Part shown: positions 1 through 64,000 of the stretch, piece by piece
Layout: every line of letters begins with the position of its first letter
How positions within the stretch are numbered: position 1 is the first letter of the stretch
Origin: Thiohalorhabdus sp. Cl-TMA
GTDB lineage: Bacteria > Pseudomonadota > Gammaproteobacteria > Thiohalorhabdales > Thiohalorhabdaceae
DNA: 64,000 bases
Reading direction: 5' to 3'
Assembly: GCF_041821045.1 (NCBI RefSeq)
Contig: NZ_JBGUAW010000008.1
Span: forward strand, 186,001-250,000
Position numbers and translations under genes: made by a program
Notes under the pieces: model-generated
Told to the model about the DNA's origin: nothing
What the model saw: the letters and a program-made list of their open reading frames with translations, nothing else
Database searches by the model: none

Positions 1-416
1 GGAAATTCGGGGCACTCCATAACCGGCAGCAGACCGGGCCGCCACTCCGGTCTGGCTTACGTGAAATCCCTATATCGTTTTAAACCACTTCGGGGGCCCT
101 GTTAAAGGGGGGATCGGCACCCTGCACCGAGGGATTAGCCGGTAGGATTTTGCTTGATCAGGAGGGGTTAAATTGTAGTGACTGCTAACTTACACGCTTG
201 TTATTCAGGGTTTACCACTACCCCACGCGAAGGGGTAGTCACCGCTCCCGAAGCACCGCGAATCGGGGCACTCGCCGTAAAAATTTTTCTTGGAGCGAAG
301 ACCGGAACGGCCGTCCCTGCCAGGGCATACCCCGTTTGGCGTATACGTGCAGCCTATCCCGTCAACGGCCGGATACCGTAAGCGACGCGCACGGCCAAGA
401 ACCCGCCCGGAACGGA
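1..416. other. Non-coding stretch, no supportable gene
   Basis: No reading frame here looks like a protein: the open frames are short, overlap on both strands and lack a recognisable motif. The stretch is visibly less GC-rich than the rest of the window between about 60 and 300. It holds two hairpins: CAGACCGG/CCGGTCTG at 30-54 and a perfect 8-bp stem ACTACCCC/GGGGTAGT at 217-239. The phrase TCGGGGCACTC occurs near position 7 and again near 263. It lies downstream of the sat-cysC terminator. A structured RNA or a decayed gene is possible but unproven. Confidence 0.4.
217..239. repeat. Perfect 8-bp inverted repeat (hairpin)
   Basis: ACTACCCC and GGGGTAGT form a perfect stem around a 7-nt loop. 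No T run follows on either strand, so it is not an obvious intrinsic terminator. It could be a protein-binding palindrome or part of an RNA structure. Confidence 0.45.
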
Positions 417-444
417 AAACGGCGGCCCAGGCAGGCCGCCGTTT
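417..444 (-). terminator. Rho-independent terminator after sat-cysC
   Basis: AAACGGCGGCC pairs with GGCCGCCGTTT across a 6-nt loop. Read on the minus strand the hairpin ends in TTTTCC about 32 nt after the sat-cysC stop codon, so it should end that transcript. Confidence 0.75.
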
Positions 445-475
445 CGCCTTTTCCGACGATTTCCCCTGGAGGGAG

Positions 476-2188
476 CTAGCGCAGGTACCCCTCATTTTCC
501 AGATGGAACAGCACCTCCTGGGCGGCCTCCATGGGGGTCAGGTCGGTGGTGTCGATGGCCACTTCCGGATCGACGGGCGCCTCGTACGGGTCGTCGATGC
601 CGGTGAACTCGGTGATCTGCCCGGCCCGCGCCTTGGCGTACAGCCCCTTGCGGTCGCGCGCTTCGCACACCTCCAAGGGCGTTTTGACGTGCACTTCCAC
701 GAAGCCGCCGTAGCCTTCGATCAGCTGGCGGTTCTCCTCGCGCACGCCCCGGTAGGGGGCGATCGGCGCGCAGATGGCGATGCCGCCGTTCTTGGTGATC
801 TCGCTGGCGACGAAGCCGATGCGCCGCACGTTGAGGTTGCGGTGGTCCCGCGAGAAGCCCAGCTCGCTGGACAGGTTCTGGCGCACGATGTCGCCGTCGA
901 GCAGGGTCACGGGGCGCCCGCCGAGCTCCCGGAAGCGCGCCAGCAGGACGTTGGCCACGGTGGATTTGCCGGAGCCGGACAGGCCGGTGAAGAAGATGGT
1001 CAGGCCCTGCTTGTGCTTGGGCGGATGGCTGCGCCGCAGCTCGGCCACTACGTTGGGGTAGGAGAACCACTCGGGGATGTCGAGGCCTTCGCGCAGGCGC
1101 CGCCGCACTTCGGTGCCGGAGATCTTCTTGACGGTGGCGTCACTCGGGATCTCGTCGACGGGCAGGTACTCGGCGCGCTCCTCGACGTAGGCCATCTCCT
1201 GGAAGGGCACCATGCGGATGCCGAGCTCGTGGGCGTACTCGGCCACCAGCGCCTGGGCGTCGTAGGGGCCGTAGAAGTCCTCGCCGTCGCCGTTCTTGCC
1301 GGGGCCGGCGTGGTCGCGGCCGACGATGAAGTGGGTGCAGCCGTAGTTCTTGCGGATCAGGGCGTGCCACAGGGCTTCCCGCGGGCCGCCCATGCGCATG
1401 GCGAGCGGCAGCAGGGAGAGGGTCATCATCTTGTCGGGGTAGTGCTCCGCCAGCGCCTGGTAGCAGCGCACCCGGGTGTAGTGGTCGATGTCGCCGGGCT
1501 TGGTCATGCCCACCACGGGGTGGATGAGCAGCCCCGCTTCCTGCTCGCTCGCCGCCCGCAGGGTGAGCTCCTGGTGGGCGCGGTGCATGGGGTTGCGGGT
1601 CTGGAAGGCCACCACTCGCCGCCAGCCGCGCCGGGCGAACTCGGCGCGCACCTCGGCGGGGGTCAGCCGCAGCTCGGTGAAGTCGTAGTGCAGCGGCAGC
1701 TGCACCCCCTCCACCCGGCCGCCCAGGTAGACGGGCCCGCTGTGGTCGAGCAGGTAGGCCACGCCGGGGTGGTGGCGGTCGGTGGTGCCGAACACCGCCT
1801 CCGCCTCGCGCGCCCGGTCCGGGCGGTAGGCCTCCTCGACATGCAGCACGGCGAGCATGAAGCCCTCGGCGTCGCGCAGCGCCACCGGCGCCCCCACTTC
1901 CAGCCCCGCCGCGGTCTCCTCGGTCACGTCCAGGGTGATCGGCATGGGCCACACGGTGCCGTCCGCCAGCCGGCAGCGCTCCACCACCCCCTGGTAGTCC
2001 TCCTCGCCGAGGAAGCCGGTGAGCGGCGAGAAGCCGCCGTTGACCAGCAGCTCCAGGTCGCACAGCTGCCGGTCGCTCAAGGTCAGCGACGGGTAGTCGA
2101 GGGAGGCCGCCTTCAGTGCCTCCGCCCGATCCTCGCTCACCCGCAGGTCGCACAACGTCCCCCCGTGGGGCTCAATCAGATGGTCCAT
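476..2188 (-). CDS. Bifunctional sulfate adenylyltransferase / adenylylsulfate kinase
   Basis: This 570-residue fusion joins ATP sulfurylase (about residues 1-390) to APS kinase (about 395-570). The sulfurylase half shows the QTRNPMHRAH nucleotide-binding motif and GRDHAGPG. The kinase half has the P-loop GLSGSGKST, DGDIVRQNL and KGLYAKARAG followed by FTGIDDPYE, so both domains look catalytically intact. Together they convert sulfate and ATP to APS and then PAPS. In sulfur oxidisers the sulfurylase can also run in reverse on APS. Similar fusions are known in Aquifex. The start codon follows GAGGAG. The gene is followed by a terminator. No cysD, cysN or cysH gene lies nearby, so the physiological direction is not settled by context. 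Confidence 0.95.
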   Translation of the reverse strand: MDHLIEPHGGTLCDLRVSEDRAEALKAASLDYPSLTLSDRQLCDLELLVNGGFSPLTGFLGEEDYQGVVERCRLADGTVWPMPITLDVTEETAAGLEVGAPVALRDAEGFMLAVLHVEEAYRPDRAREAEAVFGTTDRHHPGVAYLLDHSGPVYLGGRVEGVQLPLHYDFTELRLTPAEVRAEFARRGWRRVVAFQTRNPMHRAHQELTLRAASEQEAGLLIHPVVGMTKPGDIDHYTRVRCYQALAEHYPDKMMTLSLLPLAMRMGGPREALWHALIRKNYGCTHFIVGRDHAGPGKNGDGEDFYGPYDAQALVAEYAHELGIRMVPFQEMAYVEERAEYLPVDEIPSDATVKKISGTEVRRRLREGLDIPEWFSYPNVVAELRRSHPPKHKQGLTIFFTGLSGSGKSTVANVLLARFRELGGRPVTLLDGDIVRQNLSSELGFSRDHRNLNVRRIGFVASEITKNGGIAICAPIAPYRGVREENRQLIEGYGGFVEVHVKTPLEVCEARDRKGLYAKARAGQITEFTGIDDPYEAPVDPEVAIDTTDLTPMEAAQEVLFHLENEGYLR

Positions 2189-2251
2189 ATACTCCTCGAT
2201 TTACTACAGGACAGACAGCCCGTTAACCGCGGCCCCCGCGCAACAAGAGGC

Positions 2252-3160
2252 CTACTCTACCCCGGAAACCGCCCTGCTCTCCAATTCCTTGAGGCGGTTC
2301 CGGAGATATGTGGTCAATTCTTCTCCGAATTCCTGATGCCGCAGCCCAAACTCCATCTGCGCCTTGAGATAGCCGGCCTTGGAACCACAGTCGAAGCGCA
2401 CCCCCTGAAAGGGAAAGGCGTGCAGGGCCTCCCCGTAATCCGTGATCAGGGCCTGGAGGGCATCGGTGAGCTGTATCTCGCCGCCGGCACCGCGCCGGGC
2501 CCGGCTCAAGGGCTCGAATACCGTGGGGCTTAGGATATAACGGCCGATCACCCCGAGGTTGGACGGGGCCACCGCCGGCTCCGGCTTCTCCACGAGCCCG
2601 CGGACCGGATAGCTTGCCCCCTCCTGCGCGTCGGTGTCCACAACCCCATAGGACTTGACCGCCTGGGGCTCCACGGGCTCCACGGCCACCTGGCTCGCCC
2701 CGCCGCTGGCCTCGTAGGCCGCTTTCATCTGCGCGATGGCGCCCGGCTCCGCATCGATCAGATCATCCGGGAGCAGCACCGCGAACGGCTCGTCCCCCAC
2801 CACGTGCCGAGCGCACCAGACCGCATGTCCCAGCCCAAGGGGCTGCTTCTGGCGCACGTAGGTGACATCGGCCATATCCGATACCTCCCGGTATACCCGG
2901 GCGAGCTCTTCCTTGCCCTGGTCGAGCAGCAGGGTTTCCAGGCCGTTCTGATGGTCGAAGTGGTCCTCGATGGACCGCTTGCCGCGGCCGGTTACGAACA
3001 CCACCTGATCAATACCGGCCGCCACCGCTTCCTCCACGGCATACTGGATGAGCGGTTTGTCCACTACCGGCAGCATCTCCTTGGCCATGGCCTTGGTGGC
3101 GGGCAGAAACCTGGTGCCCATGCCGGCGACCGGGAATACGGCCTTGCGGATGGTCCGCAT
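2252..3160 (-). CDS. galU: UTP-glucose-1-phosphate uridylyltransferase
   Basis: A 302-residue nucleotidyltransferase that makes UDP-glucose from UTP and glucose-1-phosphate for polysaccharide and LPS synthesis. The N-terminal signature GMGTRFLPATKAMAKEMLP, the central VEKP segment and the GGEIQLTDAL stretch are typical of bacterial GalU, and the length is normal. The ATG at 3160 follows a strong AGGAGG site. The gene lies 63 bp upstream of sat-cysC on the same strand, so co-transcription is possible but the functional link is weak. Confidence 0.95.
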   Translation of the reverse strand: MRTIRKAVFPVAGMGTRFLPATKAMAKEMLPVVDKPLIQYAVEEAVAAGIDQVVFVTGRGKRSIEDHFDHQNGLETLLLDQGKEELARVYREVSDMADVTYVRQKQPLGLGHAVWCARHVVGDEPFAVLLPDDLIDAEPGAIAQMKAAYEASGGASQVAVEPVEPQAVKSYGVVDTDAQEGASYPVRGLVEKPEPAVAPSNLGVIGRYILSPTVFEPLSRARRGAGGEIQLTDALQALITDYGEALHAFPFQGVRFDCGSKAGYLKAQMEFGLRHQEFGEELTTYLRNRLKELESRAVSGVE

Positions 3161-3586
3161 CGCGGCCCTCCTCTGTCTACGTTTGCTTCAGGGTCCGGTT
3201 CGGAGACCGGCCCGCTGTCAACCGGATCAAGCATTATACCGGAGCGTCCACCTCGAGGGGATTCCCCCGAAACGCTCGACGGACGGACTTCCGTCCCGGA
3301 AGCCCCGTATCCGGCCCCCGGCGCCCCCCGTTGAAAGAAACCGGTCATCAAGCCCACCTGTAGCCCATTTTCCCCGTCAGGGCAACGCGGTCCCTGAAAA
3401 CCCGGTCCCGGCCTTAAGGCACCGCAGGAGGAACGTTGCATAAACCGGCGGGCCTGCCCCGCCGGACGAATCCCGGGATGGCCCGACCAAAGGCCGCCGG
3501 CTGGCCGGACATGACCTTATGAAGAATGCGGAAATTATGCTAGGTTGCCGCGTCACCCCTTCCCCCATCCCGAACCGGAGGCGCCC
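3161..3586. other. Divergent intergenic region between galU and the cytochrome c gene
   Basis: This 426-bp gap must hold the promoters of galU and the cytochrome gene. A GC-rich hairpin CCGGCGGG/CCCGCCGG lies at 3445-3465. An AGGAGG sequence at 3427-3432 precedes a 28-codon TTG-initiated frame (3436-3522) that ends before the cytochrome gene; it has no recognisable features. An AT-richer patch at 3515-3545 is the likeliest promoter area for the cytochrome gene. I see no convincing consensus promoter. Confidence 0.4.
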
Positions 3587-3997
3587 ATGCCCCGCCTGCT
3601 CCCGGCAACCACCTGTCTGATCCTGGTGACCGCGGCCTTGCTGTCCGGCTCGATAGCCGCTGCGGAACGGACAGGCCTATCCGGGGAAGCCATTTACAAA
3701 ACCAAATGCCTGCTCTGCCACCCCGACTCGCCCGGCATGGAGGACGGGCCCGGGTACAAGGCGCGTCCCGGGGCGGTACCCTTGTGGACCCTCTACGAGG
3801 AGAAAGGGGGCTGGCGGGATTCCCAGATCGGCCTGGGCCGGTGGAGCGATGCGCGCATGGACCAATGGCTCCGCTATCCCAAGGGGATGAAGCCGGGAAC
3901 CTCCATGATCGAGGTACCGCTGGACCAGGCCGAACGCCGCGCTGTGATCCGGTATATCAAGCAGCTCGGCCGCAAATACGGTGATCAGGAGACGTAA
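3587..3997 (+). CDS. Secreted monohaem cytochrome c (class I)
   Basis: This 136-residue protein starts with a signal peptide (hydrophobic core at about residues 8-24, cleavage near AAA-E). One haem-binding CLLCH motif follows at residues 41-45, and the KGMKPGTSM segment offers the distal methionine ligand. It is predicted to be a small periplasmic electron carrier. The ATG at 3587 follows GGAG with 6-nt spacing; an upstream in-frame start would add 14 residues before the signal peptide and has poorer support. It converges on aroD and overlaps it by 13 bp. No partner oxidase or reductase is adjacent, so its redox partner is unknown. Confidence 0.85.
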   Translation: MPRLLPATTCLILVTAALLSGSIAAAERTGLSGEAIYKTKCLLCHPDSPGMEDGPGYKARPGAVPLWTLYEEKGGWRDSQIGLGRWSDARMDQWLRYPKGMKPGTSMIEVPLDQAERRAVIRYIKQLGRKYGDQET

Positions 3998-4680
3998 AAC
4001 CGCTCCAGCAGGGGGCCGAGCTCCTGCACCGGAAGCTGTCCCGGGGCGGTGGCCTCCTCGATGTGGGCGTAACACGCCCAGCTTCCGAAGATCCCGTTCA
4101 TGACGCGCGAAAGGCTTCCCTGCTCCCCCACCGCCATGGTGATGAGGGAGAAATGCTTGCTCCGCTCCCGGGTCCAGCATGCCAGATCGGCCATCTCCGC
4201 CGGCCCATCCACGCGGACCGCCGCCTTGAACCGGTCGGCCCCCTGCGCTTGCGCCTCCAGCGCCAGCACCTCCAGCCAGCCCACGCCGGGGAATTGATCG
4301 AAATTATGGTAGGAGGCGATCACCTCCGTCCCATGCGGACGGTGCGCCAGGGTCCATTCCAGCAGCTTCGGGGAATCGCGGAGCTCCACATCCACCCCGA
4401 CCGGCGTGACGGCCGCCCATACATCCAGAAGCATGGCCTGGCGCTCGCCCATTCCCCACTCCCGCATTCCCCCCTCGCCGGGACTGCGCGGAGTCAGCAG
4501 CAACGGACGGTCCCATCCCGCGATTGTCCGACAGAGCGAAACGGCCACCTCGTTTCCGCCTTCCACCGCGTCCAGACGCACCTCCACCAGGTCCGCGGGC
4601 CCCACCCGCGCCGCCCCATCCGCAGGCAGCGCGTCCGTGTTCGGGTAAGCCAGTGCGGCGATCAGGTTGGGACGCGGCAT
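3985..4680 (-). CDS. aroD: Type I 3-dehydroquinate dehydratase
   Basis: The 231-residue product dehydrates 3-dehydroquinate to 3-dehydroshikimate in the shikimate pathway through a Schiff base. The class I features are present: VDVELRD, the catalytic histidine in SYHNF, the Schiff-base lysine in RFKAAVRV, and the C-terminal GSLSRVMNGIFGS and APGQ segments. The ATG at 4680 is chosen because GGAG lies 6 nt upstream; in-frame starts further up lack a ribosome site and overlap a terminator. Type I enzymes are less common than type II in Proteobacteria but well known. The 3' end overlaps the convergent cytochrome gene. Confidence 0.88.
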   Translation of the reverse strand: MPRPNLIAALAYPNTDALPADGAARVGPADLVEVRLDAVEGGNEVAVSLCRTIAGWDRPLLLTPRSPGEGGMREWGMGERQAMLLDVWAAVTPVGVDVELRDSPKLLEWTLAHRPHGTEVIASYHNFDQFPGVGWLEVLALEAQAQGADRFKAAVRVDGPAEMADLACWTRERSKHFSLITMAVGEQGSLSRVMNGIFGSWACYAHIEEATAPGQLPVQELGPLLERFYVS

Positions 4681-4719
4681 CCGTTTCTCCGACATGTTCA
4701 ATGGGAACAAGCAATTATA

Positions 4720-4744
4720 AAGGCCGCGCCTTGGGCGCGGCCTT
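4720..4744 (-). terminator. Intrinsic terminator downstream of the ComEA-like gene
   Basis: AAGGCCGCGCC and GGCGCGGCCTT form an 11-bp perfect stem with a 3-nt loop. On the minus strand it lies just after the helix-hairpin-helix gene and is followed by TATAATTG, a short T-rich tail. It sits in the leader of aroD and separates the two genes. Confidence 0.7.
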
Positions 4745-4766
4745 GAAGACAAAAAGCTCCGTAGGC

Positions 4767-5033
4767 TTATTGGCCCACGGTAACCTTGTCTCGCATGCTT
4801 TCCAACGTCTTGGCCCCGATGCCGTCGACCTCCGCCAGCTGGGCGACCGAATCGAAGCCGTCATTATCTTCCCGGAAAGCGATGATGCGTTCGGCGAGCA
4901 CCTCACCGATCCCGTTCAGAGCGATCAGCTCCTCGGAATTAGCCTGGTTGAGGTTCACGGGCTCAGCCGCGTGGCCCAGAGTGGGCAGGCAGGTGGCTAC
5001 CGCCAGTACGAGTGCGACCAGATGCTGGCGCAT
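4767..5033 (-). CDS. Small secreted helix-hairpin-helix protein, ComEA family
   Basis: The 88-residue product has a signal peptide (residues 1-21, ending GHAAE) and then one tandem helix-hairpin-helix unit, NLNQANSEELIALNGIGEVLAERI and the DGIGAKTLESM repeat. This resembles the DNA-binding end of ComEA and the many short ComEA-like proteins of Proteobacteria. It probably binds DNA without sequence preference in the periplasm and may help DNA uptake, but no other competence gene is nearby. The ATG at 5033 has AGGGGG 7 nt upstream and is preferred over an ATG 18 nt earlier. A terminator follows. Confidence 0.8.
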   Translation of the reverse strand: MRQHLVALVLAVATCLPTLGHAAEPVNLNQANSEELIALNGIGEVLAERIIAFREDNDGFDSVAQLAEVDGIGAKTLESMRDKVTVGQ

Positions 5034-5069
5034 CTTCTTCCCCCTTTTCAATGATTTTTAAGGAAGTTA

Positions 5070-5100
5070 ATTTTTGCCAGACACCTGATATTGCTGTCAA
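5070..5100 (-). promoter_or_regulatory. Candidate promoter of the ComEA-like gene
   Basis: A perfect TTGACA box lies on the minus strand at 5100-5095. The best downstream -10 is only an A/T run (AAAAAT at 5075-5070, 19-nt spacing), so the match is one-sided. The local AT richness supports a promoter. Confidence 0.35.
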
Positions 5101-5120
5101 TGGTTAACCAAAAAGACAGA

Positions 5121-5501
5121 CTAGGCCCCCTCGAGAACCACCGTGGCCAAGGCATAATCCCTTTCGTCCGAAAGGCTCAGGTGCGTCCGGACGACGCCCA
5201 GCTGGCGCCCGTGCTCGGCGGCCGCCCCGTGCAGGAACAGCTCCGGGGGCCGCCCGGGCGCGCGGCAAACCTCCAGATCCAGGAAGCGCACCCCCTGATG
5301 GATCCCGGTCCCCAGGGCTTTCGCCGCGGCCTCCTTGGCGGCGAAGCGGGAGGCCAGGTACAGCCCGGGGTCCCGGCGTGCCTCGGCGGCACGGCGCTCT
5401 TCCGTCGTCAGGAGGCGCTCCAGAAGGCGTTCCCCGTTGCGCTCCAGAGCGCGTCGGACCCGGTCAACGGCCACCAGGTCATTTCCGAGGCCCACGATCA
5501 C
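5121..5501 (-). CDS. acpS: Holo-[acyl-carrier-protein] synthase
   Basis: The 126-residue enzyme transfers phosphopantetheine from CoA to acyl carrier protein, activating fatty acid synthesis. It has the family signatures GLGNDLVAVDR near the N-terminus (metal-binding Asp) and RFAAKEAAAKALG in the middle (metal-binding Glu and Lys). Length is normal. It is the last gene of the recO-pdxJ-acpS run, 18 bp after pdxJ, the usual gammaproteobacterial order. Confidence 0.95.
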   Translation of the reverse strand: MIVGLGNDLVAVDRVRRALERNGERLLERLLTTEERRAAEARRDPGLYLASRFAAKEAAAKALGTGIHQGVRFLDLEVCRAPGRPPELFLHGAAAEHGRQLGVVRTHLSLSDERDYALATVVLEGA

Positions 5502-5519
5502 CCCACCTTTCCCCAGCGC

Positions 5520-6257
5520 TCAGGAACCACCGGATCCGGCCGCCTCCCGCATCAGCCGCTTCATTTCACGCACCGCCGGTCCCAGCCCGTCGAAAACCGC
5601 ACGCGCCACGATCGCATGGCCGATATTCAGCTCCCGGACCCCGGACAGCCCAGCCACCGGCTCCACATTGGTATAGTCCAGGCCGTGCCCGGCATGGACG
5701 CGCAGACCGAGACCGTGCGCCCGGACCACGGCGGATTCGATGCGCTCGAGCTCCCGCTGACGCTCCTCCCTGGAGGCAGCGTTGGCATAGGTACCGGTAT
5801 GCAGCTCCACCACCGGCGCCCCGGCCTTGGCCGCGGCCTCCAGCTGCTCGATGTCCGGATCGATGAACAGGGATACCCGAACCCCGGCGGCCGCCAGCCG
5901 TTCGCACGCCCACTGGACCGCGCTTACCTCGGAGGCGACATCGAGGCCGCCCTCGGTGGTCAGCTCGGCGCGCCGTTCCGGCACGAGGCAACAGTCCTCG
6001 GGACGGACCTGTTCGGCGACCGCCACCATCTCCTCCGTCATGGCCATCTCGAGGTTGAGCTTGGTCTGCACGGTCTCCGCCAGATACCGGATATCCCGGT
6101 CCTGGATGTGCCTGCGGTCCTCCCGCAGATGGGCTGTGATGCCGTCCGCGCCCGCCCGCTCCGCTTCAAGAGCGGCCTGGATGGGCTCCGGGTAGCGGGT
6201 CAGACGCGCCTGCCGGAGCGTGGCTATGTGGTCGATATTGACGCCGAGCTCGATCAT
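5520..6257 (-). CDS. pdxJ: Pyridoxine 5'-phosphate synthase
   Basis: The 245-residue TIM-barrel enzyme condenses 1-deoxyxylulose 5-phosphate with 3-amino-2-oxopropyl phosphate to give pyridoxine 5'-phosphate. [16 protein letters not shown] at the start, HLREDRRHI, and [10 protein letters not shown] near the C-terminus are characteristic. It lies between recO and acpS on the same strand, as in E. coli and many relatives. Confidence 0.96.
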
Positions 6258-6341
6258 AGTGGCACTTCCATGGACAAACGGTTCCCGTGGCGGGATTCGG
6301 TACTGGAACCGGAAAGGGGAAAGGGTAACACAAGGCCGGAA

Positions 6342-7061
6342 TCAGGAAGGGGTCTTCCCACGCCGGAGGGACCGGAGTAGCGCCCGGCTTTCCAGGGGCC
6401 GGCTTCCCAGATGGGGCGCCAGAGCCTTCCGCATAAGATCCCGGGCCTGGCGGCGCGCTTCGGGATCGGGGGCCTCCTCCACCCCGGATATAAACCGGAC
6501 GGAATGGCCGGAGAAGGGAGCGGCGCCGTGGCTGCACGTTTCGCACAGGAGCCCCTGCTCGGCCTCCCACGCATAGGCGTTATCGCCGCTTACCGCTACT
6601 CCACACCCGGCGCAATGTCCCCAGTCCGGAGCCAGCCCGAGATCCTGTAGCAGGCATCGTTCGAAGGCCCGGAGCGGCTGGTCCCGCTCTCCCGCAGCCA
6701 GGGCCGCGAGGGCTGATTCGTAGATTCGAAACATGCGGGGATACGGATCGAATCGGGGGCAAAGGCGGACCAGGAGCTCATTCAGATAGAAGCCCAGGTA
6801 GAGCGCCTCTCCACCGAGGACCAGGGCCCGCCCGGCCGGCTCCACGTTCCCCAGGCTGCGCAGCTCCGAGCGGCCCGCCCAGGAGGCCCGAAGCGGTCTG
6901 AAGGGCTCCAGGACCGTGCCCCCCTTACGCGGCTTGCGGCCGCCGCGGGCCACCACTCCCACCCGGCCGTCCCGTTCCGCGAAGAGCTCCACCAGCAAGC
7001 TCGTCTCCCGGTAGGGCCTGCGGTGAAGAATGTACGCATTCTGGGGCTCGGTAGCGGTCAA
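6342..7061 (-). CDS. recO: DNA repair protein RecO
   Basis: A 239-residue recombination mediator that helps RecR load RecA onto SSB-coated single-stranded DNA. The N-terminal OB-fold begins with AYILHRRPYRETSLL, and the C-terminal part has a four-cysteine zinc site (CAGC and CETC). Length matches the family. The gene sits 30 bp downstream of era, the classical rnc-era-recO-pdxJ order. Confidence 0.93.
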   Translation of the reverse strand: MTATEPQNAYILHRRPYRETSLLVELFAERDGRVGVVARGGRKPRKGGTVLEPFRPLRASWAGRSELRSLGNVEPAGRALVLGGEALYLGFYLNELLVRLCPRFDPYPRMFRIYESALAALAAGERDQPLRAFERCLLQDLGLAPDWGHCAGCGVAVSGDNAYAWEAEQGLLCETCSHGAAPFSGHSVRFISGVEEAPDPEARRQARDLMRKALAPHLGSRPLESRALLRSLRRGKTPS

Positions 7062-7091
7062 GGTTCGCGCCTCGCGACTGCGGGCGGAGAC

Positions 7092-7988
7092 TCAATCCTC
7101 GTAGCCCAGCTCCCGCAGGGCCCGGTCGTCGCCGGTCCACCCCTCCCGGACCCGGACGAACAGCTCCAGATGGACCCGAGCCTCGAGGAGATGCTCTATG
7201 GCCTGCCGGGCCTGGGTTCCGATGGCCTTGATTCGGCGTCCCTCGCGGCCGAGCACGATGGCCTTCTGTCCTTCCCGCTCCACCAGGACGGTGGCGTTGA
7301 TGCGCGCCAAGCCTTCCTCTTCCTGGAACTGTTCCACCTGCACCTCCGTGGCGTAGGGAACCTCCTCGCCGAGCTGGTGGAAGACCTGCTCGCGGATAAG
7401 CTCCGCGCAGAGGAAACGGAGGCTGCGGTCGGTGATCTGGTCCTCCGGGAACAGGGGCGGGCCCTCGGGCAAATGCCCGGCGATCTCCGCCAGCAGCGGT
7501 TCCAGGTTATCCCGACGCTCGGCGGAAAGCGGCACCAGAGCGGCGAAGGCATGGCGGTCCTGCATCTCCTCCAGGAACGGCAGCAGCCGTTCCCGGGGAG
7601 AGACCCGATCCGACTTGTTGATGACGGCAATGACGGGGGTGCCCACCTCGCTCAGCCGGTCCAGGATGGCGGCATCCCCATCCGTCCAGCTCAAGGCCTC
7701 CACCACGAAGACCACCGCATCCACACCGTCCAGGGCGCTGATGGCGGCCTGGACCATGTACTGGTTGATCTTCTTCTTGGATTGGTGAATCCCCGGGGTA
7801 TCCACGAAGACCATCTGGGCGTCCTCGGCGGTGTGCACCCCCAGGAGCCGGTGGCGCGTGGTCTGGGGACGCCGCGAGACGATGGAGATCTTCTCGCCCA
7901 GGATGGCGTTCATGAGCGTGGATTTTCCCACGTTCGGCCGACCCACCAGCGCCACCATACCGCTACGGAAGCCCGACCCCTCACTCAT
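7092..7988 (-). CDS. era: GTPase Era, 30S ribosome assembly factor
   Basis: The 298-residue protein has an N-terminal GTPase domain (G1 GRPNVGKST, G3 DTPG, G4 NKSD) and a C-terminal KH domain that binds the 3' end of 16S rRNA. It helps 30S subunit maturation. The ATG at 7988 overlaps the end of rnc in ATGAGTGA, which fits translational coupling; an upstream in-frame start would lie inside rnc and is rejected. Confidence 0.96.
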   Translation of the reverse strand: MSEGSGFRSGMVALVGRPNVGKSTLMNAILGEKISIVSRRPQTTRHRLLGVHTAEDAQMVFVDTPGIHQSKKKINQYMVQAAISALDGVDAVVFVVEALSWTDGDAAILDRLSEVGTPVIAVINKSDRVSPRERLLPFLEEMQDRHAFAALVPLSAERRDNLEPLLAEIAGHLPEGPPLFPEDQITDRSLRFLCAELIREQVFHQLGEEVPYATEVQVEQFQEEEGLARINATVLVEREGQKAIVLGREGRRIKAIGTQARQAIEHLLEARVHLELFVRVREGWTGDDRALRELGYED

Positions 7989-8655
7989 ATTCCACGCCCA
8001 TGAAATCCAGCATGCGCTGAGCCGCCTCCTGTTCCGCGCGGCGTTTGCTGCTGCCTTCGCCACGCACGGGCTCGTGCCCGATTACCGTACATTCGATGTA
8101 GAAAAGCCGTTGATGCTCGGCGCCCACCGTCTCCACCAGCTGATATTCGGGGAGGGGCTGCCCCTGACTCTGGAGATGTTCCTGGAGGCGGGTTTTGGGG
8201 TCCTTGTTCACCGAGCGCGGATCAAGGTTCGTTACCCGGGATTCCCAGAGCCGGTACACCATGCTCTGCATGGCCTCCACCCCGCCATCCAGCAGCACGG
8301 CGCCCACCAGGGCCTCCACGGAATCGGCGAGGATGGATTCGCGCCGATGGCCGCCCGCCTTGCGCTCTCCGGGTCCGAGATACACCAGCCTGCCGAGCTC
8401 CAGCTCCTCGGCGATCTCGGCCAGCGCTTCGGTACAGACCAGCCGCGCCCGGAGCCGGGACAGCACGCCCTCGCGCTCCTTCGGGAAGCGCTCATAGAGC
8501 CACCGGGCCACGGTAAAGTTCAACGCGGCATCCCCCAGAAACTCCTGCCGTTCGTTGTTCTGGGTGCCGGCCGACCGATGGGTCAAAGCCCGGCGCAGCA
8601 GATCGGTTTCCCGGAAGGAATAGCCGATTCGCGCCTGCAGACTCGCCTCATCCAC
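7981..8655 (-). CDS. rnc: Ribonuclease III
   Basis: The 224-residue double-strand-specific endonuclease processes rRNA precursors and mRNA. The catalytic domain signature NERQEFLGDAALNF and the second acidic cluster SILADSVEALVGA are intact; the C-terminal double-stranded RNA-binding domain ends about GSSKRRAEQEAAQRML. A GTG start at 8655 is chosen: GGAGG lies 9 nt upstream and the length then matches the usual 226. A longer frame open to 8739 would overlap the upstream gene in another frame. It overlaps both neighbours by 8 bp. Confidence 0.93.
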   Translation of the reverse strand: MDEASLQARIGYSFRETDLLRRALTHRSAGTQNNERQEFLGDAALNFTVARWLYERFPKEREGVLSRLRARLVCTEALAEIAEELELGRLVYLGPGERKAGGHRRESILADSVEALVGAVLLDGGVEAMQSMVYRLWESRVTNLDPRSVNKDPKTRLQEHLQSQGQPLPEYQLVETVGAEHQRLFYIECTVIGHEPVRGEGSSKRRAEQEAAQRMLDFMGVEYE

Positions 8656-9025
8656 CCTCAGTTGCCTCCGGTTTAAAAGTGAACACCAGTTCCACGCCGC
8701 GGGCGAGGGGCACCCTTGCCCGGTATTCGGCCCAGACACGGTAACGATCCCCGGACGCCACCTTCTTCACCTGGATCTCCTTCGCATCCAGGCGCTGCAG
8801 GTCCTGGAAGCGCAGCTCCTTGAGGACCTCCTGCCGCAGCTCCTGCGGGGTACCGTAGAGCGATCCCTTCTGGATCTGCTCCTGGAAAACCGTCTGGATG
8901 TTCCAGTATTCGTAATAAAGGGGAACGATCCGGGCGCCGAGCCAGAACAGAATCCCGATCAGCGCCAGCCAGAACAGAATCCCCCACAGCCCCAGGCCAC
9001 GCTGCGAATGCCGATCCGCCCCCAT
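8648..9025 (-). CDS. DUF4845 single-pass membrane protein
   Basis: A 125-residue protein with one N-terminal membrane helix (about residues 13-32) and a short soluble domain containing YYEYWNIQTVF and KELRFQDL. It belongs to the DUF4845 family, always found between lepB and rnc in Gammaproteobacteria. No function is established. Its end overlaps rnc by 8 bp, so the two genes are probably translated together. Confidence 0.85.
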   Translation of the reverse strand: MGADRHSQRGLGLWGILFWLALIGILFWLGARIVPLYYEYWNIQTVFQEQIQKGSLYGTPQELRQEVLKELRFQDLQRLDAKEIQVKKVASGDRYRVWAEYRARVPLARGVELVFTFKPEATEGG

Positions 9026-9072
9026 TTCCCCCCCTCATTCGGTCTCGATCGGACTTCGGGCGCCCCTCCGGC

Positions 9073-9843
9073 TCAATTGACCCAGTTGCCCAGGCGGCTC
9101 CAGCGCGGTGCGCTGTCTCCGCTGTCCCAGGACCACCAGATCATGAAGGCCTCGCCCAGAATGTTCTGAGCCGGGACGGTCCCCCAGTAGCGGCTGTCAT
9201 TGCTGTTGTCGCGGTTGTCCCCCATGACGAAATACCTTCCCTCGGGAACCCGGATGGGGTCGGTAATAGTCCGGCCGCTCCGCTTCTCGGTATAGAGGAC
9301 ATGATACAGGTGATGCTCGGTGCGCTCCTGATACCGGTTGGCGTGCACCAAGCCCCCCCGCGGCCCCTGGTACACGAACTGACCATCATAGGAATGCGGC
9401 ACCGGCTTCCCGTTCACCATCAGGGTATGGTCTCGGAAGGCGACGCGGTCCCCCGGAACCGCAACGATGCGCTTGATGTAATCCACGCTCTCGTCCTCGG
9501 GGTACTGGAATACGATCACGTCACCGCGCTGGGGCGGATCGCCGTCGGTGAGCTTCCAGCCCAGCAGCGGCACCCGCAGGCCGTACTCGAACTTGTTCAC
9601 CAGGATGAAATCGCCGATCCGCAGGGTCGGGAGCATGGAGCCGGACGGGATCTTGAAGGGCTCCACCACGAAAGACCGGATCAGGAGCACCACCAGGATC
9701 ACCGGAAACAGGGAGCGGGCGTACTCCACCACCACCGGCCGCTCCGGGCCGGCGCGGCCCCGGACCCGTTGATAGAGCCATCCAGCCAGCCAAACCGCCC
9801 CGGTGGCCGCCAGGAGGACCACAAGCAGTAAGGTGAAATTCAT
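9073..9843 (-). CDS. lepB: Signal peptidase I
   Basis: The 256-residue inner-membrane protease removes signal peptides from exported proteins. Two hydrophobic segments lie at the N-terminus. The catalytic serine is in [10 protein letters not shown] and the catalytic lysine in [12 protein letters not shown]; the box [15 protein letters not shown] is also present. It overlaps lepA by 4 bp (ATGA), as in the usual lepA-lepB operon. Confidence 0.97.
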
Positions 9844-11642
9844 TCTTCATCCACCGAAAGGGCTGCCAGGAACGCCTCCTGCGGGATGGTCACCGAGCCC
9901 ACCTGCTTCATGCGCTTCTTGCCTTCCTTCTGTTTCTCGATGAGCTTGCGCTTCCGGGTGACGTCGCCGCCATAGCACTTGGCCGTAACGTTCTTGCGCA
10001 TGGCCTTCACGGTCTCGCGGGCGATGATCCTGGAGCCCAGTGACGCCTGGATGGCGATGTCGAACATCTGGCGGGGAATCATCTCCTTGAGCTTCTTGGC
10101 CAGCTCCCGGCCCCGGTAGTAGGCATGGTCGCGATGCACGATCAGCGAGAGGGCATCCACGCGATCCTCGTTCACCAGGATGTCCAGGCGCACCAGATCC
10201 GAGGCCTGATAGCCATTGAGCTCGTAGTCGATGGACGCGTAGCCGGAGGTCATCGACTTGAGCCGCTCGAAGAAGTCGGTGACCACCTCGTTCATGGGCA
10301 GCTCGTAGGTGACCATTACCTGCCCGGCGTTGGTGTAGTGCAGGTTCTTCTGTCGTCCGCGCTTCTCCTCGGCCAGACGGATCACCTCGCCCACCAGCTC
10401 CTGGGGAACCAGGATGTTGGCGAGCATGAAGGGCTCCTCGATGGACTCGATGGCTCCCGCCTCCGGCAGCTCCGCCGGGTTCTCCACCCGCAGGGTCTCG
10501 CCCTCGTGGGTATGGACCATATAGACCACGGTGGGGGCGGTGGTGATGAGATCCAGGTCATATTCGCGCTCCAGGCGCTCCTGGATGATCTCCATGTGCA
10601 GCTTGCCGAGGAACCCGCAGCGGAACCCGAAGCCCAGGGCATGGGAGGTCTCCGGCTCATACTGCAGGCTCGAATCGTTGAGCCGCAGCTTCCCGAGGGC
10701 GTCCCGCAGCTCCTCGTACTGATCCGACTCGGTTGGATAGAGACCGGCGAAGACCTGCGGCTTGACCTCCTTGAACCCGGGCAGCGGCTCGGGCGCCGGG
10801 TGGTCCGCGTCGGTGATGGTATCGCCTACCTTGGCCCCGTCCACGTCCTTGATGCCGGCAATGACGAAGCCCACCTCGCCGGCGTTCAGGCCGTCCACCT
10901 CAAGGGGCTTGGGGGTCATGACGCCCACGGTGCCCACCGTGAAGCTCCGGCCGGTGGCCATCATCTGGATGCGCTGCCCCTTGCGCAGCGAACCGTCGAT
11001 GACCCGCACCAGCGCCACGGCGCCCTGGTATTTGTCGTACCAGGAATCCACCACCAGCGCCTTGGTGGGATTCTCCGGCGCCCCTTCCGGCGGGGGCACA
11101 TCCCGCACCAGGCGCTCGAGGATCTCGTGGATGCCGACACCCTCCTTGGCGCTGGCCTCCACGGCATCCTCCGCCTCGATGCCGATCACTTCCTCGATCT
11201 CCCCCTTCACCCGGGCAGGCTCGGCACTGGGCAGGTCGATCTTGTTGAGGACGGGGATCACCTCCAGGTCGTATTCCACCGCCTGGTAGGTGTTGGCCAC
11301 GCTCTGGGCCTCCACCCCTTGGGAGGCATCCACCACCAGCAGGGCGCCCTCGCACGCCACCAAGGACCGTGAAACCTCGTAGGAGAAGTCCACGTGGCCC
11401 GGGGTGTCGATCAGGTTGAGGGTATAGGTTTCCCCGTCGTCGGCGGTATAGAGCAGCCGGACGCTCTGCGCCTTGATGGTGATCCCGCGCTCCCGCTCCA
11501 GGTCCATGCCGTCCAGGACCTGGTCGGCCATCTCCCGGTCGGCGAGACCGCCGCAGGCCTGGATGAAGCGATCCGCCAGCGTCGACTTGCCGTGGTCGAT
11601 GTGGGCGATGATGGAAAAATTCCGGATATTCTCGAGCTTCAA
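9840..11642 (-). CDS. lepA: Elongation factor 4 (LepA)
   Basis: The 600-residue translational GTPase acts on the ribosome and aids 30S biogenesis and recovery from stalled states. It begins [21 protein letters not shown], with the P-loop and the G3 DTPG and G4 NKID motifs, and has the LepA-specific C-terminal domain ([19 protein letters not shown]). Length is normal. It is separated from degQ by about 140 bp containing a terminator-like hairpin, so it may have its own promoter. Confidence 0.97.
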
Positions 11643-11723
11643 CGGTCCTCCGCCTGATTCCTGGTCAACAATTTGGCTGGTACTCGCGGGATCCCACCCG
11701 GCCGTCGCCGGGCCAGAACACTA

Positions 11724-11757
11724 CAAGGATCGGCACCGGCCGGGCCGGCACCGATCC
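11724..11757 (-). terminator. Terminator-like hairpin after degQ
   Basis: AAGGATCGG and CCGATCCTT enclose an inner CCGGCC/GGCCGG stem with a CA/CA mismatch. It lies 27 nt beyond the degQ stop on the minus strand and ends in CCTTGTAG, only a weak T tail. Confidence 0.55.
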
Positions 11758-11783
11758 TTTGTCGGCCTGTCCCGTTCAGGGAC

Positions 11784-13193
11784 TCAGGGAACCTGAATGG
11801 GCAGGAACAGGGCCCCTTGCCCGCGCCGCACCAGCATGGGAACCGCCCGCCCGGAAGGCAGCTCCGAAGCTATCCCGGACATGCTGGCCGGGCCTTTGAC
11901 CGGCTCGTTCCCCAGCTTGAGGATGATATCCCCGCTCCGCACCCCCGCGGAACGGGCCGGATCGCCGGTCACTTCGGCGACCTGGACGCCCTGGCCTTCC
12001 GGGAGTCCGAGCTCCTCCCGGGCCTCGGGAGGAACCGGTCGGACGCGCATACCCAGCACCTCCTGGGGCTGCCCTTCACGAGCCCGCTGGGCCTTTTCCT
12101 GGGAGCCCACGGTGACCTGGATCTTCTGCTGCTCTCCGCCGCGCATCACGGTCAGGGTTACCTCGGTGCCGGGCTTGAGGCGGCCGATCTTGGGCGGCAA
12201 ATCCCCGGAGGTCCGTATCTCCTCGCCGTTCACCGCCACAACGACGTCGCCGGACTGCAGGCCGGCCCCGGCGGCGGGGCTACCCTCCACCACGCGGGCC
12301 ACCAGCGCGCCCACCGGCTTCTTCATGCCGAAGGACTCGGCCAGCTCCGGGGAGACATCCTGTATATAGACGCCGAGCCAGCCCCGCCGGACCTTGCCGT
12401 ACTCCTTGAGCTGCTGCACGGCATCCATGGCGATGTCGATGGGTATGGCGAAGGACAGGCCCATGAAGCCGCCGGACTGGGAGTAGATCTGGGCATTGAT
12501 GCCCACAACCTTGCCGGCCATGCTGAACAGCGGCCCTCCCGAGTTGCCCGGGTTCACGGCCACGTCAGTCTGGATGAAATTGACGTAGTTGTCCGTCGGA
12601 AGGCTGCGCCCCTTGGCGCTGACGATACCCGCGGTCACGCTGTTCTCGAAACCGAACGGCGAGCCGATGGCCACCACCCATTCGCCAACCTCCAGATCGT
12701 CAGGATCCCCGGCCTTGACCGTGGGCAGATCCTGGGCATCCACCTTCAAGAGCGCCACGTCGAGGGCCTCGTCCCTCCCCACCACCTCGGCCTCGAACTG
12801 CTGCCGGTTGGTGAGCTGGACCACGATCTCGGTAGCGTCCTTGATCACGTGGGCATTGGTGACGACGTAGCCGTCGGAGGAAATGATGAAACCGGACCCC
12901 AGGGAGTGGGTTTCAAACTCCCGCTGCGGCGTTTCGCCGAAGAAGCGCCGGAAGAAGTCCTCGAAGGGCGTGCCTTCGAACTGCGGCGGGAGATTGGGCG
13001 CACCCTGCGCCTGGACTTTCTGGGTGGTGCTGATGTTCACCACCGCTTCACCGTGCTCCTCGACGATCTGGGTGAAATCCGGAAGCGCTTCATTCTGTGC
13101 CGCCACGGGAGCCGGGGCAGCCAGCCCCAAGCACAGAAGGAAAAGCCCCCATACGGCCATTCCTGGCAAGCTTTGGAATCGATTCAACGCCAA
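11784..13193 (-). CDS. degQ: Do/DegQ-family periplasmic serine protease
   Basis: The 469-residue protein has an N-terminal signal peptide (cleavage near VAAQ), a trypsin-like domain with the triad His (NAHVIKDA), Asp (DVALLKVD) and Ser (NPGNSGGPL), and two C-terminal PDZ domains. It degrades or refolds damaged envelope proteins. Its place after rseC in the rpoE cluster matches mucD of Pseudomonas. A 45-bp gap separates it from rseC, so co-regulation by sigma-E is likely but a separate promoter cannot be excluded. Confidence 0.94.
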   Translation of the reverse strand: MALNRFQSLPGMAVWGLFLLCLGLAAPAPVAAQNEALPDFTQIVEEHGEAVVNISTTQKVQAQGAPNLPPQFEGTPFEDFFRRFFGETPQREFETHSLGSGFIISSDGYVVTNAHVIKDATEIVVQLTNRQQFEAEVVGRDEALDVALLKVDAQDLPTVKAGDPDDLEVGEWVVAIGSPFGFENSVTAGIVSAKGRSLPTDNYVNFIQTDVAVNPGNSGGPLFSMAGKVVGINAQIYSQSGGFMGLSFAIPIDIAMDAVQQLKEYGKVRRGWLGVYIQDVSPELAESFGMKKPVGALVARVVEGSPAAGAGLQSGDVVVAVNGEEIRTSGDLPPKIGRLKPGTEVTLTVMRGGEQQKIQVTVGSQEKAQRAREGQPQEVLGMRVRPVPPEAREELGLPEGQGVQVAEVTGDPARSAGVRSGDIILKLGNEPVKGPASMSGIASELPSGRAVPMLVRRGQGALFLPIQVP

Positions 13194-13238
13194 TCTCCCA
13201 TTGGTATAGGACGGACTTCCGGATGCCGTCCGCGAGGC

Positions 13239-13751
13239 TCAGGTGCCTATGGCGGGAGCGGACACCTTCTTCGCTTCCGGGGGTCGATTCGCGACGCGCC
13301 GCAGGACCCGGGGACGGTAGCGGGGGTCATCGGCGAACCGGCGCCCGAAGCCCCGCTGCCACAGGAAGCCGCCGCCCAGGCCGGCGAGACCTGCCAGCAA
13401 GGTCAGCACGTCCGCCGCTTCCCGCAGGGCGAGCTGGGCGAGCAGCCATTCCGTCATCCCGGCCGCAGCGAACAGGCCCACCAAGGGGACCAGATAGAGG
13501 GCGACAGAGGCCCGGAGATACCCGCCCTGGGGCAATCCGACCAGCACCCGGTCGCCCGGCTGCAGGGCCAGATCGGTCGGCACCCGCAGCCGGCTGGCGG
13601 TACCGACCCGGGTACCCAGGATGGTCCGACCGGCGCTGCCCCCGCAGCCCCCCGCGGTATGACACTTGCCGCACCCCTCGCCGTCACCGGAAGCCTCCAC
13701 CTCCACCAGCCCGCCTTCCACGGACACCACGGTGGCCTCGGCCTCGACCAT
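13239..13751 (-). CDS. rseC: RseC/MucC-family membrane protein
   Basis: The 170-residue protein has an N-terminal cysteine cluster (GCGKCHTAGGCGG), a beta-rich segment typical of SoxR-reducing factors, and two membrane helices near residues 78-98 and 110-130. RseC relatives act as positive modulators of sigma-E or, in RsxABCDGE systems, in SoxR reduction; its exact role here is not certain. It starts 1 bp into the end of rseB. A basic tail follows the second helix. Confidence 0.85.
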   Translation of the reverse strand: MVEAEATVVSVEGGLVEVEASGDGEGCGKCHTAGGCGGSAGRTILGTRVGTASRLRVPTDLALQPGDRVLVGLPQGGYLRASVALYLVPLVGLFAAAGMTEWLLAQLALREAADVLTLLAGLAGLGGGFLWQRGFGRRFADDPRYRPRVLRRVANRPPEAKKVSAPAIGT

Positions 13752-14734
13752 TATTCGGCCCCCTTGCGCGAGGGGGCGGCGAGGCTTGCGGCGATCCGGC
13801 GGATCGCCGGCCCGGGCAGCTCGCCCAGCAAGGTGATCCGGTATCGGCCCTGGTGCACGGAGCAGGCATGCAGGGCACCCCGCTGCAGGATGTCCCCCGC
13901 CTTGCCGGACAGATCGACATTGCCCTTCACCTTTTCCAGAAACACGGAAAGCGTGGCGAGGCCGTCAGTGAAGAACAGATGCGTACCGCCCGCCTCACCG
14001 GGAACGCCGAAACGGGCGTCCAGGCGGAAGCCGGGAGGCAGTTTCATCCGCGAAAGCACCTCCGGATGATTCCCCTCCTCGAGCGCCCGGCGCTCCAGGT
14101 GGCGCGCCGCCTCGGGCACCTTCATGCGGAGGTCTTCCTCATCCAAAGAACTGTTGGGCGAGACCACCGCGAACATGAAAGTCTCCATCACCCGGCCGTC
14201 CTCGGAGAGGATCTCGGTCTGCAGCGGCAGATTATTGGAAACATCCCGCCACACCCGGTAGGTGAAGCGGTGGTCGTCCTGAGCACGGAACTCCACCGCG
14301 CGGGCCTGGCGCCCGGCCACACGGCCGGTGGGCCCGGTGGTCAGGCTGTAGTACTTACGGACCCGATCGAGATCCTTCTCCGCCAGCTTGAAGATAGCCG
14401 TACCGCTTCGCCGGGGCCCGGAGATGACCTGACCGATATCCGGATGGTACCGCTTTATCTGGTCATCCTCGCGGACCAGCTCCCGGGCCGGGCCGGTCAG
14501 CATCACCAGGCGCTCCCGGAAGCTTCCGTCCGGACCCCCACGGTGGAAGAGCCGCATGGACTCCACGCCCACGGGCACCCCGTGGACGAGCACGCCCTGG
14601 TAGCTCATCTCCCGGGCGGCCTGGATCATGCGCTTCACTTCGGCCTCGACCTGGCCCTGCTTCGCCTCCGCGATGGAGACCTGAACGGCGGCAAGCAGGA
14701 CGGCGAAGATGGGAAATAAACGCACCGGAGCCAT
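13751..14734 (-). CDS. rseB: Sigma-E regulatory protein RseB/MucB
   Basis: This 327-residue periplasmic protein has an N-terminal signal peptide and the two-domain lipoprotein-like RseB fold. Recognisable pieces are SYQGVLVHG at the start and LGELPGPAIRRIA at the end. It binds the periplasmic part of RseA and protects it from DegS cleavage until LPS or outer-membrane signals release it. The stop and start codons overlap with both rseA and rseC, so the operon is tightly coupled. Confidence 0.9.
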   Translation of the reverse strand: MAPVRLFPIFAVLLAAVQVSIAEAKQGQVEAEVKRMIQAAREMSYQGVLVHGVPVGVESMRLFHRGGPDGSFRERLVMLTGPARELVREDDQIKRYHPDIGQVISGPRRSGTAIFKLAEKDLDRVRKYYSLTTGPTGRVAGRQARAVEFRAQDDHRFTYRVWRDVSNNLPLQTEILSEDGRVMETFMFAVVSPNSSLDEEDLRMKVPEAARHLERRALEEGNHPEVLSRMKLPPGFRLDARFGVPGEAGGTHLFFTDGLATLSVFLEKVKGNVDLSGKAGDILQRGALHACSVHQGRYRITLLGELPGPAIRRIAASLAAPSRKGAE

Positions 14735-15330
14735 CAGCGCTCGTTGACCTCGAGCCTTGTCCGCTGGAACTCGGCCTCGGGGCCGCTGGGTACCAGACTG
14801 GAGTGCTCGGGGAGATAGCGCCGGATGGTGGCCATGTTGTTCTCGGCCCCGGCCCCCGTTTTCATCACAGGGCTTTCAGGGTTTTCCGAGCCGGATTCAG
14901 AGGATTGGGCGATGGTCGGGGAGGGCGAGGAACCGGAACCTGGGGCGGGGCTGAAGGCGGTTTGGGACCAGAACAGTGTACCTGCTACCGCTATGCCGGC
15001 CACGCCGGCGGCCGTGGCCAGCCAGCCCCACTGCGAGGACGGGAAGGAGCCCCGGCTGGAGGAGGGCCGGGTGGGTCCGCCTCCGGGTAAGCTTTCCGGA
15101 CCGGTCCCGGGCCTCTCCTCCGCTATGGCCGCAGCCACACGCTCGCAGAACCCCTCCGGGACAACCACATCGCCTTCCCCGCGCACCAGGGTCCGGGTCG
15201 TATGGAATCGTTCGAATAGGCGGCAGCAATCCCGGCATTCGTTCAGATGTCGAAGGACCGCGTCGCTTTCGCTCTCGCTCAGTTCGCCGTCCACTAGCGC
15301 GGAAACGGCTTCGAAGTCACAGGACCCCAT
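14734..15330 (-). CDS. rseA: RseA-like anti-sigma factor with zinc-finger-like motif
   Basis: The 198-residue product sits between rpoE and rseB, the place of the membrane anti-sigma factor RseA/MucA. One membrane helix lies at about residues 101-118; the rest of the C-terminus would be periplasmic and contact RseB. Unusually, the cytoplasmic N-terminus has Cys4, His28, Cys32 and Cys35 (HLNECRDC), the C/H-x23-H-x3-C-x2-C spacing of zinc-binding anti-sigma factors (zf-HC2). E. coli RseA and Pseudomonas MucA lack this. Zinc binding or redox sensing is an inference. Confidence 0.85.
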   Translation of the reverse strand: MGSCDFEAVSALVDGELSESESDAVLRHLNECRDCCRLFERFHTTRTLVRGEGDVVVPEGFCERVAAAIAEERPGTGPESLPGGGPTRPSSSRGSFPSSQWGWLATAAGVAGIAVAGTLFWSQTAFSPAPGSGSSPSPTIAQSSESGSENPESPVMKTGAGAENNMATIRRYLPEHSSLVPSGPEAEFQRTRLEVNER

Positions 15331-15333
15331 CGG

Positions 15334-15924
15334 CTATTGCTCCTCCTTTTCCTGAGAAAGGGCTTCAAGGGCGTTATTGACGGCCTCACGCGCCCTGAAA
15401 ATACGGGACCGGACTGTCCCGATGGGACAGTCCATGACTTTGGCGATTTCCTCGTAGGTCAGACCGTCAATCTCGCGTAGCGTAAGCGCCGTGCGCAGGT
15501 CGGAGGGAAGCTCCTCGATCACCTGCAGGACCTTCTCGCTCATTTCCTTGGACAGCGTGACATCCTCGGGAGTGCCAACCTCGCGCATCACATCGGCTCC
15601 GCTCATTTGCTCCGCGTCGCTGGCATCGATGTCGGCGTCGGGAGGCCGGCGTCCCTTGGCCACGAGATAATTCTTGGCGGTATTCACGGCGATCCGGTAG
15701 AGCCAGGTATAAAAGGCACTGTCTCCCCGAAACCGGTCGAGGGAGCGATAGGCCTTGATAAAGCTCTCCTGAACGACATCTTCCACCGCAGCAGGGTCGG
15801 AGATGAACCGGCTCACCAAGCCATAAACTTTATGCTGGTATTTGCGGACCAGAAGGTCGAATGCTTGCTGCTCACCACTCTTGACCCGCTCAACCAGCTG
15901 CTGATCGGTTTGACGATCGCCCAT
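15334..15924 (-). CDS. rpoE: RNA polymerase sigma-E factor
   Basis: The 196-residue ECF sigma factor directs envelope stress genes. Region 2 shows KVYGLVSRFISDPAAVEDVVQ with YTWLYRIAVNTAKN, and region 4 shows LREIDGLTYEEIAKVMDCPIGTVRSR. The sequence is close to E. coli RpoE and Pseudomonas AlgU. It heads the rpoE-rseABC-degQ cluster and is divergent from nadB, the classical arrangement. A sigma-E-like promoter lies about 50-80 nt upstream, suggesting autoregulation. Confidence 0.97.
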   Translation of the reverse strand: MGDRQTDQQLVERVKSGEQQAFDLLVRKYQHKVYGLVSRFISDPAAVEDVVQESFIKAYRSLDRFRGDSAFYTWLYRIAVNTAKNYLVAKGRRPPDADIDASDAEQMSGADVMREVGTPEDVTLSKEMSEKVLQVIEELPSDLRTALTLREIDGLTYEEIAKVMDCPIGTVRSRIFRAREAVNNALEALSQEKEEQ

Positions 15925-15975
15925 ATTCGCTTCGCGCTTCCCGGACTAGGGGACGGAAGCCGGTGGACTGATTGA

Positions 15976-16004
15976 TCAGACACCGGCTGCGTCTGGGAGT
16001 TTCC
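15976..16004 (-). promoter_or_regulatory. Candidate sigma-E-type autoregulatory promoter of rpoE
   Basis: On the minus strand GGAAACT (16004-15998) is followed after 17 nt by TCTGA (15980-15976). This resembles the sigma-E consensus GGAACTT, about 16 nt, TCTGA/TCAAA. It is correctly oriented towards rpoE, whose start is 52 nt downstream. Confidence 0.55.
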
Positions 16005-16083
16005 ATTAGAACCGGCCGAAACAAGCCGAAAATAACCATATTAGCAGACCAGCCCCCCCTCCCCACTATCTTTGTTGCCCTGA

Positions 16084-16118
16084 AACTTGGCCTTTTCGGG
16101 CTCCTTGGCGTACCTTGA
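16084..16118. repeat. CTTGGC-type dispersed repeat, copy 1
   Basis: AACTTGGCC...GGGCTCCTTGGCGTACC resembles the other copies in the window (CTCGGC-n-CTTGGC-n-CTTGGCGT). It lies in the leader of nadB, immediately before its start codon, and is the one unpaired copy. Confidence 0.5.
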
Positions 16119-16123
16119 GGGCC

Positions 16124-17851
16124 ATGATTGCGCAGCCCCCAAATAGTGACTACAGCGATACCCTGATCATTGGTGCGGGAATTTCCGGACTCTCTGCGGC
16201 GCTGGCCCTGGCCAGCGATCATCAGGTCACTCTCCTCACCAAAGGCCGGGCCGGGGAGTCGGCCACATTGTACGCGCAGGGCGGAATCGCTGCGGTTCTG
16301 GACCCCGCGGATTCCTTCGAGGAGCACGTCCACGACACGCTGGAGGCGGGGGCCGGCCTGTGCCATCCGGAAACCGTGGACTTCGTGGTCCGGCACGGCC
16401 CGGGGGCCATTCAGCGCCTGATCGCCATGGGCGTACCCTTCACCCGGGAGGCCGGGGAGGAGGGCCCCCTGTCGGGATTCCATCTCACCCGCGAAGGGGG
16501 GCACAGCCACCGGCGCATCATCCACGCCGCCGACGCCACCGGCCGGGCCGTGGAGACGACCCTGCTGGAGGCGGCCCGGGCCCACCCCAATATCCGCCTA
16601 CTGGACCAGCACGTGGCGATTCAGCTGATAACCGCCGCCAAGGTGGCCGGGAAGGCGCCGGAGCGGGATCGCTGCTGGGGGGCCTATGCGCTCCATGCCC
16701 CCAGCGGCCAGGTCACCGGATTCGGGGCGCGCACCACCCTACTCGCAACAGGTGGCGCCGGGAAGGTCTATCTCTACACCACGAACCCCGATACGGCCAC
16801 GGGCGACGGCATCGCCATGGCGTACCGGGCGGGATGCCGGGTGGCCAACATGGAGTTCATCCAGTTCCACCCCACCTGTCTGTACCACCCGGAGGCGAAA
16901 TCCTTCCTCATCTCGGAGGCGGTGCGCGGCGAGGGCGGCATCCTGCGGCTGGCGAACGGGGACCGGTTCATGCCCCGCCACGACGAGCGGGCGGAGCTTG
17001 CCCCCCGGGACATCGTCGCCCGCGCCATCGACTACGAGATGAAGCGCACCGGCGCCGACTGCGTCTACCTGGACATCACCCATCAGCCGCAGGAGTTCCT
17101 GGAGCACCATTTTCCCACCATCCGGGCGAAATGCCTGGAGTACGGCATCGACATAGCCACGGAGCCCATTCCGGTGGTGCCCGCCGCCCACTATACCTGC
17201 GGCGGCATCGTCACCAACCTGCAGGGGCATACCGACCTGGACGGCCTGTTCGCCGTGGGCGAGACGGCGCACACCGGCCTGCACGGCGCCAATCGCCTGG
17301 CCAGTAACTCACTGCTGGAGGGACTGGTTCTCGCAGATTCCGCGCAACAGGCCATGCGCGAGCGCACGGCGCAGGATGCCGGGGAAATGCCCGATATCCC
17401 CGGCTGGGATACCAGCCGGGTCACCGAATCCAACGAGCTGGTGGTGGTGGCCCACGACTGGGCGGAGCTGCGGCAGTTCATGTGGGACTACATGGGTATC
17501 GTGCGCACGGACAAGCGCCTGGAGCGCGCCAAGCGACGCCTGGACATGCTCCTCGGCGAGGTGGAAGAGTACTACGCCCGCTTCACCGTGACCCAGGATC
17601 TCATAGAGCTGCGCCACCTGGCCCTGGTAGCGGACCTCATCATCCGCTCCGCCCGTTCGCGACGCGAGAGCCGGGGGCTGCACTACAACCAGGATTATCC
17701 CGGTCCGGAAACGGGCCGCCCGCCCTGGGATACGGTGGTGTACCGCACCCCGGACGGCCACGGTCGCACGGAGGACCTACCCATCGCTGGCGGCAGCCAC
17801 GGCGGGAAGAGCGAGAAAACGCCAAACCACCAAGATGCCGAGGACGACTGA
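16124..17851 (+). CDS. nadB: L-aspartate oxidase
   Basis: The 575-residue flavoprotein oxidises aspartate to iminoaspartate, first step of NAD synthesis. The FAD-binding GAGISGLSAALALA is near the N-terminus; ATLYAQGGIAAV, FHPTCLYHPEAKSFLISEA and the C-terminal RSRRESRGLHYNQDYP are family marks. The ATG at 16124 (after GAGGGCC) is preferred to a TTG three codons upstream. Divergence from rpoE is typical. Odd feature: the last dozen or so codons (ending HQDAEDD) lie inside a CCAAG-type repeat shared with other intergenic regions, so the tail may be repeat-derived. Confidence 0.96.
   Translation: MIAQPPNSDYSDTLIIGAGISGLSAALALASDHQVTLLTKGRAGESATLYAQGGIAAVLDPADSFEEHVHDTLEAGAGLCHPETVDFVVRHGPGAIQRLIAMGVPFTREAGEEGPLSGFHLTREGGHSHRRIIHAADATGRAVETTLLEAARAHPNIRLLDQHVAIQLITAAKVAGKAPERDRCWGAYALHAPSGQVTGFGARTTLLATGGAGKVYLYTTNPDTATGDGIAMAYRAGCRVANMEFIQFHPTCLYHPEAKSFLISEAVRGEGGILRLANGDRFMPRHDERAELAPRDIVARAIDYEMKRTGADCVYLDITHQPQEFLEHHFPTIRAKCLEYGIDIATEPIPVVPAAHYTCGGIVTNLQGHTDLDGLFAVGETAHTGLHGANRLASNSLLEGLVLADSAQQAMRERTAQDAGEMPDIPGWDTSRVTESNELVVVAHDWAELRQFMWDYMGIVRTDKRLERAKRRLDMLLGEVEEYYARFTVTQDLIELRHLALVADLIIRSARSRRESRGLHYNQDYPGPETGRPPWDTVVYRTPDGHGRTEDLPIAGGSHGGKSEKTPNHQDAEDD
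17814..17845. repeat. CTTGGC-type dispersed repeat, copy 2 (inverse, in the nadB 3' end)
   Basis: ACGCCAAACCACCAAGATGC followed by CGAGGAC is the reverse-complement form of the repeat. It covers the last codons of nadB and forms an imperfect inverted pair with copy 3 at 17962. Together they flank the nadB-sdhB convergent junction. Confidence 0.5.
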
Positions 17852-17961
17852 GGAAGCACCGCACCGGCAGCTTCCCGTTTCGGCCCGGGCTCCGGAATGG
17901 TCATAACCCAGGACCCACCGCTCTTCGCCCGTTCAAGCAGGCCACCTCTCCTATGTACCCC

Positions 17962-17993
17962 GTCCCCTTGGCCCCTTGGCGTTTCCCGGAGTC
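17962..17993. repeat. CTTGGC-type dispersed repeat, copy 3
   Basis: GTCCCCTTGGCCCCTTGGCG followed by TTTCCC pairs imperfectly with copy 2. It abuts the sdhB stop codon, so a long hairpin here could act as a bidirectional transcription end. Confidence 0.5.
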
Positions 17994-17995
17994 GT

Positions 17996-18685
17996 TCAGC
18001 TCTCCCGCTTGAGCAGCGCCTTCTTGATCTCGCCGATGGCGGCGGTGGGGTTGAGCCCCTTGGGGCACACTTCGGCGCAGTTCATGATGGTGCGACAGCG
18101 GTACAGCTTGAACACGTCGTCCAGCTGATCCAGCCGCTCCCCTTCCGCCGTGTCCCGGCTATCCGCGATGAACCGGTAGGCCTGAAGCAGCGCCGCCGGG
18201 CCCAGGAAGCGGTCCGGATTCCACCAGTAGGAAGGGCAGGCGGTGGTGCAGCAGGCGCACAGGATGCATTCGTAGAGGCCGTCCAGCTTGGCCCGCTCCT
18301 CGGGACTCTGCAGGCGCTCGTGCTCGGGCTCCGGCGTGTCGTTCCGGAGGTAGGGCTGCACCGAATGGTACTGTGCGTAGAACCGCGACAGATCCACCAC
18401 CAAGTCGCGTATGACCGGCTGCCCGGGCAGGGGCCTCAGGGCCACTGGCTCGCGGAGCTCCGCCAGCAGGGTGATGCAGGCCAGCCCGTTGCGCCCGTTG
18501 ATGTTCATGGCATCGGAGCCGCAGATCCCCTCCCGGCACGAGCGCCGGAAGGTCAGGGTGGGATCCTGCTCCTTCAACGCCTCCAGGGCGTCCAGGAGCA
18601 TGGGCCCGGGCGGATCGAGCTCGTATTCCTGCATGCGCGGCTGGTCGTCGCGCTCGGGATCATACCGGTAGATGTTGAAGCGCAT
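17996..18685 (-). CDS. sdhB: Succinate dehydrogenase iron-sulfur subunit
   Basis: The 229-residue subunit carries electrons from the flavin of SdhA to quinone through three Fe-S clusters: [2Fe-2S] in [19 protein letters not shown], [4Fe-4S] in [12 protein letters not shown] and [3Fe-4S] in [17 protein letters not shown]. The ATG at 18685 begins [11 protein letters not shown], the usual SdhB start; an open frame further upstream runs into sdhA and is rejected. It is the last gene of sdhCDAB, 86 bp after sdhA. Confidence 0.95.
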
Positions 18686-18771
18686 GGCTCCCCCCGTACG
18701 GGGCTGGGAAACTGCGGGATGGCGCGGCCGGCGGCGGGCGCTGCCTGTTCGGGCCCGGCCTGCGTCCGCTA

Positions 18772-20562
18772 CTAATATACGCGCTCTTTCGGCGGAAAGG
18801 ACTCCACCGTAAGCGGCTGCAGCCGCACCGGCTTGTAGGCCAGCCGCCGCCCTTCCAGATAGAACAGGGTGTGCTTGAGCCACTCCCGGTCATCCCGTTC
18901 CGGGTGGTCGGAGCGTAGGTGCGCACCCCGGCTCTCGGTGCGGGCATGGGCGGAATAGGCCGTGGCCAGCCCGGCCAGGTACATGTGCTGCAGCTCCAGG
19001 GCCTCCACCCGGGCGGTATTGAACACCGACGTCCGGTCCCCGATGTCCATGGCCTCGATACGGGGGCCCAGCGCCTCCAGGCGCTCCAGACCGCTTTCCA
19101 TTTCCTCCGGCGTCCGGAAGACACCGAACTGCTGCTCCAGCAAGGCCTGCAGCTCGCGGCGCAGGGTCCCGGGGGCTTCCCCCTCCGGGCAGGGCGCGTC
19201 CAGCTTCTCCAGACGCATCCGGGCGGACTCCGCCGCGTCCCTCGGCAGCGGCCGATGGTAGCGGTTGCGCGCCAGGAAGTCCTGGATCCGGTTCCCGGCC
19301 GCTCGACCGAAGACCAGGATATCCAGCAGCGAGTTCCCGCCCAGGCGGTTGGCGCCGTGTACCGAGACGCAGGCGCATTCGCCAATGGCGTACAGCCCCG
19401 GGACGGCCTCGTTGTGGTCCGCGCCGTCCGGGCCGATCACCACCTCGCCGAAGCGGTTGGTGGGGATGCCCCCCATGGTGAAATGGCTGGTCGGGTACAC
19501 GGGGATCGGCTGATGGACCGGATCGATCTTCGCGAACCGCTTGGCACTCTCCCGGATGCCCGGAAGACGCTGGTTTATGAGCTCCTCGCCGAGGTGATCG
19601 AGGCGCAGCAGCACATGTTCGCCCTCGGGGCCGCAGCCGCGCCCTTCCCGCACCTCGGTGACGATGGCCCGGCTCACCACATCGCGGCTGGCCAGATCCT
19701 TGGCGTGGGGCGCGTAGCGCTCCATGAAGCGTTCGCCGTGGCTGTTAACGAGGTATCCGCCCTCGCCGCGCACCCCCTCGGTGATCAGCATGCCCGCCCC
19801 GGCGATGCCGGTGGGGTGGAACTGGAAGAACTCCATGTCCTCCACCGGCAAGCCGGCACGCAGCACGAGGCCGAGGCCATCCCCGGTGTTGATCTCGGCG
19901 TTCGTGCTGGTTCGGAAGATCCTCCCTGCCCCGCCGGTGGCGATCAGGGTGGCCTTGGCCTGTATGACCACCAGGTTGCCGGTGGCGATCTCCATGGCCA
20001 CGGCACCCAGCACGCAGCCGGAATCGTCGCGGATCAGGTCGAGCGCCAAATACTCGTCGAAGAAGTAGGTCCCGGCCAGGATGTTCTGCTGATACAGGGT
20101 ATGCAGGATGGCGTGGCCAGTCCGATCGGCCGCGGCGCAGGTGCGCGCCGCCTGGTCGCCGCCGAAATCCCGGCTCTGGCCGCCGAAGGGGCGCTGGTAG
20201 ATAAAGCCCTGGTCCGTCCGGGAGAAAGGCACGCCCTCGTGCTCCAGCTCCACCACCAGTCGCCGGGCGGCCCGGCACATGTACTCCACCGCGTCCTGAT
20301 CCGCCAGATAATCACTGCCCTTGACGGTGTCGTACATATGCCAGATCCAGCGGTCTTCCCGCACATTGCCCAGGGCCGCGTTCATGCCGCCCTGGGCGGC
20401 CACGGTGTGGGACCGGGTGGGGAACACCTTGGAAAGGACGGCGGTGGAGGCCTCGGCCCGGGAGAGCTGCAGGGCGGCCCGAAGCCCCGCCCCTCCGGCG
20501 CCGATGACCAGGGTGTCGAACTGCCGCACGGGGATGTTTCCCTTCACTGCCCGATCTGCCAT
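18772..20562 (-). CDS. sdhA: Succinate dehydrogenase flavoprotein subunit
   Basis: The catalytic subunit (596 residues) oxidises succinate to fumarate in the TCA cycle and respiratory complex [16 protein letters not shown] binds [17 protein letters not shown] contains the histidine that attaches FAD covalently, and [16 protein letters not shown]-like and [13 protein letters not shown] segments are present (sequence reads [15 protein letters not shown]). The ATG at 20562 has AGGA upstream; a GTG seven codons earlier (20583) is the alternative and almost touches the sdhD stop. The order sdhC-D-A-B is standard. Confidence 0.95.
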
Positions 20563-20583
20563 GTCCAGTATCCTGTTCGGCAC

Positions 20584-20928
20584 TTACAAGCCGGTAACCC
20601 AGAGCATTCCCCAGGCGATGAAGGCGGCCACGGCGGCGGTCCAGAGGACGAACACCGCAATGCGCACCGGACCGCGCGGCACATAGTCCATGAAGACGTC
20701 CCGGAGCCCCACGTAGGCATGGACGGCCACCGTTACCACGAACAGCATCAGGGCCACCTTCAGGCCAGGATTGGCCAGCCAGCTCCGCCACTGCTGGTAG
20801 CTTTCCGGCGGAGCCACCCCCAGCCAGACCAGGCCCACCACCAGAAAGCCGGCCAGGTAGACGGCGGTGACCCGCTGCCACCACCAGGCCCCCAGCCCGG
20901 TCCGGGAAGCCCCCAGATCACGGAACAT
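20584..20928 (-). CDS. sdhD: Succinate dehydrogenase membrane anchor subunit
   Basis: This 114-residue hydrophobic protein has three membrane helices and the pattern VTVAVHAYVGLRDVFMDYV, whose histidine is the expected haem b ligand and whose Asp/Tyr pair lines the quinone site. With SdhC it anchors SdhAB in the inner membrane. It overlaps the end of sdhC by 11 bp. Confidence 0.9.
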   Translation of the reverse strand: MFRDLGASRTGLGAWWWQRVTAVYLAGFLVVGLVWLGVAPPESYQQWRSWLANPGLKVALMLFVVTVAVHAYVGLRDVFMDYVPRGPVRIAVFVLWTAAVAAFIAWGMLWVTGL

Positions 20929-21337
20929 GAGCGCCCCCCGGGTAGGCCCAGAAGAGAATCAGGGCGCCCACCACGGCCAAGCCCGCAAGAACCAGACTCC
21001 CCCAGGCGGTGCGCCGGGCGGCGGGAAGCGCGAGACCGATTCCGGCGTCCATGAGCAGAATCCGGACCCCCGCAAGGAGGTGGTGGGTAACGGCACCGAG
21101 CACCAGGGCGAGGACCAGCTCCACCCAGCCGTTTTCGAGCCAGGCGGCGGTCTGCCGGAAATGGGCGGCGGAGCGGGCGCTGTAGGCCATCAAGAACAGG
21201 GACGCGGGGATGGCCAGGATGAGGAGGATGCCCGTGATCCGGTGGAGGATGGACGCCCACGCCCCCACCGGGAAGCGGATCCGGAGGAGATCGAGAAAGA
21301 TCGGGCGACGGAAGGGATCGGTGGGCTTCATTGCCAT
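20918..21337 (-). CDS. sdhC: Succinate dehydrogenase cytochrome b556 subunit
   Basis: The 139-residue subunit begins MAMKPTDPFRRPIFLDL and has three membrane helices. The segments SILHRITGILL and THHLLAGVRILLMD provide the quinone-site and haem-binding residues of the family. Alternative start is the second ATG, 21331. The upstream -10 (TATACT) lies only 6 nt before the first ATG, so the transcript may have little or no leader. Confidence 0.92.
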   Translation of the reverse strand: MAMKPTDPFRRPIFLDLLRIRFPVGAWASILHRITGILLILAIPASLFLMAYSARSAAHFRQTAAWLENGWVELVLALVLGAVTHHLLAGVRILLMDAGIGLALPAARRTAWGSLVLAGLAVVGALILFWAYPGGAHVP

Positions 21338-21343
21338 GGCGTC

Positions 21344-21373
21344 AGTATAGAAGGACTCGCGCGCAGGGAACAA
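21344..21373 (-). promoter_or_regulatory. Candidate promoter of sdhCDAB
   Basis: On the minus strand TTGTTC (21373-21368), an 18-nt spacer and TATACT (21349-21344) form a reasonable sigma70 promoter. Only six bases separate the -10 box from the first sdhC ATG, which predicts a leaderless or nearly leaderless mRNA. Confidence 0.5.
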
Positions 21374-21389
21374 TTGGGCCAAGGCGCGT

Positions 21390-21419
21390 TTGGAACGGCA
21401 ATGCCCCATGCGGCATAAT
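21390..21419 (+). promoter_or_regulatory. Candidate promoter of ygfZ
   Basis: TTGGAA (21390-21395), an 18-nt spacer and CATAAT (21414-21419) point towards ygfZ, whose ATG is 41 nt further on. It is divergent from the sdhC promoter. Confidence 0.5.
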
Positions 21420-21460
21420 CCCGAGCGGGATATTCGGATACGCGGCCGAGGAAGGAGCTC

Positions 21461-22504
21461 ATGGACGCTCAATGGCGCACCACCCTGGAAGCCCGGGGAG
21501 CCCGTTTGGAAGGAGACCGGATCCGGGACTTCGGAGACCCTGGAACAGAGCTGGCGGCGGTGGAGGCCGGCGATCCGGTGGTCACCGATCTTACCGGGCG
21601 CGGCCTGCTGACGGCCACCGGGACCGAGGTGCTGTCCTTCCTGCAAGGCCAGCTCACCAACGACGTGCATCCCGCAGAGCACGGCAGCCCGGTTCTGGCT
21701 GCCCACCTGAGCCCCAAGGGCCGGGTTCTGGCGGGTATGCTTGTCTTCGCCTTTGAGGACGGCTACGCCCTGGAGTTCCCCAACGACTTGTTCGACACGC
21801 TGGCCAAGCGCCTGCGCATGTTCGTGCTGCGCGCCGATGTCCGTCTGGACGATGCGCGGGAGGAGTGGGTCCGGCTGGGCTTTTCCGGAAATGGCGCGGA
21901 ACGGGCCGCCGCCGCTGCGGTTGGTGCGGACCAACCGGCCGCCGACCGAGTAACCCGGGCGGACCGGGGCACCCTGGCTCCCCTGCCCGGCCCCGGGCCC
22001 GCCTTCCTTGCCCTGGTGGCCGCGCAGCAGGCCCCGGCGGCGCTGGATGCCGCCCGCGAGCTCGCCCGGCCCGTGGGCCAGCCCGCCTGGGAGCTCGCCC
22101 GTATCCGCGCCGGCGTGCCCGATCTGGGTGCGACGGTCTCCGAGTCCTTCATCCCGCAGGAGGCCAATCTGGAGCCGCTGGGCGGCATCAGCTACACCAA
22201 GGGGTGTTATACCGGCCAGGAGGTGGTGGCGCGCACCAAGCACCTGGGCCGCCTCAAGCGCCGTCTGTACCGGATCGCCTCGCCGGGTCCGCTGAAAGCG
22301 GGGCAGGCCGTCCACGCCGCGGGGCAGGACCAGACCCAGGGTCGGATCGTCCAGGCGGCGCCGCGCTCCGATGGTGGCTGGGAGGCACTGGCGGTGCTGC
22401 GCATCGAGGCCGCCGAAGGCGAAGCGCCGCTGCGCGGGGAAGGGGCGGAGACGGACCTGGAGCTGCTGGACCTGCCCTATTCGGTTACGGAGACGGCCGG
22501 ATGA
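21461..22504 (+). CDS. ygfZ: YgfZ/GcvT-like folate-binding protein
   Basis: The 347-residue tetrahydrofolate-binding protein supports assembly or repair of certain Fe-S enzymes. The diagnostic KGCYTGQEVVARTKHLG motif with its conserved cysteine is near residue 245, and FLQGQLTNDV is near residue 60. Length is similar to E. coli YgfZ (326). GGAAGGAGCTC precedes the ATG. Its neighbours, succinate dehydrogenase and enolase, do not reveal a dedicated client, though SdhB is an Fe-S protein. Confidence 0.92.
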   Translation: MDAQWRTTLEARGARLEGDRIRDFGDPGTELAAVEAGDPVVTDLTGRGLLTATGTEVLSFLQGQLTNDVHPAEHGSPVLAAHLSPKGRVLAGMLVFAFEDGYALEFPNDLFDTLAKRLRMFVLRADVRLDDAREEWVRLGFSGNGAERAAAAAVGADQPAADRVTRADRGTLAPLPGPGPAFLALVAAQQAPAALDAARELARPVGQPAWELARIRAGVPDLGATVSESFIPQEANLEPLGGISYTKGCYTGQEVVARTKHLGRLKRRLYRIASPGPLKAGQAVHAAGQDQTQGRIVQAAPRSDGGWEALAVLRIEAAEGEAPLRGEGAETDLELLDLPYSVTETAG

Positions 22505-22806
22505 GCCGCCCTGCCTGGGGCTATTTCATCTATTACCGGCTGGACCCGGCCGCCGCTTCATCCATCCCCTGGGATTCCCTGTTCGCGGAGGTGGCGGAGC
22601 GCACAGGCGTCGAGGGTCGCCTCTACGGGCCGGCGCCCGACGGCCGGACCTGGATGGAGGTCTACGAGCCGGTCGCGGAGCCGCGCAGGGAGGAATTCGA
22701 AGCGGTTCTGGCTGAGGCGGTGCGGCTTTCGGGGCTGACGGACTGGCTCGCCGCGGGGGAGCGCCGCCATGTGGAGCGCTTCCCGAGGGCGGACCGGGCG
22801 GGCTAG
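22501..22806 (+). CDS. DUF4936-family protein
   Basis: A 101-residue protein starting MSRPAWGYFIYYRLDP, with WMEVYEPVAEPRREEFEAVL in the middle. These features fit the DUF4936 family, often found next to ygfZ in Beta- and Gammaproteobacteria. Function unknown. Its ATG overlaps the ygfZ stop (ATGA), so it is probably translationally coupled to it. A ferredoxin-like fold is suggested by the pattern but is only an inference. Confidence 0.8.
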   Translation: MSRPAWGYFIYYRLDPAAASSIPWDSLFAEVAERTGVEGRLYGPAPDGRTWMEVYEPVAEPRREEFEAVLAEAVRLSGLTDWLAAGERRHVERFPRADRAG

Positions 22807-22833
22807 GATCCCGATCAGGGCCCGGCGGCCCGT

Positions 22834-23142
22834 TCAGCCTCCGCCGTCTTCCTCCGTGGAGGCCCCGTTCCGCGGCCGGACGATGCGGATAAAGATCTCC
22901 CCTTCCCGGATCATGCCAAGGTCCTCGCGGGCCCGCTCGGCGATGGCCGCCCCCTCCCGGCGAAGATCCTCCACCTCCGCTCGTAGCTGCCGGTTGCGGG
23001 CCTCGAAACGCTCCACGGTTTCCTTCAGGTCCCGGAGGGCCGCCCGGCGCTCCCAGATGTCCCGCAAATTGCGCTCGCCCAGCCACAAGCTGTACTGCAG
23101 ACCCAACAGGAGCACCGCCAGCACCACGACCCCGATCCGCAT
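22834..23142 (-). CDS. ftsB: Cell division protein FtsB
   Basis: The 102-residue bitopic protein has a membrane helix (residues 3-20), then LQYSLWLGERNLRDIW and a coiled coil (about 30-70), ending in ARE DLGMIREGEIFIRI, the usual FtsB end (read AREDLGMIREGE). It forms the FtsQBL complex that activates septal peptidoglycan synthesis. Eno-ftsB linkage is typical of Gammaproteobacteria; here a small gene intervenes. Confidence 0.9.
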   Translation of the reverse strand: MRIGVVVLAVLLLGLQYSLWLGERNLRDIWERRAALRDLKETVERFEARNRQLRAEVEDLRREGAAIAERAREDLGMIREGEIFIRIVRPRNGASTEEDGGG

Positions 23143-23172
23143 GGGTACACCTCTCTCGGGCGTAGCCCGGGC

Positions 23173-23451
23173 TCAGCCGGAGCCGGACCGGCGGGGCACC
23201 ATTACCCGGGCCAGTATCAGGCCCACCAGCATGGCCACGGTACCTTCCGTACCGCCCAGATAGGCCACCAGGCCGGCCATCAGCACCACCACGGCGAGAC
23301 GCCAGCTCAGGCCCAGCAACAGGGCGCCCCGTCCCTCCCCCTCGCCGGTCATGCGTCCGGCGAACAGGCGCAGGGCCCGGAAATACAGGATCCCCACAAG
23401 CACACCGGCCACCCCGCCCACCGCCACGGCGCCCGCCGTTCCCAGCACCAT
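23173..23451 (-). CDS. AtpR-like small membrane protein
   Basis: This 92-residue protein has three predicted membrane helices, about residues 5-24, 43-65 and 69-85, with arginines inside or at the edge of them (Arg51, Arg82) and a basic end, PRRSGSG. The pattern VAGVLVGILYFRALRLF followed by LSWRLAVVVLMAGLVAYLGG resembles AtpR, an accessory subunit of Na+-type N-ATPases, and related ATP synthase subunit I proteins. No ATPase gene is nearby. It begins 7 bp after the eno stop and precedes ftsB. The assignment rests on pattern alone and may be wrong. Confidence 0.55.
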   Translation of the reverse strand: MVLGTAGAVAVGGVAGVLVGILYFRALRLFAGRMTGEGEGRGALLLGLSWRLAVVVLMAGLVAYLGGTEGTVAMLVGLILARVMVPRRSGSG

Positions 23452-23458
23452 CGGCGGT

Positions 23459-24748
<1,290 letters not shown>

Positions 24749-24787
24749 CTACTCCGGGTTGATTGGTAAAAGAAACGACGACGAAAC

Positions 24788-24818
24788 GAAGAAGCCAAGG
24801 CGCCAAGAAGCCGAGGGC
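24788..24818. repeat. CTTGGC-type dispersed repeat, copy 4 (inverse)
   Basis: GAAGAAGCCAAGGCGCCAAG then AAGCCGAGG is the reverse-complement form of the CTCGGC-n-CTTGGC-n-CTTGG pattern. It faces copy 5. Confidence 0.6.
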
Positions 24819-24926
24819 GGCATAAGGCCGAAACACTATAGGGCCGCATTCCAGGAGGCCCCAGGCCATTCTACCGGTAGCGACCTGGCCGGCCCTGCAA
24901 AGGCCATCCGGATCTTTCTGTTTTGT

Positions 24927-24965
24927 CTTCTCGGCACCTTGGCTTCTTGGCGTATTCTTATTTTC
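24927..24965. repeat. CTTGGC-type dispersed repeat, copy 5
   Basis: CTTCTCGGCACCTTGGCTTC followed by TTGGCGTATTC is the clearest copy. It lies just downstream of kdsA and pairs with copy 4. Confidence 0.6.
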
Positions 24966-24976
24966 TGGGCTCGGAC

Positions 24977-28946
<3,970 letters not shown>

Positions 28947-29088
28947 GGCGACCCCCGCTCGAGGCGGTAGTGTCCCGGCGCGGCGGGCTCCCCGAAAGGA
29001 CAGAGAACGAAGTCGCGGTACGCGGCGGCAACCACCGCTGCGACCGAAGCCCGGCGATGCCCCGAAGGCGGGAGTCCGCGCGTCCGCC

Positions 29089-30051
29089 TCAGGCTTCCTC
29101 GTCGAAGGACCCGGCGGACATCAGCCGCCGGTACCGCTCCTCCAGCAGCTCATCCACCGGGCGGGCCAGGAGCCGTTCCGCGTGCCCGGCCAGCACGGTA
29201 CGCAGCCGCTGCGCCATGCCCTCGGGGTCCCGATGCGCCCCTCCGAGGGGCTCATCGATCACCTCGTCGATCAGGCCGGAGCGGTGTACGCGCTCGGCGG
29301 TGATGCCCATGGCCTCGGCGGATTCCTCCGCCCGGCCGCTGTCCTTCCAGAGAATGGAGGCACAGCCTTCGGGGCTGATGACCGAATAGGTGGAATACTG
29401 GAGCATGAGCACCTGATCGCCCACGCCGATCCCCAGCGCCCCGCCGCTTCCGCCCTCGCCGATGACGGTGGCAATGATGGGCGTGCGCAGGCGTGCCATC
29501 TCGCGCAGGTTGCGGGCGATGGCCTCGCTCTGGCCCCGCTCCTCCGCGCCCACGCCGGGGTAGGCCCCCGGGGTGTCGATGAAGGTCAGCACGGGCAGGC
29601 GGAACTTCTCGGCCAGCTTCATCAGGCGCAGGGCCTTGCGGTACCCCTCCGGACGCGGCATGCCGAAGTTGCGCCGGATCTTCTCCTTGGTGTCCCGACC
29701 CTTCTGGTGGCCGATAATCATGACCGAGCGTCCGTCCAGGCGGGCAATGCCCCCGATGATCGCCGGATCGTCGCCGAAGGCCCGGTCGCCGTGGAGCTCG
29801 CGGAACCCCTCGAACATCCGGCTCAGATAGTCCTGGGTGTAGGGACGAAGGGGATGGCGGGCCACCTGGGACACCTGCCAGGGCGTCAGACTGCCGTAGA
29901 TCTTCTCGGTCTGACGACGGTTCTTCCGCTCCAGACGCTCGATTTCCTCACCGATGTTCAGGTCGGGCTCATCGGTGACATAGCGCAGCTCTTCGATCTT
30001 GGCCTCCAGCTCGGCGATCGGCTGCTCGAAATCGAGAAAACGATTATTCAT
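29089..30051 (-). CDS. accA: Acetyl-CoA carboxylase carboxyltransferase subunit alpha
   Basis: The 320-residue subunit works with AccD to transfer carboxyl from biotin to acetyl-CoA, first step of fatty acid synthesis. It begins [21 protein letters not shown] and has [20 protein letters not shown] and [15 protein letters not shown], all typical. An in-frame start 25 codons earlier has no support. The dnaE-accA-tilS-pyrG order is familiar. A UUCG-type hairpin lies upstream at 30082-30099. Confidence 0.96.
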
Positions 30052-30081
30052 ACCCTGACGCCCTCGGTTGCTACCCTTTAC

Positions 30082-30099
30082 GGGTCCGTTCGCGGACCC
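30082..30099. repeat. Hairpin between dnaE and accA
   Basis: GGGTCCG and CGGACCC form a perfect 7-bp stem with a 4-nt loop. No T run follows on the minus strand, so its role in the dnaE-accA transcript is uncertain. Confidence 0.4.
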
Positions 30100-30150
30100 T
30101 CCCCCTTTGCCGCGCGGGACGGTCACATAAACCGCAAGATTATAACCGTC

Positions 30151-33657
<3,507 letters not shown>

Positions 33658-33809
33658 GGGCACCTGCTACCCGGATTCGGCGTTGAAGGAAAGAAAGGCG
33701 CGGATGGCCGCCGGGCCGGTCCTGCCCGCTTCGCCCCACTACTTTAAACCAACAGGCCGACGACGACGACCGGGGCGGCTGCTTGCGGACCGCCGAGAGG
33801 GCAAGGGAA

Positions 33810-34460
33810 TCAGGAGGTTTTGAAGGAGCGCCGATGGATGGGCGAAGGGCCCAGCCGCGCCAGGGCCGCCCGGTGGTCGGCGGTCCCGTAGCCCTTGTGG
33901 GACGCGAAGCCGTACCCCGGGTACCGGGTGTCGTATGCCGCCATCCAGCGGTCCCGGGTCACCTTGGCCAGAATGGAGGCGGCGGAAATGGCCTGGTCGC
34001 TGAGATCCCCGCCGACGATGCACTCGGCGTCGGGAAGACCCGACGGGCGGGAGCTGCCGTCGATCCGCACGTGGGCTCCGGGAAGGCCGACGGCGGACAC
34101 GGCCCGCTCCATGGCCCGATGGGTGGCCTGCAGGACGTTCACCGCATCGATCTCGTCCGGCTCCGCCCAGCCCAGACCCGCGGCGGCCGCCCCCGCCAGC
34201 AGGGCCCCGTGCAGGGCTTCGCGCCGTTTCTGGGACAACTTCTTGGAGTCCGTCAGTCCGGCCACCGTGTTGGGGGTGGGCAACGCCACCGCGGCGGCCA
34301 CCACAGGACCGGCCAGGGGCCCCCTGCCCGCCTCGTCGACGCCGACCACGGGACGGAATTCCCCGGCCGTCCCGCGCGGGCGCACCAGCACGCTGCAGCA
34401 CGCACCGTCCGCCTCCTCCAGAGCGAGGCCGAGCTGTGTCGGAGGCTCGGTGCCGGCCAC
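33810..34460 (-). CDS. rnhB: Ribonuclease HII
   Basis: The 216-residue enzyme nicks RNA in RNA-DNA hybrids, including single ribonucleotides. The signature VVGVDEAGRGPLAGPVVAAA carries the DEAGRG motif, and DSKKLS and IDGSSRPSGLPDAE-like segments add the other acidic residues. A GTG at 34460, preceded by GGAGG, is chosen as start; no ATG is available after the lpxB stop 3 bp upstream. Its place after lpxB is conserved in Gammaproteobacteria. Confidence 0.94.
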   Translation of the reverse strand: MAGTEPPTQLGLALEEADGACCSVLVRPRGTAGEFRPVVGVDEAGRGPLAGPVVAAAVALPTPNTVAGLTDSKKLSQKRREALHGALLAGAAAAGLGWAEPDEIDAVNVLQATHRAMERAVSAVGLPGAHVRIDGSSRPSGLPDAECIVGGDLSDQAISAASILAKVTRDRWMAAYDTRYPGYGFASHKGYGTADHRAALARLGPSPIHRRSFKTS

Positions 34461-34462
34461 TT

Positions 34463-35662
34463 TCAGGCCTCCCTCCGCACGTAGCGGAGCACCACCTCGG
34501 CGGCCCCCGCCGAGGGGTTCTCGCCCAGGGTGGCCCGGACGCCGGCCAGATCCGCCCGTGCCCGCTCCCGCGCCTGCGGGTCGGCCAGATATCTTCCCAG
34601 CTCCTCCGCGAGCCGTTCGGGCTCGGCGTCCTCCTGGATGAGCTCGGGCGCCACCTCCCGGCCCGCCACGAGATTGACCATGCCGATATGGGGCACCTGC
34701 ACTAGGCGCCGGGCCAGCCAGAAGGTGATCGGGGACAGCTTGTAGAGCACCACCAGCGGTGTCCCCACCACCGCGGTTTCCAGGGTGGCCGTGCCCGAGG
34801 TCACCGCCGCGCAATCGGCCGCCGCGGTGGCGGACAGACTATCCTCCACGCGGTGGAAATTGGGCGGCGCATACTCGGTCAAAAGCTCGTCGAGCACCTC
34901 GCCCACGGCGGGCCCGGCCACCGGGAGCACGAAATGCGCGTCCGGGTGAAGATCCGCGAGCAGCTCGGCGGTCCGGAGCAGCACCGGCCCCATGCGCAGC
35001 ACCTCGGACCGCCGGCTTCCCGGAAGCAGGGCCACCACCGGCGCATTCGCCGGCAGGCCGAGGGCAGCCCGCGCCTGCTCCCGGTCCGGAACGGCCGGGA
35101 TGCGCTCGATCAGGGGGTTGCCCACGTAGGTGACTGGCACTCCCGCCTGTTCGTAGACCTCGGTCTCGAAGGGGAAGATGACCATCATGTGGTCGACGAT
35201 CCGGCCAATCTTGTGCACCCGGCCGCGTCGCCACGCCCATACCTGGGGACTCACGTAATAGACCACCGGCACGCCGAACTTCTGGGCAACCTTGGCCAGG
35301 CGCAGGTTGAAGTCGGGCGCGTCCACGCACACCAACAGGTCGGGCGAAGCCTCGCGGAGCCGGGACTTGAGCCCCTTGAACACCCGTCGGATATCGCCGA
35401 AATGGCGCAGCACCTCGGTAAGGCCCACGACTGCAAGCTGATCCGAGGGGAACAGCGCCCGGCAGCCAGCGGCCTCCATGGCCGGGCCGGCCACGCCCTC
35501 GAAGCGAACCTCGGGCTCCCGGGCCCTCATTTCGCGGATAAGCCCGGCGGCGATGCGGTCGCCGGAAGCCTCCCCGGCGACCACCATTACCCGGCGTGGG
35601 CCTCCAACCGACGCACCTGCTGCGTCGGACCGCTCGGCCAGGGAGGCGGTGGGTCCGCTCAC
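34463..35662 (-). CDS. lpxB: Lipid-A-disaccharide synthase
   Basis: The 399-residue glycosyltransferase joins the UDP-diacyl sugar and lipid X to form the lipid A disaccharide at the inner membrane. AGEASGDRIAAGLI at the start, PQVWAWRRGRVHKIGRIVDHMM and LLPGSRRSEVLRM are hallmark motifs. It follows gnnB with a 4-bp overlap instead of following lpxA directly as in E. coli. Confidence 0.96.
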   Translation of the reverse strand: MSGPTASLAERSDAAGASVGGPRRVMVVAGEASGDRIAAGLIREMRAREPEVRFEGVAGPAMEAAGCRALFPSDQLAVVGLTEVLRHFGDIRRVFKGLKSRLREASPDLLVCVDAPDFNLRLAKVAQKFGVPVVYYVSPQVWAWRRGRVHKIGRIVDHMMVIFPFETEVYEQAGVPVTYVGNPLIERIPAVPDREQARAALGLPANAPVVALLPGSRRSEVLRMGPVLLRTAELLADLHPDAHFVLPVAGPAVGEVLDELLTEYAPPNFHRVEDSLSATAAADCAAVTSGTATLETAVVGTPLVVLYKLSPITFWLARRLVQVPHIGMVNLVAGREVAPELIQEDAEPERLAEELGRYLADPQARERARADLAGVRATLGENPSAGAAEVVLRYVRREA

Positions 35663-36759
35663 GACCGGGCGGTCTCCGCTACCACGGTGGAGATCCGCTC
35701 CACGTCCTCCTTGCTCAGCTCGGGGAACATGGGCAGGGCCAGCACCCGCTCCGCCAGACGGTCGGCCACGGGACAGGCATCACCGCCCGCCGCGTCGGCG
35801 AAGGCGGGCTGGCGGTGGAGCGGCACGGCATAGTAGACGGCCGAGGCGATCTCCGCGGCTTGGAGGGCCTCCCGGATCTCCTCGCGGTTCTCCGCCTGGA
35901 GCACGAACTGGTGGTAGACGTGCGCCCCCTCCTCTACCTCGGCGGGTAGCGTCACCGCGGCGCTAGCCAGATTACGCCGATAGGCCATGGCCACCCGCCG
36001 GCGGCCCTCGTTGTAGGCGCGGATGCGCTTGAGCTTGGCCCGCAGCACCACCGCCTGCAGCTCGTCGAGGCGGCTGTTGAAGCCCAGCTCGTCATGGAAG
36101 TAGGGCCGGCTGGAGCCGTGATTGCGCAGCCGAAGCAGGTGGTCGGCCACGTCCTCCTCATTGGTGGTGATGAGGCCGCCGTCTCCCGCGCCGCCCAGGT
36201 TCTTGCTGGGGAAGAAGCTGAAGGCGCCGGCCAGCCCCCAGGCTCCCGTGGTGCGGCCCTGCCGTGCGGCGCCGAAGCTCTGGGCGCAGTCCTCGATGAC
36301 GGCCAGGCCGTGCTTCGCCGCGACGGCGTCCAGCGCCTCCATGTCCACCGGCTGGCCGAACAGGTGCACCGGCAGCAGGGCGCGCGTCCGCTTGCTCACC
36401 GCCGCGGCCACCGCCTCCGGGTCGAGGTTGTAGCTGTGGGGATCCACATCGGCGAACACGGGGCGGGCGCCCGTGTAGAGGATGGCCTCCGCGGTGGCGG
36501 CGAAGGTGAAAGGGCTCGTGATCACCTCGTCTCCCGGTCCCACGCCGGCGGCCCGCAGGGCCAAGTGCAGGGCGTCCGTCCCGGAGGCCACCCCCACCGC
36601 CCGCTGCACGCCCAGGAATTCGGCCGCCTCGCTCTCGAAGGCCTTGCCCCGGGGCCCCATGATGAACTGGCCCGTCTCCAGGACCTCGCGCACCTCCGGC
36701 TCCACCTCCTCCATGAGGGAAGCCATCTGCTGCTTCAGGTCCACCATGGGGATGCTCAA
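35659..36759 (-). CDS. gnnB: DegT-family aminotransferase, probable GnnB (UDP-GlcNAc 3-keto transaminase)
   Basis: The 366-residue PLP enzyme has the DegT/DnrJ/EryC1 fold: MVDLKQQM, ASGTDALHLALRA, EDCAQSFGA and the PLP lysine in FSFFPSKNLGGAGDGG. Together with the adjacent oxidoreductase and flanked by lpx genes, it matches GnnB of Acidithiobacillus ferrooxidans, which aminates 3-keto-UDP-GlcNAc to UDP-GlcNAc3N. A TTG start at 36759 is favoured because GAGGAGG lies 7 nt upstream and it overlaps the gnnA stop as TTGA; the ATG four codons later is 19 nt from that site. Function is from context and family. Confidence 0.85.
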   Translation of the reverse strand: MSIPMVDLKQQMASLMEEVEPEVREVLETGQFIMGPRGKAFESEAAEFLGVQRAVGVASGTDALHLALRAAGVGPGDEVITSPFTFAATAEAILYTGARPVFADVDPHSYNLDPEAVAAAVSKRTRALLPVHLFGQPVDMEALDAVAAKHGLAVIEDCAQSFGAARQGRTTGAWGLAGAFSFFPSKNLGGAGDGGLITTNEEDVADHLLRLRNHGSSRPYFHDELGFNSRLDELQAVVLRAKLKRIRAYNEGRRRVAMAYRRNLASAAVTLPAEVEEGAHVYHQFVLQAENREEIREALQAAEIASAVYYAVPLHRQPAFADAAGGDACPVADRLAERVLALPMFPELSKEDVERISTVVAETARS

Positions 36760-37751
36760 AACGATTCCTCCTCGAGGTCGGCTGGAATGCCGTAGCGCTG
36801 AAAGTGATCGTCGATGGCGGTGCGCACCCGCAGGCCCAGGTCCAGCGCGGCGCGGCCCTCGATGCCGGAAACGCCGTCGGAAATCCTCCCCCGGCAGGCA
36901 GCCAGGAACATGGCCACCTCCTCGGCGAGCAGATCCCGGGCCTCCAGGGCCTCCTGCGTGCCCCGGGCCCCGGGCACCGGGCCCTCGGCGGCGCCATCGT
37001 CCAGCTCGTACACGCCCATGGCGCTGTCCACGAAATCCACGGAGACATAGCGATGCGGCTGGAACATGCGCACCTCCCGGACCTGTTTGCGGGCCACCCG
37101 GGAGGCGGTGACGTTGGCCACCGCCCCGTTGGCGAAGGCGATGCGCGCATTCGCCATGTCCACCTTTTCGGTGACCACGGGAATGCCGATGGCGCGCACC
37201 TCCGCCACGGGCGCCTGCACCCAGTTCAGGATCAGGTCCAGATCGTGGACCATGAGGTCCAGGATCACGTCGATGTCCAGCGAGCGCGGCTGGAAGGTAT
37301 TGAGCCGACTGGCCTCCAGATAGCGGGGCGGCTGGCGGTCCCAACCGTGCTCCGCGATCCGCCGCACGCCCGGGTGAAAGCGCAGCAGGTGTCCCACCTG
37401 CAGCACCCGCCCGGAACGGTCCGCGGCCTCGAGGAGGGCATCCGCTTCCTCGAGGGTGGCGGCCAGGGGCTTCTCCATGAGCACGTGCACCCCGGCCTCC
37501 AGGGCCGCCACCCCCAGCTCCCGGTGCACCTCGGTGGGGGCGGCCACGGTGACCGCATCCACCTCCGCAAGCAGGGCGTTCAGATCCCCGTAGGACCGGC
37601 ACCCAATCTCGCCGGCAACGTCGGCGGCCCGATCGGAGTCGGGATCGAAGACGCCCACCAGCTCGGCGCCGGCGTGGGCGGCGTATTTCTGGGCGTGATA
37701 GCGGCCCAGGCTGCCCACTCCCACCACCCCGGCTCTCAACGACTCACTCAT
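36756..37751 (-). CDS. gnnA: Gfo/Idh/MocA-family oxidoreductase, probable GnnA (UDP-GlcNAc 3-dehydrogenase)
   Basis: The 331-residue NAD-dependent oxidoreductase has the Rossmann motif GVVGVGSLGRYHAQKYA at the start, the EKPLA motif of the family near residue 90 and a C-terminal beta-sheet domain (DVILDLMVHDLDLI). Beside the DegT aminotransferase and between lpxI and lpxB, it fits GnnA, which oxidises the 3-OH of UDP-GlcNAc. The product after GnnB is the diamino sugar UDP-GlcNAc3N used by certain LpxA enzymes. It overlaps lpxI and gnnB by 4 bp each. Confidence 0.85.
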   Translation of the reverse strand: MSESLRAGVVGVGSLGRYHAQKYAAHAGAELVGVFDPDSDRAADVAGEIGCRSYGDLNALLAEVDAVTVAAPTEVHRELGVAALEAGVHVLMEKPLAATLEEADALLEAADRSGRVLQVGHLLRFHPGVRRIAEHGWDRQPPRYLEASRLNTFQPRSLDIDVILDLMVHDLDLILNWVQAPVAEVRAIGIPVVTEKVDMANARIAFANGAVANVTASRVARKQVREVRMFQPHRYVSVDFVDSAMGVYELDDGAAEGPVPGARGTQEALEARDLLAEEVAMFLAACRGRISDGVSGIEGRAALDLGLRVRTAIDDHFQRYGIPADLEEESF

Positions 37752-38614
37752 GATGGAATGCGGCTCCCTTCCTGGCCGCGGGCGGCATCCGCCTGCGGCG
37801 CTTCCAGTACAATGCTGATGCCCGCCGCTTCGGCGGCCGCCACCATTTCCGAACGATCCAGAACCAGCGTCAGGCCCGCCTCCAGGGCCAGGCAGGTGGC
37901 TCCCGCCCGCGCCATGATCTCGATGGTGTCCACGCCCACCGTGGGCACGTCGAAGCGCACGTCCTGGCCGGGCTTGGCCACCTTCACCACGGTGACGCCG
38001 CCCCCGCCCAGCTCGGCCCCCCGGCGGATGGCGGCATCGGTGCCCTCGATGGCCTCCACAGCCATGACGGAGCGCTCCTTGATCACAACGCTCTGGCCGA
38101 TGTCGAGGCCGGCGATGTTCTTGGCCAATCCCCAGCCGAAGGCGATGTCCCCCCGCTCGGTTTTGCTCGGCTCACGGCGGGTCAGGGTCCCCGGTCCGGG
38201 CAGCAGCACGCCGGCGTGCTCGATGGAGGAAACCAAGCGTATACCGGCCCGATCCAGCTCGTCGGCCACCGCACCGAGGAGGGTGTCGTCCTTGAAGTCG
38301 GGAGCGCGGGCCATGAGCTTGACGGCACGCAGGTCGGGGCGGAGCTTGTAGATACGGGTCTTGTGCACCTTGCCCGCCATGACCGCTTCTTCCACGCCCG
38401 CCTTGCGGAAGGCCTCGATGAGCTTGCCGAGCTGGCCCAGGCGCAGCCACACCAGCTCATCCACGTGCTCGCCTATGGCGGGGTCGCTCTCCTCGCGGAT
38501 GGCCGCGCAGAAGACCCGGTATCCCTGGGTGCGGAGGTTGTCGGCGTAGAGGAGCGGGAAGCGTCCGTACCCGGCGATAAGGCCAATCACACCGGGGTGG
38601 TGCGCAGAGGTCAC
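37748..38614 (-). CDS. lpxI: UDP-2,3-diacylglucosamine pyrophosphatase LpxI
   Basis: The 288-residue protein is of the DUF1009/LpxI family: GLIAGYGRFPLLYADNLR at the start, AGKVHKTRI in the middle and KPGQDVRFDVPTVGVDTIE near the C-terminus, holding the essential aspartate. It hydrolyses UDP-diacylglucosamine to lipid X, replacing LpxH, which is not in the window. Overlaps lpxA by 4 bp. LpxI is the alternative to LpxH in many Alpha- and other Proteobacteria. Confidence 0.92.
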   Translation of the reverse strand: MTSAHHPGVIGLIAGYGRFPLLYADNLRTQGYRVFCAAIREESDPAIGEHVDELVWLRLGQLGKLIEAFRKAGVEEAVMAGKVHKTRIYKLRPDLRAVKLMARAPDFKDDTLLGAVADELDRAGIRLVSSIEHAGVLLPGPGTLTRREPSKTERGDIAFGWGLAKNIAGLDIGQSVVIKERSVMAVEAIEGTDAAIRRGAELGGGGVTVVKVAKPGQDVRFDVPTVGVDTIEIMARAGATCLALEAGLTLVLDRSEMVAAAEAAGISIVLEAPQADAARGQEGSRIPS

Positions 38615-39384
38615 CGCACCACCCCGCGCTCGGACTTGCGCAGAAAGGTCATCACCTGCTGCACCTCGGGGATCTCGGCGTCGCTGCTGGCCTCCACCTC
38701 GGCCAGCGCCTCCTCCCGGGGCCGGCGCCGATGGAACAGCGCCTTGAAGGCCCGTTTCAGGCCATCGATGGTCTCCTTGGGGAACCCGGCCCGGTCCAGG
38801 CCCACGGTATTAGGGCCGTACAGGCGGGCGCGATTGCCGGCCACCGAGGCGAATGGCGGCACGTCCATGGAGACCGCCGATGCCCCGCCGACAAAGGCGT
38901 AGGGACCGATGTCGCAGAACTGGTGCACAGCGGTCATGCCGCCGATGATGGCGCGCTCCCCGACGGTGACGTGCCCGGCGAGCGTCACCGCGTTGGAAAG
39001 CACCACGTTGTCTCCTACCTGGCAGTCATGGGCCACGTGCACGTAGGCCATCACAAGTACGTGCTCGCCCACCCGGGTCACGCCGCCACCTTCCTCGGTG
39101 CCCACGTGGAGGGTGGCCGATTCGCGGATGATGGTGCCCTCCCCCACCTCCAGATGGGTCTCCCCCCCGGCGAATTTCTTGTCCTGCGGCGGGGCGCCCA
39201 CCGAGGCGAACTGGAAAATCTGGACGCCAGGACCGATCCGCGTGTGGCCCTGTATGACCACGTGGGGACCCACCCAGGCACCCGATTCGAGGGATACGTT
39301 CGGTCCGATTACCGAGAAGGGACCGACTTCCACATCCGGAGCCAAATCCGCTGCGGGGTCCACCCATGCCGTTTCGTGAATCAT
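38611..39384 (-). CDS. lpxA: UDP-GlcNAc (or UDP-GlcNAc3N) acyltransferase
   Basis: The 257-residue left-handed beta-helix acyltransferase adds the first hydroxyacyl chain of lipid A. The catalytic histidine is His119 in VHVAHDC (E. coli His125). The residue matching E. coli Gly173, the chain-length ruler, is also glycine (FVGGASAV). Given gnnA/gnnB in the operon, the substrate may be UDP-GlcNAc3N, giving an amide link. That is inference. It is 4 bp downstream of fabZ. Confidence 0.96.
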   Translation of the reverse strand: MIHETAWVDPAADLAPDVEVGPFSVIGPNVSLESGAWVGPHVVIQGHTRIGPGVQIFQFASVGAPPQDKKFAGGETHLEVGEGTIIRESATLHVGTEEGGGVTRVGEHVLVMAYVHVAHDCQVGDNVVLSNAVTLAGHVTVGERAIIGGMTAVHQFCDIGPYAFVGGASAVSMDVPPFASVAGNRARLYGPNTVGLDRAGFPKETIDGLKRAFKALFHRRRPREEALAEVEASSDAEIPEVQQVMTFLRKSERGVVR

Positions 39385-39388
39385 GGTT

Positions 39389-39841
39389 TCAGTCCGCCGT
39401 GATGGTGGCCATTAGCTGGGCGTCCGCCACGCGCTCACCGTCGACGTAAGCGGCGGCATCGAACTGCCAGACCTTTCCCCGGTGCTTGGTCACGGAGACT
39501 TCCATGTGCAGTTGGTCCCCGGGGACGACCGGTTTCCGAAAACGGGCCTTGTCGATTCCCATGAAATAGACGTGCTTATCCTGGGTCGCCTCGGGCTCGG
39601 ATTTGCAGGCCAGCAGCCCACCCACCTGAACCAGCGCCTCCACGATGAGCACCCCCGGCATTATGGGAAAATCGGGGAAGTGTCCCTCGAAGAACGGCTC
39701 GTTGAAGGTCACGTTCTTTATGGCCGTCATCCGGGTTCCGGGCTCCCAGTCCAGGATCCGGTCCACCAGCAGGAAGGGGTATCGATGAGGCAGGTGCCTT
39801 AGGATCCCCTCGATCCCCATATCGTCCGATTTCGCCTCCAC
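39389..39841 (-). CDS. fabZ: 3-hydroxyacyl-[acyl-carrier-protein] dehydratase
   Basis: The 150-residue hot-dog-fold enzyme dehydrates 3-hydroxyacyl-ACP in fatty acid synthesis and competes with LpxA and LpxD for substrate. [11 protein letters not shown] and [19 protein letters not shown] contain the catalytic His and the surrounding signature. The lpxD-fabZ-lpxA order is standard in Gammaproteobacteria. Confidence 0.96.
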
Positions 39842-39842
39842 T

Positions 39843-40892
39843 TTAGGTATCTCCTCCTTCAGGGTTTCCCTTCACCGCTCGCTCCAATGCCTGGAGGCGC
39901 TCCCGCAGGCCCCGGAGCTGGCGCAGTCCGGCCAGGCTCCGGCGCCATTCCCCATGGGGCTGGTGGGGAAATCCGGAATATACTCCGGGCTCCCGGATCT
40001 CGCTGATCACGCCGGCCTTGGCGGTAAGCGTGGTTCCGGGCGGGATGTGCAGATGGCCGGCCACGCCCGTTTGCCCGGCCAGGGTGCAGTGCTCGCCGAT
40101 CTCCGTACTGCCGGAAATGCCCGCCTGTCCGGACAGGATGCAGTGGGCACCTATACGGCAATTGTGGCCGATCTGCACCAGGTTATCGATCTTGGTGCCG
40201 CGGCCGACGCGGGTTTCCTCCAGCGCCGCCCGGTCCACGCTGCTGTTGGCCCCGATCTCCACATCGTCCTCGATCACCACCCGGCCCACTTGAGGGATCT
40301 TGCGGTAGGCACCATCCTCCGGGGCGAGACCGAAGCCGTCGGCCCCAAGCACCACCCCCGAATGCAGGCGGACCCGCTTGCCCAGCTCCGTGCCGGAATA
40401 AAGGGTCACATTGGGGCCCACACGGCTTTCCGCGCCCACCACGCAATCGGCGCCCACCACGCTGCCGGCCTCAATCCAGGCACCCGCCTCGATGCGGGTG
40501 CCCGCACCCACCACCACGTTGGCCTCCAGTCGTGCGTCCTCGGCCACTTCCGCATCGGTGCCCAGGACCACGGAATGGTGGATTCCCGGCTCCGGACGGG
40601 GTTCGGGGAACAAGCACTCCAGGGCCCGGGCCCAGGCGGCATAGGGGTTTTCGGCCACCAGGGCGGTTGCCGGGGATGCCTCCGCCACCTGGGGCGCGAC
40701 AATCACCACTCCGGCGGCGGTTTCCAGTAGCTGCTGCCGGTACCGGGGATTGGCCAGGAAGGAGAGGTCCTCGGGGCCCGCCTTGTCCAGGGGTGCCGCT
40801 CCGGAGACCGGTCGCTCCCGGTCGCCGCGGAGGGACAGTCCCAGCTGCTCGGCCAGACCGCCGGCCGTGTGGGCTTGCGGTGCTCGGGGCAT
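39843..40892 (-). CDS. lpxD: UDP-3-O-(3-hydroxyacyl)glucosamine N-acyltransferase
   Basis: This 349-residue acyltransferase adds the second acyl chain of lipid A. The N-terminal uridine-binding domain has DLSFLANPRYR. The left-handed helix has hexapeptide repeats and the catalytic histidine in NLVQIGHNCRIGAHC. Its ATG overlaps the skp stop codon by one base. Length is usual for the family. Confidence 0.96.
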   Translation of the reverse strand: MPRAPQAHTAGGLAEQLGLSLRGDRERPVSGAAPLDKAGPEDLSFLANPRYRQQLLETAAGVVIVAPQVAEASPATALVAENPYAAWARALECLFPEPRPEPGIHHSVVLGTDAEVAEDARLEANVVVGAGTRIEAGAWIEAGSVVGADCVVGAESRVGPNVTLYSGTELGKRVRLHSGVVLGADGFGLAPEDGAYRKIPQVGRVVIEDDVEIGANSSVDRAALEETRVGRGTKIDNLVQIGHNCRIGAHCILSGQAGISGSTEIGEHCTLAGQTGVAGHLHIPPGTTLTAKAGVISEIREPGVYSGFPHQPHGEWRRSLAGLRQLRGLRERLQALERAVKGNPEGGDT

Positions 40893-41413
40893 TATTCGCC
40901 GCCCTTGGCGTTGAGCTGCTCCAGGACCCGCTGGGTCAGATCCACCCGGTTCGCCACGTACATGGCCGCCGGACCGGTAAGGATCAGATCGTACCCCTGA
41001 TTCTCCCCGATTCGGTTGATGATCTGGGAAACGCGATCGTACAGGTCCTGGAGGACTTGGTTCTTCTGGGCGTCGATGTCTTCCTGGGCCGCCTGCTGGG
41101 CGCGCCGCAGCTCCCGCATGGCCTGCTGGAGCTCACGCTGCTTCTGCTTGCGCTGCTCCTCGCTCATGAGGCTGGACTGCTGCTTTAGCTGCTTCCGGAG
41201 CTCCTGGATCTTCTGCTGCTTTTCCTTCAGCTCCGCTTGGCGGTCCTGGACCCTGGTCTCCAGATCCTGGCGTGCCGCCTGGGCCTTGCTGGAGTTCTCC
41301 ACCACCTGCCGAACGTCCACATAACCAATCTTGTACTCGGCCGCCGCAGCGGCACCCGGCCCGAGGCCGACGGCAGCAATCAGAAGGAATACCGCACCCA
41401 GAAAACGTCCCAT
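40892..41413 (-). CDS. skp: Periplasmic chaperone Skp/OmpH
   Basis: The 173-residue protein has a signal peptide (cleavage about AAAAA-E at residue 25), then YKIGYVDVRQVVENSSKAQAARQDLE and a long Gln/Lys-rich coiled coil (about 55-125) that forms the grasping arms of the Skp trimer. It escorts unfolded outer-membrane proteins to BamA, encoded just upstream. The ATG at 41413 begins the signal peptide; a longer open frame has no signal sequence. Confidence 0.93.
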   Translation of the reverse strand: MGRFLGAVFLLIAAVGLGPGAAAAAEYKIGYVDVRQVVENSSKAQAARQDLETRVQDRQAELKEKQQKIQELRKQLKQQSSLMSEEQRKQKQRELQQAMRELRRAQQAAQEDIDAQKNQVLQDLYDRVSQIINRIGENQGYDLILTGPAAMYVANRVDLTQRVLEQLNAKGGE

Positions 41414-41616
41414 ATCTAGCTCCTTCTCGTATCGAGCCCGGCAAGCCCTCGGGCCAGCGTATTTCCATGCGTCTTCCGCCGCGGGAGGCGCCGTCCGCCC
41501 TTCGCCACGGACCCGGCGCGCCGGGCCTGCGGCGCAGCCGGTCGGTGGCACGCGCTCCGGCACGTCCACCGGTGGTTCCCTGTGGGGGTGGCCCGTCCGA
41601 GGCCGGGAGCGAGCTC

Positions 41617-43890
41617 CTAGATCTGCGTACCGATGGTGAACTGGAAGCGCTGGAGCTCGTCCCCGGGCTTGGTGACCACGGGCCACGCGTAGTCGAACCG
41701 CAGCGGACCCATCGGGGAGAACCAGCGGAAACCGATGCCCATCGAGGCCCGGAGCTTGTCCGACGTTATGGACTCGTCATCCCCGTAGACCCATCCGGTA
41801 TCGGCGAACACCGCCCCGCGAATGCCCCGGGCGGTCTGCGCACCCGGGATGGGGAAGATGAACTCCGTGTTCCCCTGCAGCTTCGTCACACCGCCGACCG
41901 GGTCGCCGTCCGCGTCCTCCGGCCCGAGACTGTAGGTTTCGAATCCGCGAACGCTCCGGGCGCCGCCCAGGTAGAAGCGCTCATAGAAGGGCACGGCTTG
42001 TCCGTTGTAGCCTTCGAGACGGCCCACCTGGAGCCCCAGCGTGATGGTGGAGGCCGAGAACACCGGGAAATAGACGTGGGACTCCGCCCCCAGGTTGAAG
42101 TAGCGGGTATCCCCGCCGGGGAGCGCCACCTCCGTGCGCAGGATGTTCTTCCAGCCGTCCCGCGGGAAGATGGTGGAGTCGCGCGAATCGTAGGTCAGCG
42201 TGTTCCGCAGCAGGATGTGGTCCTGCCGGCCCAGGAATTCCTCCTCCTGCGAGCCCAGCTCCAAAGTGCCGCTCTTGGTGTCGGTCTGCTCGAAGGCGAG
42301 CCGCAGGCTGTCGCGCCAGTACTCGGAGAGGGGGAAGCCGAGCCGCCCGGCCAGGCCGGCACGGTCCTGGCTGTAGCGGAACAGGGTGAGCCGGTCGGTA
42401 TCGCGCTGCGTGTAGTAGACGTCGGCACCCAGGCTTATGCCGTCCACCGTGAAATAGGGCTCCGTGAGCGAGAGGTTGAAGGTCTGGTTAACGCCGCCCA
42501 CGTCGGCCTGAAGGGAAAGCCGCTGCCCGCTCCCGAACAGGTTGTTCTGCTTGATGGAGCTTGTGAACAGCAGCCCCTCGACGTCGGAATAGCCGACGCC
42601 GACGCTGAACTGGCCCGTTGGACGCTCCTTCACCGACAGATTGAGATCCACCGCCTGGTCGGACCCCGGAACGCTGGGGGTCTCCAGGTTCACCCCCTCG
42701 AAGTAACCGAGCCGGTTGATGCGCTCCTTGGAGCGCTGGATCTTGCTGGTCTGGTAGCGGGCGGACTCCATCTGGCGGAATTCCCGTCGGATCACCCGAT
42801 CCTGGGTGCGGCTGTTGCCCTCGATGCGGATCCTGCGCACCGTGACCCGCCGTCCCGGCGAGACCCGGAAGGCCAGCTCCACCGTATTGGCCTCCTCGTC
42901 CACATCGGGCACAGGCGTGACATTGGCGAAGGCGAATCCTTCATCGCCGATCCGCCGGGAAACGGCCTCCACGGATTTCTGCACCTGGCTCCGCGAGAAG
43001 AGCTCACCCTCCTCCATGGGCACCAGCGGCCATAGCTCCTCCTCGGGCACCACCGTGTTGCCGGTGAAGCTGAGCCCCTTGACCCGGTACTTGTCGCCCT
43101 CGGTGATGTTGATGGTGACGAAGACATGCTGGCGGTTGGGGGAGAGCTGAACCTGGCTGGAGTCGATCTGGAAGTTCAAGTGGCCACGGTCCATGTAGTA
43201 GGAGCGCAGCGACTCCAGATCCCCCATCAGGCGCTGGCGGGCATACTGGTCCTTGCCGGAGAGGAAGGCGAAGGCGGCCGAGTCCGTCAGGCTGAACTGG
43301 TCCTTCAGGAGCTCGTCGCTGAACCGCTGATTGCCCACGATCTCGATCTGGGCGATCTTGGCGGGCTCTCCCTCCTGGATCTTGAACGCGATCCGCACCC
43401 CGTCCTCGCCAGCCGACTTGGTCTCGGCGTTCACCTGGACGGCGTAGTAGCCCTGGGCGTTGTATTGCCGCTCCAGCTCCAGGGTCGCCCGGCGCAGCGC
43501 CGATCGGGAGAACATCTTGCGGTCCTCCAGACCGAAGGATTTGAAGGCCTTGCGGACCTGCTCCTCCTTGAGCTGTTCCAGGCCCTCGAAGGTGATCTCC
43601 GTGACCACCGGCTTCTCCACCACCTCCACCACCAGGGTGCCATTCTCCCGTAGGAGGCGTACGTCCCGGAAGAAGCCCGTGTCGTAGAGGGAATGGATGG
43701 CCCGCCGCGCCGCCGCGGCGCCCAGCTCGTCACCCACTTCCACCGGCAGGTAGTTGCGCACCGTCCCTTTTTCGATCCGCCCGGTACCGCGAATCTCGAT
43801 GGCGTCCACGGTGAATGCCGAAGCCGCCGGGGCCACGAGCACCCCGATCAGGACCACCACCGTACTCACTACTGCCCGTAGGCCGTGCAT
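41617..43890 (-). CDS. bamA: Outer membrane protein assembly factor BamA
   Basis: The 757-residue protein has a signal peptide, five POTRA domains (about 25-420) and a C-terminal 16-strand beta-barrel. The barrel contains the typical VRGFETYSLGPED (VRGF/Y motif of lid loop 6) and ends in a strand with a terminal hydrophobic residue (FTIGTQI). It inserts outer-membrane proteins. It follows rseP and precedes skp, the conserved order. A 203-bp gap before skp holds no obvious feature. Confidence 0.96.
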   Translation of the reverse strand: MHGLRAVVSTVVVLIGVLVAPAASAFTVDAIEIRGTGRIEKGTVRNYLPVEVGDELGAAAARRAIHSLYDTGFFRDVRLLRENGTLVVEVVEKPVVTEITFEGLEQLKEEQVRKAFKSFGLEDRKMFSRSALRRATLELERQYNAQGYYAVQVNAETKSAGEDGVRIAFKIQEGEPAKIAQIEIVGNQRFSDELLKDQFSLTDSAAFAFLSGKDQYARQRLMGDLESLRSYYMDRGHLNFQIDSSQVQLSPNRQHVFVTINITEGDKYRVKGLSFTGNTVVPEEELWPLVPMEEGELFSRSQVQKSVEAVSRRIGDEGFAFANVTPVPDVDEEANTVELAFRVSPGRRVTVRRIRIEGNSRTQDRVIRREFRQMESARYQTSKIQRSKERINRLGYFEGVNLETPSVPGSDQAVDLNLSVKERPTGQFSVGVGYSDVEGLLFTSSIKQNNLFGSGQRLSLQADVGGVNQTFNLSLTEPYFTVDGISLGADVYYTQRDTDRLTLFRYSQDRAGLAGRLGFPLSEYWRDSLRLAFEQTDTKSGTLELGSQEEEFLGRQDHILLRNTLTYDSRDSTIFPRDGWKNILRTEVALPGGDTRYFNLGAESHVYFPVFSASTITLGLQVGRLEGYNGQAVPFYERFYLGGARSVRGFETYSLGPEDADGDPVGGVTKLQGNTEFIFPIPGAQTARGIRGAVFADTGWVYGDDESITSDKLRASMGIGFRWFSPMGPLRFDYAWPVVTKPGDELQRFQFTIGTQI

Positions 43891-45242
43891 TATTGGAACA
43901 GCCGTTGAATGTCGTTATAGAAAGCGAAGACCATCACCGCGAGCAGCACCATGATTCCGGCCTGCTGCCAGCGGGCCATGGTCTCTTCGTCCAGGGGCCG
44001 GCCGCGCACTCCCTCTATGGCCTGGAACAGCAGGTGCCCGCCGTCCAGCACCGGAATCGGCAGCAGGTTCAGAAAGCCCAGGCTCAGACTGATCATGCCC
44101 AGGAACCAGAGGAATGGCACCAGCCCGGCTTCCGCGGACTGCCCCGCGAACTGCGCGATCGCGATGGGTCCGCCGAGGTTATCGCTTGAGACCGAGCCCG
44201 TCACCATGCGGCCGAGCATCTCCACGGTCAGCCACAGCATCTCGCCCGTCTTCTTGATGCCCTCCACGAGGGCGCCGAGGGGACCGTAGCGCACCGTCAC
44301 CTGGAGATCCGCCGGCAATGGCCGGGGTCGCATGCCGATCTGGCCGACCTTGCCGGAATCCGGCGTGGATACCGCTTCGGGCATCACCGAAAGCGTGCGC
44401 GTCTGGCCGTCGCGCGCCACCTGCACGGAGAGCTTCTCCCCGGGGCTTTCCCGGACCAGGTCCAGGAAGCGCTGCCAGGAAGCCACGGTTTCCCCGTTGA
44501 TGGCCCGAATCCGATCCCCGGCCTGGAGACCCGCCGCGGCGGCCGGCGAATCCGGCACCACCTCGCCAACCACCACTGGCTGGTAGGGCCCCAGGCCCAC
44601 CGCTTTGTACAGGAAGTCCGACTGCAGGTTGCCGCCGCCCACCCCCGTCAGATCCAGGCGCGTCTGCCGGCTGGACCCGCCGTCGGCCACGGTGACTTCA
44701 ACCAATTCCCGGTCCATGGCGGCCTGCATCAGGGCCACCCGGGCCTCGTTCCAGGACTGGACCGGCTGCCCAGCCACCGAGCGGATCTCCTCCCCAACCC
44801 GCAGCTCCGCCTGTGCGGCGGGGGTGGCGGACGCGACGTATCCGATGCGGGGCGTCAGCCCCTGCACCCCGATCAGATAGACCGCCACGAAGACCAGAGC
44901 GGCGAACAGGAAATTCATCACCGGCCCGGCAGCAGCCACCGCCATGCGCTGCGGAACCGGCTTGCGGTTGAAGGCCCGGTGGGCCTCCTCCGGGGCCAGG
45001 TCCGGCTCTTCCCCCGGCACCTCCCCGGCCATCTTCACGTATCCGCCCAGAGGCAGGGCGGCGAGTACGTACTGGACGCCGTCCTTGCCCTTGCGGGTAA
45101 GCAGCGCGGGGCCGAATCCCACCGAGAACTTGAGCACCTTGATGCCCACCCGGCGCGCGACCCAGAAGTGTCCGTACTCGTGGACCGTGATCAGGACCCC
45201 GATGGCCACCACGAACATTAGGAGGGTATGGAGGATGTCCAT
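43890..45242 (-). CDS. rseP: Site-2 protease RseP
   Basis: The 450-residue membrane metalloprotease cuts RseA inside the membrane after DegS, releasing sigma-E. HEYGH near residue 21 binds zinc, with the second motif LNLLPIPVLDGGHLL near the C-terminus. Two PDZ domains lie between the membrane helices. It connects this envelope operon with the rpoE-rse cluster at 14-16 kb. Its stop overlaps the start of bamA by one base. Confidence 0.95.
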   Translation of the reverse strand: MDILHTLLMFVVAIGVLITVHEYGHFWVARRVGIKVLKFSVGFGPALLTRKGKDGVQYVLAALPLGGYVKMAGEVPGEEPDLAPEEAHRAFNRKPVPQRMAVAAAGPVMNFLFAALVFVAVYLIGVQGLTPRIGYVASATPAAQAELRVGEEIRSVAGQPVQSWNEARVALMQAAMDRELVEVTVADGGSSRQTRLDLTGVGGGNLQSDFLYKAVGLGPYQPVVVGEVVPDSPAAAAGLQAGDRIRAINGETVASWQRFLDLVRESPGEKLSVQVARDGQTRTLSVMPEAVSTPDSGKVGQIGMRPRPLPADLQVTVRYGPLGALVEGIKKTGEMLWLTVEMLGRMVTGSVSSDNLGGPIAIAQFAGQSAEAGLVPFLWFLGMISLSLGFLNLLPIPVLDGGHLLFQAIEGVRGRPLDEETMARWQQAGIMVLLAVMVFAFYNDIQRLFQ

Positions 45243-45284
45243 CCGTGCGGGCCGTCCTTGCTTATTTGCGCTTTACCATCCGGG

Positions 45285-46457
45285 CTACCGACCCTCGCGG
45301 GCCAGCACGTCCCGGGCGAGGCGCCGGGCCTCCGCGTCGGCGGCTCGTGCCGTGTCCAGGGAGTCGGCGGGCCCCGGACAGGAAGCATCCAGGGTGGCGG
45401 CGATCACCCGGGTGATTCCGGGGAAATCCAGCCGCTCGTCGAGGAAAGCGTCCACGGCGACCTCGTTCGCCGCGTTGAGGATGGCGGGCGCGGTTCCGCC
45501 CACCTGCAGGGCCCGGTAGGCCTGGGCCAGGGCCGGAAACCGCTCGAAATCCGGTGCTTCGAAATGCAGGGCGGCGATGCTCGCCAGATCCAGGGAGGCT
45601 ACGCCGCTCTCGACCCGGTCCGGATGGGCCAGGGCGGCCGCGATGGGGGTCCGCATGTCCGGGTGGCCGAGCTGCGCGAGCAGCGAGCCGTCGAGGTACT
45701 CCACCAGGGAGTGGACGATGGACTCCGGATGGACCACCACGGCGATCCGCTCCGGGGGGAGGGCGAAGAGCCAGTGGGCCTCGATGACCTCCAGGGCCTT
45801 GTTCATCATGGTGGCGCTGTCCACGGAGATCTTGCGCCCCATGTCCCAGTTCGGGTGCGCCACCGCCTCTTCGGGGGTAACCGTCGCCAGGGTATCGGCC
45901 GCGCGGGTCCGGAACGGCCCCCCGGAGGCGGTGAGCTGGATGCGTCGCACCCCGTCTATGTTCCCGTTTTCCGGGAAAACCTGGAAGATGGCGTTGTGCT
46001 CGCTGTCCACCGGGATGATGGTGGCGCCGGCGCGGCGCGCCTCGTCCATGAACAGGGCGCCGGCCATCACCAGGCATTCCTTGTTGGCTAGGAGCACCCG
46101 CTTACCGGCACGCACCGCCGCGAGTGTCGGCTCCAGCCCGGCGGCCCCCACGATGCCGCCCACCACTTGATCGGCCTCCGGGTGGGCGGCCACCTCGCAC
46201 ATGGCCGCATCCCCCCAGCGGACCTCGATCCCGCCAACCCCCTCCTCCTCGAGACGGGAGGCCAGATTACGGGCGGCCTCCTCCTCTCGCAGGACCACGT
46301 AGCGCGGCCGATGGCGCCGGCAGGGCTCCAGCAGCGCCTCCCCGCTCCGGTTGGCCGCCAGGGCCAGCACCTCGTACTGCCCGGGGTTCCGGGCCAGCAC
46401 GTCCAGGGTGCTGGTACCGATGGAGCCGGTGGCCCCGAGGACGACGATGCGCCTCAT
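45285..46457 (-). CDS. dxr: 1-deoxy-D-xylulose 5-phosphate reductoisomerase
   Basis: The 390-residue NADPH enzyme makes 2-C-methylerythritol 4-phosphate, the committed step of non-mevalonate isoprenoid synthesis. VLGATGSIGTSTLDVL binds NADPH; PVDSEHNAIFQ and TASGGPFR are the catalytic signatures. The ATG at 46457 overlaps the cdsA stop as ATGA, preferred over an earlier in-frame start. cdsA-dxr-rseP order is conserved. Confidence 0.96.
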   Translation of the reverse strand: MRRIVVLGATGSIGTSTLDVLARNPGQYEVLALAANRSGEALLEPCRRHRPRYVVLREEEAARNLASRLEEEGVGGIEVRWGDAAMCEVAAHPEADQVVGGIVGAAGLEPTLAAVRAGKRVLLANKECLVMAGALFMDEARRAGATIIPVDSEHNAIFQVFPENGNIDGVRRIQLTASGGPFRTRAADTLATVTPEEAVAHPNWDMGRKISVDSATMMNKALEVIEAHWLFALPPERIAVVVHPESIVHSLVEYLDGSLLAQLGHPDMRTPIAAALAHPDRVESGVASLDLASIAALHFEAPDFERFPALAQAYRALQVGGTAPAILNAANEVAVDAFLDERLDFPGITRVIAATLDASCPGPADSLDTARAADAEARRLARDVLAREGR

Positions 46458-47269
46458 ACCCCCAGTCCCCAAAGGCACAGCGCAAACACCGGCACGCCGG
46501 CCGTCAGGCTATCGATCCTATCCAGAAGCCCGCCATGGCCCGGCAGCCATTGCCCGGAATCCTTCATCCCGGCACGGCGCTTGAACATGGACTCCAGCAG
46601 GTCGCCCACCTGGCCGATCAACGCCACCAGCACCGCCACCCCCGCGAGGAGCCCCGGAGCCGGGCCCGCCAGGGGGGACTTCCAGGCAAGGAGGCCACCG
46701 GCCGCGGCGGCCAGCGCCATCCCGCCCACGAGGCCCTCCCAGGATTTGCCGGGGCTGATATGCGGTGCCAGCTTGCGATTGCCCCAAGCCTTGCCCACCG
46801 CATAGGCACCAATATCCGCCGTCCAGATCACCACCAGCACCGCCAGCCCCTGCCAGGGATCCGTCTGCACCAGGTGCACCAGCAGGGCCATGGCGGGCGG
46901 CAGGGTAACCAATCCGGCCAAAGCGTTGGGGGAGCGATACACCGGCTCATCGGTCTGCGGCCGGAAGACGGGGACCTCGGCGGCTACCAGGAGCCACCAG
47001 AGGCCCGCCCCCAGGGCCACCCCGACCGGATCCAGCAGGGTCAGGATGTAAGTGGCCCCGCCCATGAGGGCGGCGTAGAGGTAGCGCCCCCTGCCGTGGA
47101 TATGGATCAAGCTCGCCCATTCCAGGCCGCCGACAAGCGCCAGGGCGACGCCGAGTGCAAGGATTCCTTGGGGGGGAAGATAGAAAAGCCCCGCCAGGAT
47201 CAGTGCAATCAGGACGAGGGCGGTAAGGGTTCGGGATCTAATTGCCTGTGAGCGCGTTGGCTTGTTCAC
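46454..47269 (-). CDS. cdsA: Phosphatidate cytidylyltransferase
   Basis: The 271-residue integral membrane enzyme makes CDP-diacylglycerol for phospholipid synthesis. About eight membrane helices are apparent. SPGKSWEGLVGGMALA and GHGGLLDRIDSLTAGVPVF are the CdsA signature. It starts with GTG at 47269 and overlaps uppS by 32 bp; a later start cannot be ruled out. Confidence 0.93.
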   Translation of the reverse strand: MNKPTRSQAIRSRTLTALVLIALILAGLFYLPPQGILALGVALALVGGLEWASLIHIHGRGRYLYAALMGGATYILTLLDPVGVALGAGLWWLLVAAEVPVFRPQTDEPVYRSPNALAGLVTLPPAMALLVHLVQTDPWQGLAVLVVIWTADIGAYAVGKAWGNRKLAPHISPGKSWEGLVGGMALAAAAGGLLAWKSPLAGPAPGLLAGVAVLVALIGQVGDLLESMFKRRAGMKDSGQWLPGHGGLLDRIDSLTAGVPVFALCLWGLGV

Positions 47270-47993
47270 CTGTACGTCCGAAGCGGCGTTGCCGGTTGCT
47301 GAAGCTTTTGAAGGCCTCCTGTAGCGCCTGCTCGTCGAAGTCGGGCCACAGGGTGGGCGTGAAGTACAGCTCGGTGTAGGCCAGCTGCCAGATCAGAAAA
47401 TTGCTGATGCGCTGCTCTCCGCCCGTCCGGATGAACAAATCCGGCTCGGGCAGGCTCGCCAGGGCGAGGCGGGAACGGATGCCCTCTTCCGTGATCTCGG
47501 CGGGATCCAGCCGCCCTTCAGCGGCTTCCCGGGCCAGCTGCCGGGTGGCCTGCGTCAGGTCCCAGCGGCCGCCGTAATTGGCGGCGATGTTGAGGGTCAT
47601 GCGGTCGCCGTCGGCGGTGGCCTGCTCTGCCCGCTCGATCAGCCGCCGCAGATTGTCCCCCAAACCCTCCCGGTCGCCAATCACCTGGAGGCGGACGCCG
47701 TTGCGGTGCAAGCCATCCACCTCGCGCTCCAGCACGAACCGGAACAGCCCCATCAGGGCGCTGACCTCGCTGGCCGGACGGCGCCAATTCTCGGAGGAGA
47801 AGGCGAACAGGGTAAGGGCCTCCACCCCGGCCTCTCCGCAACCGCGGACAATGGCACGCACCGACTCCAGACCCCGGCGATGTCCTTCCACGCGCGGCAA
47901 GCGCCGCTGCTTGGCCCAACGACCATTGCCGTCCATCACCACGCTGACATGGCGGGGGATGCGAAGGGCCGTTTCCCCCTGCTCGTGCGTCAA
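47238..47993 (-). CDS. uppS: Isoprenyl transferase (undecaprenyl diphosphate synthase)
   Basis: The 251-residue cis-prenyltransferase makes the C55 lipid carrier for peptidoglycan and LPS. VVMDGNGRWAKQRRLPRVEGH carries the catalytic Asp; ALTLFAFSSENWRRP and IRTGGEQRISNFLIWQLAYTE follow. A TTG at 47993 is chosen: GGAGG lies 9 nt upstream and no ATG or GTG fits between the frr stop and the conserved core. The frr-uppS-cdsA order is standard. Confidence 0.94.
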   Translation of the reverse strand: MTHEQGETALRIPRHVSVVMDGNGRWAKQRRLPRVEGHRRGLESVRAIVRGCGEAGVEALTLFAFSSENWRRPASEVSALMGLFRFVLEREVDGLHRNGVRLQVIGDREGLGDNLRRLIERAEQATADGDRMTLNIAANYGGRWDLTQATRQLAREAAEGRLDPAEITEEGIRSRLALASLPEPDLFIRTGGEQRISNFLIWQLAYTELYFTPTLWPDFDEQALQEAFKSFSNRQRRFGRTGEQANALTGN

Positions 47994-47997
47994 CGGG

Positions 47998-49304
<1,307 letters not shown>

Positions 49305-49961
49305 TTACTCCCCGAGCTGTTCTTTCACTTCCTCGGCGAAATCCTTCTGCTCCACCTCGATGCCTTCGCCCACCTCAAACCGCTCGAAGCGGCGGATGCG
49401 GATATTCTCCCCCAGCTTGGCCACCACTTCCTTGGTGTGCTCGCCCACGGTCTTGTCGGGGTCCTTCACGAAGGGCTGATCGAGCAGGGTAATGGCGGAG
49501 AGGTTCTTGTTGAGCTTGCCCTCGAGGATCTGTTCCACCACGTGGTCGGGCTTGCCGGCCACGGTCTCCTCGGACTGGCTCTTGATGAGGGCCTTCTCCT
49601 CCTCGACCCGCTCCTCGGGGATGTCCTCGCGGCGCACGTATTCGGGATTGGAGGCGGCCACGTGCATGGCGATGTCCCGGGCGAAAGCCTGGAAGTCGTC
49701 GTTCTTGCCGACGAAGTCGGTTTCGCAGTTCACCTCCAGGAGCACGCCGATCTGGCCGTTACCGTGAATATAGGAGGTGACCACGCCCTCGGCGGCGGTG
49801 CGGCCCGCCTTCTTCTCGGCCTGGGCGAGCCCCTTCTGCTTGAGGATCTCCATGGCCTTTTCCATGTCACCCTCGGCCTCGGTGAGGCACTTCTTGCACT
49901 CCATCATGCCGGCGCCGGTGCGCTCGCGGAGGGTCTTCACGTCCTGCGCGCTGATACTCAT
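49305..49961 (-). CDS. tsf: Elongation factor Ts (short form)
   Basis: The 218-residue nucleotide exchange factor for EF-Tu has the N-terminal UBA domain (LRERTGAGMMECKKCLTEA) and the core NCETDFVGKNDDFQAF. It is about 65 residues shorter than E. coli EF-Ts (283), lacking much of the second core subdomain and coiled coil, and is closer to the short form of Thermus. No frameshift is evident. It lies 116 bp after rpsB, as usual. Confidence 0.94.
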   Translation of the reverse strand: MSISAQDVKTLRERTGAGMMECKKCLTEAEGDMEKAMEILKQKGLAQAEKKAGRTAAEGVVTSYIHGNGQIGVLLEVNCETDFVGKNDDFQAFARDIAMHVAASNPEYVRREDIPEERVEEEKALIKSQSEETVAGKPDHVVEQILEGKLNKNLSAITLLDQPFVKDPDKTVGEHTKEVVAKLGENIRIRRFERFEVGEGIEVEQKDFAEEVKEQLGE

Positions 49962-50023
49962 AACCCTACTGTACTCCCTGCAATCCGGTTGATCTCTGCC
50001 GGGCCTTCACGGGCCCTTTGAGA

Positions 50024-50057
50024 CGGCCAAAGCCGCCGGCGGACCGGCGGCTGGCCA
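50024..50057. repeat. Hairpin between rpsB and tsf
   Basis: GCCGCCGG/CCGGCGGC with a 4-nt loop is extended by GGCCA/TGGCC. There is no T run on the minus strand, so it is more likely an attenuator or mRNA-stability element than a full terminator. Confidence 0.4.
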
Positions 50058-50077
50058 TGCGATTCCCGAAGTCGGGC

Positions 50078-50848
50078 TCAGGAAGAGGCCCCGGCGTCGT
50101 CGTCGGTCACCTCGACCATCTCCTCGTCACCCGACACCGTGGAGGTCATCTCCACCTCGCGCTCCTGACGGCCCTCGAGGATGGCGTCGGCGGCGGCAGT
50201 CACATAAAGCTTGATGGCCCGCACAGCGTCGTCGTTACCGGGGATGATGTAGTCCGCCTGCGACGGGTTCACGTTGGTGTCCGCAACGGCCACTACCGGA
50301 ATGCCCAGCTTCTTGGCCTCGGCCACGGCAATGCCCTCGCGCTCCATGTCGATCACGAACAGCACGTCCGGCACGCCGTTCATGTCCTTGATACCGCCCA
50401 GGCTTCGCTCCAGCTTGGTGCGCTCGCGCTCCAGCAGCAGGGATTCCTTCTTGGGCAGCATCTCGAAGGTGCCGTCCTCCGCCATGCGCTCGATGTCCTT
50501 GAGGCGGCGGATGGAATTGCGGATGGTCTGCCAGTTGGTGAGCATGCCGCCGGGCCAGCGATGGTTCACGTAGTACATGCCGCAGCGCTGGGACTGCTCG
50601 GCCACCACGTCACGCGCCTGGCTCTTGGTACCCACGAAAAGCACCTTGCCGCCGTTATGGGAGAGGTCCCGCAGGAAGGTCATGGCCTGCTGGAACAGCG
50701 GTACGGTCTTCTCGAGGTTGATGATGTGGATCTTCTTGCGGGCGCCGAAGATGTAGGGGCCCATCTTGGGGTGCCAACGGCTGGTCCGGTGTCCGAAATG
50801 GACGCCGGCTTCCAGCATTTCCCGCATGGAAACGTATTGTGCCGCCAT
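50078..50848 (-). CDS. rpsB: 30S ribosomal protein S2
   Basis: The 256-residue protein begins [22 protein letters not shown] and has [15 protein letters not shown] and [17 protein letters not shown], typical of S2. It is required for 30S assembly with S1. The C-terminal tail is markedly acidic ([13 protein letters not shown]). The ATG at 50848 follows AGGAGC. A promoter and a structured leader lie upstream. Confidence 0.97.
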
Positions 50849-50886
50849 GGAATAGCTCCTGATGGGGGTTGAGCCTCCGCCCGCCC

Positions 50887-50939
50887 GCATCCGGTCACCC
50901 CGCCTACCTGGAGCGGCAAGCGGGGCACCCCACCGGATG
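50887..50939 (-). promoter_or_regulatory. Structured rpsB leader (possible S2 autoregulatory element)
   Basis: On the minus strand CATCCGGT pairs with ACCGGATG, enclosing an inner CCCCGC/GCGGGG stem. It lies in the ~140-nt leader between the rpsB promoter and its ribosome site. Gammaproteobacterial rpsB leaders are known to bind S2 and repress translation; correspondence of this one to that family is an inference. Confidence 0.4.
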
Positions 50940-50994
50940 TGACGGCGGACGTGCGTTTTTGCGCCGATTCGAACCGACGCGCGGTAAAGGCGGT

Positions 50995-51023
50995 TTTATA
51001 CCACCCACGGCCTTTTACGGCAA
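50995..51023 (-). promoter_or_regulatory. Promoter of rpsB-tsf
   Basis: On the minus strand TTGCCG (51023-51018), an exact 17-nt spacer and TATAAA (51000-50995) make one of the best sigma70-type promoters in the window, directed to rpsB. Confidence 0.65.
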
Positions 51024-51121
51024 TCGAGCCGTTCGTTGGGGTACGGTCCCCGATTACGTTAGGATAGCCCACTTTTCCGGGCCCGGACCAACCCCGGGTT
51101 GGACCGCAACCATAGGCGAGG

Positions 51122-51856
51122 ATGCCGGTGCGCTTCGAGCAGACCCTTCTCGAGGGAAATCTGATACGCCGCTACAAGCGGTTCATGGCGGACGTGGAGC
51201 TGCCAGACGGCTCGGTGGTTACGGCCCACTGCGCCAATTCGGGCTCCATGGCCACCTGCAAGGACCCGGGCCAGCCCGTGCTGCTGCTCCCCACGGACTC
51301 GCCCAAGCGCAAGCTCAAATACACCTGGGAGCTGTACCACAGCGGCAGCTGCTGGGTGGGGGTCAATACCCACCGCCCCAACGCCCTGGTGGCCGAGGCC
51401 ATCGCCGCCGGAAGCGTTCCCGAGCTGGCCGGCTACGCGGGCATGCGCCGGGAGGTGAAGTACGGCCGTAACAGCCGCATTGACATCCTCCTCGAGGATC
51501 CCGATAAGGGCCCCTGCCACGTGGAGGTGAAGAACTGCACCCTGCTGGCTCCGGACGGGATGGTGCGCTTTCCCGACGCGGTGACGGAGCGCGGCCGCAA
51601 GCACCTAGACGAGCTGATGGAGCTGGCGGCGGAAGGCGGGCGCGCGGTCATGTTCTTCCTGGTCAACCGGACTGACGGAAAAGGGTTCGGTCCCGCGGAT
51701 CATATCGATCCGGACTACGGCAAGCGGCTTCGCGAGGCGGCGGAGGCCGGCGTGGAGCTGCTGGCCTATCGCACGAGCATCACGCCCGAGGGCATGGAGG
51801 TCGGCACCCCCGAGGCCGTCGATTTGCGGCCCGCACACGAGCTGTCCCCCTCTTAG
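51122..51856 (+). CDS. sfsA: SfsA-family protein (sugar fermentation stimulation protein)
   Basis: The 244-residue protein has an N-terminal OB-like domain (LLEGNLIRRYKRFMADVEL) and a nuclease-like core with EVKNCTLL and FPDAVTERGRKHL. SfsA proteins were proposed to be DNA-binding regulators, and the core resembles PD-(D/E)XK nucleases; the true function is unclear. It is divergent from rpsB and 61 bp upstream of map. Confidence 0.92.
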   Translation: MPVRFEQTLLEGNLIRRYKRFMADVELPDGSVVTAHCANSGSMATCKDPGQPVLLLPTDSPKRKLKYTWELYHSGSCWVGVNTHRPNALVAEAIAAGSVPELAGYAGMRREVKYGRNSRIDILLEDPDKGPCHVEVKNCTLLAPDGMVRFPDAVTERGRKHLDELMELAAEGGRAVMFFLVNRTDGKGFGPADHIDPDYGKRLREAAEAGVELLAYRTSITPEGMEVGTPEAVDLRPAHELSPS

Positions 51857-51917
51857 GCGGTTTACCCCTATAATCCCCCTGTAACGAAACCCTGAGCCAC
51901 CCGCTAACGGATCGGTC

Positions 51918-52685
51918 ATGTCGGTTCACATAAAGAGCCCTGAAGAAATAGAGAAGATGCGCGTTTCCGGCCGTCTCGCCGGCGAGGTTCTGCGGATGAT
52001 CGCCCCGTATGTAAAGCCGGGCGTCACCACCGGCGAGCTGGACCGCATCTGCCACGATTACATCGTCAACGAGCAGGGCGCTTACCCTTCGCCGCTGGAC
52101 TACCACGGCTTCCCGAAATCCGTCTGCACCTCCGTCAACCACCAGGTCTGCCATGGCATTCCCGGGGACCGGGAGCTGCGTGACGGGGACATCCTCAACA
52201 TCGATATCACCGTCAACAAGGACGGCTGGCACGGCGACACCAGCAAGATGTTCTACGTGGGAGCGCCCAGCAAGAAAGCGCGGAAGGTCTCGGAGGTGGC
52301 CCACGAGGCCATGGTCCGGGGCATCGAGCAGGTGCGTCCCGGCACCACGCTGGGAGACATCGGCCACGCCATCCAGACCTACGCCGAATCCCAGCACTGT
52401 AGCGTGGTCCGGGAATACTGCGGCCACGGCATCGGCCAGGGCTTCCACGAGGATCCGCAGGTAATGCACTATGGACGCCCCGGGGAAGGGCTGAGCCTGG
52501 AGCCGGGGATGGTCTTCACCATCGAGCCCATGATCAATTTCGGCAAGCGCCACGTGAAGCTCCTCAAGGACGGCTGGACCGTGGTCACCAAGGACCACTC
52601 GCCCTCCGCCCAGTGGGAGCACACCCTGGTCGTCACCGAGGACGGCTACGAGGTGCTTACCCAGCTATCGGGCGACCCCCTCTAG
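51918..52685 (+). CDS. map: Methionine aminopeptidase, type I
   Basis: The 255-residue enzyme removes the initiator Met. The five metal ligands are in NIDITVNKDGWHGDTSKMF (two Asp), GHGIGQGFHEDPQV (His), FTIEPMIN (Glu) and QWEHTLVVTEDGYEV (Glu). map next to rpsB, on the opposite strand, and followed by glnD is the usual gammaproteobacterial order. Confidence 0.97.
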   Translation: MSVHIKSPEEIEKMRVSGRLAGEVLRMIAPYVKPGVTTGELDRICHDYIVNEQGAYPSPLDYHGFPKSVCTSVNHQVCHGIPGDRELRDGDILNIDITVNKDGWHGDTSKMFYVGAPSKKARKVSEVAHEAMVRGIEQVRPGTTLGDIGHAIQTYAESQHCSVVREYCGHGIGQGFHEDPQVMHYGRPGEGLSLEPGMVFTIEPMINFGKRHVKLLKDGWTVVTKDHSPSAQWEHTLVVTEDGYEVLTQLSGDPL

Positions 52686-52718
52686 CAGCGCAGGAGGACG
52701 CCCCAGGGGAGAACGTCC

Positions 52719-55454
52719 ATGCTTCCCGGCCCCCAGCCACCCTACCGGCTGCCCCATCGCGAGCGGATATTCGCCGAGCGCGACTTCCCCAAGCTGGTGG
52801 CCGGACTGCAGCGTCTGCACCCGCCCCCCAGCGGCTGGACCGGCACGGTCAAGGCCTCCTTCCTGGAGCTCTTCCGGGACGCCTATGAGGACGGCCGGGG
52901 CTTCCTCCGACAGCGCTTCGAGGAAGGCGCCACCGGCCGGGAGATCGTCCGCGGCCACGCCTATCTGACCGACCGTCTCCTCCAGCAGCTTTGGCGCCTG
53001 ATGCCGGACTACCTGGAGGACGCGAGGCGGGCGGCGCCGCTGTGCATCCTGGCGGTGGGCGGATACGGCCGGGCGGAGCTGCACCCGCACTCCGATATCG
53101 ACCTGCTGATCCTGCACGACGACACGGCCGTAACAGCCGCCGCCTTCGCGGAGCCCTTCCTTCATTTCCTCTGGGACATGGGCCTGCCCGTCAGCCACGC
53201 CCTGCGCACCCCGGCGGAGTGCGTGAGCGACGCGGAAACCGACGTCACCATCCGTACCACCATGCTGGAGGCGCGACTCCTGGCCGGGGACCGCGACCTC
53301 TTCGACCGTTTCCGGCGCGACTTCCGGAAGCGGGGAAGGGGCGATCCGGCGGCTTTCATCGCCGACAAGCAGGAGGAGCAGCGGCAGCGCCATCAGCGCT
53401 ACGGCGGGCCGGTCTACAACCTGGAGCCCAACGTCAAGGAGAGCTGGGGCGGTCTGCGCGATCTGCACCTGCTGTTCTGGGTGGCCCGGCACCTCTACGA
53501 CGCCGCCACCCTGCGCGACCTGGTGAAGCAGGGCGTCCTGTCCGCGGCCGAGCTCCGCTCCCTGTCCCGCGCCCAGGAATTCCTGTGGCGGGTGCGCAAC
53601 GGACTGCACTATCTCACCGAGCGCAACGAGAACCGCCTGCAGTTCGACCATCAGCGCACCCTGGCCGCCCGCTTCGGCTACCGGGATACCGCCGCCACCC
53701 TGGCGGTGGAGAAGTTCATGAAGCGCTACTACCGGACGCTTCGACAGGTGGTGGCGCTCACCAATATCGGCCTTCAGACCCTGCAGCAGACCGGGCCGGC
53801 CCCGGCCACCCGCCCCGCGGGGCCGGGCATGCGCTATCGGGGCGAGTACCTGGAGGCCACCGACCCTCTGCGTTTCCAGACGGATCCCGCCCACATCCTG
53901 ACCTTCTTCACCAACCTCCAGCAGCTGGACCAGATGCCGCCCCTGGAGGCCGGCACCCTGCGCGCCCTCTGGTCCGGCTCGCGCAGGGTGGACAGCACGG
54001 TGCGAAGCGACGAGCGCGTGCAGGAGGGGATCATCCGGCTGCTGAGCGTTCCCGGCCGGGTGGCCGGGGTGCTGCGGCGCATGAACACCTACGGCCTGCT
54101 GGGCCGTTTTATCCCGGAGTTCGGCCGTATCGTCGGCCAGACCCAGCACAACCTCTACCACATCTATCCCGTTGACGAGCACACCCTGCGCGCCATGGAG
54201 ATGGCGGACTATTTCTACCGCGAGGATCCCTCCGTGCTTGGGGAGTCTTCCCTGGCCTGCCGGCTGGCCCGGACCATCCGCCACCCGGAGATCCTCTACC
54301 TTGGCCTGCTTTGTCATGACATCGCCAAGGGCCAGGGCGGCGACCACTCCCTGCTGGGTACCCGGGTGGCCCGCCGTATGGGCCGCCGCCTGGGATTGGA
54401 CCCCGAGGACGCCGAAACGGCGGCCTGGCTGGTGCAGTACCACCTCTACCTGTCCCAGACCAGTCAGAAGCGCGACATCCACGATCCCGAGGTGATCGCC
54501 GAGGTGGCCTACCGGGTCCGCACCCAGGAGCGTCTGGACCTCCTGTTCCTGCTGACCGAGGCGGACATGCGGGCCACCGGCCCCAAGGTCTGGAACACCT
54601 GGAAGGCCCAGCTGCTCACGGACCTCTACTTCAATGTCCGCCAGGCGCTGCGTACCGGGGTTCCCGCCGACACCCGGGCACGCGCCCGGCGAATCCGGCA
54701 CCGGATAATCGAAACGCTGAGCGCGGAGGGATTCGGGCGGGAGGAGGTGCGCGCGCACCTGAAACGGACCGGTCAGGACTACCTGCTGCATTACCATCCG
54801 GAGGAGCTGGCCCAGCACACGCGCATCCTCCTGAACGGCTCCGGACCCACCATCGTGGAAGTGGCCCCGCACAGCCGGGCGGGGGGCACGGAGATACTGC
54901 TCTACACGCCGGACCGGGCAGGCCTGTTCACGCTGGCTACCGGCACCCTGGCGGGTTTGGGACTGAACATCATGGAGGCCAAAGTCCACACCACGCGCGA
55001 TCACTGGGCGCTGGACACCTTCATCGTCCTCGACCAGGAGGACCGCCCGGTCGCCGACCCGCGGGACCGTGAAAGGATCCGCGGGCACCTGTACACCGCG
55101 CTGACCCAGCCCGCCCATCTGCCGCCGGCACCGAGCCGCCAGGGGTACAGGGAGCGCGCCCAGCGCCACTTCCACACCCCGGTTCGGGTACAGTTCTATC
55201 GGGGAAGCACTCCCGAGGAAACTGTCGCCGAGGTGATCGCACCCGATGCCCCGGGGGTTCTCTACCGCATCGCCCGCATATTCTCGGAGTTCGGCTGCCA
55301 GATCCACGCCGCCAAGGTGGCCACCTTCGGGGAGCGCACCGAGGACACCTTCGAGCTTTCCCACCAGGGCCCGCCGGAAGACAGGGATGCGCGCCGTCGG
55401 GCCCTGGCCGAGGCCATCCGGCGAGAATTCGAGCCGGAAACGGCCCCCTCCTGA
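52719..55454 (+). CDS. glnD: [Protein-PII] uridylyltransferase / uridylyl-removing enzyme
   Basis: The 911-residue sensor of glutamine modifies PII proteins with UMP or removes it. The nucleotidyltransferase motif GGYGRAELHPHSDIDLL is at residues 114-130, the HD domain (LLCHDIAKGQGGDHS) near 530-545 and two ACT domains near 724 and 837 (EILLYTPDRAGLFTLATG; APGVLYRIARIFSEFG). With glnA and ntrB 8 kb away it makes up most of the nitrogen-response circuit. It begins 33 bp after map. Confidence 0.97.
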   Translation: MLPGPQPPYRLPHRERIFAERDFPKLVAGLQRLHPPPSGWTGTVKASFLELFRDAYEDGRGFLRQRFEEGATGREIVRGHAYLTDRLLQQLWRLMPDYLEDARRAAPLCILAVGGYGRAELHPHSDIDLLILHDDTAVTAAAFAEPFLHFLWDMGLPVSHALRTPAECVSDAETDVTIRTTMLEARLLAGDRDLFDRFRRDFRKRGRGDPAAFIADKQEEQRQRHQRYGGPVYNLEPNVKESWGGLRDLHLLFWVARHLYDAATLRDLVKQGVLSAAELRSLSRAQEFLWRVRNGLHYLTERNENRLQFDHQRTLAARFGYRDTAATLAVEKFMKRYYRTLRQVVALTNIGLQTLQQTGPAPATRPAGPGMRYRGEYLEATDPLRFQTDPAHILTFFTNLQQLDQMPPLEAGTLRALWSGSRRVDSTVRSDERVQEGIIRLLSVPGRVAGVLRRMNTYGLLGRFIPEFGRIVGQTQHNLYHIYPVDEHTLRAMEMADYFYREDPSVLGESSLACRLARTIRHPEILYLGLLCHDIAKGQGGDHSLLGTRVARRMGRRLGLDPEDAETAAWLVQYHLYLSQTSQKRDIHDPEVIAEVAYRVRTQERLDLLFLLTEADMRATGPKVWNTWKAQLLTDLYFNVRQALRTGVPADTRARARRIRHRIIETLSAEGFGREEVRAHLKRTGQDYLLHYHPEELAQHTRILLNGSGPTIVEVAPHSRAGGTEILLYTPDRAGLFTLATGTLAGLGLNIMEAKVHTTRDHWALDTFIVLDQEDRPVADPRDRERIRGHLYTALTQPAHLPPAPSRQGYRERAQRHFHTPVRVQFYRGSTPEETVAEVIAPDAPGVLYRIARIFSEFGCQIHAAKVATFGERTEDTFELSHQGPPEDRDARRRALAEAIRREFEPETAPS

Positions 55455-55470
55455 AGGGCCGGCACCCCGC

Positions 55471-56094
55471 CTAGCCGCCGAAAGGTCCGGGATCCCCCGC
55501 GCCGTAGCGGAGGATTTCCGGATCCTCCGGGGTCAGATCCACCACCGTGGACGGATTGGGCGGCACGGGCCCCGCATCGAGCAGCAGGTCGATGCTGTCG
55601 CCGCATTCCTCGCCGATGCTCGCCGCGTCCTCGAAGGCCCATTCGTCCCCCGCTAGGCGTGCGGTGGTGGTCACCAGGGGTGTCCCCAGGGCCTGGACCA
55701 GGGCCTGGACCACCGGGTCGGCGGAGATCCGGATGCCGATGGTCCGGCGATTCTTCTGCTGGAGCTGGCGGGGAACCTCGGCGGTGGCCTCGAATACGAA
55801 GGTGTAGGGACCCGGGACCACCCGCTTGATCTGCCGGAAAATCGGGGTGTCCATGCGGGCATAGGTTCCCAGGCAGGACTCGTCTCCGCAAAGCAGGGTC
55901 CAGGTATGGCCGGCGTTCAGCCCCCGGATCCGCTGGATGCGCTTCAGGGCCTGGGCGGCCCCCGGTGCGCAGCCGAAGGCATAACCGGTATCCGTGGGGA
56001 AAGCGATAACCGCTTCCCGATCCCGGAGGGCGTCGGCCACCTGCTCCATGGTGCGTGGATGAACCGACTCGGGACGGATCTCGATGGTTCGCAT
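55471..56094 (-). CDS. Sua5/YciO/YrdC-family protein
   Basis: The 207-residue protein has the YrdC-type fold signature: AVIAFPTDTGYAFGC, GHTWTLLC, VPGPYTFVFEA and TTARLAGDE. The length and single domain resemble E. coli YciO more than TsaC. TsaC proteins make threonylcarbamoyl-AMP for the t6A modification of tRNA; YciO activity is weaker and its role is not settled. It converges with glnD and is divergent from fdxA. Confidence 0.85.
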   Translation of the reverse strand: MRTIEIRPESVHPRTMEQVADALRDREAVIAFPTDTGYAFGCAPGAAQALKRIQRIRGLNAGHTWTLLCGDESCLGTYARMDTPIFRQIKRVVPGPYTFVFEATAEVPRQLQQKNRRTIGIRISADPVVQALVQALGTPLVTTTARLAGDEWAFEDAASIGEECGDSIDLLLDAGPVPPNPSTVVDLTPEDPEILRYGAGDPGPFGG

Positions 56095-56279
56095 GACAGG
56101 ACCTCATGTGCGGCTGGCACTTACTCCCCAGAATTTGGTCCAATCGGGGAGCGTGTGCAAGTCCGGGCAGGTTGACACCCGGCCCCGACTGTCGCAACTT
56201 TTTAAGGCTTTACGAAACGGGTCCTCGATTCCGCACGTTACAATATCCCCTTTAGCCCTGGAACAAGGAGAGCGAAGGC

Positions 56280-56603
56280 ATGGCATTTGTCGTGGCCGAG
56301 CCCTGCATCAAGTGCAAATACACCGACTGCGTGGAGGTCTGCCCGGTCGATTGCTTCCACGAAGGCCCGAACTTCCTGGTCATCGACCCCGACGAGTGCA
56401 TCGATTGCACCCTCTGCGAGCCCGAGTGCCCGGTGACGGCCATTTTCCGGGAAGAAGAGCTACCCGATAAATGGGAGCACTATACGGAGCTGAACGCGGA
56501 GCTCTCCCAGGACTGGCCGGTCATCACCGAGCAGAAGGACCCGCCGCCGGACGCCGACGAATGGGCCGACGTGGAAGAGAAGTACGACCAGCTCGAGCGC
56601 TGA
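56280..56603 (+). CDS. fdxA: 7Fe ferredoxin (FdxA)
   Basis: The 107-residue ferredoxin has two cluster motifs: [18 protein letters not shown] ([3Fe-4S]/[4Fe-4S]) and [17 protein letters not shown]. It is the Azotobacter FdI-like type with an acidic C-terminal tail. It is a low-potential electron carrier. An AGGAGA site precedes the ATG. A strong terminator is at 56759. Confidence 0.95.
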
Positions 56604-56758
56604 GTAGCCGCTTCCCACCGCGTATCGAACCAGCCCCCTTCTACCTGCAGCCCTTCTTCCGCGAATCCGGCATCCGGGCGCCCGCAGCACGGCGGATCGC
56701 GTCTCGGACGTGGAACGGCTTGAAGGCTGACCGCGGAAGCCGCGAGTCACAACGGGCA

Positions 56759-56789
56759 GGGCCGGCAGCCCAGGCTGCCGGCCCTTTTT
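56759..56789 (+). terminator. Intrinsic terminator downstream of fdxA
   Basis: GGGCCGGCAG pairs with CTGCCGGCCC and is followed directly by TTTTT. This is 156 nt after the fdxA stop codon and points in its direction; it also separates the convergent DsrE-like gene. Confidence 0.8.
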
Positions 56790-56813
56790 GCGCGGCAACC
56801 CAGCGGTGCCCGC

Positions 56814-57308
56814 TCACTCCGCCTTGATGTAGGCGAATCCCTTCTGCTGGAGCTTCGCCACCTCCACCACGCCCGACTCAACGAAGGTGACCCCCTCATA
56901 GAAGGCGTCTTTGGAGATGCCCAGCTGTTCCCGGGTAATGTCGCAGATGGCGACCTGCACGTCGTAGGTGCTCATCAGCGATTTCACCCGCCCCCGGAGA
57001 TCCTCCCGGCGCTCCCGCAGCGCCTTTCCAGCCTCGAAGGGGGTATTCTCGAGGGGCTTGTCGGTGAAGTAGCGCACCCCGAAGGAATTGGCCACGATGC
57101 GCACGTCGTAATCGATGAGCTGGTTCCGGTAATGGTGCACCATGTTGTAGACGCTGGTGAGCTGCCCCGAAAAACGGCGAACGCCCGGGTAATCCACATG
57201 GAAGACCACCTTGGGCTTCGGGCCGTCCATTCCCATCTGGGCCCCGGCCGACGCGCTGAGCACGAGCCCCATCAGCAGCCCCGTCACGGCCAGAACGATC
57301 TTTTTCAT
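56814..57308 (-). CDS. Secreted DsrE-family protein
   Basis: The 164-residue protein begins with a signal peptide (residues 1-23, ending SAGAQ) and a DsrE/DsrF-like domain: KVVFHVDYPGVRRF, DYDVRIVANSFGVRYFT and VQVAICDITREQLG. Cytoplasmic DsrE proteins carry sulfane sulfur. This one is exported and has just one cysteine (in ICDIT), so it may be a periplasmic relative of unknown function rather than a true sulfur carrier. It is divergent from pfk and converges on fdxA. Confidence 0.85.
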   Translation of the reverse strand: MKKIVLAVTGLLMGLVLSASAGAQMGMDGPKPKVVFHVDYPGVRRFSGQLTSVYNMVHHYRNQLIDYDVRIVANSFGVRYFTDKPLENTPFEAGKALRERREDLRGRVKSLMSTYDVQVAICDITREQLGISKDAFYEGVTFVESGVVEVAKLQQKGFAYIKAE

Positions 57309-57348
57309 GGAAGCTCCCCTTGGGCCTGGGCGGTGTCATCGTCCCACA

Positions 57349-57375
57349 TTGGCAAAGCCGGCCGGCTTCTACAAT
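57349..57375 (+). promoter_or_regulatory. Candidate promoter of pfk
   Basis: TTGGCA (57349-57354) and TACAAT (57370-57375) are spaced 15 nt, a little short. A shifted -10 CAATAT gives 17 nt. Both point to the downstream phosphofructokinase. Confidence 0.4.
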
Positions 57376-57463
57376 ATTGTGGAATATGGGCGGATTTCCC
57401 GCCCGCTTCCGCCGCGCGCCGGCCGCCCTTCATTCAAGCACCGGAAGGCTCGGGAGAGAAAAC

Positions 57464-58537
57464 ATGCGTCTCGGCATTCTCACGGGCGGGGGGGACGCCC
57501 CCGGCCTAAACGCCGTCATCCGCGCGGTCGTCCGGGCCGCCATGCGTACTTACGGCTGGCCCGCGGTTCTCGGCATTCCCGAGGGATTCAAGGGCCTCGT
57601 GGAACGGATCGATCCCATCGAGCTTACCCCCTATACCACGCGCGGACTAATCAACGAGGGAGGCACCATCCTCCACACCACCAACCGCGCCAATCCCTTC
57701 CAGTATCCGGTAGGCGACGACCAGTACGCGGACTGTTCGGACACGGCGGTGGCGCGCATAGCAGAGCTGGGAATAGACGCCCTGGTGGTGCTCGGCGGTG
57801 ACGGCTCCCTGAGCATCGCGCACCGCCTGGCGGAGAAGGGGGTGACGGTGATCGGCACCCCCAAAACCATCGACAACGACATCCCGGGCACCGAGCTGTG
57901 CTTCGGCCACATGACGGCCGTGAGCACGGCCACCGACGCGCTCGACCGCCTGCACACCACCGCGGAGAGCCACCACCGCATCATGGTGGTTGAGCTCATG
58001 GGCCGCTATGCGGGCTGGATCACCCTGCGGGCCGGAATCGCCGGCGCGGCGGACGCCATCCTGATACCCGAGCTGCCTTTCGACGCGGATTCCCTGTGCG
58101 AACAGGTCAAGGAGCGCGCCCGGGAAGGCGCCACCTTCAGCATCATCGCCGTTGCGGAGGGGGCCAAGCCCAAGGGAGGGGACGTTTCGGTGCTCCAGGA
58201 AGGCTCCGGGGTCTATCAGCCCCAGCTCGGCGGCATCGGCACACAGGTGGCCGAGAAGCTGCGCGGGGTCACCCGGCTGGAAACCCGGGTCACGGTCCTG
58301 GGCCATGTCCAGCGCGGCGGTAGCCCGGTGGCCCAGGACCGGCTGCTGGCCACCCAATACGGGGTGTCCGCCGTCGATGCGCTGGCGCGGGGCGAGCACA
58401 GCTGTATGGTCGCCTACAACCGGGAGCGGATCGGTACCGTTCCCCTGGAACAGGTGGCCGGCGGATTCCGCCCTGTCCCACTGGACCATCCGCTCCTGGA
58501 AGCTGCCCGGCAGGTGGGCACCCTGATGGCCGAATAG
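57464..58537 (+). CDS. 6-phosphofructokinase, PfkA group III-like
   Basis: The 357-residue protein has GILTGGGDAPGLNAVIRA at the start, GGDGSLSIAHRL and PKTIDNDIPGTELCFG in the active site. The residue after GGD is Gly, as in ATP-dependent enzymes; Lys in PKTIDND is characteristic of pyrophosphate-dependent or group III forms. The donor (ATP or PPi) is therefore not certain. The ATG at 57464 follows GGGAG; an open frame further upstream has no such site. Neighbour prk suggests a place in autotrophic carbon metabolism. Confidence 0.9.
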   Translation: MRLGILTGGGDAPGLNAVIRAVVRAAMRTYGWPAVLGIPEGFKGLVERIDPIELTPYTTRGLINEGGTILHTTNRANPFQYPVGDDQYADCSDTAVARIAELGIDALVVLGGDGSLSIAHRLAEKGVTVIGTPKTIDNDIPGTELCFGHMTAVSTATDALDRLHTTAESHHRIMVVELMGRYAGWITLRAGIAGAADAILIPELPFDADSLCEQVKERAREGATFSIIAVAEGAKPKGGDVSVLQEGSGVYQPQLGGIGTQVAEKLRGVTRLETRVTVLGHVQRGGSPVAQDRLLATQYGVSAVDALARGEHSCMVAYNRERIGTVPLEQVAGGFRPVPLDHPLLEAARQVGTLMAE

Positions 58538-58593
58538 GCCCGGCTATCCAGAGCCGAGCGAGCCTGTTATTATTCCGCGCTTGCCGAATTCAA

Positions 58594-58619
58594 GCTCGGC
58601 GGCCGTTCGGCCGCCGAGC
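58594..58619 (+). terminator. Strong hairpin downstream of pfk
   Basis: GCTCGGCGGCC and GGCCGCCGAGC form a perfect 11-bp stem with a GTTC loop, 57 nt after pfk. The following bases (GGGCTCTG) are not a T run, so it may only slow polymerase or stabilise the mRNA end. Confidence 0.45.
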
Positions 58620-58724
58620 GGGCTCTGTATTGACGCCGAGGCCGCGGGCATCGGGCCGATTCCCGGCGATCCCGGGCGTGAACCATATTCTTGAAACCCT
58701 TCTACGTCAGTCTGGGAGGATGGC

Positions 58725-59609
58725 ATGTCCACAAAGCACCCGATCGTTGCGGTGACGGGCTCCTCCGGTGCCGGTACTACCACCGTCAAGAACGCGTTCA
58801 ACGACATCTTCCGCCGCGAGAACATCACGCCGGCGGTCATAGAAGGCGACAGCTTCCACGCCTACGAGCGCTCCGAGATGAAGGAGAAGATGGCGGCCGC
58901 CGAGTCCAAGGGCGAGAACTTCAGCCATTTCGGCCCCGAGGCCAACCACTTCGACAAGCTCGAGGAGCTGTTCAAGACCTACGGCGAGACCGGCTCCGGA
59001 CAGCGCCGCTTCTACATCCATAGCGATGAAGAGGCCACCGAGCACAACGAGCGTCTGGGTATCGACAAGGCGCCCGGCCAGTTCACCCCCTGGGAAGACC
59101 TGCCCCAGTCCGACCTGCTTTTCTACGAGGGACTCCACGGCGGCGTGGCGAATGCCGAGGCGGGCGTGGACGTCGCCCAGTGGACCGACCTCCTGGTGGG
59201 CGTGGTTCCCGCGGTGAACCTGGAGTGGATCCAGAAGATCAGCCGTGATACCGCGGAACGCGGCTATGACGCCAGCGTGGTGACCCATACCATCCTGCGC
59301 CGGATGCACGATTACGTGCACTACATCACGCCGCAGTTCTCCCGCACCCATATCAACTTCCAGCGGGTGCCGCTGGTGGACACCTCCAATCCCTTTATCG
59401 CCCGGGACATCCCCACGCCGGACGAGTCCATGGTGGTAATCCACTTCAACGCCTACAAGGATCAGGACTGGCCCTATCTGATGTCCATGATCCAGGGCTC
59501 GTTCATGTCCCGCCCGAACACGCTCGTGGTGCCCGGCCCCAAGATGGGCTTCGCCATGGAGCTGATCCTGAACCCCATTATCCACGAGCTGATGAAAAAG
59601 AAGAACTGA
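58725..59609 (+). CDS. prk: Phosphoribulokinase
   Basis: The 294-residue class I phosphoribulokinase makes ribulose 1,5-bisphosphate from ribulose 5-phosphate, the Calvin-cycle step before RuBisCO. It has the P-loop GSSGAGTTTVK, EGDSFHAYER and LFYEGLHGGV, all typical of CbbP, and length 290 is usual. Its ATG follows GGGAGGATGGC. No RuBisCO gene is in the window. Its presence is the strongest evidence for autotrophy. Confidence 0.95.
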   Translation: MSTKHPIVAVTGSSGAGTTTVKNAFNDIFRRENITPAVIEGDSFHAYERSEMKEKMAAAESKGENFSHFGPEANHFDKLEELFKTYGETGSGQRRFYIHSDEEATEHNERLGIDKAPGQFTPWEDLPQSDLLFYEGLHGGVANAEAGVDVAQWTDLLVGVVPAVNLEWIQKISRDTAERGYDASVVTHTILRRMHDYVHYITPQFSRTHINFQRVPLVDTSNPFIARDIPTPDESMVVIHFNAYKDQDWPYLMSMIQGSFMSRPNTLVVPGPKMGFAMELILNPIIHELMKKKN

Positions 59610-59627
59610 ATCCGGCCCTATCCGTGG

Positions 59628-59657
59628 AAAGGCCCGGCCGATCGGCCGGGCCTTTTT
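59628..59657 (+). terminator. Palindromic terminator after prk
   Basis: A 28-bp perfect palindrome (AAAGGCCCGGCC and its reverse complement) is followed by a T run at 59653-59657, 19 nt after prk. Read on the minus strand it also ends in TTTCC, so it may serve the convergent sulfotransferase gene as well. Confidence 0.85.
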
Positions 59658-59697
59658 GCTGCGGAGGCAGGCGGAAGGCCCCGCCGCGGCCCGCCCC

Positions 59698-60378
59698 TTA
59701 GGTCTTGTTCTCCCAGGGGAAACCTGCCCGATCCTGGACCACCCCCAGGAACTCGCAAAAGCGGACGTAATCGCGATCCCTCTTCACGTTCAGGACCAGC
59801 AGGTCCGACGGGCGGTGCCGAAAGTAGTCCCTGACCAGGTTGTTGTGGGTACGGTAGAAGTCGAGCAGCACATCCTTATTGAAGAGGTCGGACTCCGGCA
59901 CCTGTTGCAGCATCATGTGCACATGGAACCGGAAGCCCGGATACGGTCCGGGGGCGGCTTTCAAATCCTCCGCATCCGGCGGCACCTTGCCGTTTCCCCA
60001 CTTCTGCCCCAGAAACCGGATCAGTGAGTGGTACCACGCCTCCTCGCTATCGCGAACGGTCAGCATGAACTTGCTGCCCGGGAATGCTTGGTCCAGGGCC
60101 ACGAAGGTATAGGGCCAGCTGAAAGGCGCATCCTGAAAGAACTGCGCCGTCCGGCACAGCCGTATGATGGGGCGGAAATCCCGATGTGCCCACGGGTCGA
60201 TCAGGGCCTTGCCCTTCATCTCGTCCCCCACCACGTAATCCAGGCGCAGCATCTCCTTTTCCAGCGAGGTGGTCCCGGTCTTGTTCAACCCCACACAGAA
60301 CACCTTGGGCTTGTTCATTACCCGACAGAATGCACGTGCGTCGTTCAGTCTTCTCCGGACCCCGGCGATACTCGCCAT
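59698..60378 (-). CDS. Sulfotransferase-family protein
   Basis: The 226-residue protein has VFCVGLNKTGTTSLEKEM near residue 25, the 5'-phosphosulfate-binding motif of PAPS sulfotransferases, and SKFMLTVRDSEEAWYHSL, the second motif holding the 3'-phosphate. It has no signal peptide. The acceptor is unknown; similar proteins modify carbohydrates or lipids. The bifunctional Sat-CysC at 0.5 kb could supply PAPS, but the genes are not adjacent. A start 20 codons later is possible. It converges on prk. Confidence 0.75.
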   Translation of the reverse strand: MASIAGVRRRLNDARAFCRVMNKPKVFCVGLNKTGTTSLEKEMLRLDYVVGDEMKGKALIDPWAHRDFRPIIRLCRTAQFFQDAPFSWPYTFVALDQAFPGSKFMLTVRDSEEAWYHSLIRFLGQKWGNGKVPPDAEDLKAAPGPYPGFRFHVHMMLQQVPESDLFNKDVLLDFYRTHNNLVRDYFRHRPSDLLVLNVKRDRDYVRFCEFLGVVQDRAGFPWENKT

Positions 60379-60701
60379 GCCCTTGCAACCCCCAAGGCAG
60401 CATAAGCCACTCGCTGGCCGACCCGCCTACAAACAAAACCCTCCCTTCACCCAATACCAGAAAAGCATTGGGTAGCAGGGGTTTTTGCCGGAAAGAAACC
60501 GGACGGCATTGTGCCGGAGAGAAAAGAGAGAAAGCATACCGGCTCCCCTGCGTTTCTTCCGGGAGCGCGAGGAAGCGGAAATGCAGCCGAGGTGCGCAGC
60601 CCCTTAGCCTTCAGAACAACAGAGCCGTTGGGCCCGGAAATCGGAGACCGAACCCTTGCGCGGGGCTCTGGCTGGCGGGGGAGTAGTCGGATTCCCGGCC
60701 C
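60379..60701. other. Intergenic region between the FMN reductase and sulfotransferase genes
   Basis: The 323-bp gap contains a hairpin at 60449-60473 (ACCCAAT/ATTGGGT) with outer AAAACCC and GGGGTTTT arms. The purine-rich stretch at 60510-60535 is a candidate ribosome-site remnant but has no gene after it. I see no coding frame. Confidence 0.4.
60436..60485 (-). terminator. Terminator-like hairpin downstream of the FMN reductase gene
   Basis: ACCCAAT (60449-60455) pairs with ATTGGGT (60467-60473), extended by CCC/GGGG and A/T arms. On the minus strand it ends in TTTTGTTTG. It is 217 nt from the FMN reductase stop, a long way, so confidence is moderate. On the plus strand GGGGTTTTT follows. 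Confidence 0.4.
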
Positions 60702-61268
60702 TCAGGAGACCGAGCGGCGCTCCGCCTCATGCGTGCAGGAACAGAAATGGTGGAACTCGGCGATGTAGTCGGCCACTTCAGCCTGGAGCTCGGGATTGTG
60801 CAGGTCGCCCGCCTCGGAGAGCTGCTCCTGGATCGCCGGGAAGAACAGGTAGCGCCCGAAAGGCCGGGCGCGAATATGGGCCAGTACCGAGAGCAGGGCA
60901 TCCGCGGCGCGCGTGCCGGCGAAGCGGGCCGCGCCCAGGGCCACCACGCCCACGGGCTTGCCCCGCAGCACGGAAGGATAGCCCAGGTTGTCGAGCACCA
61001 GCTTGACCACCGCGGAATAGCTGCCGTGGTATTCGGGGGTGACCAGGATCACGCCCTCGGCGGCCCCCACCCGCTCCACCACGGGGCGGAAGGCCTCCAC
61101 CGGCCCTCCGGCCACGGTGCCGTCCATGAGCGCATCGAGGTGCGATCCCGGTTGCAAGCGCTGCACGGCCTGGCCGGCGGTTTCCTCCAGCGCGCCGGCC
61201 AGATGGCGGGCCACCAGCCCCGTCCGGCTATCGGGACGGGCCGACCCTTCCAGTATCAGATACGCCAT
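60702..61268 (-). CDS. NAD(P)H-dependent FMN reductase-like protein
   Basis: The 188-residue flavodoxin-fold protein has LEGSARPDSRTGLVARHL and VTPEYHGSYSAVVKLVLDNLG, the FMN-binding motifs of the NADPH-dependent FMN reductase family (Ssu/ArsH-like). It probably reduces free flavin or quinones. The partner is unknown. The ATG at 61268 is preceded by GGGAGGAGCATGC. It diverges from glnA with the NtrC sites between. Confidence 0.88.
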   Translation of the reverse strand: MAYLILEGSARPDSRTGLVARHLAGALEETAGQAVQRLQPGSHLDALMDGTVAGGPVEAFRPVVERVGAAEGVILVTPEYHGSYSAVVKLVLDNLGYPSVLRGKPVGVVALGAARFAGTRAADALLSVLAHIRARPFGRYLFFPAIQEQLSEAGDLHNPELQAEVADYIAEFHHFCSCTHEAERRSVS

Positions 61269-61355
61269 GCATGCTCCTCCCGGGTGCACCCCGGGGTGAA
61301 AATGTAAATCCGTTAATATACTACTACGGCGCAACCCCGGCAACGGGCCCCGAAA

Positions 61356-61372
61356 CGCATCAAATTGGTGCA
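61356..61372 (+). promoter_or_regulatory. NtrC-like binding site 1 upstream of glnA
   Basis: The 17-mer CGCATCAAATTGGTGCA differs from the NtrC dyad TGCACCA-n3-TGGTGCA at two half-site bases. It is 105 nt upstream of the predicted sigma54 start and 31 bp from site 2, close to the 32 bp spacing in enteric glnA. Confidence 0.6.
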
Positions 61373-61386
61373 CCACCCCCTCCGCT

Positions 61387-61403
61387 CGCCCTATAGTGGT
61401 GCA
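61387..61403 (+). promoter_or_regulatory. NtrC-like binding site 2 upstream of glnA
   Basis: The 17-mer CGCCCTATAGTGGTGCA keeps a perfect right half-site and a partial left half of the NtrC dyad. It lies 74 nt upstream of the predicted sigma54 start. Confidence 0.6.
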
Positions 61404-61443
61404 TGCGGCCCGCCAAAATGCCCCATTTTGGGCCACCCGCACT

Positions 61444-61459
61444 TGGCATGGCCCATGCA
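61444..61459 (+). promoter_or_regulatory. Sigma54 promoter of glnA
   Basis: TGGCATG-n4-ATGCA matches the -24/-12 consensus TGGCACG-n4-TTGCA, with the invariant GG and GC correctly spaced. With two NtrC-like sites upstream it predicts activation of glnA by NtrC-P under nitrogen limitation. Confidence 0.75.
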
Positions 61460-61508
61460 ATCCCAGTGCAACGAGCAACGCACGGCTTTTCCATCAGGAG
61501 GCACTCCC

Positions 61509-62924
61509 ATGGCCCAAGGCGCCGACAAAGTCTTTCGCATGATCGAGGAGCACAACGCGCGCTTCGTTGATCTCCGGTTCACGGACCCCCGCGGCAAGTG
61601 GCAGCACATGACCCTTCCCGCCCACGGTCTGGATGAGGATACCTTCGAGGAAGGCTTCACCTTCGACGGTTCCTCCATCGACGGCTGGAAGGAGATCCAC
61701 GAGTCCGACATGCTCCTGGTACCGGACCCGGAGACCGCCTTCCTCGATCCCTTCTTCGAGGAGCCCACCATCGTGCTGGCCTGCGACGTGGCCGAGCCGG
61801 ACACCATGGAGGGCTACAACCGTGACCCCCGCTCCGTGGCCAAGCGCGCCGAGGCCTACCTGAAATCCAGCGGCATCGGCGATACCGCCTTCTTCGGCCC
61901 CGAGCCCGAGTTCTTCATGTTCGATTCGGTGCGCTGGGACGTGAAGATGGAGAAGTGCGGCTACGAGATCGACTCCGAGGAAGGCGTCTGGAACTCCGGC
62001 GCCGATTTCGAGGGCGGCAACTGGGGCCACCGTCCCGCGGTGAAGGGCGGATACTTCCCGGTTCCCCCCGTGGACTCCAGCCAGGACATCCGCTCCGCCA
62101 TGAGCCTGGTGATGGAAGAGGTGGGCATCACCCCGGAGATCCACCACCACGAGGTGGCCACCGCCAACCAGAACGAGGTGGGCTTCCGCTTCGCCGAGGG
62201 CGTGGCGCAGGGCGATCAGCTGCAGAAATTCAAGTACATCGTCCACAACGTGGCCCACGCCTACGGCAAGACCGCCACCTTCATGCCCAAGCCGGTGGTG
62301 GGCGACAACGGCACCGGCATGCATGTGCACATGTCCATCTGGAAGGACGGCAACAACACTTTTGCCGGCGACAAGTATGCGGGGCTGTCCCAGGAGGCGA
62401 TCTACTACATCGGCGGCATCATCAAGCACGCCAAGGCACTCAACGCCTTTACCAACGCCTCCACCAACAGCTACAAGCGCCTGGTTCCCGGCTTCGAGGC
62501 GCCCGTGCTGCTGGCCTATTCCAACCGCAACCGTTCCGCCAGCATCCGCATCCCGGCAGTGGGCTCGCCCAAGGGCCGGCGCATCGAGGTCCGCTTCCCG
62601 GACCCCACGGCCAACCCCTATCTGGCCTTCTCGGCGCTGCTGATGGCCGGCATCGACGGCATCGAGAACAAGATCGATCCCGGCGAGGCGCTTGACAAGA
62701 ACCTGTACGACCTGCCGCCCGAGGAGCTCGAGGACGTGCCCCATGTCGCCGCCTCCTTCGAGGAAGCGCTCGACGCCCTCGACGCCGACCGCGAATTCCT
62801 GACCAAGGGCGGCGTATTCACCGACGATGCCATCGACGGCTATCTCGAGCTGCGGCGCGAGGAGGTGGACCAGGTGCGCATGACCACCCATCCGGTGGAA
62901 TTCGCCCTGTACTACAGCGTTTAA
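61509..62924 (+). CDS. glnA: Type I glutamine synthetase
   Basis: The 471-residue enzyme makes glutamine from glutamate and ammonia. [36 protein letters not shown] and the metal site are standard. NLYDLPPEE holds the adenylylation tyrosine used by GlnE. It begins after an AGGAGG site at 61497. Regulated from the sigma54/NtrC region upstream; a strong terminator follows, then ntrB. Confidence 0.98.
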
Positions 62925-62971
62925 CCCGGGAACGGGCCACGAAGCGCCCATGTTCCGGCTCCGCAGCTTCG

Positions 62972-63007
62972 ACGACCTCCCCGGCAGCCGGGGAGGTCGT
63001 CCTTATT
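62972..63007 (+). terminator. Intrinsic terminator of glnA
   Basis: A perfect 13-bp stem (ACGACCTCCCCGG and its complement) with a CAG loop at 62972-63000 is followed by CCTTATTT. It lies 47 nt after glnA and should limit readthrough into ntrB. Confidence 0.75.
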
Positions 63008-63012
63008 TCGGG

Positions 63013-63162
63013 CCCAGCCCGGAAATTGCGTCCAAGCCACTGCGGGACAGAATGATGCCCGATTATTCCATCGAGACCGCCCGTTTTCCGCCGGCCCGGC
63101 CAATCGGCCGGCCCCGCGTGGCACTTCGCCGGTCCGGTCCGGGGCGCAATTTCCGGGCTGGG
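63013..63162. repeat. 18-bp perfect inverted repeat spanning the ntrB leader
   Basis: CCCAGCCCGGAAATTGCG (63013-63030) and CGCAATTTCCGGGCTGGG (63145-63162) are exact reverse complements. A second small hairpin CCGGCC/GGCCGG lies inside at 63096-63111. The right arm ends 11 bp before the ntrB ATG, so a fold in the mRNA could hide or expose the ribosome site. Confidence 0.6.
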
Positions 63163-63173
63163 AGCGGGCAGCC

Positions 63174-64000
63174 ATGAAACAGCCGAATCCCATGCAGATC
63201 CTCGACTCCCTGGCCACGGCGGTGCTGACCTTCGATGACCGGCTGCATCTGGATTGGATGAATCCCGCCGCCGAGGAGCTTTTCGCCATCGGCCTACGTC
63301 AGGGACAGAACCGCGATTTCGAGGGCCTGTTCCCAGACCGCACCAATCTGGTGCAACGGGCGCAGGAGGTGCTCGCCCAGCCGCGCGTGGTCAGCGAGCG
63401 GGAGGTCTGGCTCCAATGTCCGGGCGACTCGGGGCGCCTCGTGGACATCACCCTATCCCCACTACCGCTGGAGGGGGACCGGCTCGGACTGCTCGTGGAG
63501 GCCACCCTCTCCGACCGGCGGTCCCGCATCGCCCAGGAGGGGCGGCGCATCGAGGAGCAGCGCGCACTCCGCCGGGTCATCCGCGGGCTGGCCCACGAGG
63601 TGAAGAACCCGCTCGGTGGTCTGCGGGGGGCAGCCCAGCTGCTCGCGGCCCACCTCCCCGACCCCGACCTCACCGAGTACACGGAGGTGATCGAGCACGA
63701 GGTCAACCGCCTCCTCAAGCTACTGGATTCTCTCCAGGGCCCCCGGCACACGCGGCACCGGGAACCGGTGAACATTCACCAGGTCCTGGAACGGGTGCGG
63801 CGGCTGGTCAGCGCGGAAGCGCCCCAGGAGGTCTCCATCCTCCAGGACTACGACCCGAGCCTTCCGGAGATCACGGCGGATTTCGACCAGCTGGTCCAGG
63901 TATTCCTCAACCTCGCCCAGAACGCGGTGCAGGCCGTATCCCAGCAGGAGGAAGGCCGGGTCATCCTCCGCACCCGGGTGGAGCGGAACTACACCATCGA
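63174..64000 (+). CDS. ntrB: Nitrogen regulation sensor histidine kinase NtrB (partial, runs off the window)
   Basis: The visible 275 residues give a PAS domain (ILDSLATAVLTFDDRLHLDW onwards) and the histidine-kinase domain with the H-box GLAHEVKNPLGGLRGAAQLL. An N-box begins at LVQVFLNLAQNAVQAV. NtrB phosphorylates or dephosphorylates NtrC in response to PII, which GlnD modifies. The end lies beyond the window, as presumably does ntrC. Start at 63174 follows GGGAGCGGGCAGCC. Confidence 0.93.
   Translation, partial: MKQPNPMQILDSLATAVLTFDDRLHLDWMNPAAEELFAIGLRQGQNRDFEGLFPDRTNLVQRAQEVLAQPRVVSEREVWLQCPGDSGRLVDITLSPLPLEGDRLGLLVEATLSDRRSRIAQEGRRIEEQRALRRVIRGLAHEVKNPLGGLRGAAQLLAAHLPDPDLTEYTEVIEHEVNRLLKLLDSLQGPRHTRHREPVNIHQVLERVRRLVSAEAPQEVSILQDYDPSLPEITADFDQLVQVFLNLAQNAVQAVSQQEEGRVILRTRVERNYTI

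Follow-up and report, generated by a model that had tools for sequence, protein, structure and literature searches.

The sigma-E switch of Escherichia coli and Pseudomonas is a standard model of transmembrane signalling. Its anti-sigma factors, RseA of E. coli and MucA of Pseudomonas (group AS02), contain an RseA_N domain, are encoded in an rpoE-rseA-rseB-rseC operon and possess a membrane helix and a periplasmic tail. The protein described here resembles them in its domain and operon, and probably in the membrane helix and tail, but differs in four putative zinc ligands that they lack. Anti-sigma factors with a CHCC motif have been described in other systems. RsiW of Bacillus subtilis, which belongs with another sigma factor group, is not known to have an RseB. 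RsiW is the closest functional precedent that combines CHCC with intramembrane proteolysis; its zinc ligands are C3 (loop 1), H30 (helix 2), C34 (loop 3) and C37 (helix 3), and its oxidised form keeps the sigma factor SigW (PMC5358783). The same article attributes the redox sensitivity of RsrA to E39, E40, L45 and E46. RsrA and RslA also contain Hx3Cx2C; RsrA is cytoplasmic and has an N-terminal Cys ligand, and RslA is membrane-associated and redox-sensitive (PMC2877774). In MseR of Neisseria the cysteines are required, yet oxidants leave sigma-E expression unaltered (PMC2893595). Across the family tree, zinc and non-zinc domains have been reported to be intermixed (Wu et al. 2020, PMC7406223). 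A literature search covering titles and the beginnings of abstracts found no zinc-type RseA in Gammaproteobacteria; figure 2 of PMC7406223 might show one.

The sigma-E operon and its anti-sigma factor

The window, that is, the whole stretch of 64,000 nucleotides of Thiohalorhabdus sp. Cl-TMA analysed here, contains on its minus strand, in this order, rpoE, rseA, rseB, rseC and a two-PDZ HtrA protease gene (mucD). The rpoE gene (15334-15924) encodes sigma-E (TIGR02939, 300.3 bits; cut-off 236.15), and the ATG of rseA (14734-15330; 198 aa) lies three bases past its stop codon. Downstream are rseB (13751-14734; MucB_RseB, E 1.8e-38), rseC (13239-13751; RseC_MucC, E 5.1e-25) and the mucD/degP-like protease gene (11784-13193; TIGR02037, 509.2 bits), all over their cut-offs, as is rseP for the site-2 protease, found elsewhere in the window on the same strand (43896-45242, corresponding to G000:C8:229896-231242; TIGR00054, E 6.5e-119). 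Three strong HtrA-type matches were observed in the window's genome and none of them reached the DegS cut-off.

Pfam RseA_N matched within the first 73 residues of the window RseA (33.3 bits, cut-off 24, E 7.5e-8), and zf-HC2 matched the same stretch (30.3 bits, cut-off 22.2, E 4.5e-7), so that both profiles to which the sequence-only reading had pointed score above cut-off. That reading had also proposed a ZAS-type CHCC motif, and the residues were found exactly there, namely Cys4 (15319-15321), His28 (15247-15249), Cys32 (15235-15237) and Cys35 (15226-15228), all on the minus strand, together with Cys36 (15223-15225) and Cys62. Hx3Cx2C spans helices 2 and 3 and is accompanied by the N-terminal Cys, which gives the ZAS pattern. 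It should be noted that zf-HC2 matches (E <= 0.01) occurred in 26 of the 115 members of the RseA alignment, only 15 of which had Hx3Cx2C; such matches alone should therefore not be taken for zinc fingers, and for the window protein the zf-HC2 match was not accepted as proving zinc. At the level of sequence, the four putative ligands are the stronger sign. The window protein is filed under the RseA family by its domain and its predicted operon, outside the NCBIfam RseA equivalog NF008116 (24.9 of 263 bits, below cut-off); it is also below the cut-off of the RsrA equivalog TIGR03988 (28.8 of 62.5 bits). By sequence, its best solved relatives were E. coli RseA (1or7, E 0.00095) and RsiW (5wuq, E 0.015).

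The claim that this domain is tied to a membrane helix and an RseB partner agrees with the adjoining rseB and with a likely single membrane helix at residues 102-121 (14968-15027, minus strand), which is a low-confidence helix in the model. Hydropathy peaks there at 1.59, a low value among the 318 RseA proteins of Gammaproteobacteria compared, whose tenth percentile is 1.58. The presumed periplasmic tail (14734-14967, minus strand) carries RYLPEHS, a YLxxH signature seen in other RseA; [YF][LIM]xxH was present at 210 of 345 gammaproteobacterial RseA loci. Pfam RseA_C had no match on the window RseA, and this profile matched just 7 of the 115 aligned proteins.

The AlphaFold model predicted a cytoplasmic anti-sigma domain of four helices at residues 1-72 (15115-15330, minus strand). 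Block means of pLDDT were 92-97 over residues 11-50, and helices were placed at 5-13, 19-31, 33-49 and 61-71, with a weak one at 102-121; the rest of the model was of low confidence (mean 68.4, pTM 0.41). A search with Foldseek on its own matched nothing at E <= 0.001. In fold comparison, the best full-domain match was MucA (8z6g_C; Z 8.3, rmsd 2.4, 71 aligned), and ChrR (2z2s_F; Z 8.2, rmsd 2.1, 52 aligned), RslA (3hug; Z 7.7, rmsd 4.3, 53 aligned) and RsiW (5wuq; Z 6.6, rmsd 6.9, 62 aligned) were matched as well. Cys4 lies just ahead of helix 5-13, His28 in 19-31, Cys32 in the gap and Cys35 in 33-49. Compared by element with zinc-bound RsiW (PMC5358783), the modelled ligands occupy the same structural elements, in line with the expectation that the structure would bring them together.

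Distribution of the four ligands

Within the genus, the ligands could be compared in a second species (G001), whose RpoE is 98% and whose RseA is 73% identical to that of the window. Cys4, His28, Cys32, Cys35, Cys36 and Cys62 are all retained there, with synonymous codon changes at Cys32 (TGC in the window, TGT in G001) and Cys62; Ser22 of the window RseA is Cys22 in G001. Among the 72 domain codons, 43 were identical, 20 had changed silently and 9 had changed the residue, and in the presumed periplasmic part the residue had changed at 28 of 71 codons. One more genome is assigned to the genus (G002, 82% complete). It contained the end of an rpoE (L405) that was 77% identical over 60 residues, followed by an unrelated ORF and with no rseA beside this fragment, so ligand conservation rests on two species. 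MucB_RseB also had no match in this 82% complete genome.

To survey the class, we collected RpoE loci from 80 named records and from an even draw of gammaproteobacterial genomes; of the 370 searched, 269 had an RpoE that exceeded the cut-off. Genomes with a best E value of about 1e-50 or stronger were followed for rpoE orthologs, and two (G331 and G228) of the 47 genomes with low-scoring rpoE were left out. An RseA_N-like ORF was located downstream of 329 of the 344 distinct RpoE genes and none was found at the other 15. Hx3Cx2C was present in only two of these 329 ORFs, those of the window and G001. When 325 RpoE-linked domains were aligned, 315 had kept none of the four ligands, eight had one, none had two or three and two had all four, the last being the window's genome and G001; thus, no domain among the other 323 has more than one. 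A second class draw, made by RseA similarity (369 genomes, overlapping the first), added 26 newly fetched loci; no further zinc-type protein appeared in 22 of them, and no domain was found in the remaining four. The observation of a complete CHCC motif in a true RseA is thus confirmed at the level of sequence. The earlier statement that enteric RseA and MucA are without the ligands holds for the sampled enteric and pseudomonad proteins. As for conservation in relatives, the same-genus species keeps the cysteines, and relatives elsewhere in the class do not have them.

Outside the class, a phylum-wide search of 397 genomes provided 25 aligned loci. Thirteen of these (L152-L178), all from genomes outside Gammaproteobacteria, in another class of the phylum, encode short zinc anti-sigma factors with the same four ligands as the window RseA, and 11 of the 13 share its CxxCC pattern. 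Their adjoining RpoE proteins are 47-53% identical to that of the window. They differ from the window RseA in size, most measuring 90-132 aa and ending in short tails. Several have no clear membrane helix, and no rseB was found beside them; the window RseB as query had no match within 1.3-1.5 kb downstream of any of the 13. In all four loci tested by Pfam (L152, L154, L158 and L161), RseC and/or an HtrA protease domain was located downstream. Among 17 genomes outside the class, MucB_RseB was just over its cut-off in one (G414, 22.9 bits) and under it in another (G472).

The same profile search included seven other gammaproteobacterial genomes and found no MucB_RseB in five (G160, G253, G204, G094 and G164). 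At least G160 and G253 have an RseA_N-like ORF after rpoE.

Phylogenetic position and proposed origin of the zinc site

In an RpoB tree of 24 rows (full search; outgroup of three zinc-type genomes; 4 of 28 RpoB matches, all partial, left out), 19 other Gammaproteobacteria formed one clade that excluded the window's genus (99/97), although the genus has a stem of 0.44 and could be drawn to the outgroup. On these sequences, the genus may be sister to the other Gammaproteobacteria. A free RpoE tree (131 rows, quick search) placed the window, weakly, within the Gammaproteobacteria (SH-aLRT 81-85), and the basal place of the genus therefore leans on RpoB. An RpoE tree of 49 rows that held the 39 other Gammaproteobacteria together as one clade was not rejected (p-AU 0.59) and outscored the freely searched tree by 3.3 log units. 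It should be noted that positive support for a basal genus comes from RpoB alone, and non-rejection in an AU test is not proof.

The anti-sigma domain offered only 74 columns. With the five Cys/His columns removed (128 rows), the 13 other zinc rows were split from the window plus the non-zinc Gammaproteobacteria at 96. In a 43-row set without the ligand columns, a split of the window and the other zinc rows against the rest was not rejected (p-AU 0.66). The two splits are compatible, with the window between both groups, so that one loss of the ligands explains the data. For these analyses, 367 domain rows were thinned to 250 for an identity survey and to 132 by RpoE identity for the RpoE tree (131 used). 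Long-branch rows were dropped from the 128-row tree and from the 49-row and 43-row tests. Both tests included 8 of the 13 other zinc rows, together with a random sample of Gammaproteobacteria to which eight chosen ones were added.

On the basis of these results, we consider it rather probable that the window protein is a true RseA that has kept the zinc ligands of the ancestral domain, with zinc playing a mainly structural role and with one loss on the stem lineage of all other Gammaproteobacteria. The zinc motif is probably the leftover of an older zinc-containing sigma-E switch. All four ligands would go back to the ancestor shared with the other-class operons and would have disappeared a single time. 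A zinc domain acquired from another lineage, or four ligands arisen anew on a non-zinc RseA, appears improbable. Such an origin would suit the free RpoE tree, which has the window among non-zinc Gammaproteobacteria, and the identity survey of 250 rows, in which the closest domains outside the genus (0.35-0.37) were a mixture of zinc and non-zinc rows; however, RpoB sets the genus outside the other Gammaproteobacteria. Transfer from a sampled zinc group of another class is disfavoured by the split at 96, and regain would need four specific changes, with no two- or three-ligand intermediate among the 325 domains. It is still harder to credit, and we regard it as very improbable, that the motif has lost its metal binding and persists as a relic: the site is missing from the other relatives sampled in the class, but here the four ligands were kept while 9 of the 72 domain codons changed the residue and 20 changed silently.

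A more specific scenario, to which we attach only tentative weight, is that of a transitional sigma-E switch. The full RseA-RseB-RseP architecture would have been built on a zinc domain derived from a short zinc-type factor in an rpoE-rseA-rseC-htrA operon, the zinc site would have been lost once, leaving the rest of the class metal-free, and in this genus a single protein could respond to thiol or zinc stress in the cytoplasm as well as to envelope stress. Since five of the seven other gammaproteobacterial genomes had no RseB match, RseB has disappeared or diverged in other lineages too, and stepwise addition as the simple story stays unproven for this reason.

Possible role of zinc in the switch

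If the ancestral ligands were retained as proposed, Cys4, His28, Cys32 and Cys35 would bind one zinc and so keep helices 1-3 together in the domain that holds RpoE. Under envelope stress RseB would be relieved, a site-1 protease and RseP would cut RseA, and the freed domain would be degraded, releasing RpoE. The structural role of zinc is modelled on RsiW, whose oxidised form keeps SigW (PMC5358783); a sensing role would follow RsrA and RslA.

The sequence-only reading had suggested that envelope stress and redox or zinc signals might be integrated. CHCC would then be a redox or zinc sensor, and a Cys4-Cys35 or Cys32-Cys35 disulfide would eject zinc and free RpoE without proteolysis, besides the RseB/RseP route. 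We regard this as rather unlikely, although Cys4 would permit a disulfide of the RsrA type and the further conserved Cys36 and Cys62 are at hand. RsiW has CHCC and yet is insensitive (PMC5358783). Against the RsrA determinants given there, the window has N30, E31, C36 and R37 in place of E39, E40, L45 and E46, and E31 is Q in G001; by sequence comparison, these residues are not conserved. In MseR, oxidants left sigma-E expression unchanged though its cysteines are needed (PMC2893595). In favour of signal integration is RslA, a membrane-bound factor that is redox-sensitive (PMC2877774).

A living RseA with a putative zinc site, in a lineage that may be sister to the rest of the class, makes the relation of metal-free to zinc-type domains testable, including whether the zinc served for sensing or for bracing before its loss and whether a single brake can combine proteolysis with thiol sensing. 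It would also provide an actual example, within the RseA group, of the zinc/non-zinc mixing described by Wu et al. 2020 (PMC7406223). If our favoured reading of one loss is true, E. coli and Pseudomonas run on a metal-free descendant of a zinc-binding domain.

Released RpoE would transcribe its own operon from a sigma-E-type promoter, GAAACT-N17-TCTGA, upstream of rpoE (15976-16003, minus strand). The exact pattern occurred at two sites in the window's genome and at two in G001, the rpoE-upstream site being one of each pair; its retention in both species suggests rpoE autoregulation. The other match in the window's genome (L435, G000:C7:133677-133705) is located upstream of an ORF that, by eye, resembles a secreted M16-type protease.
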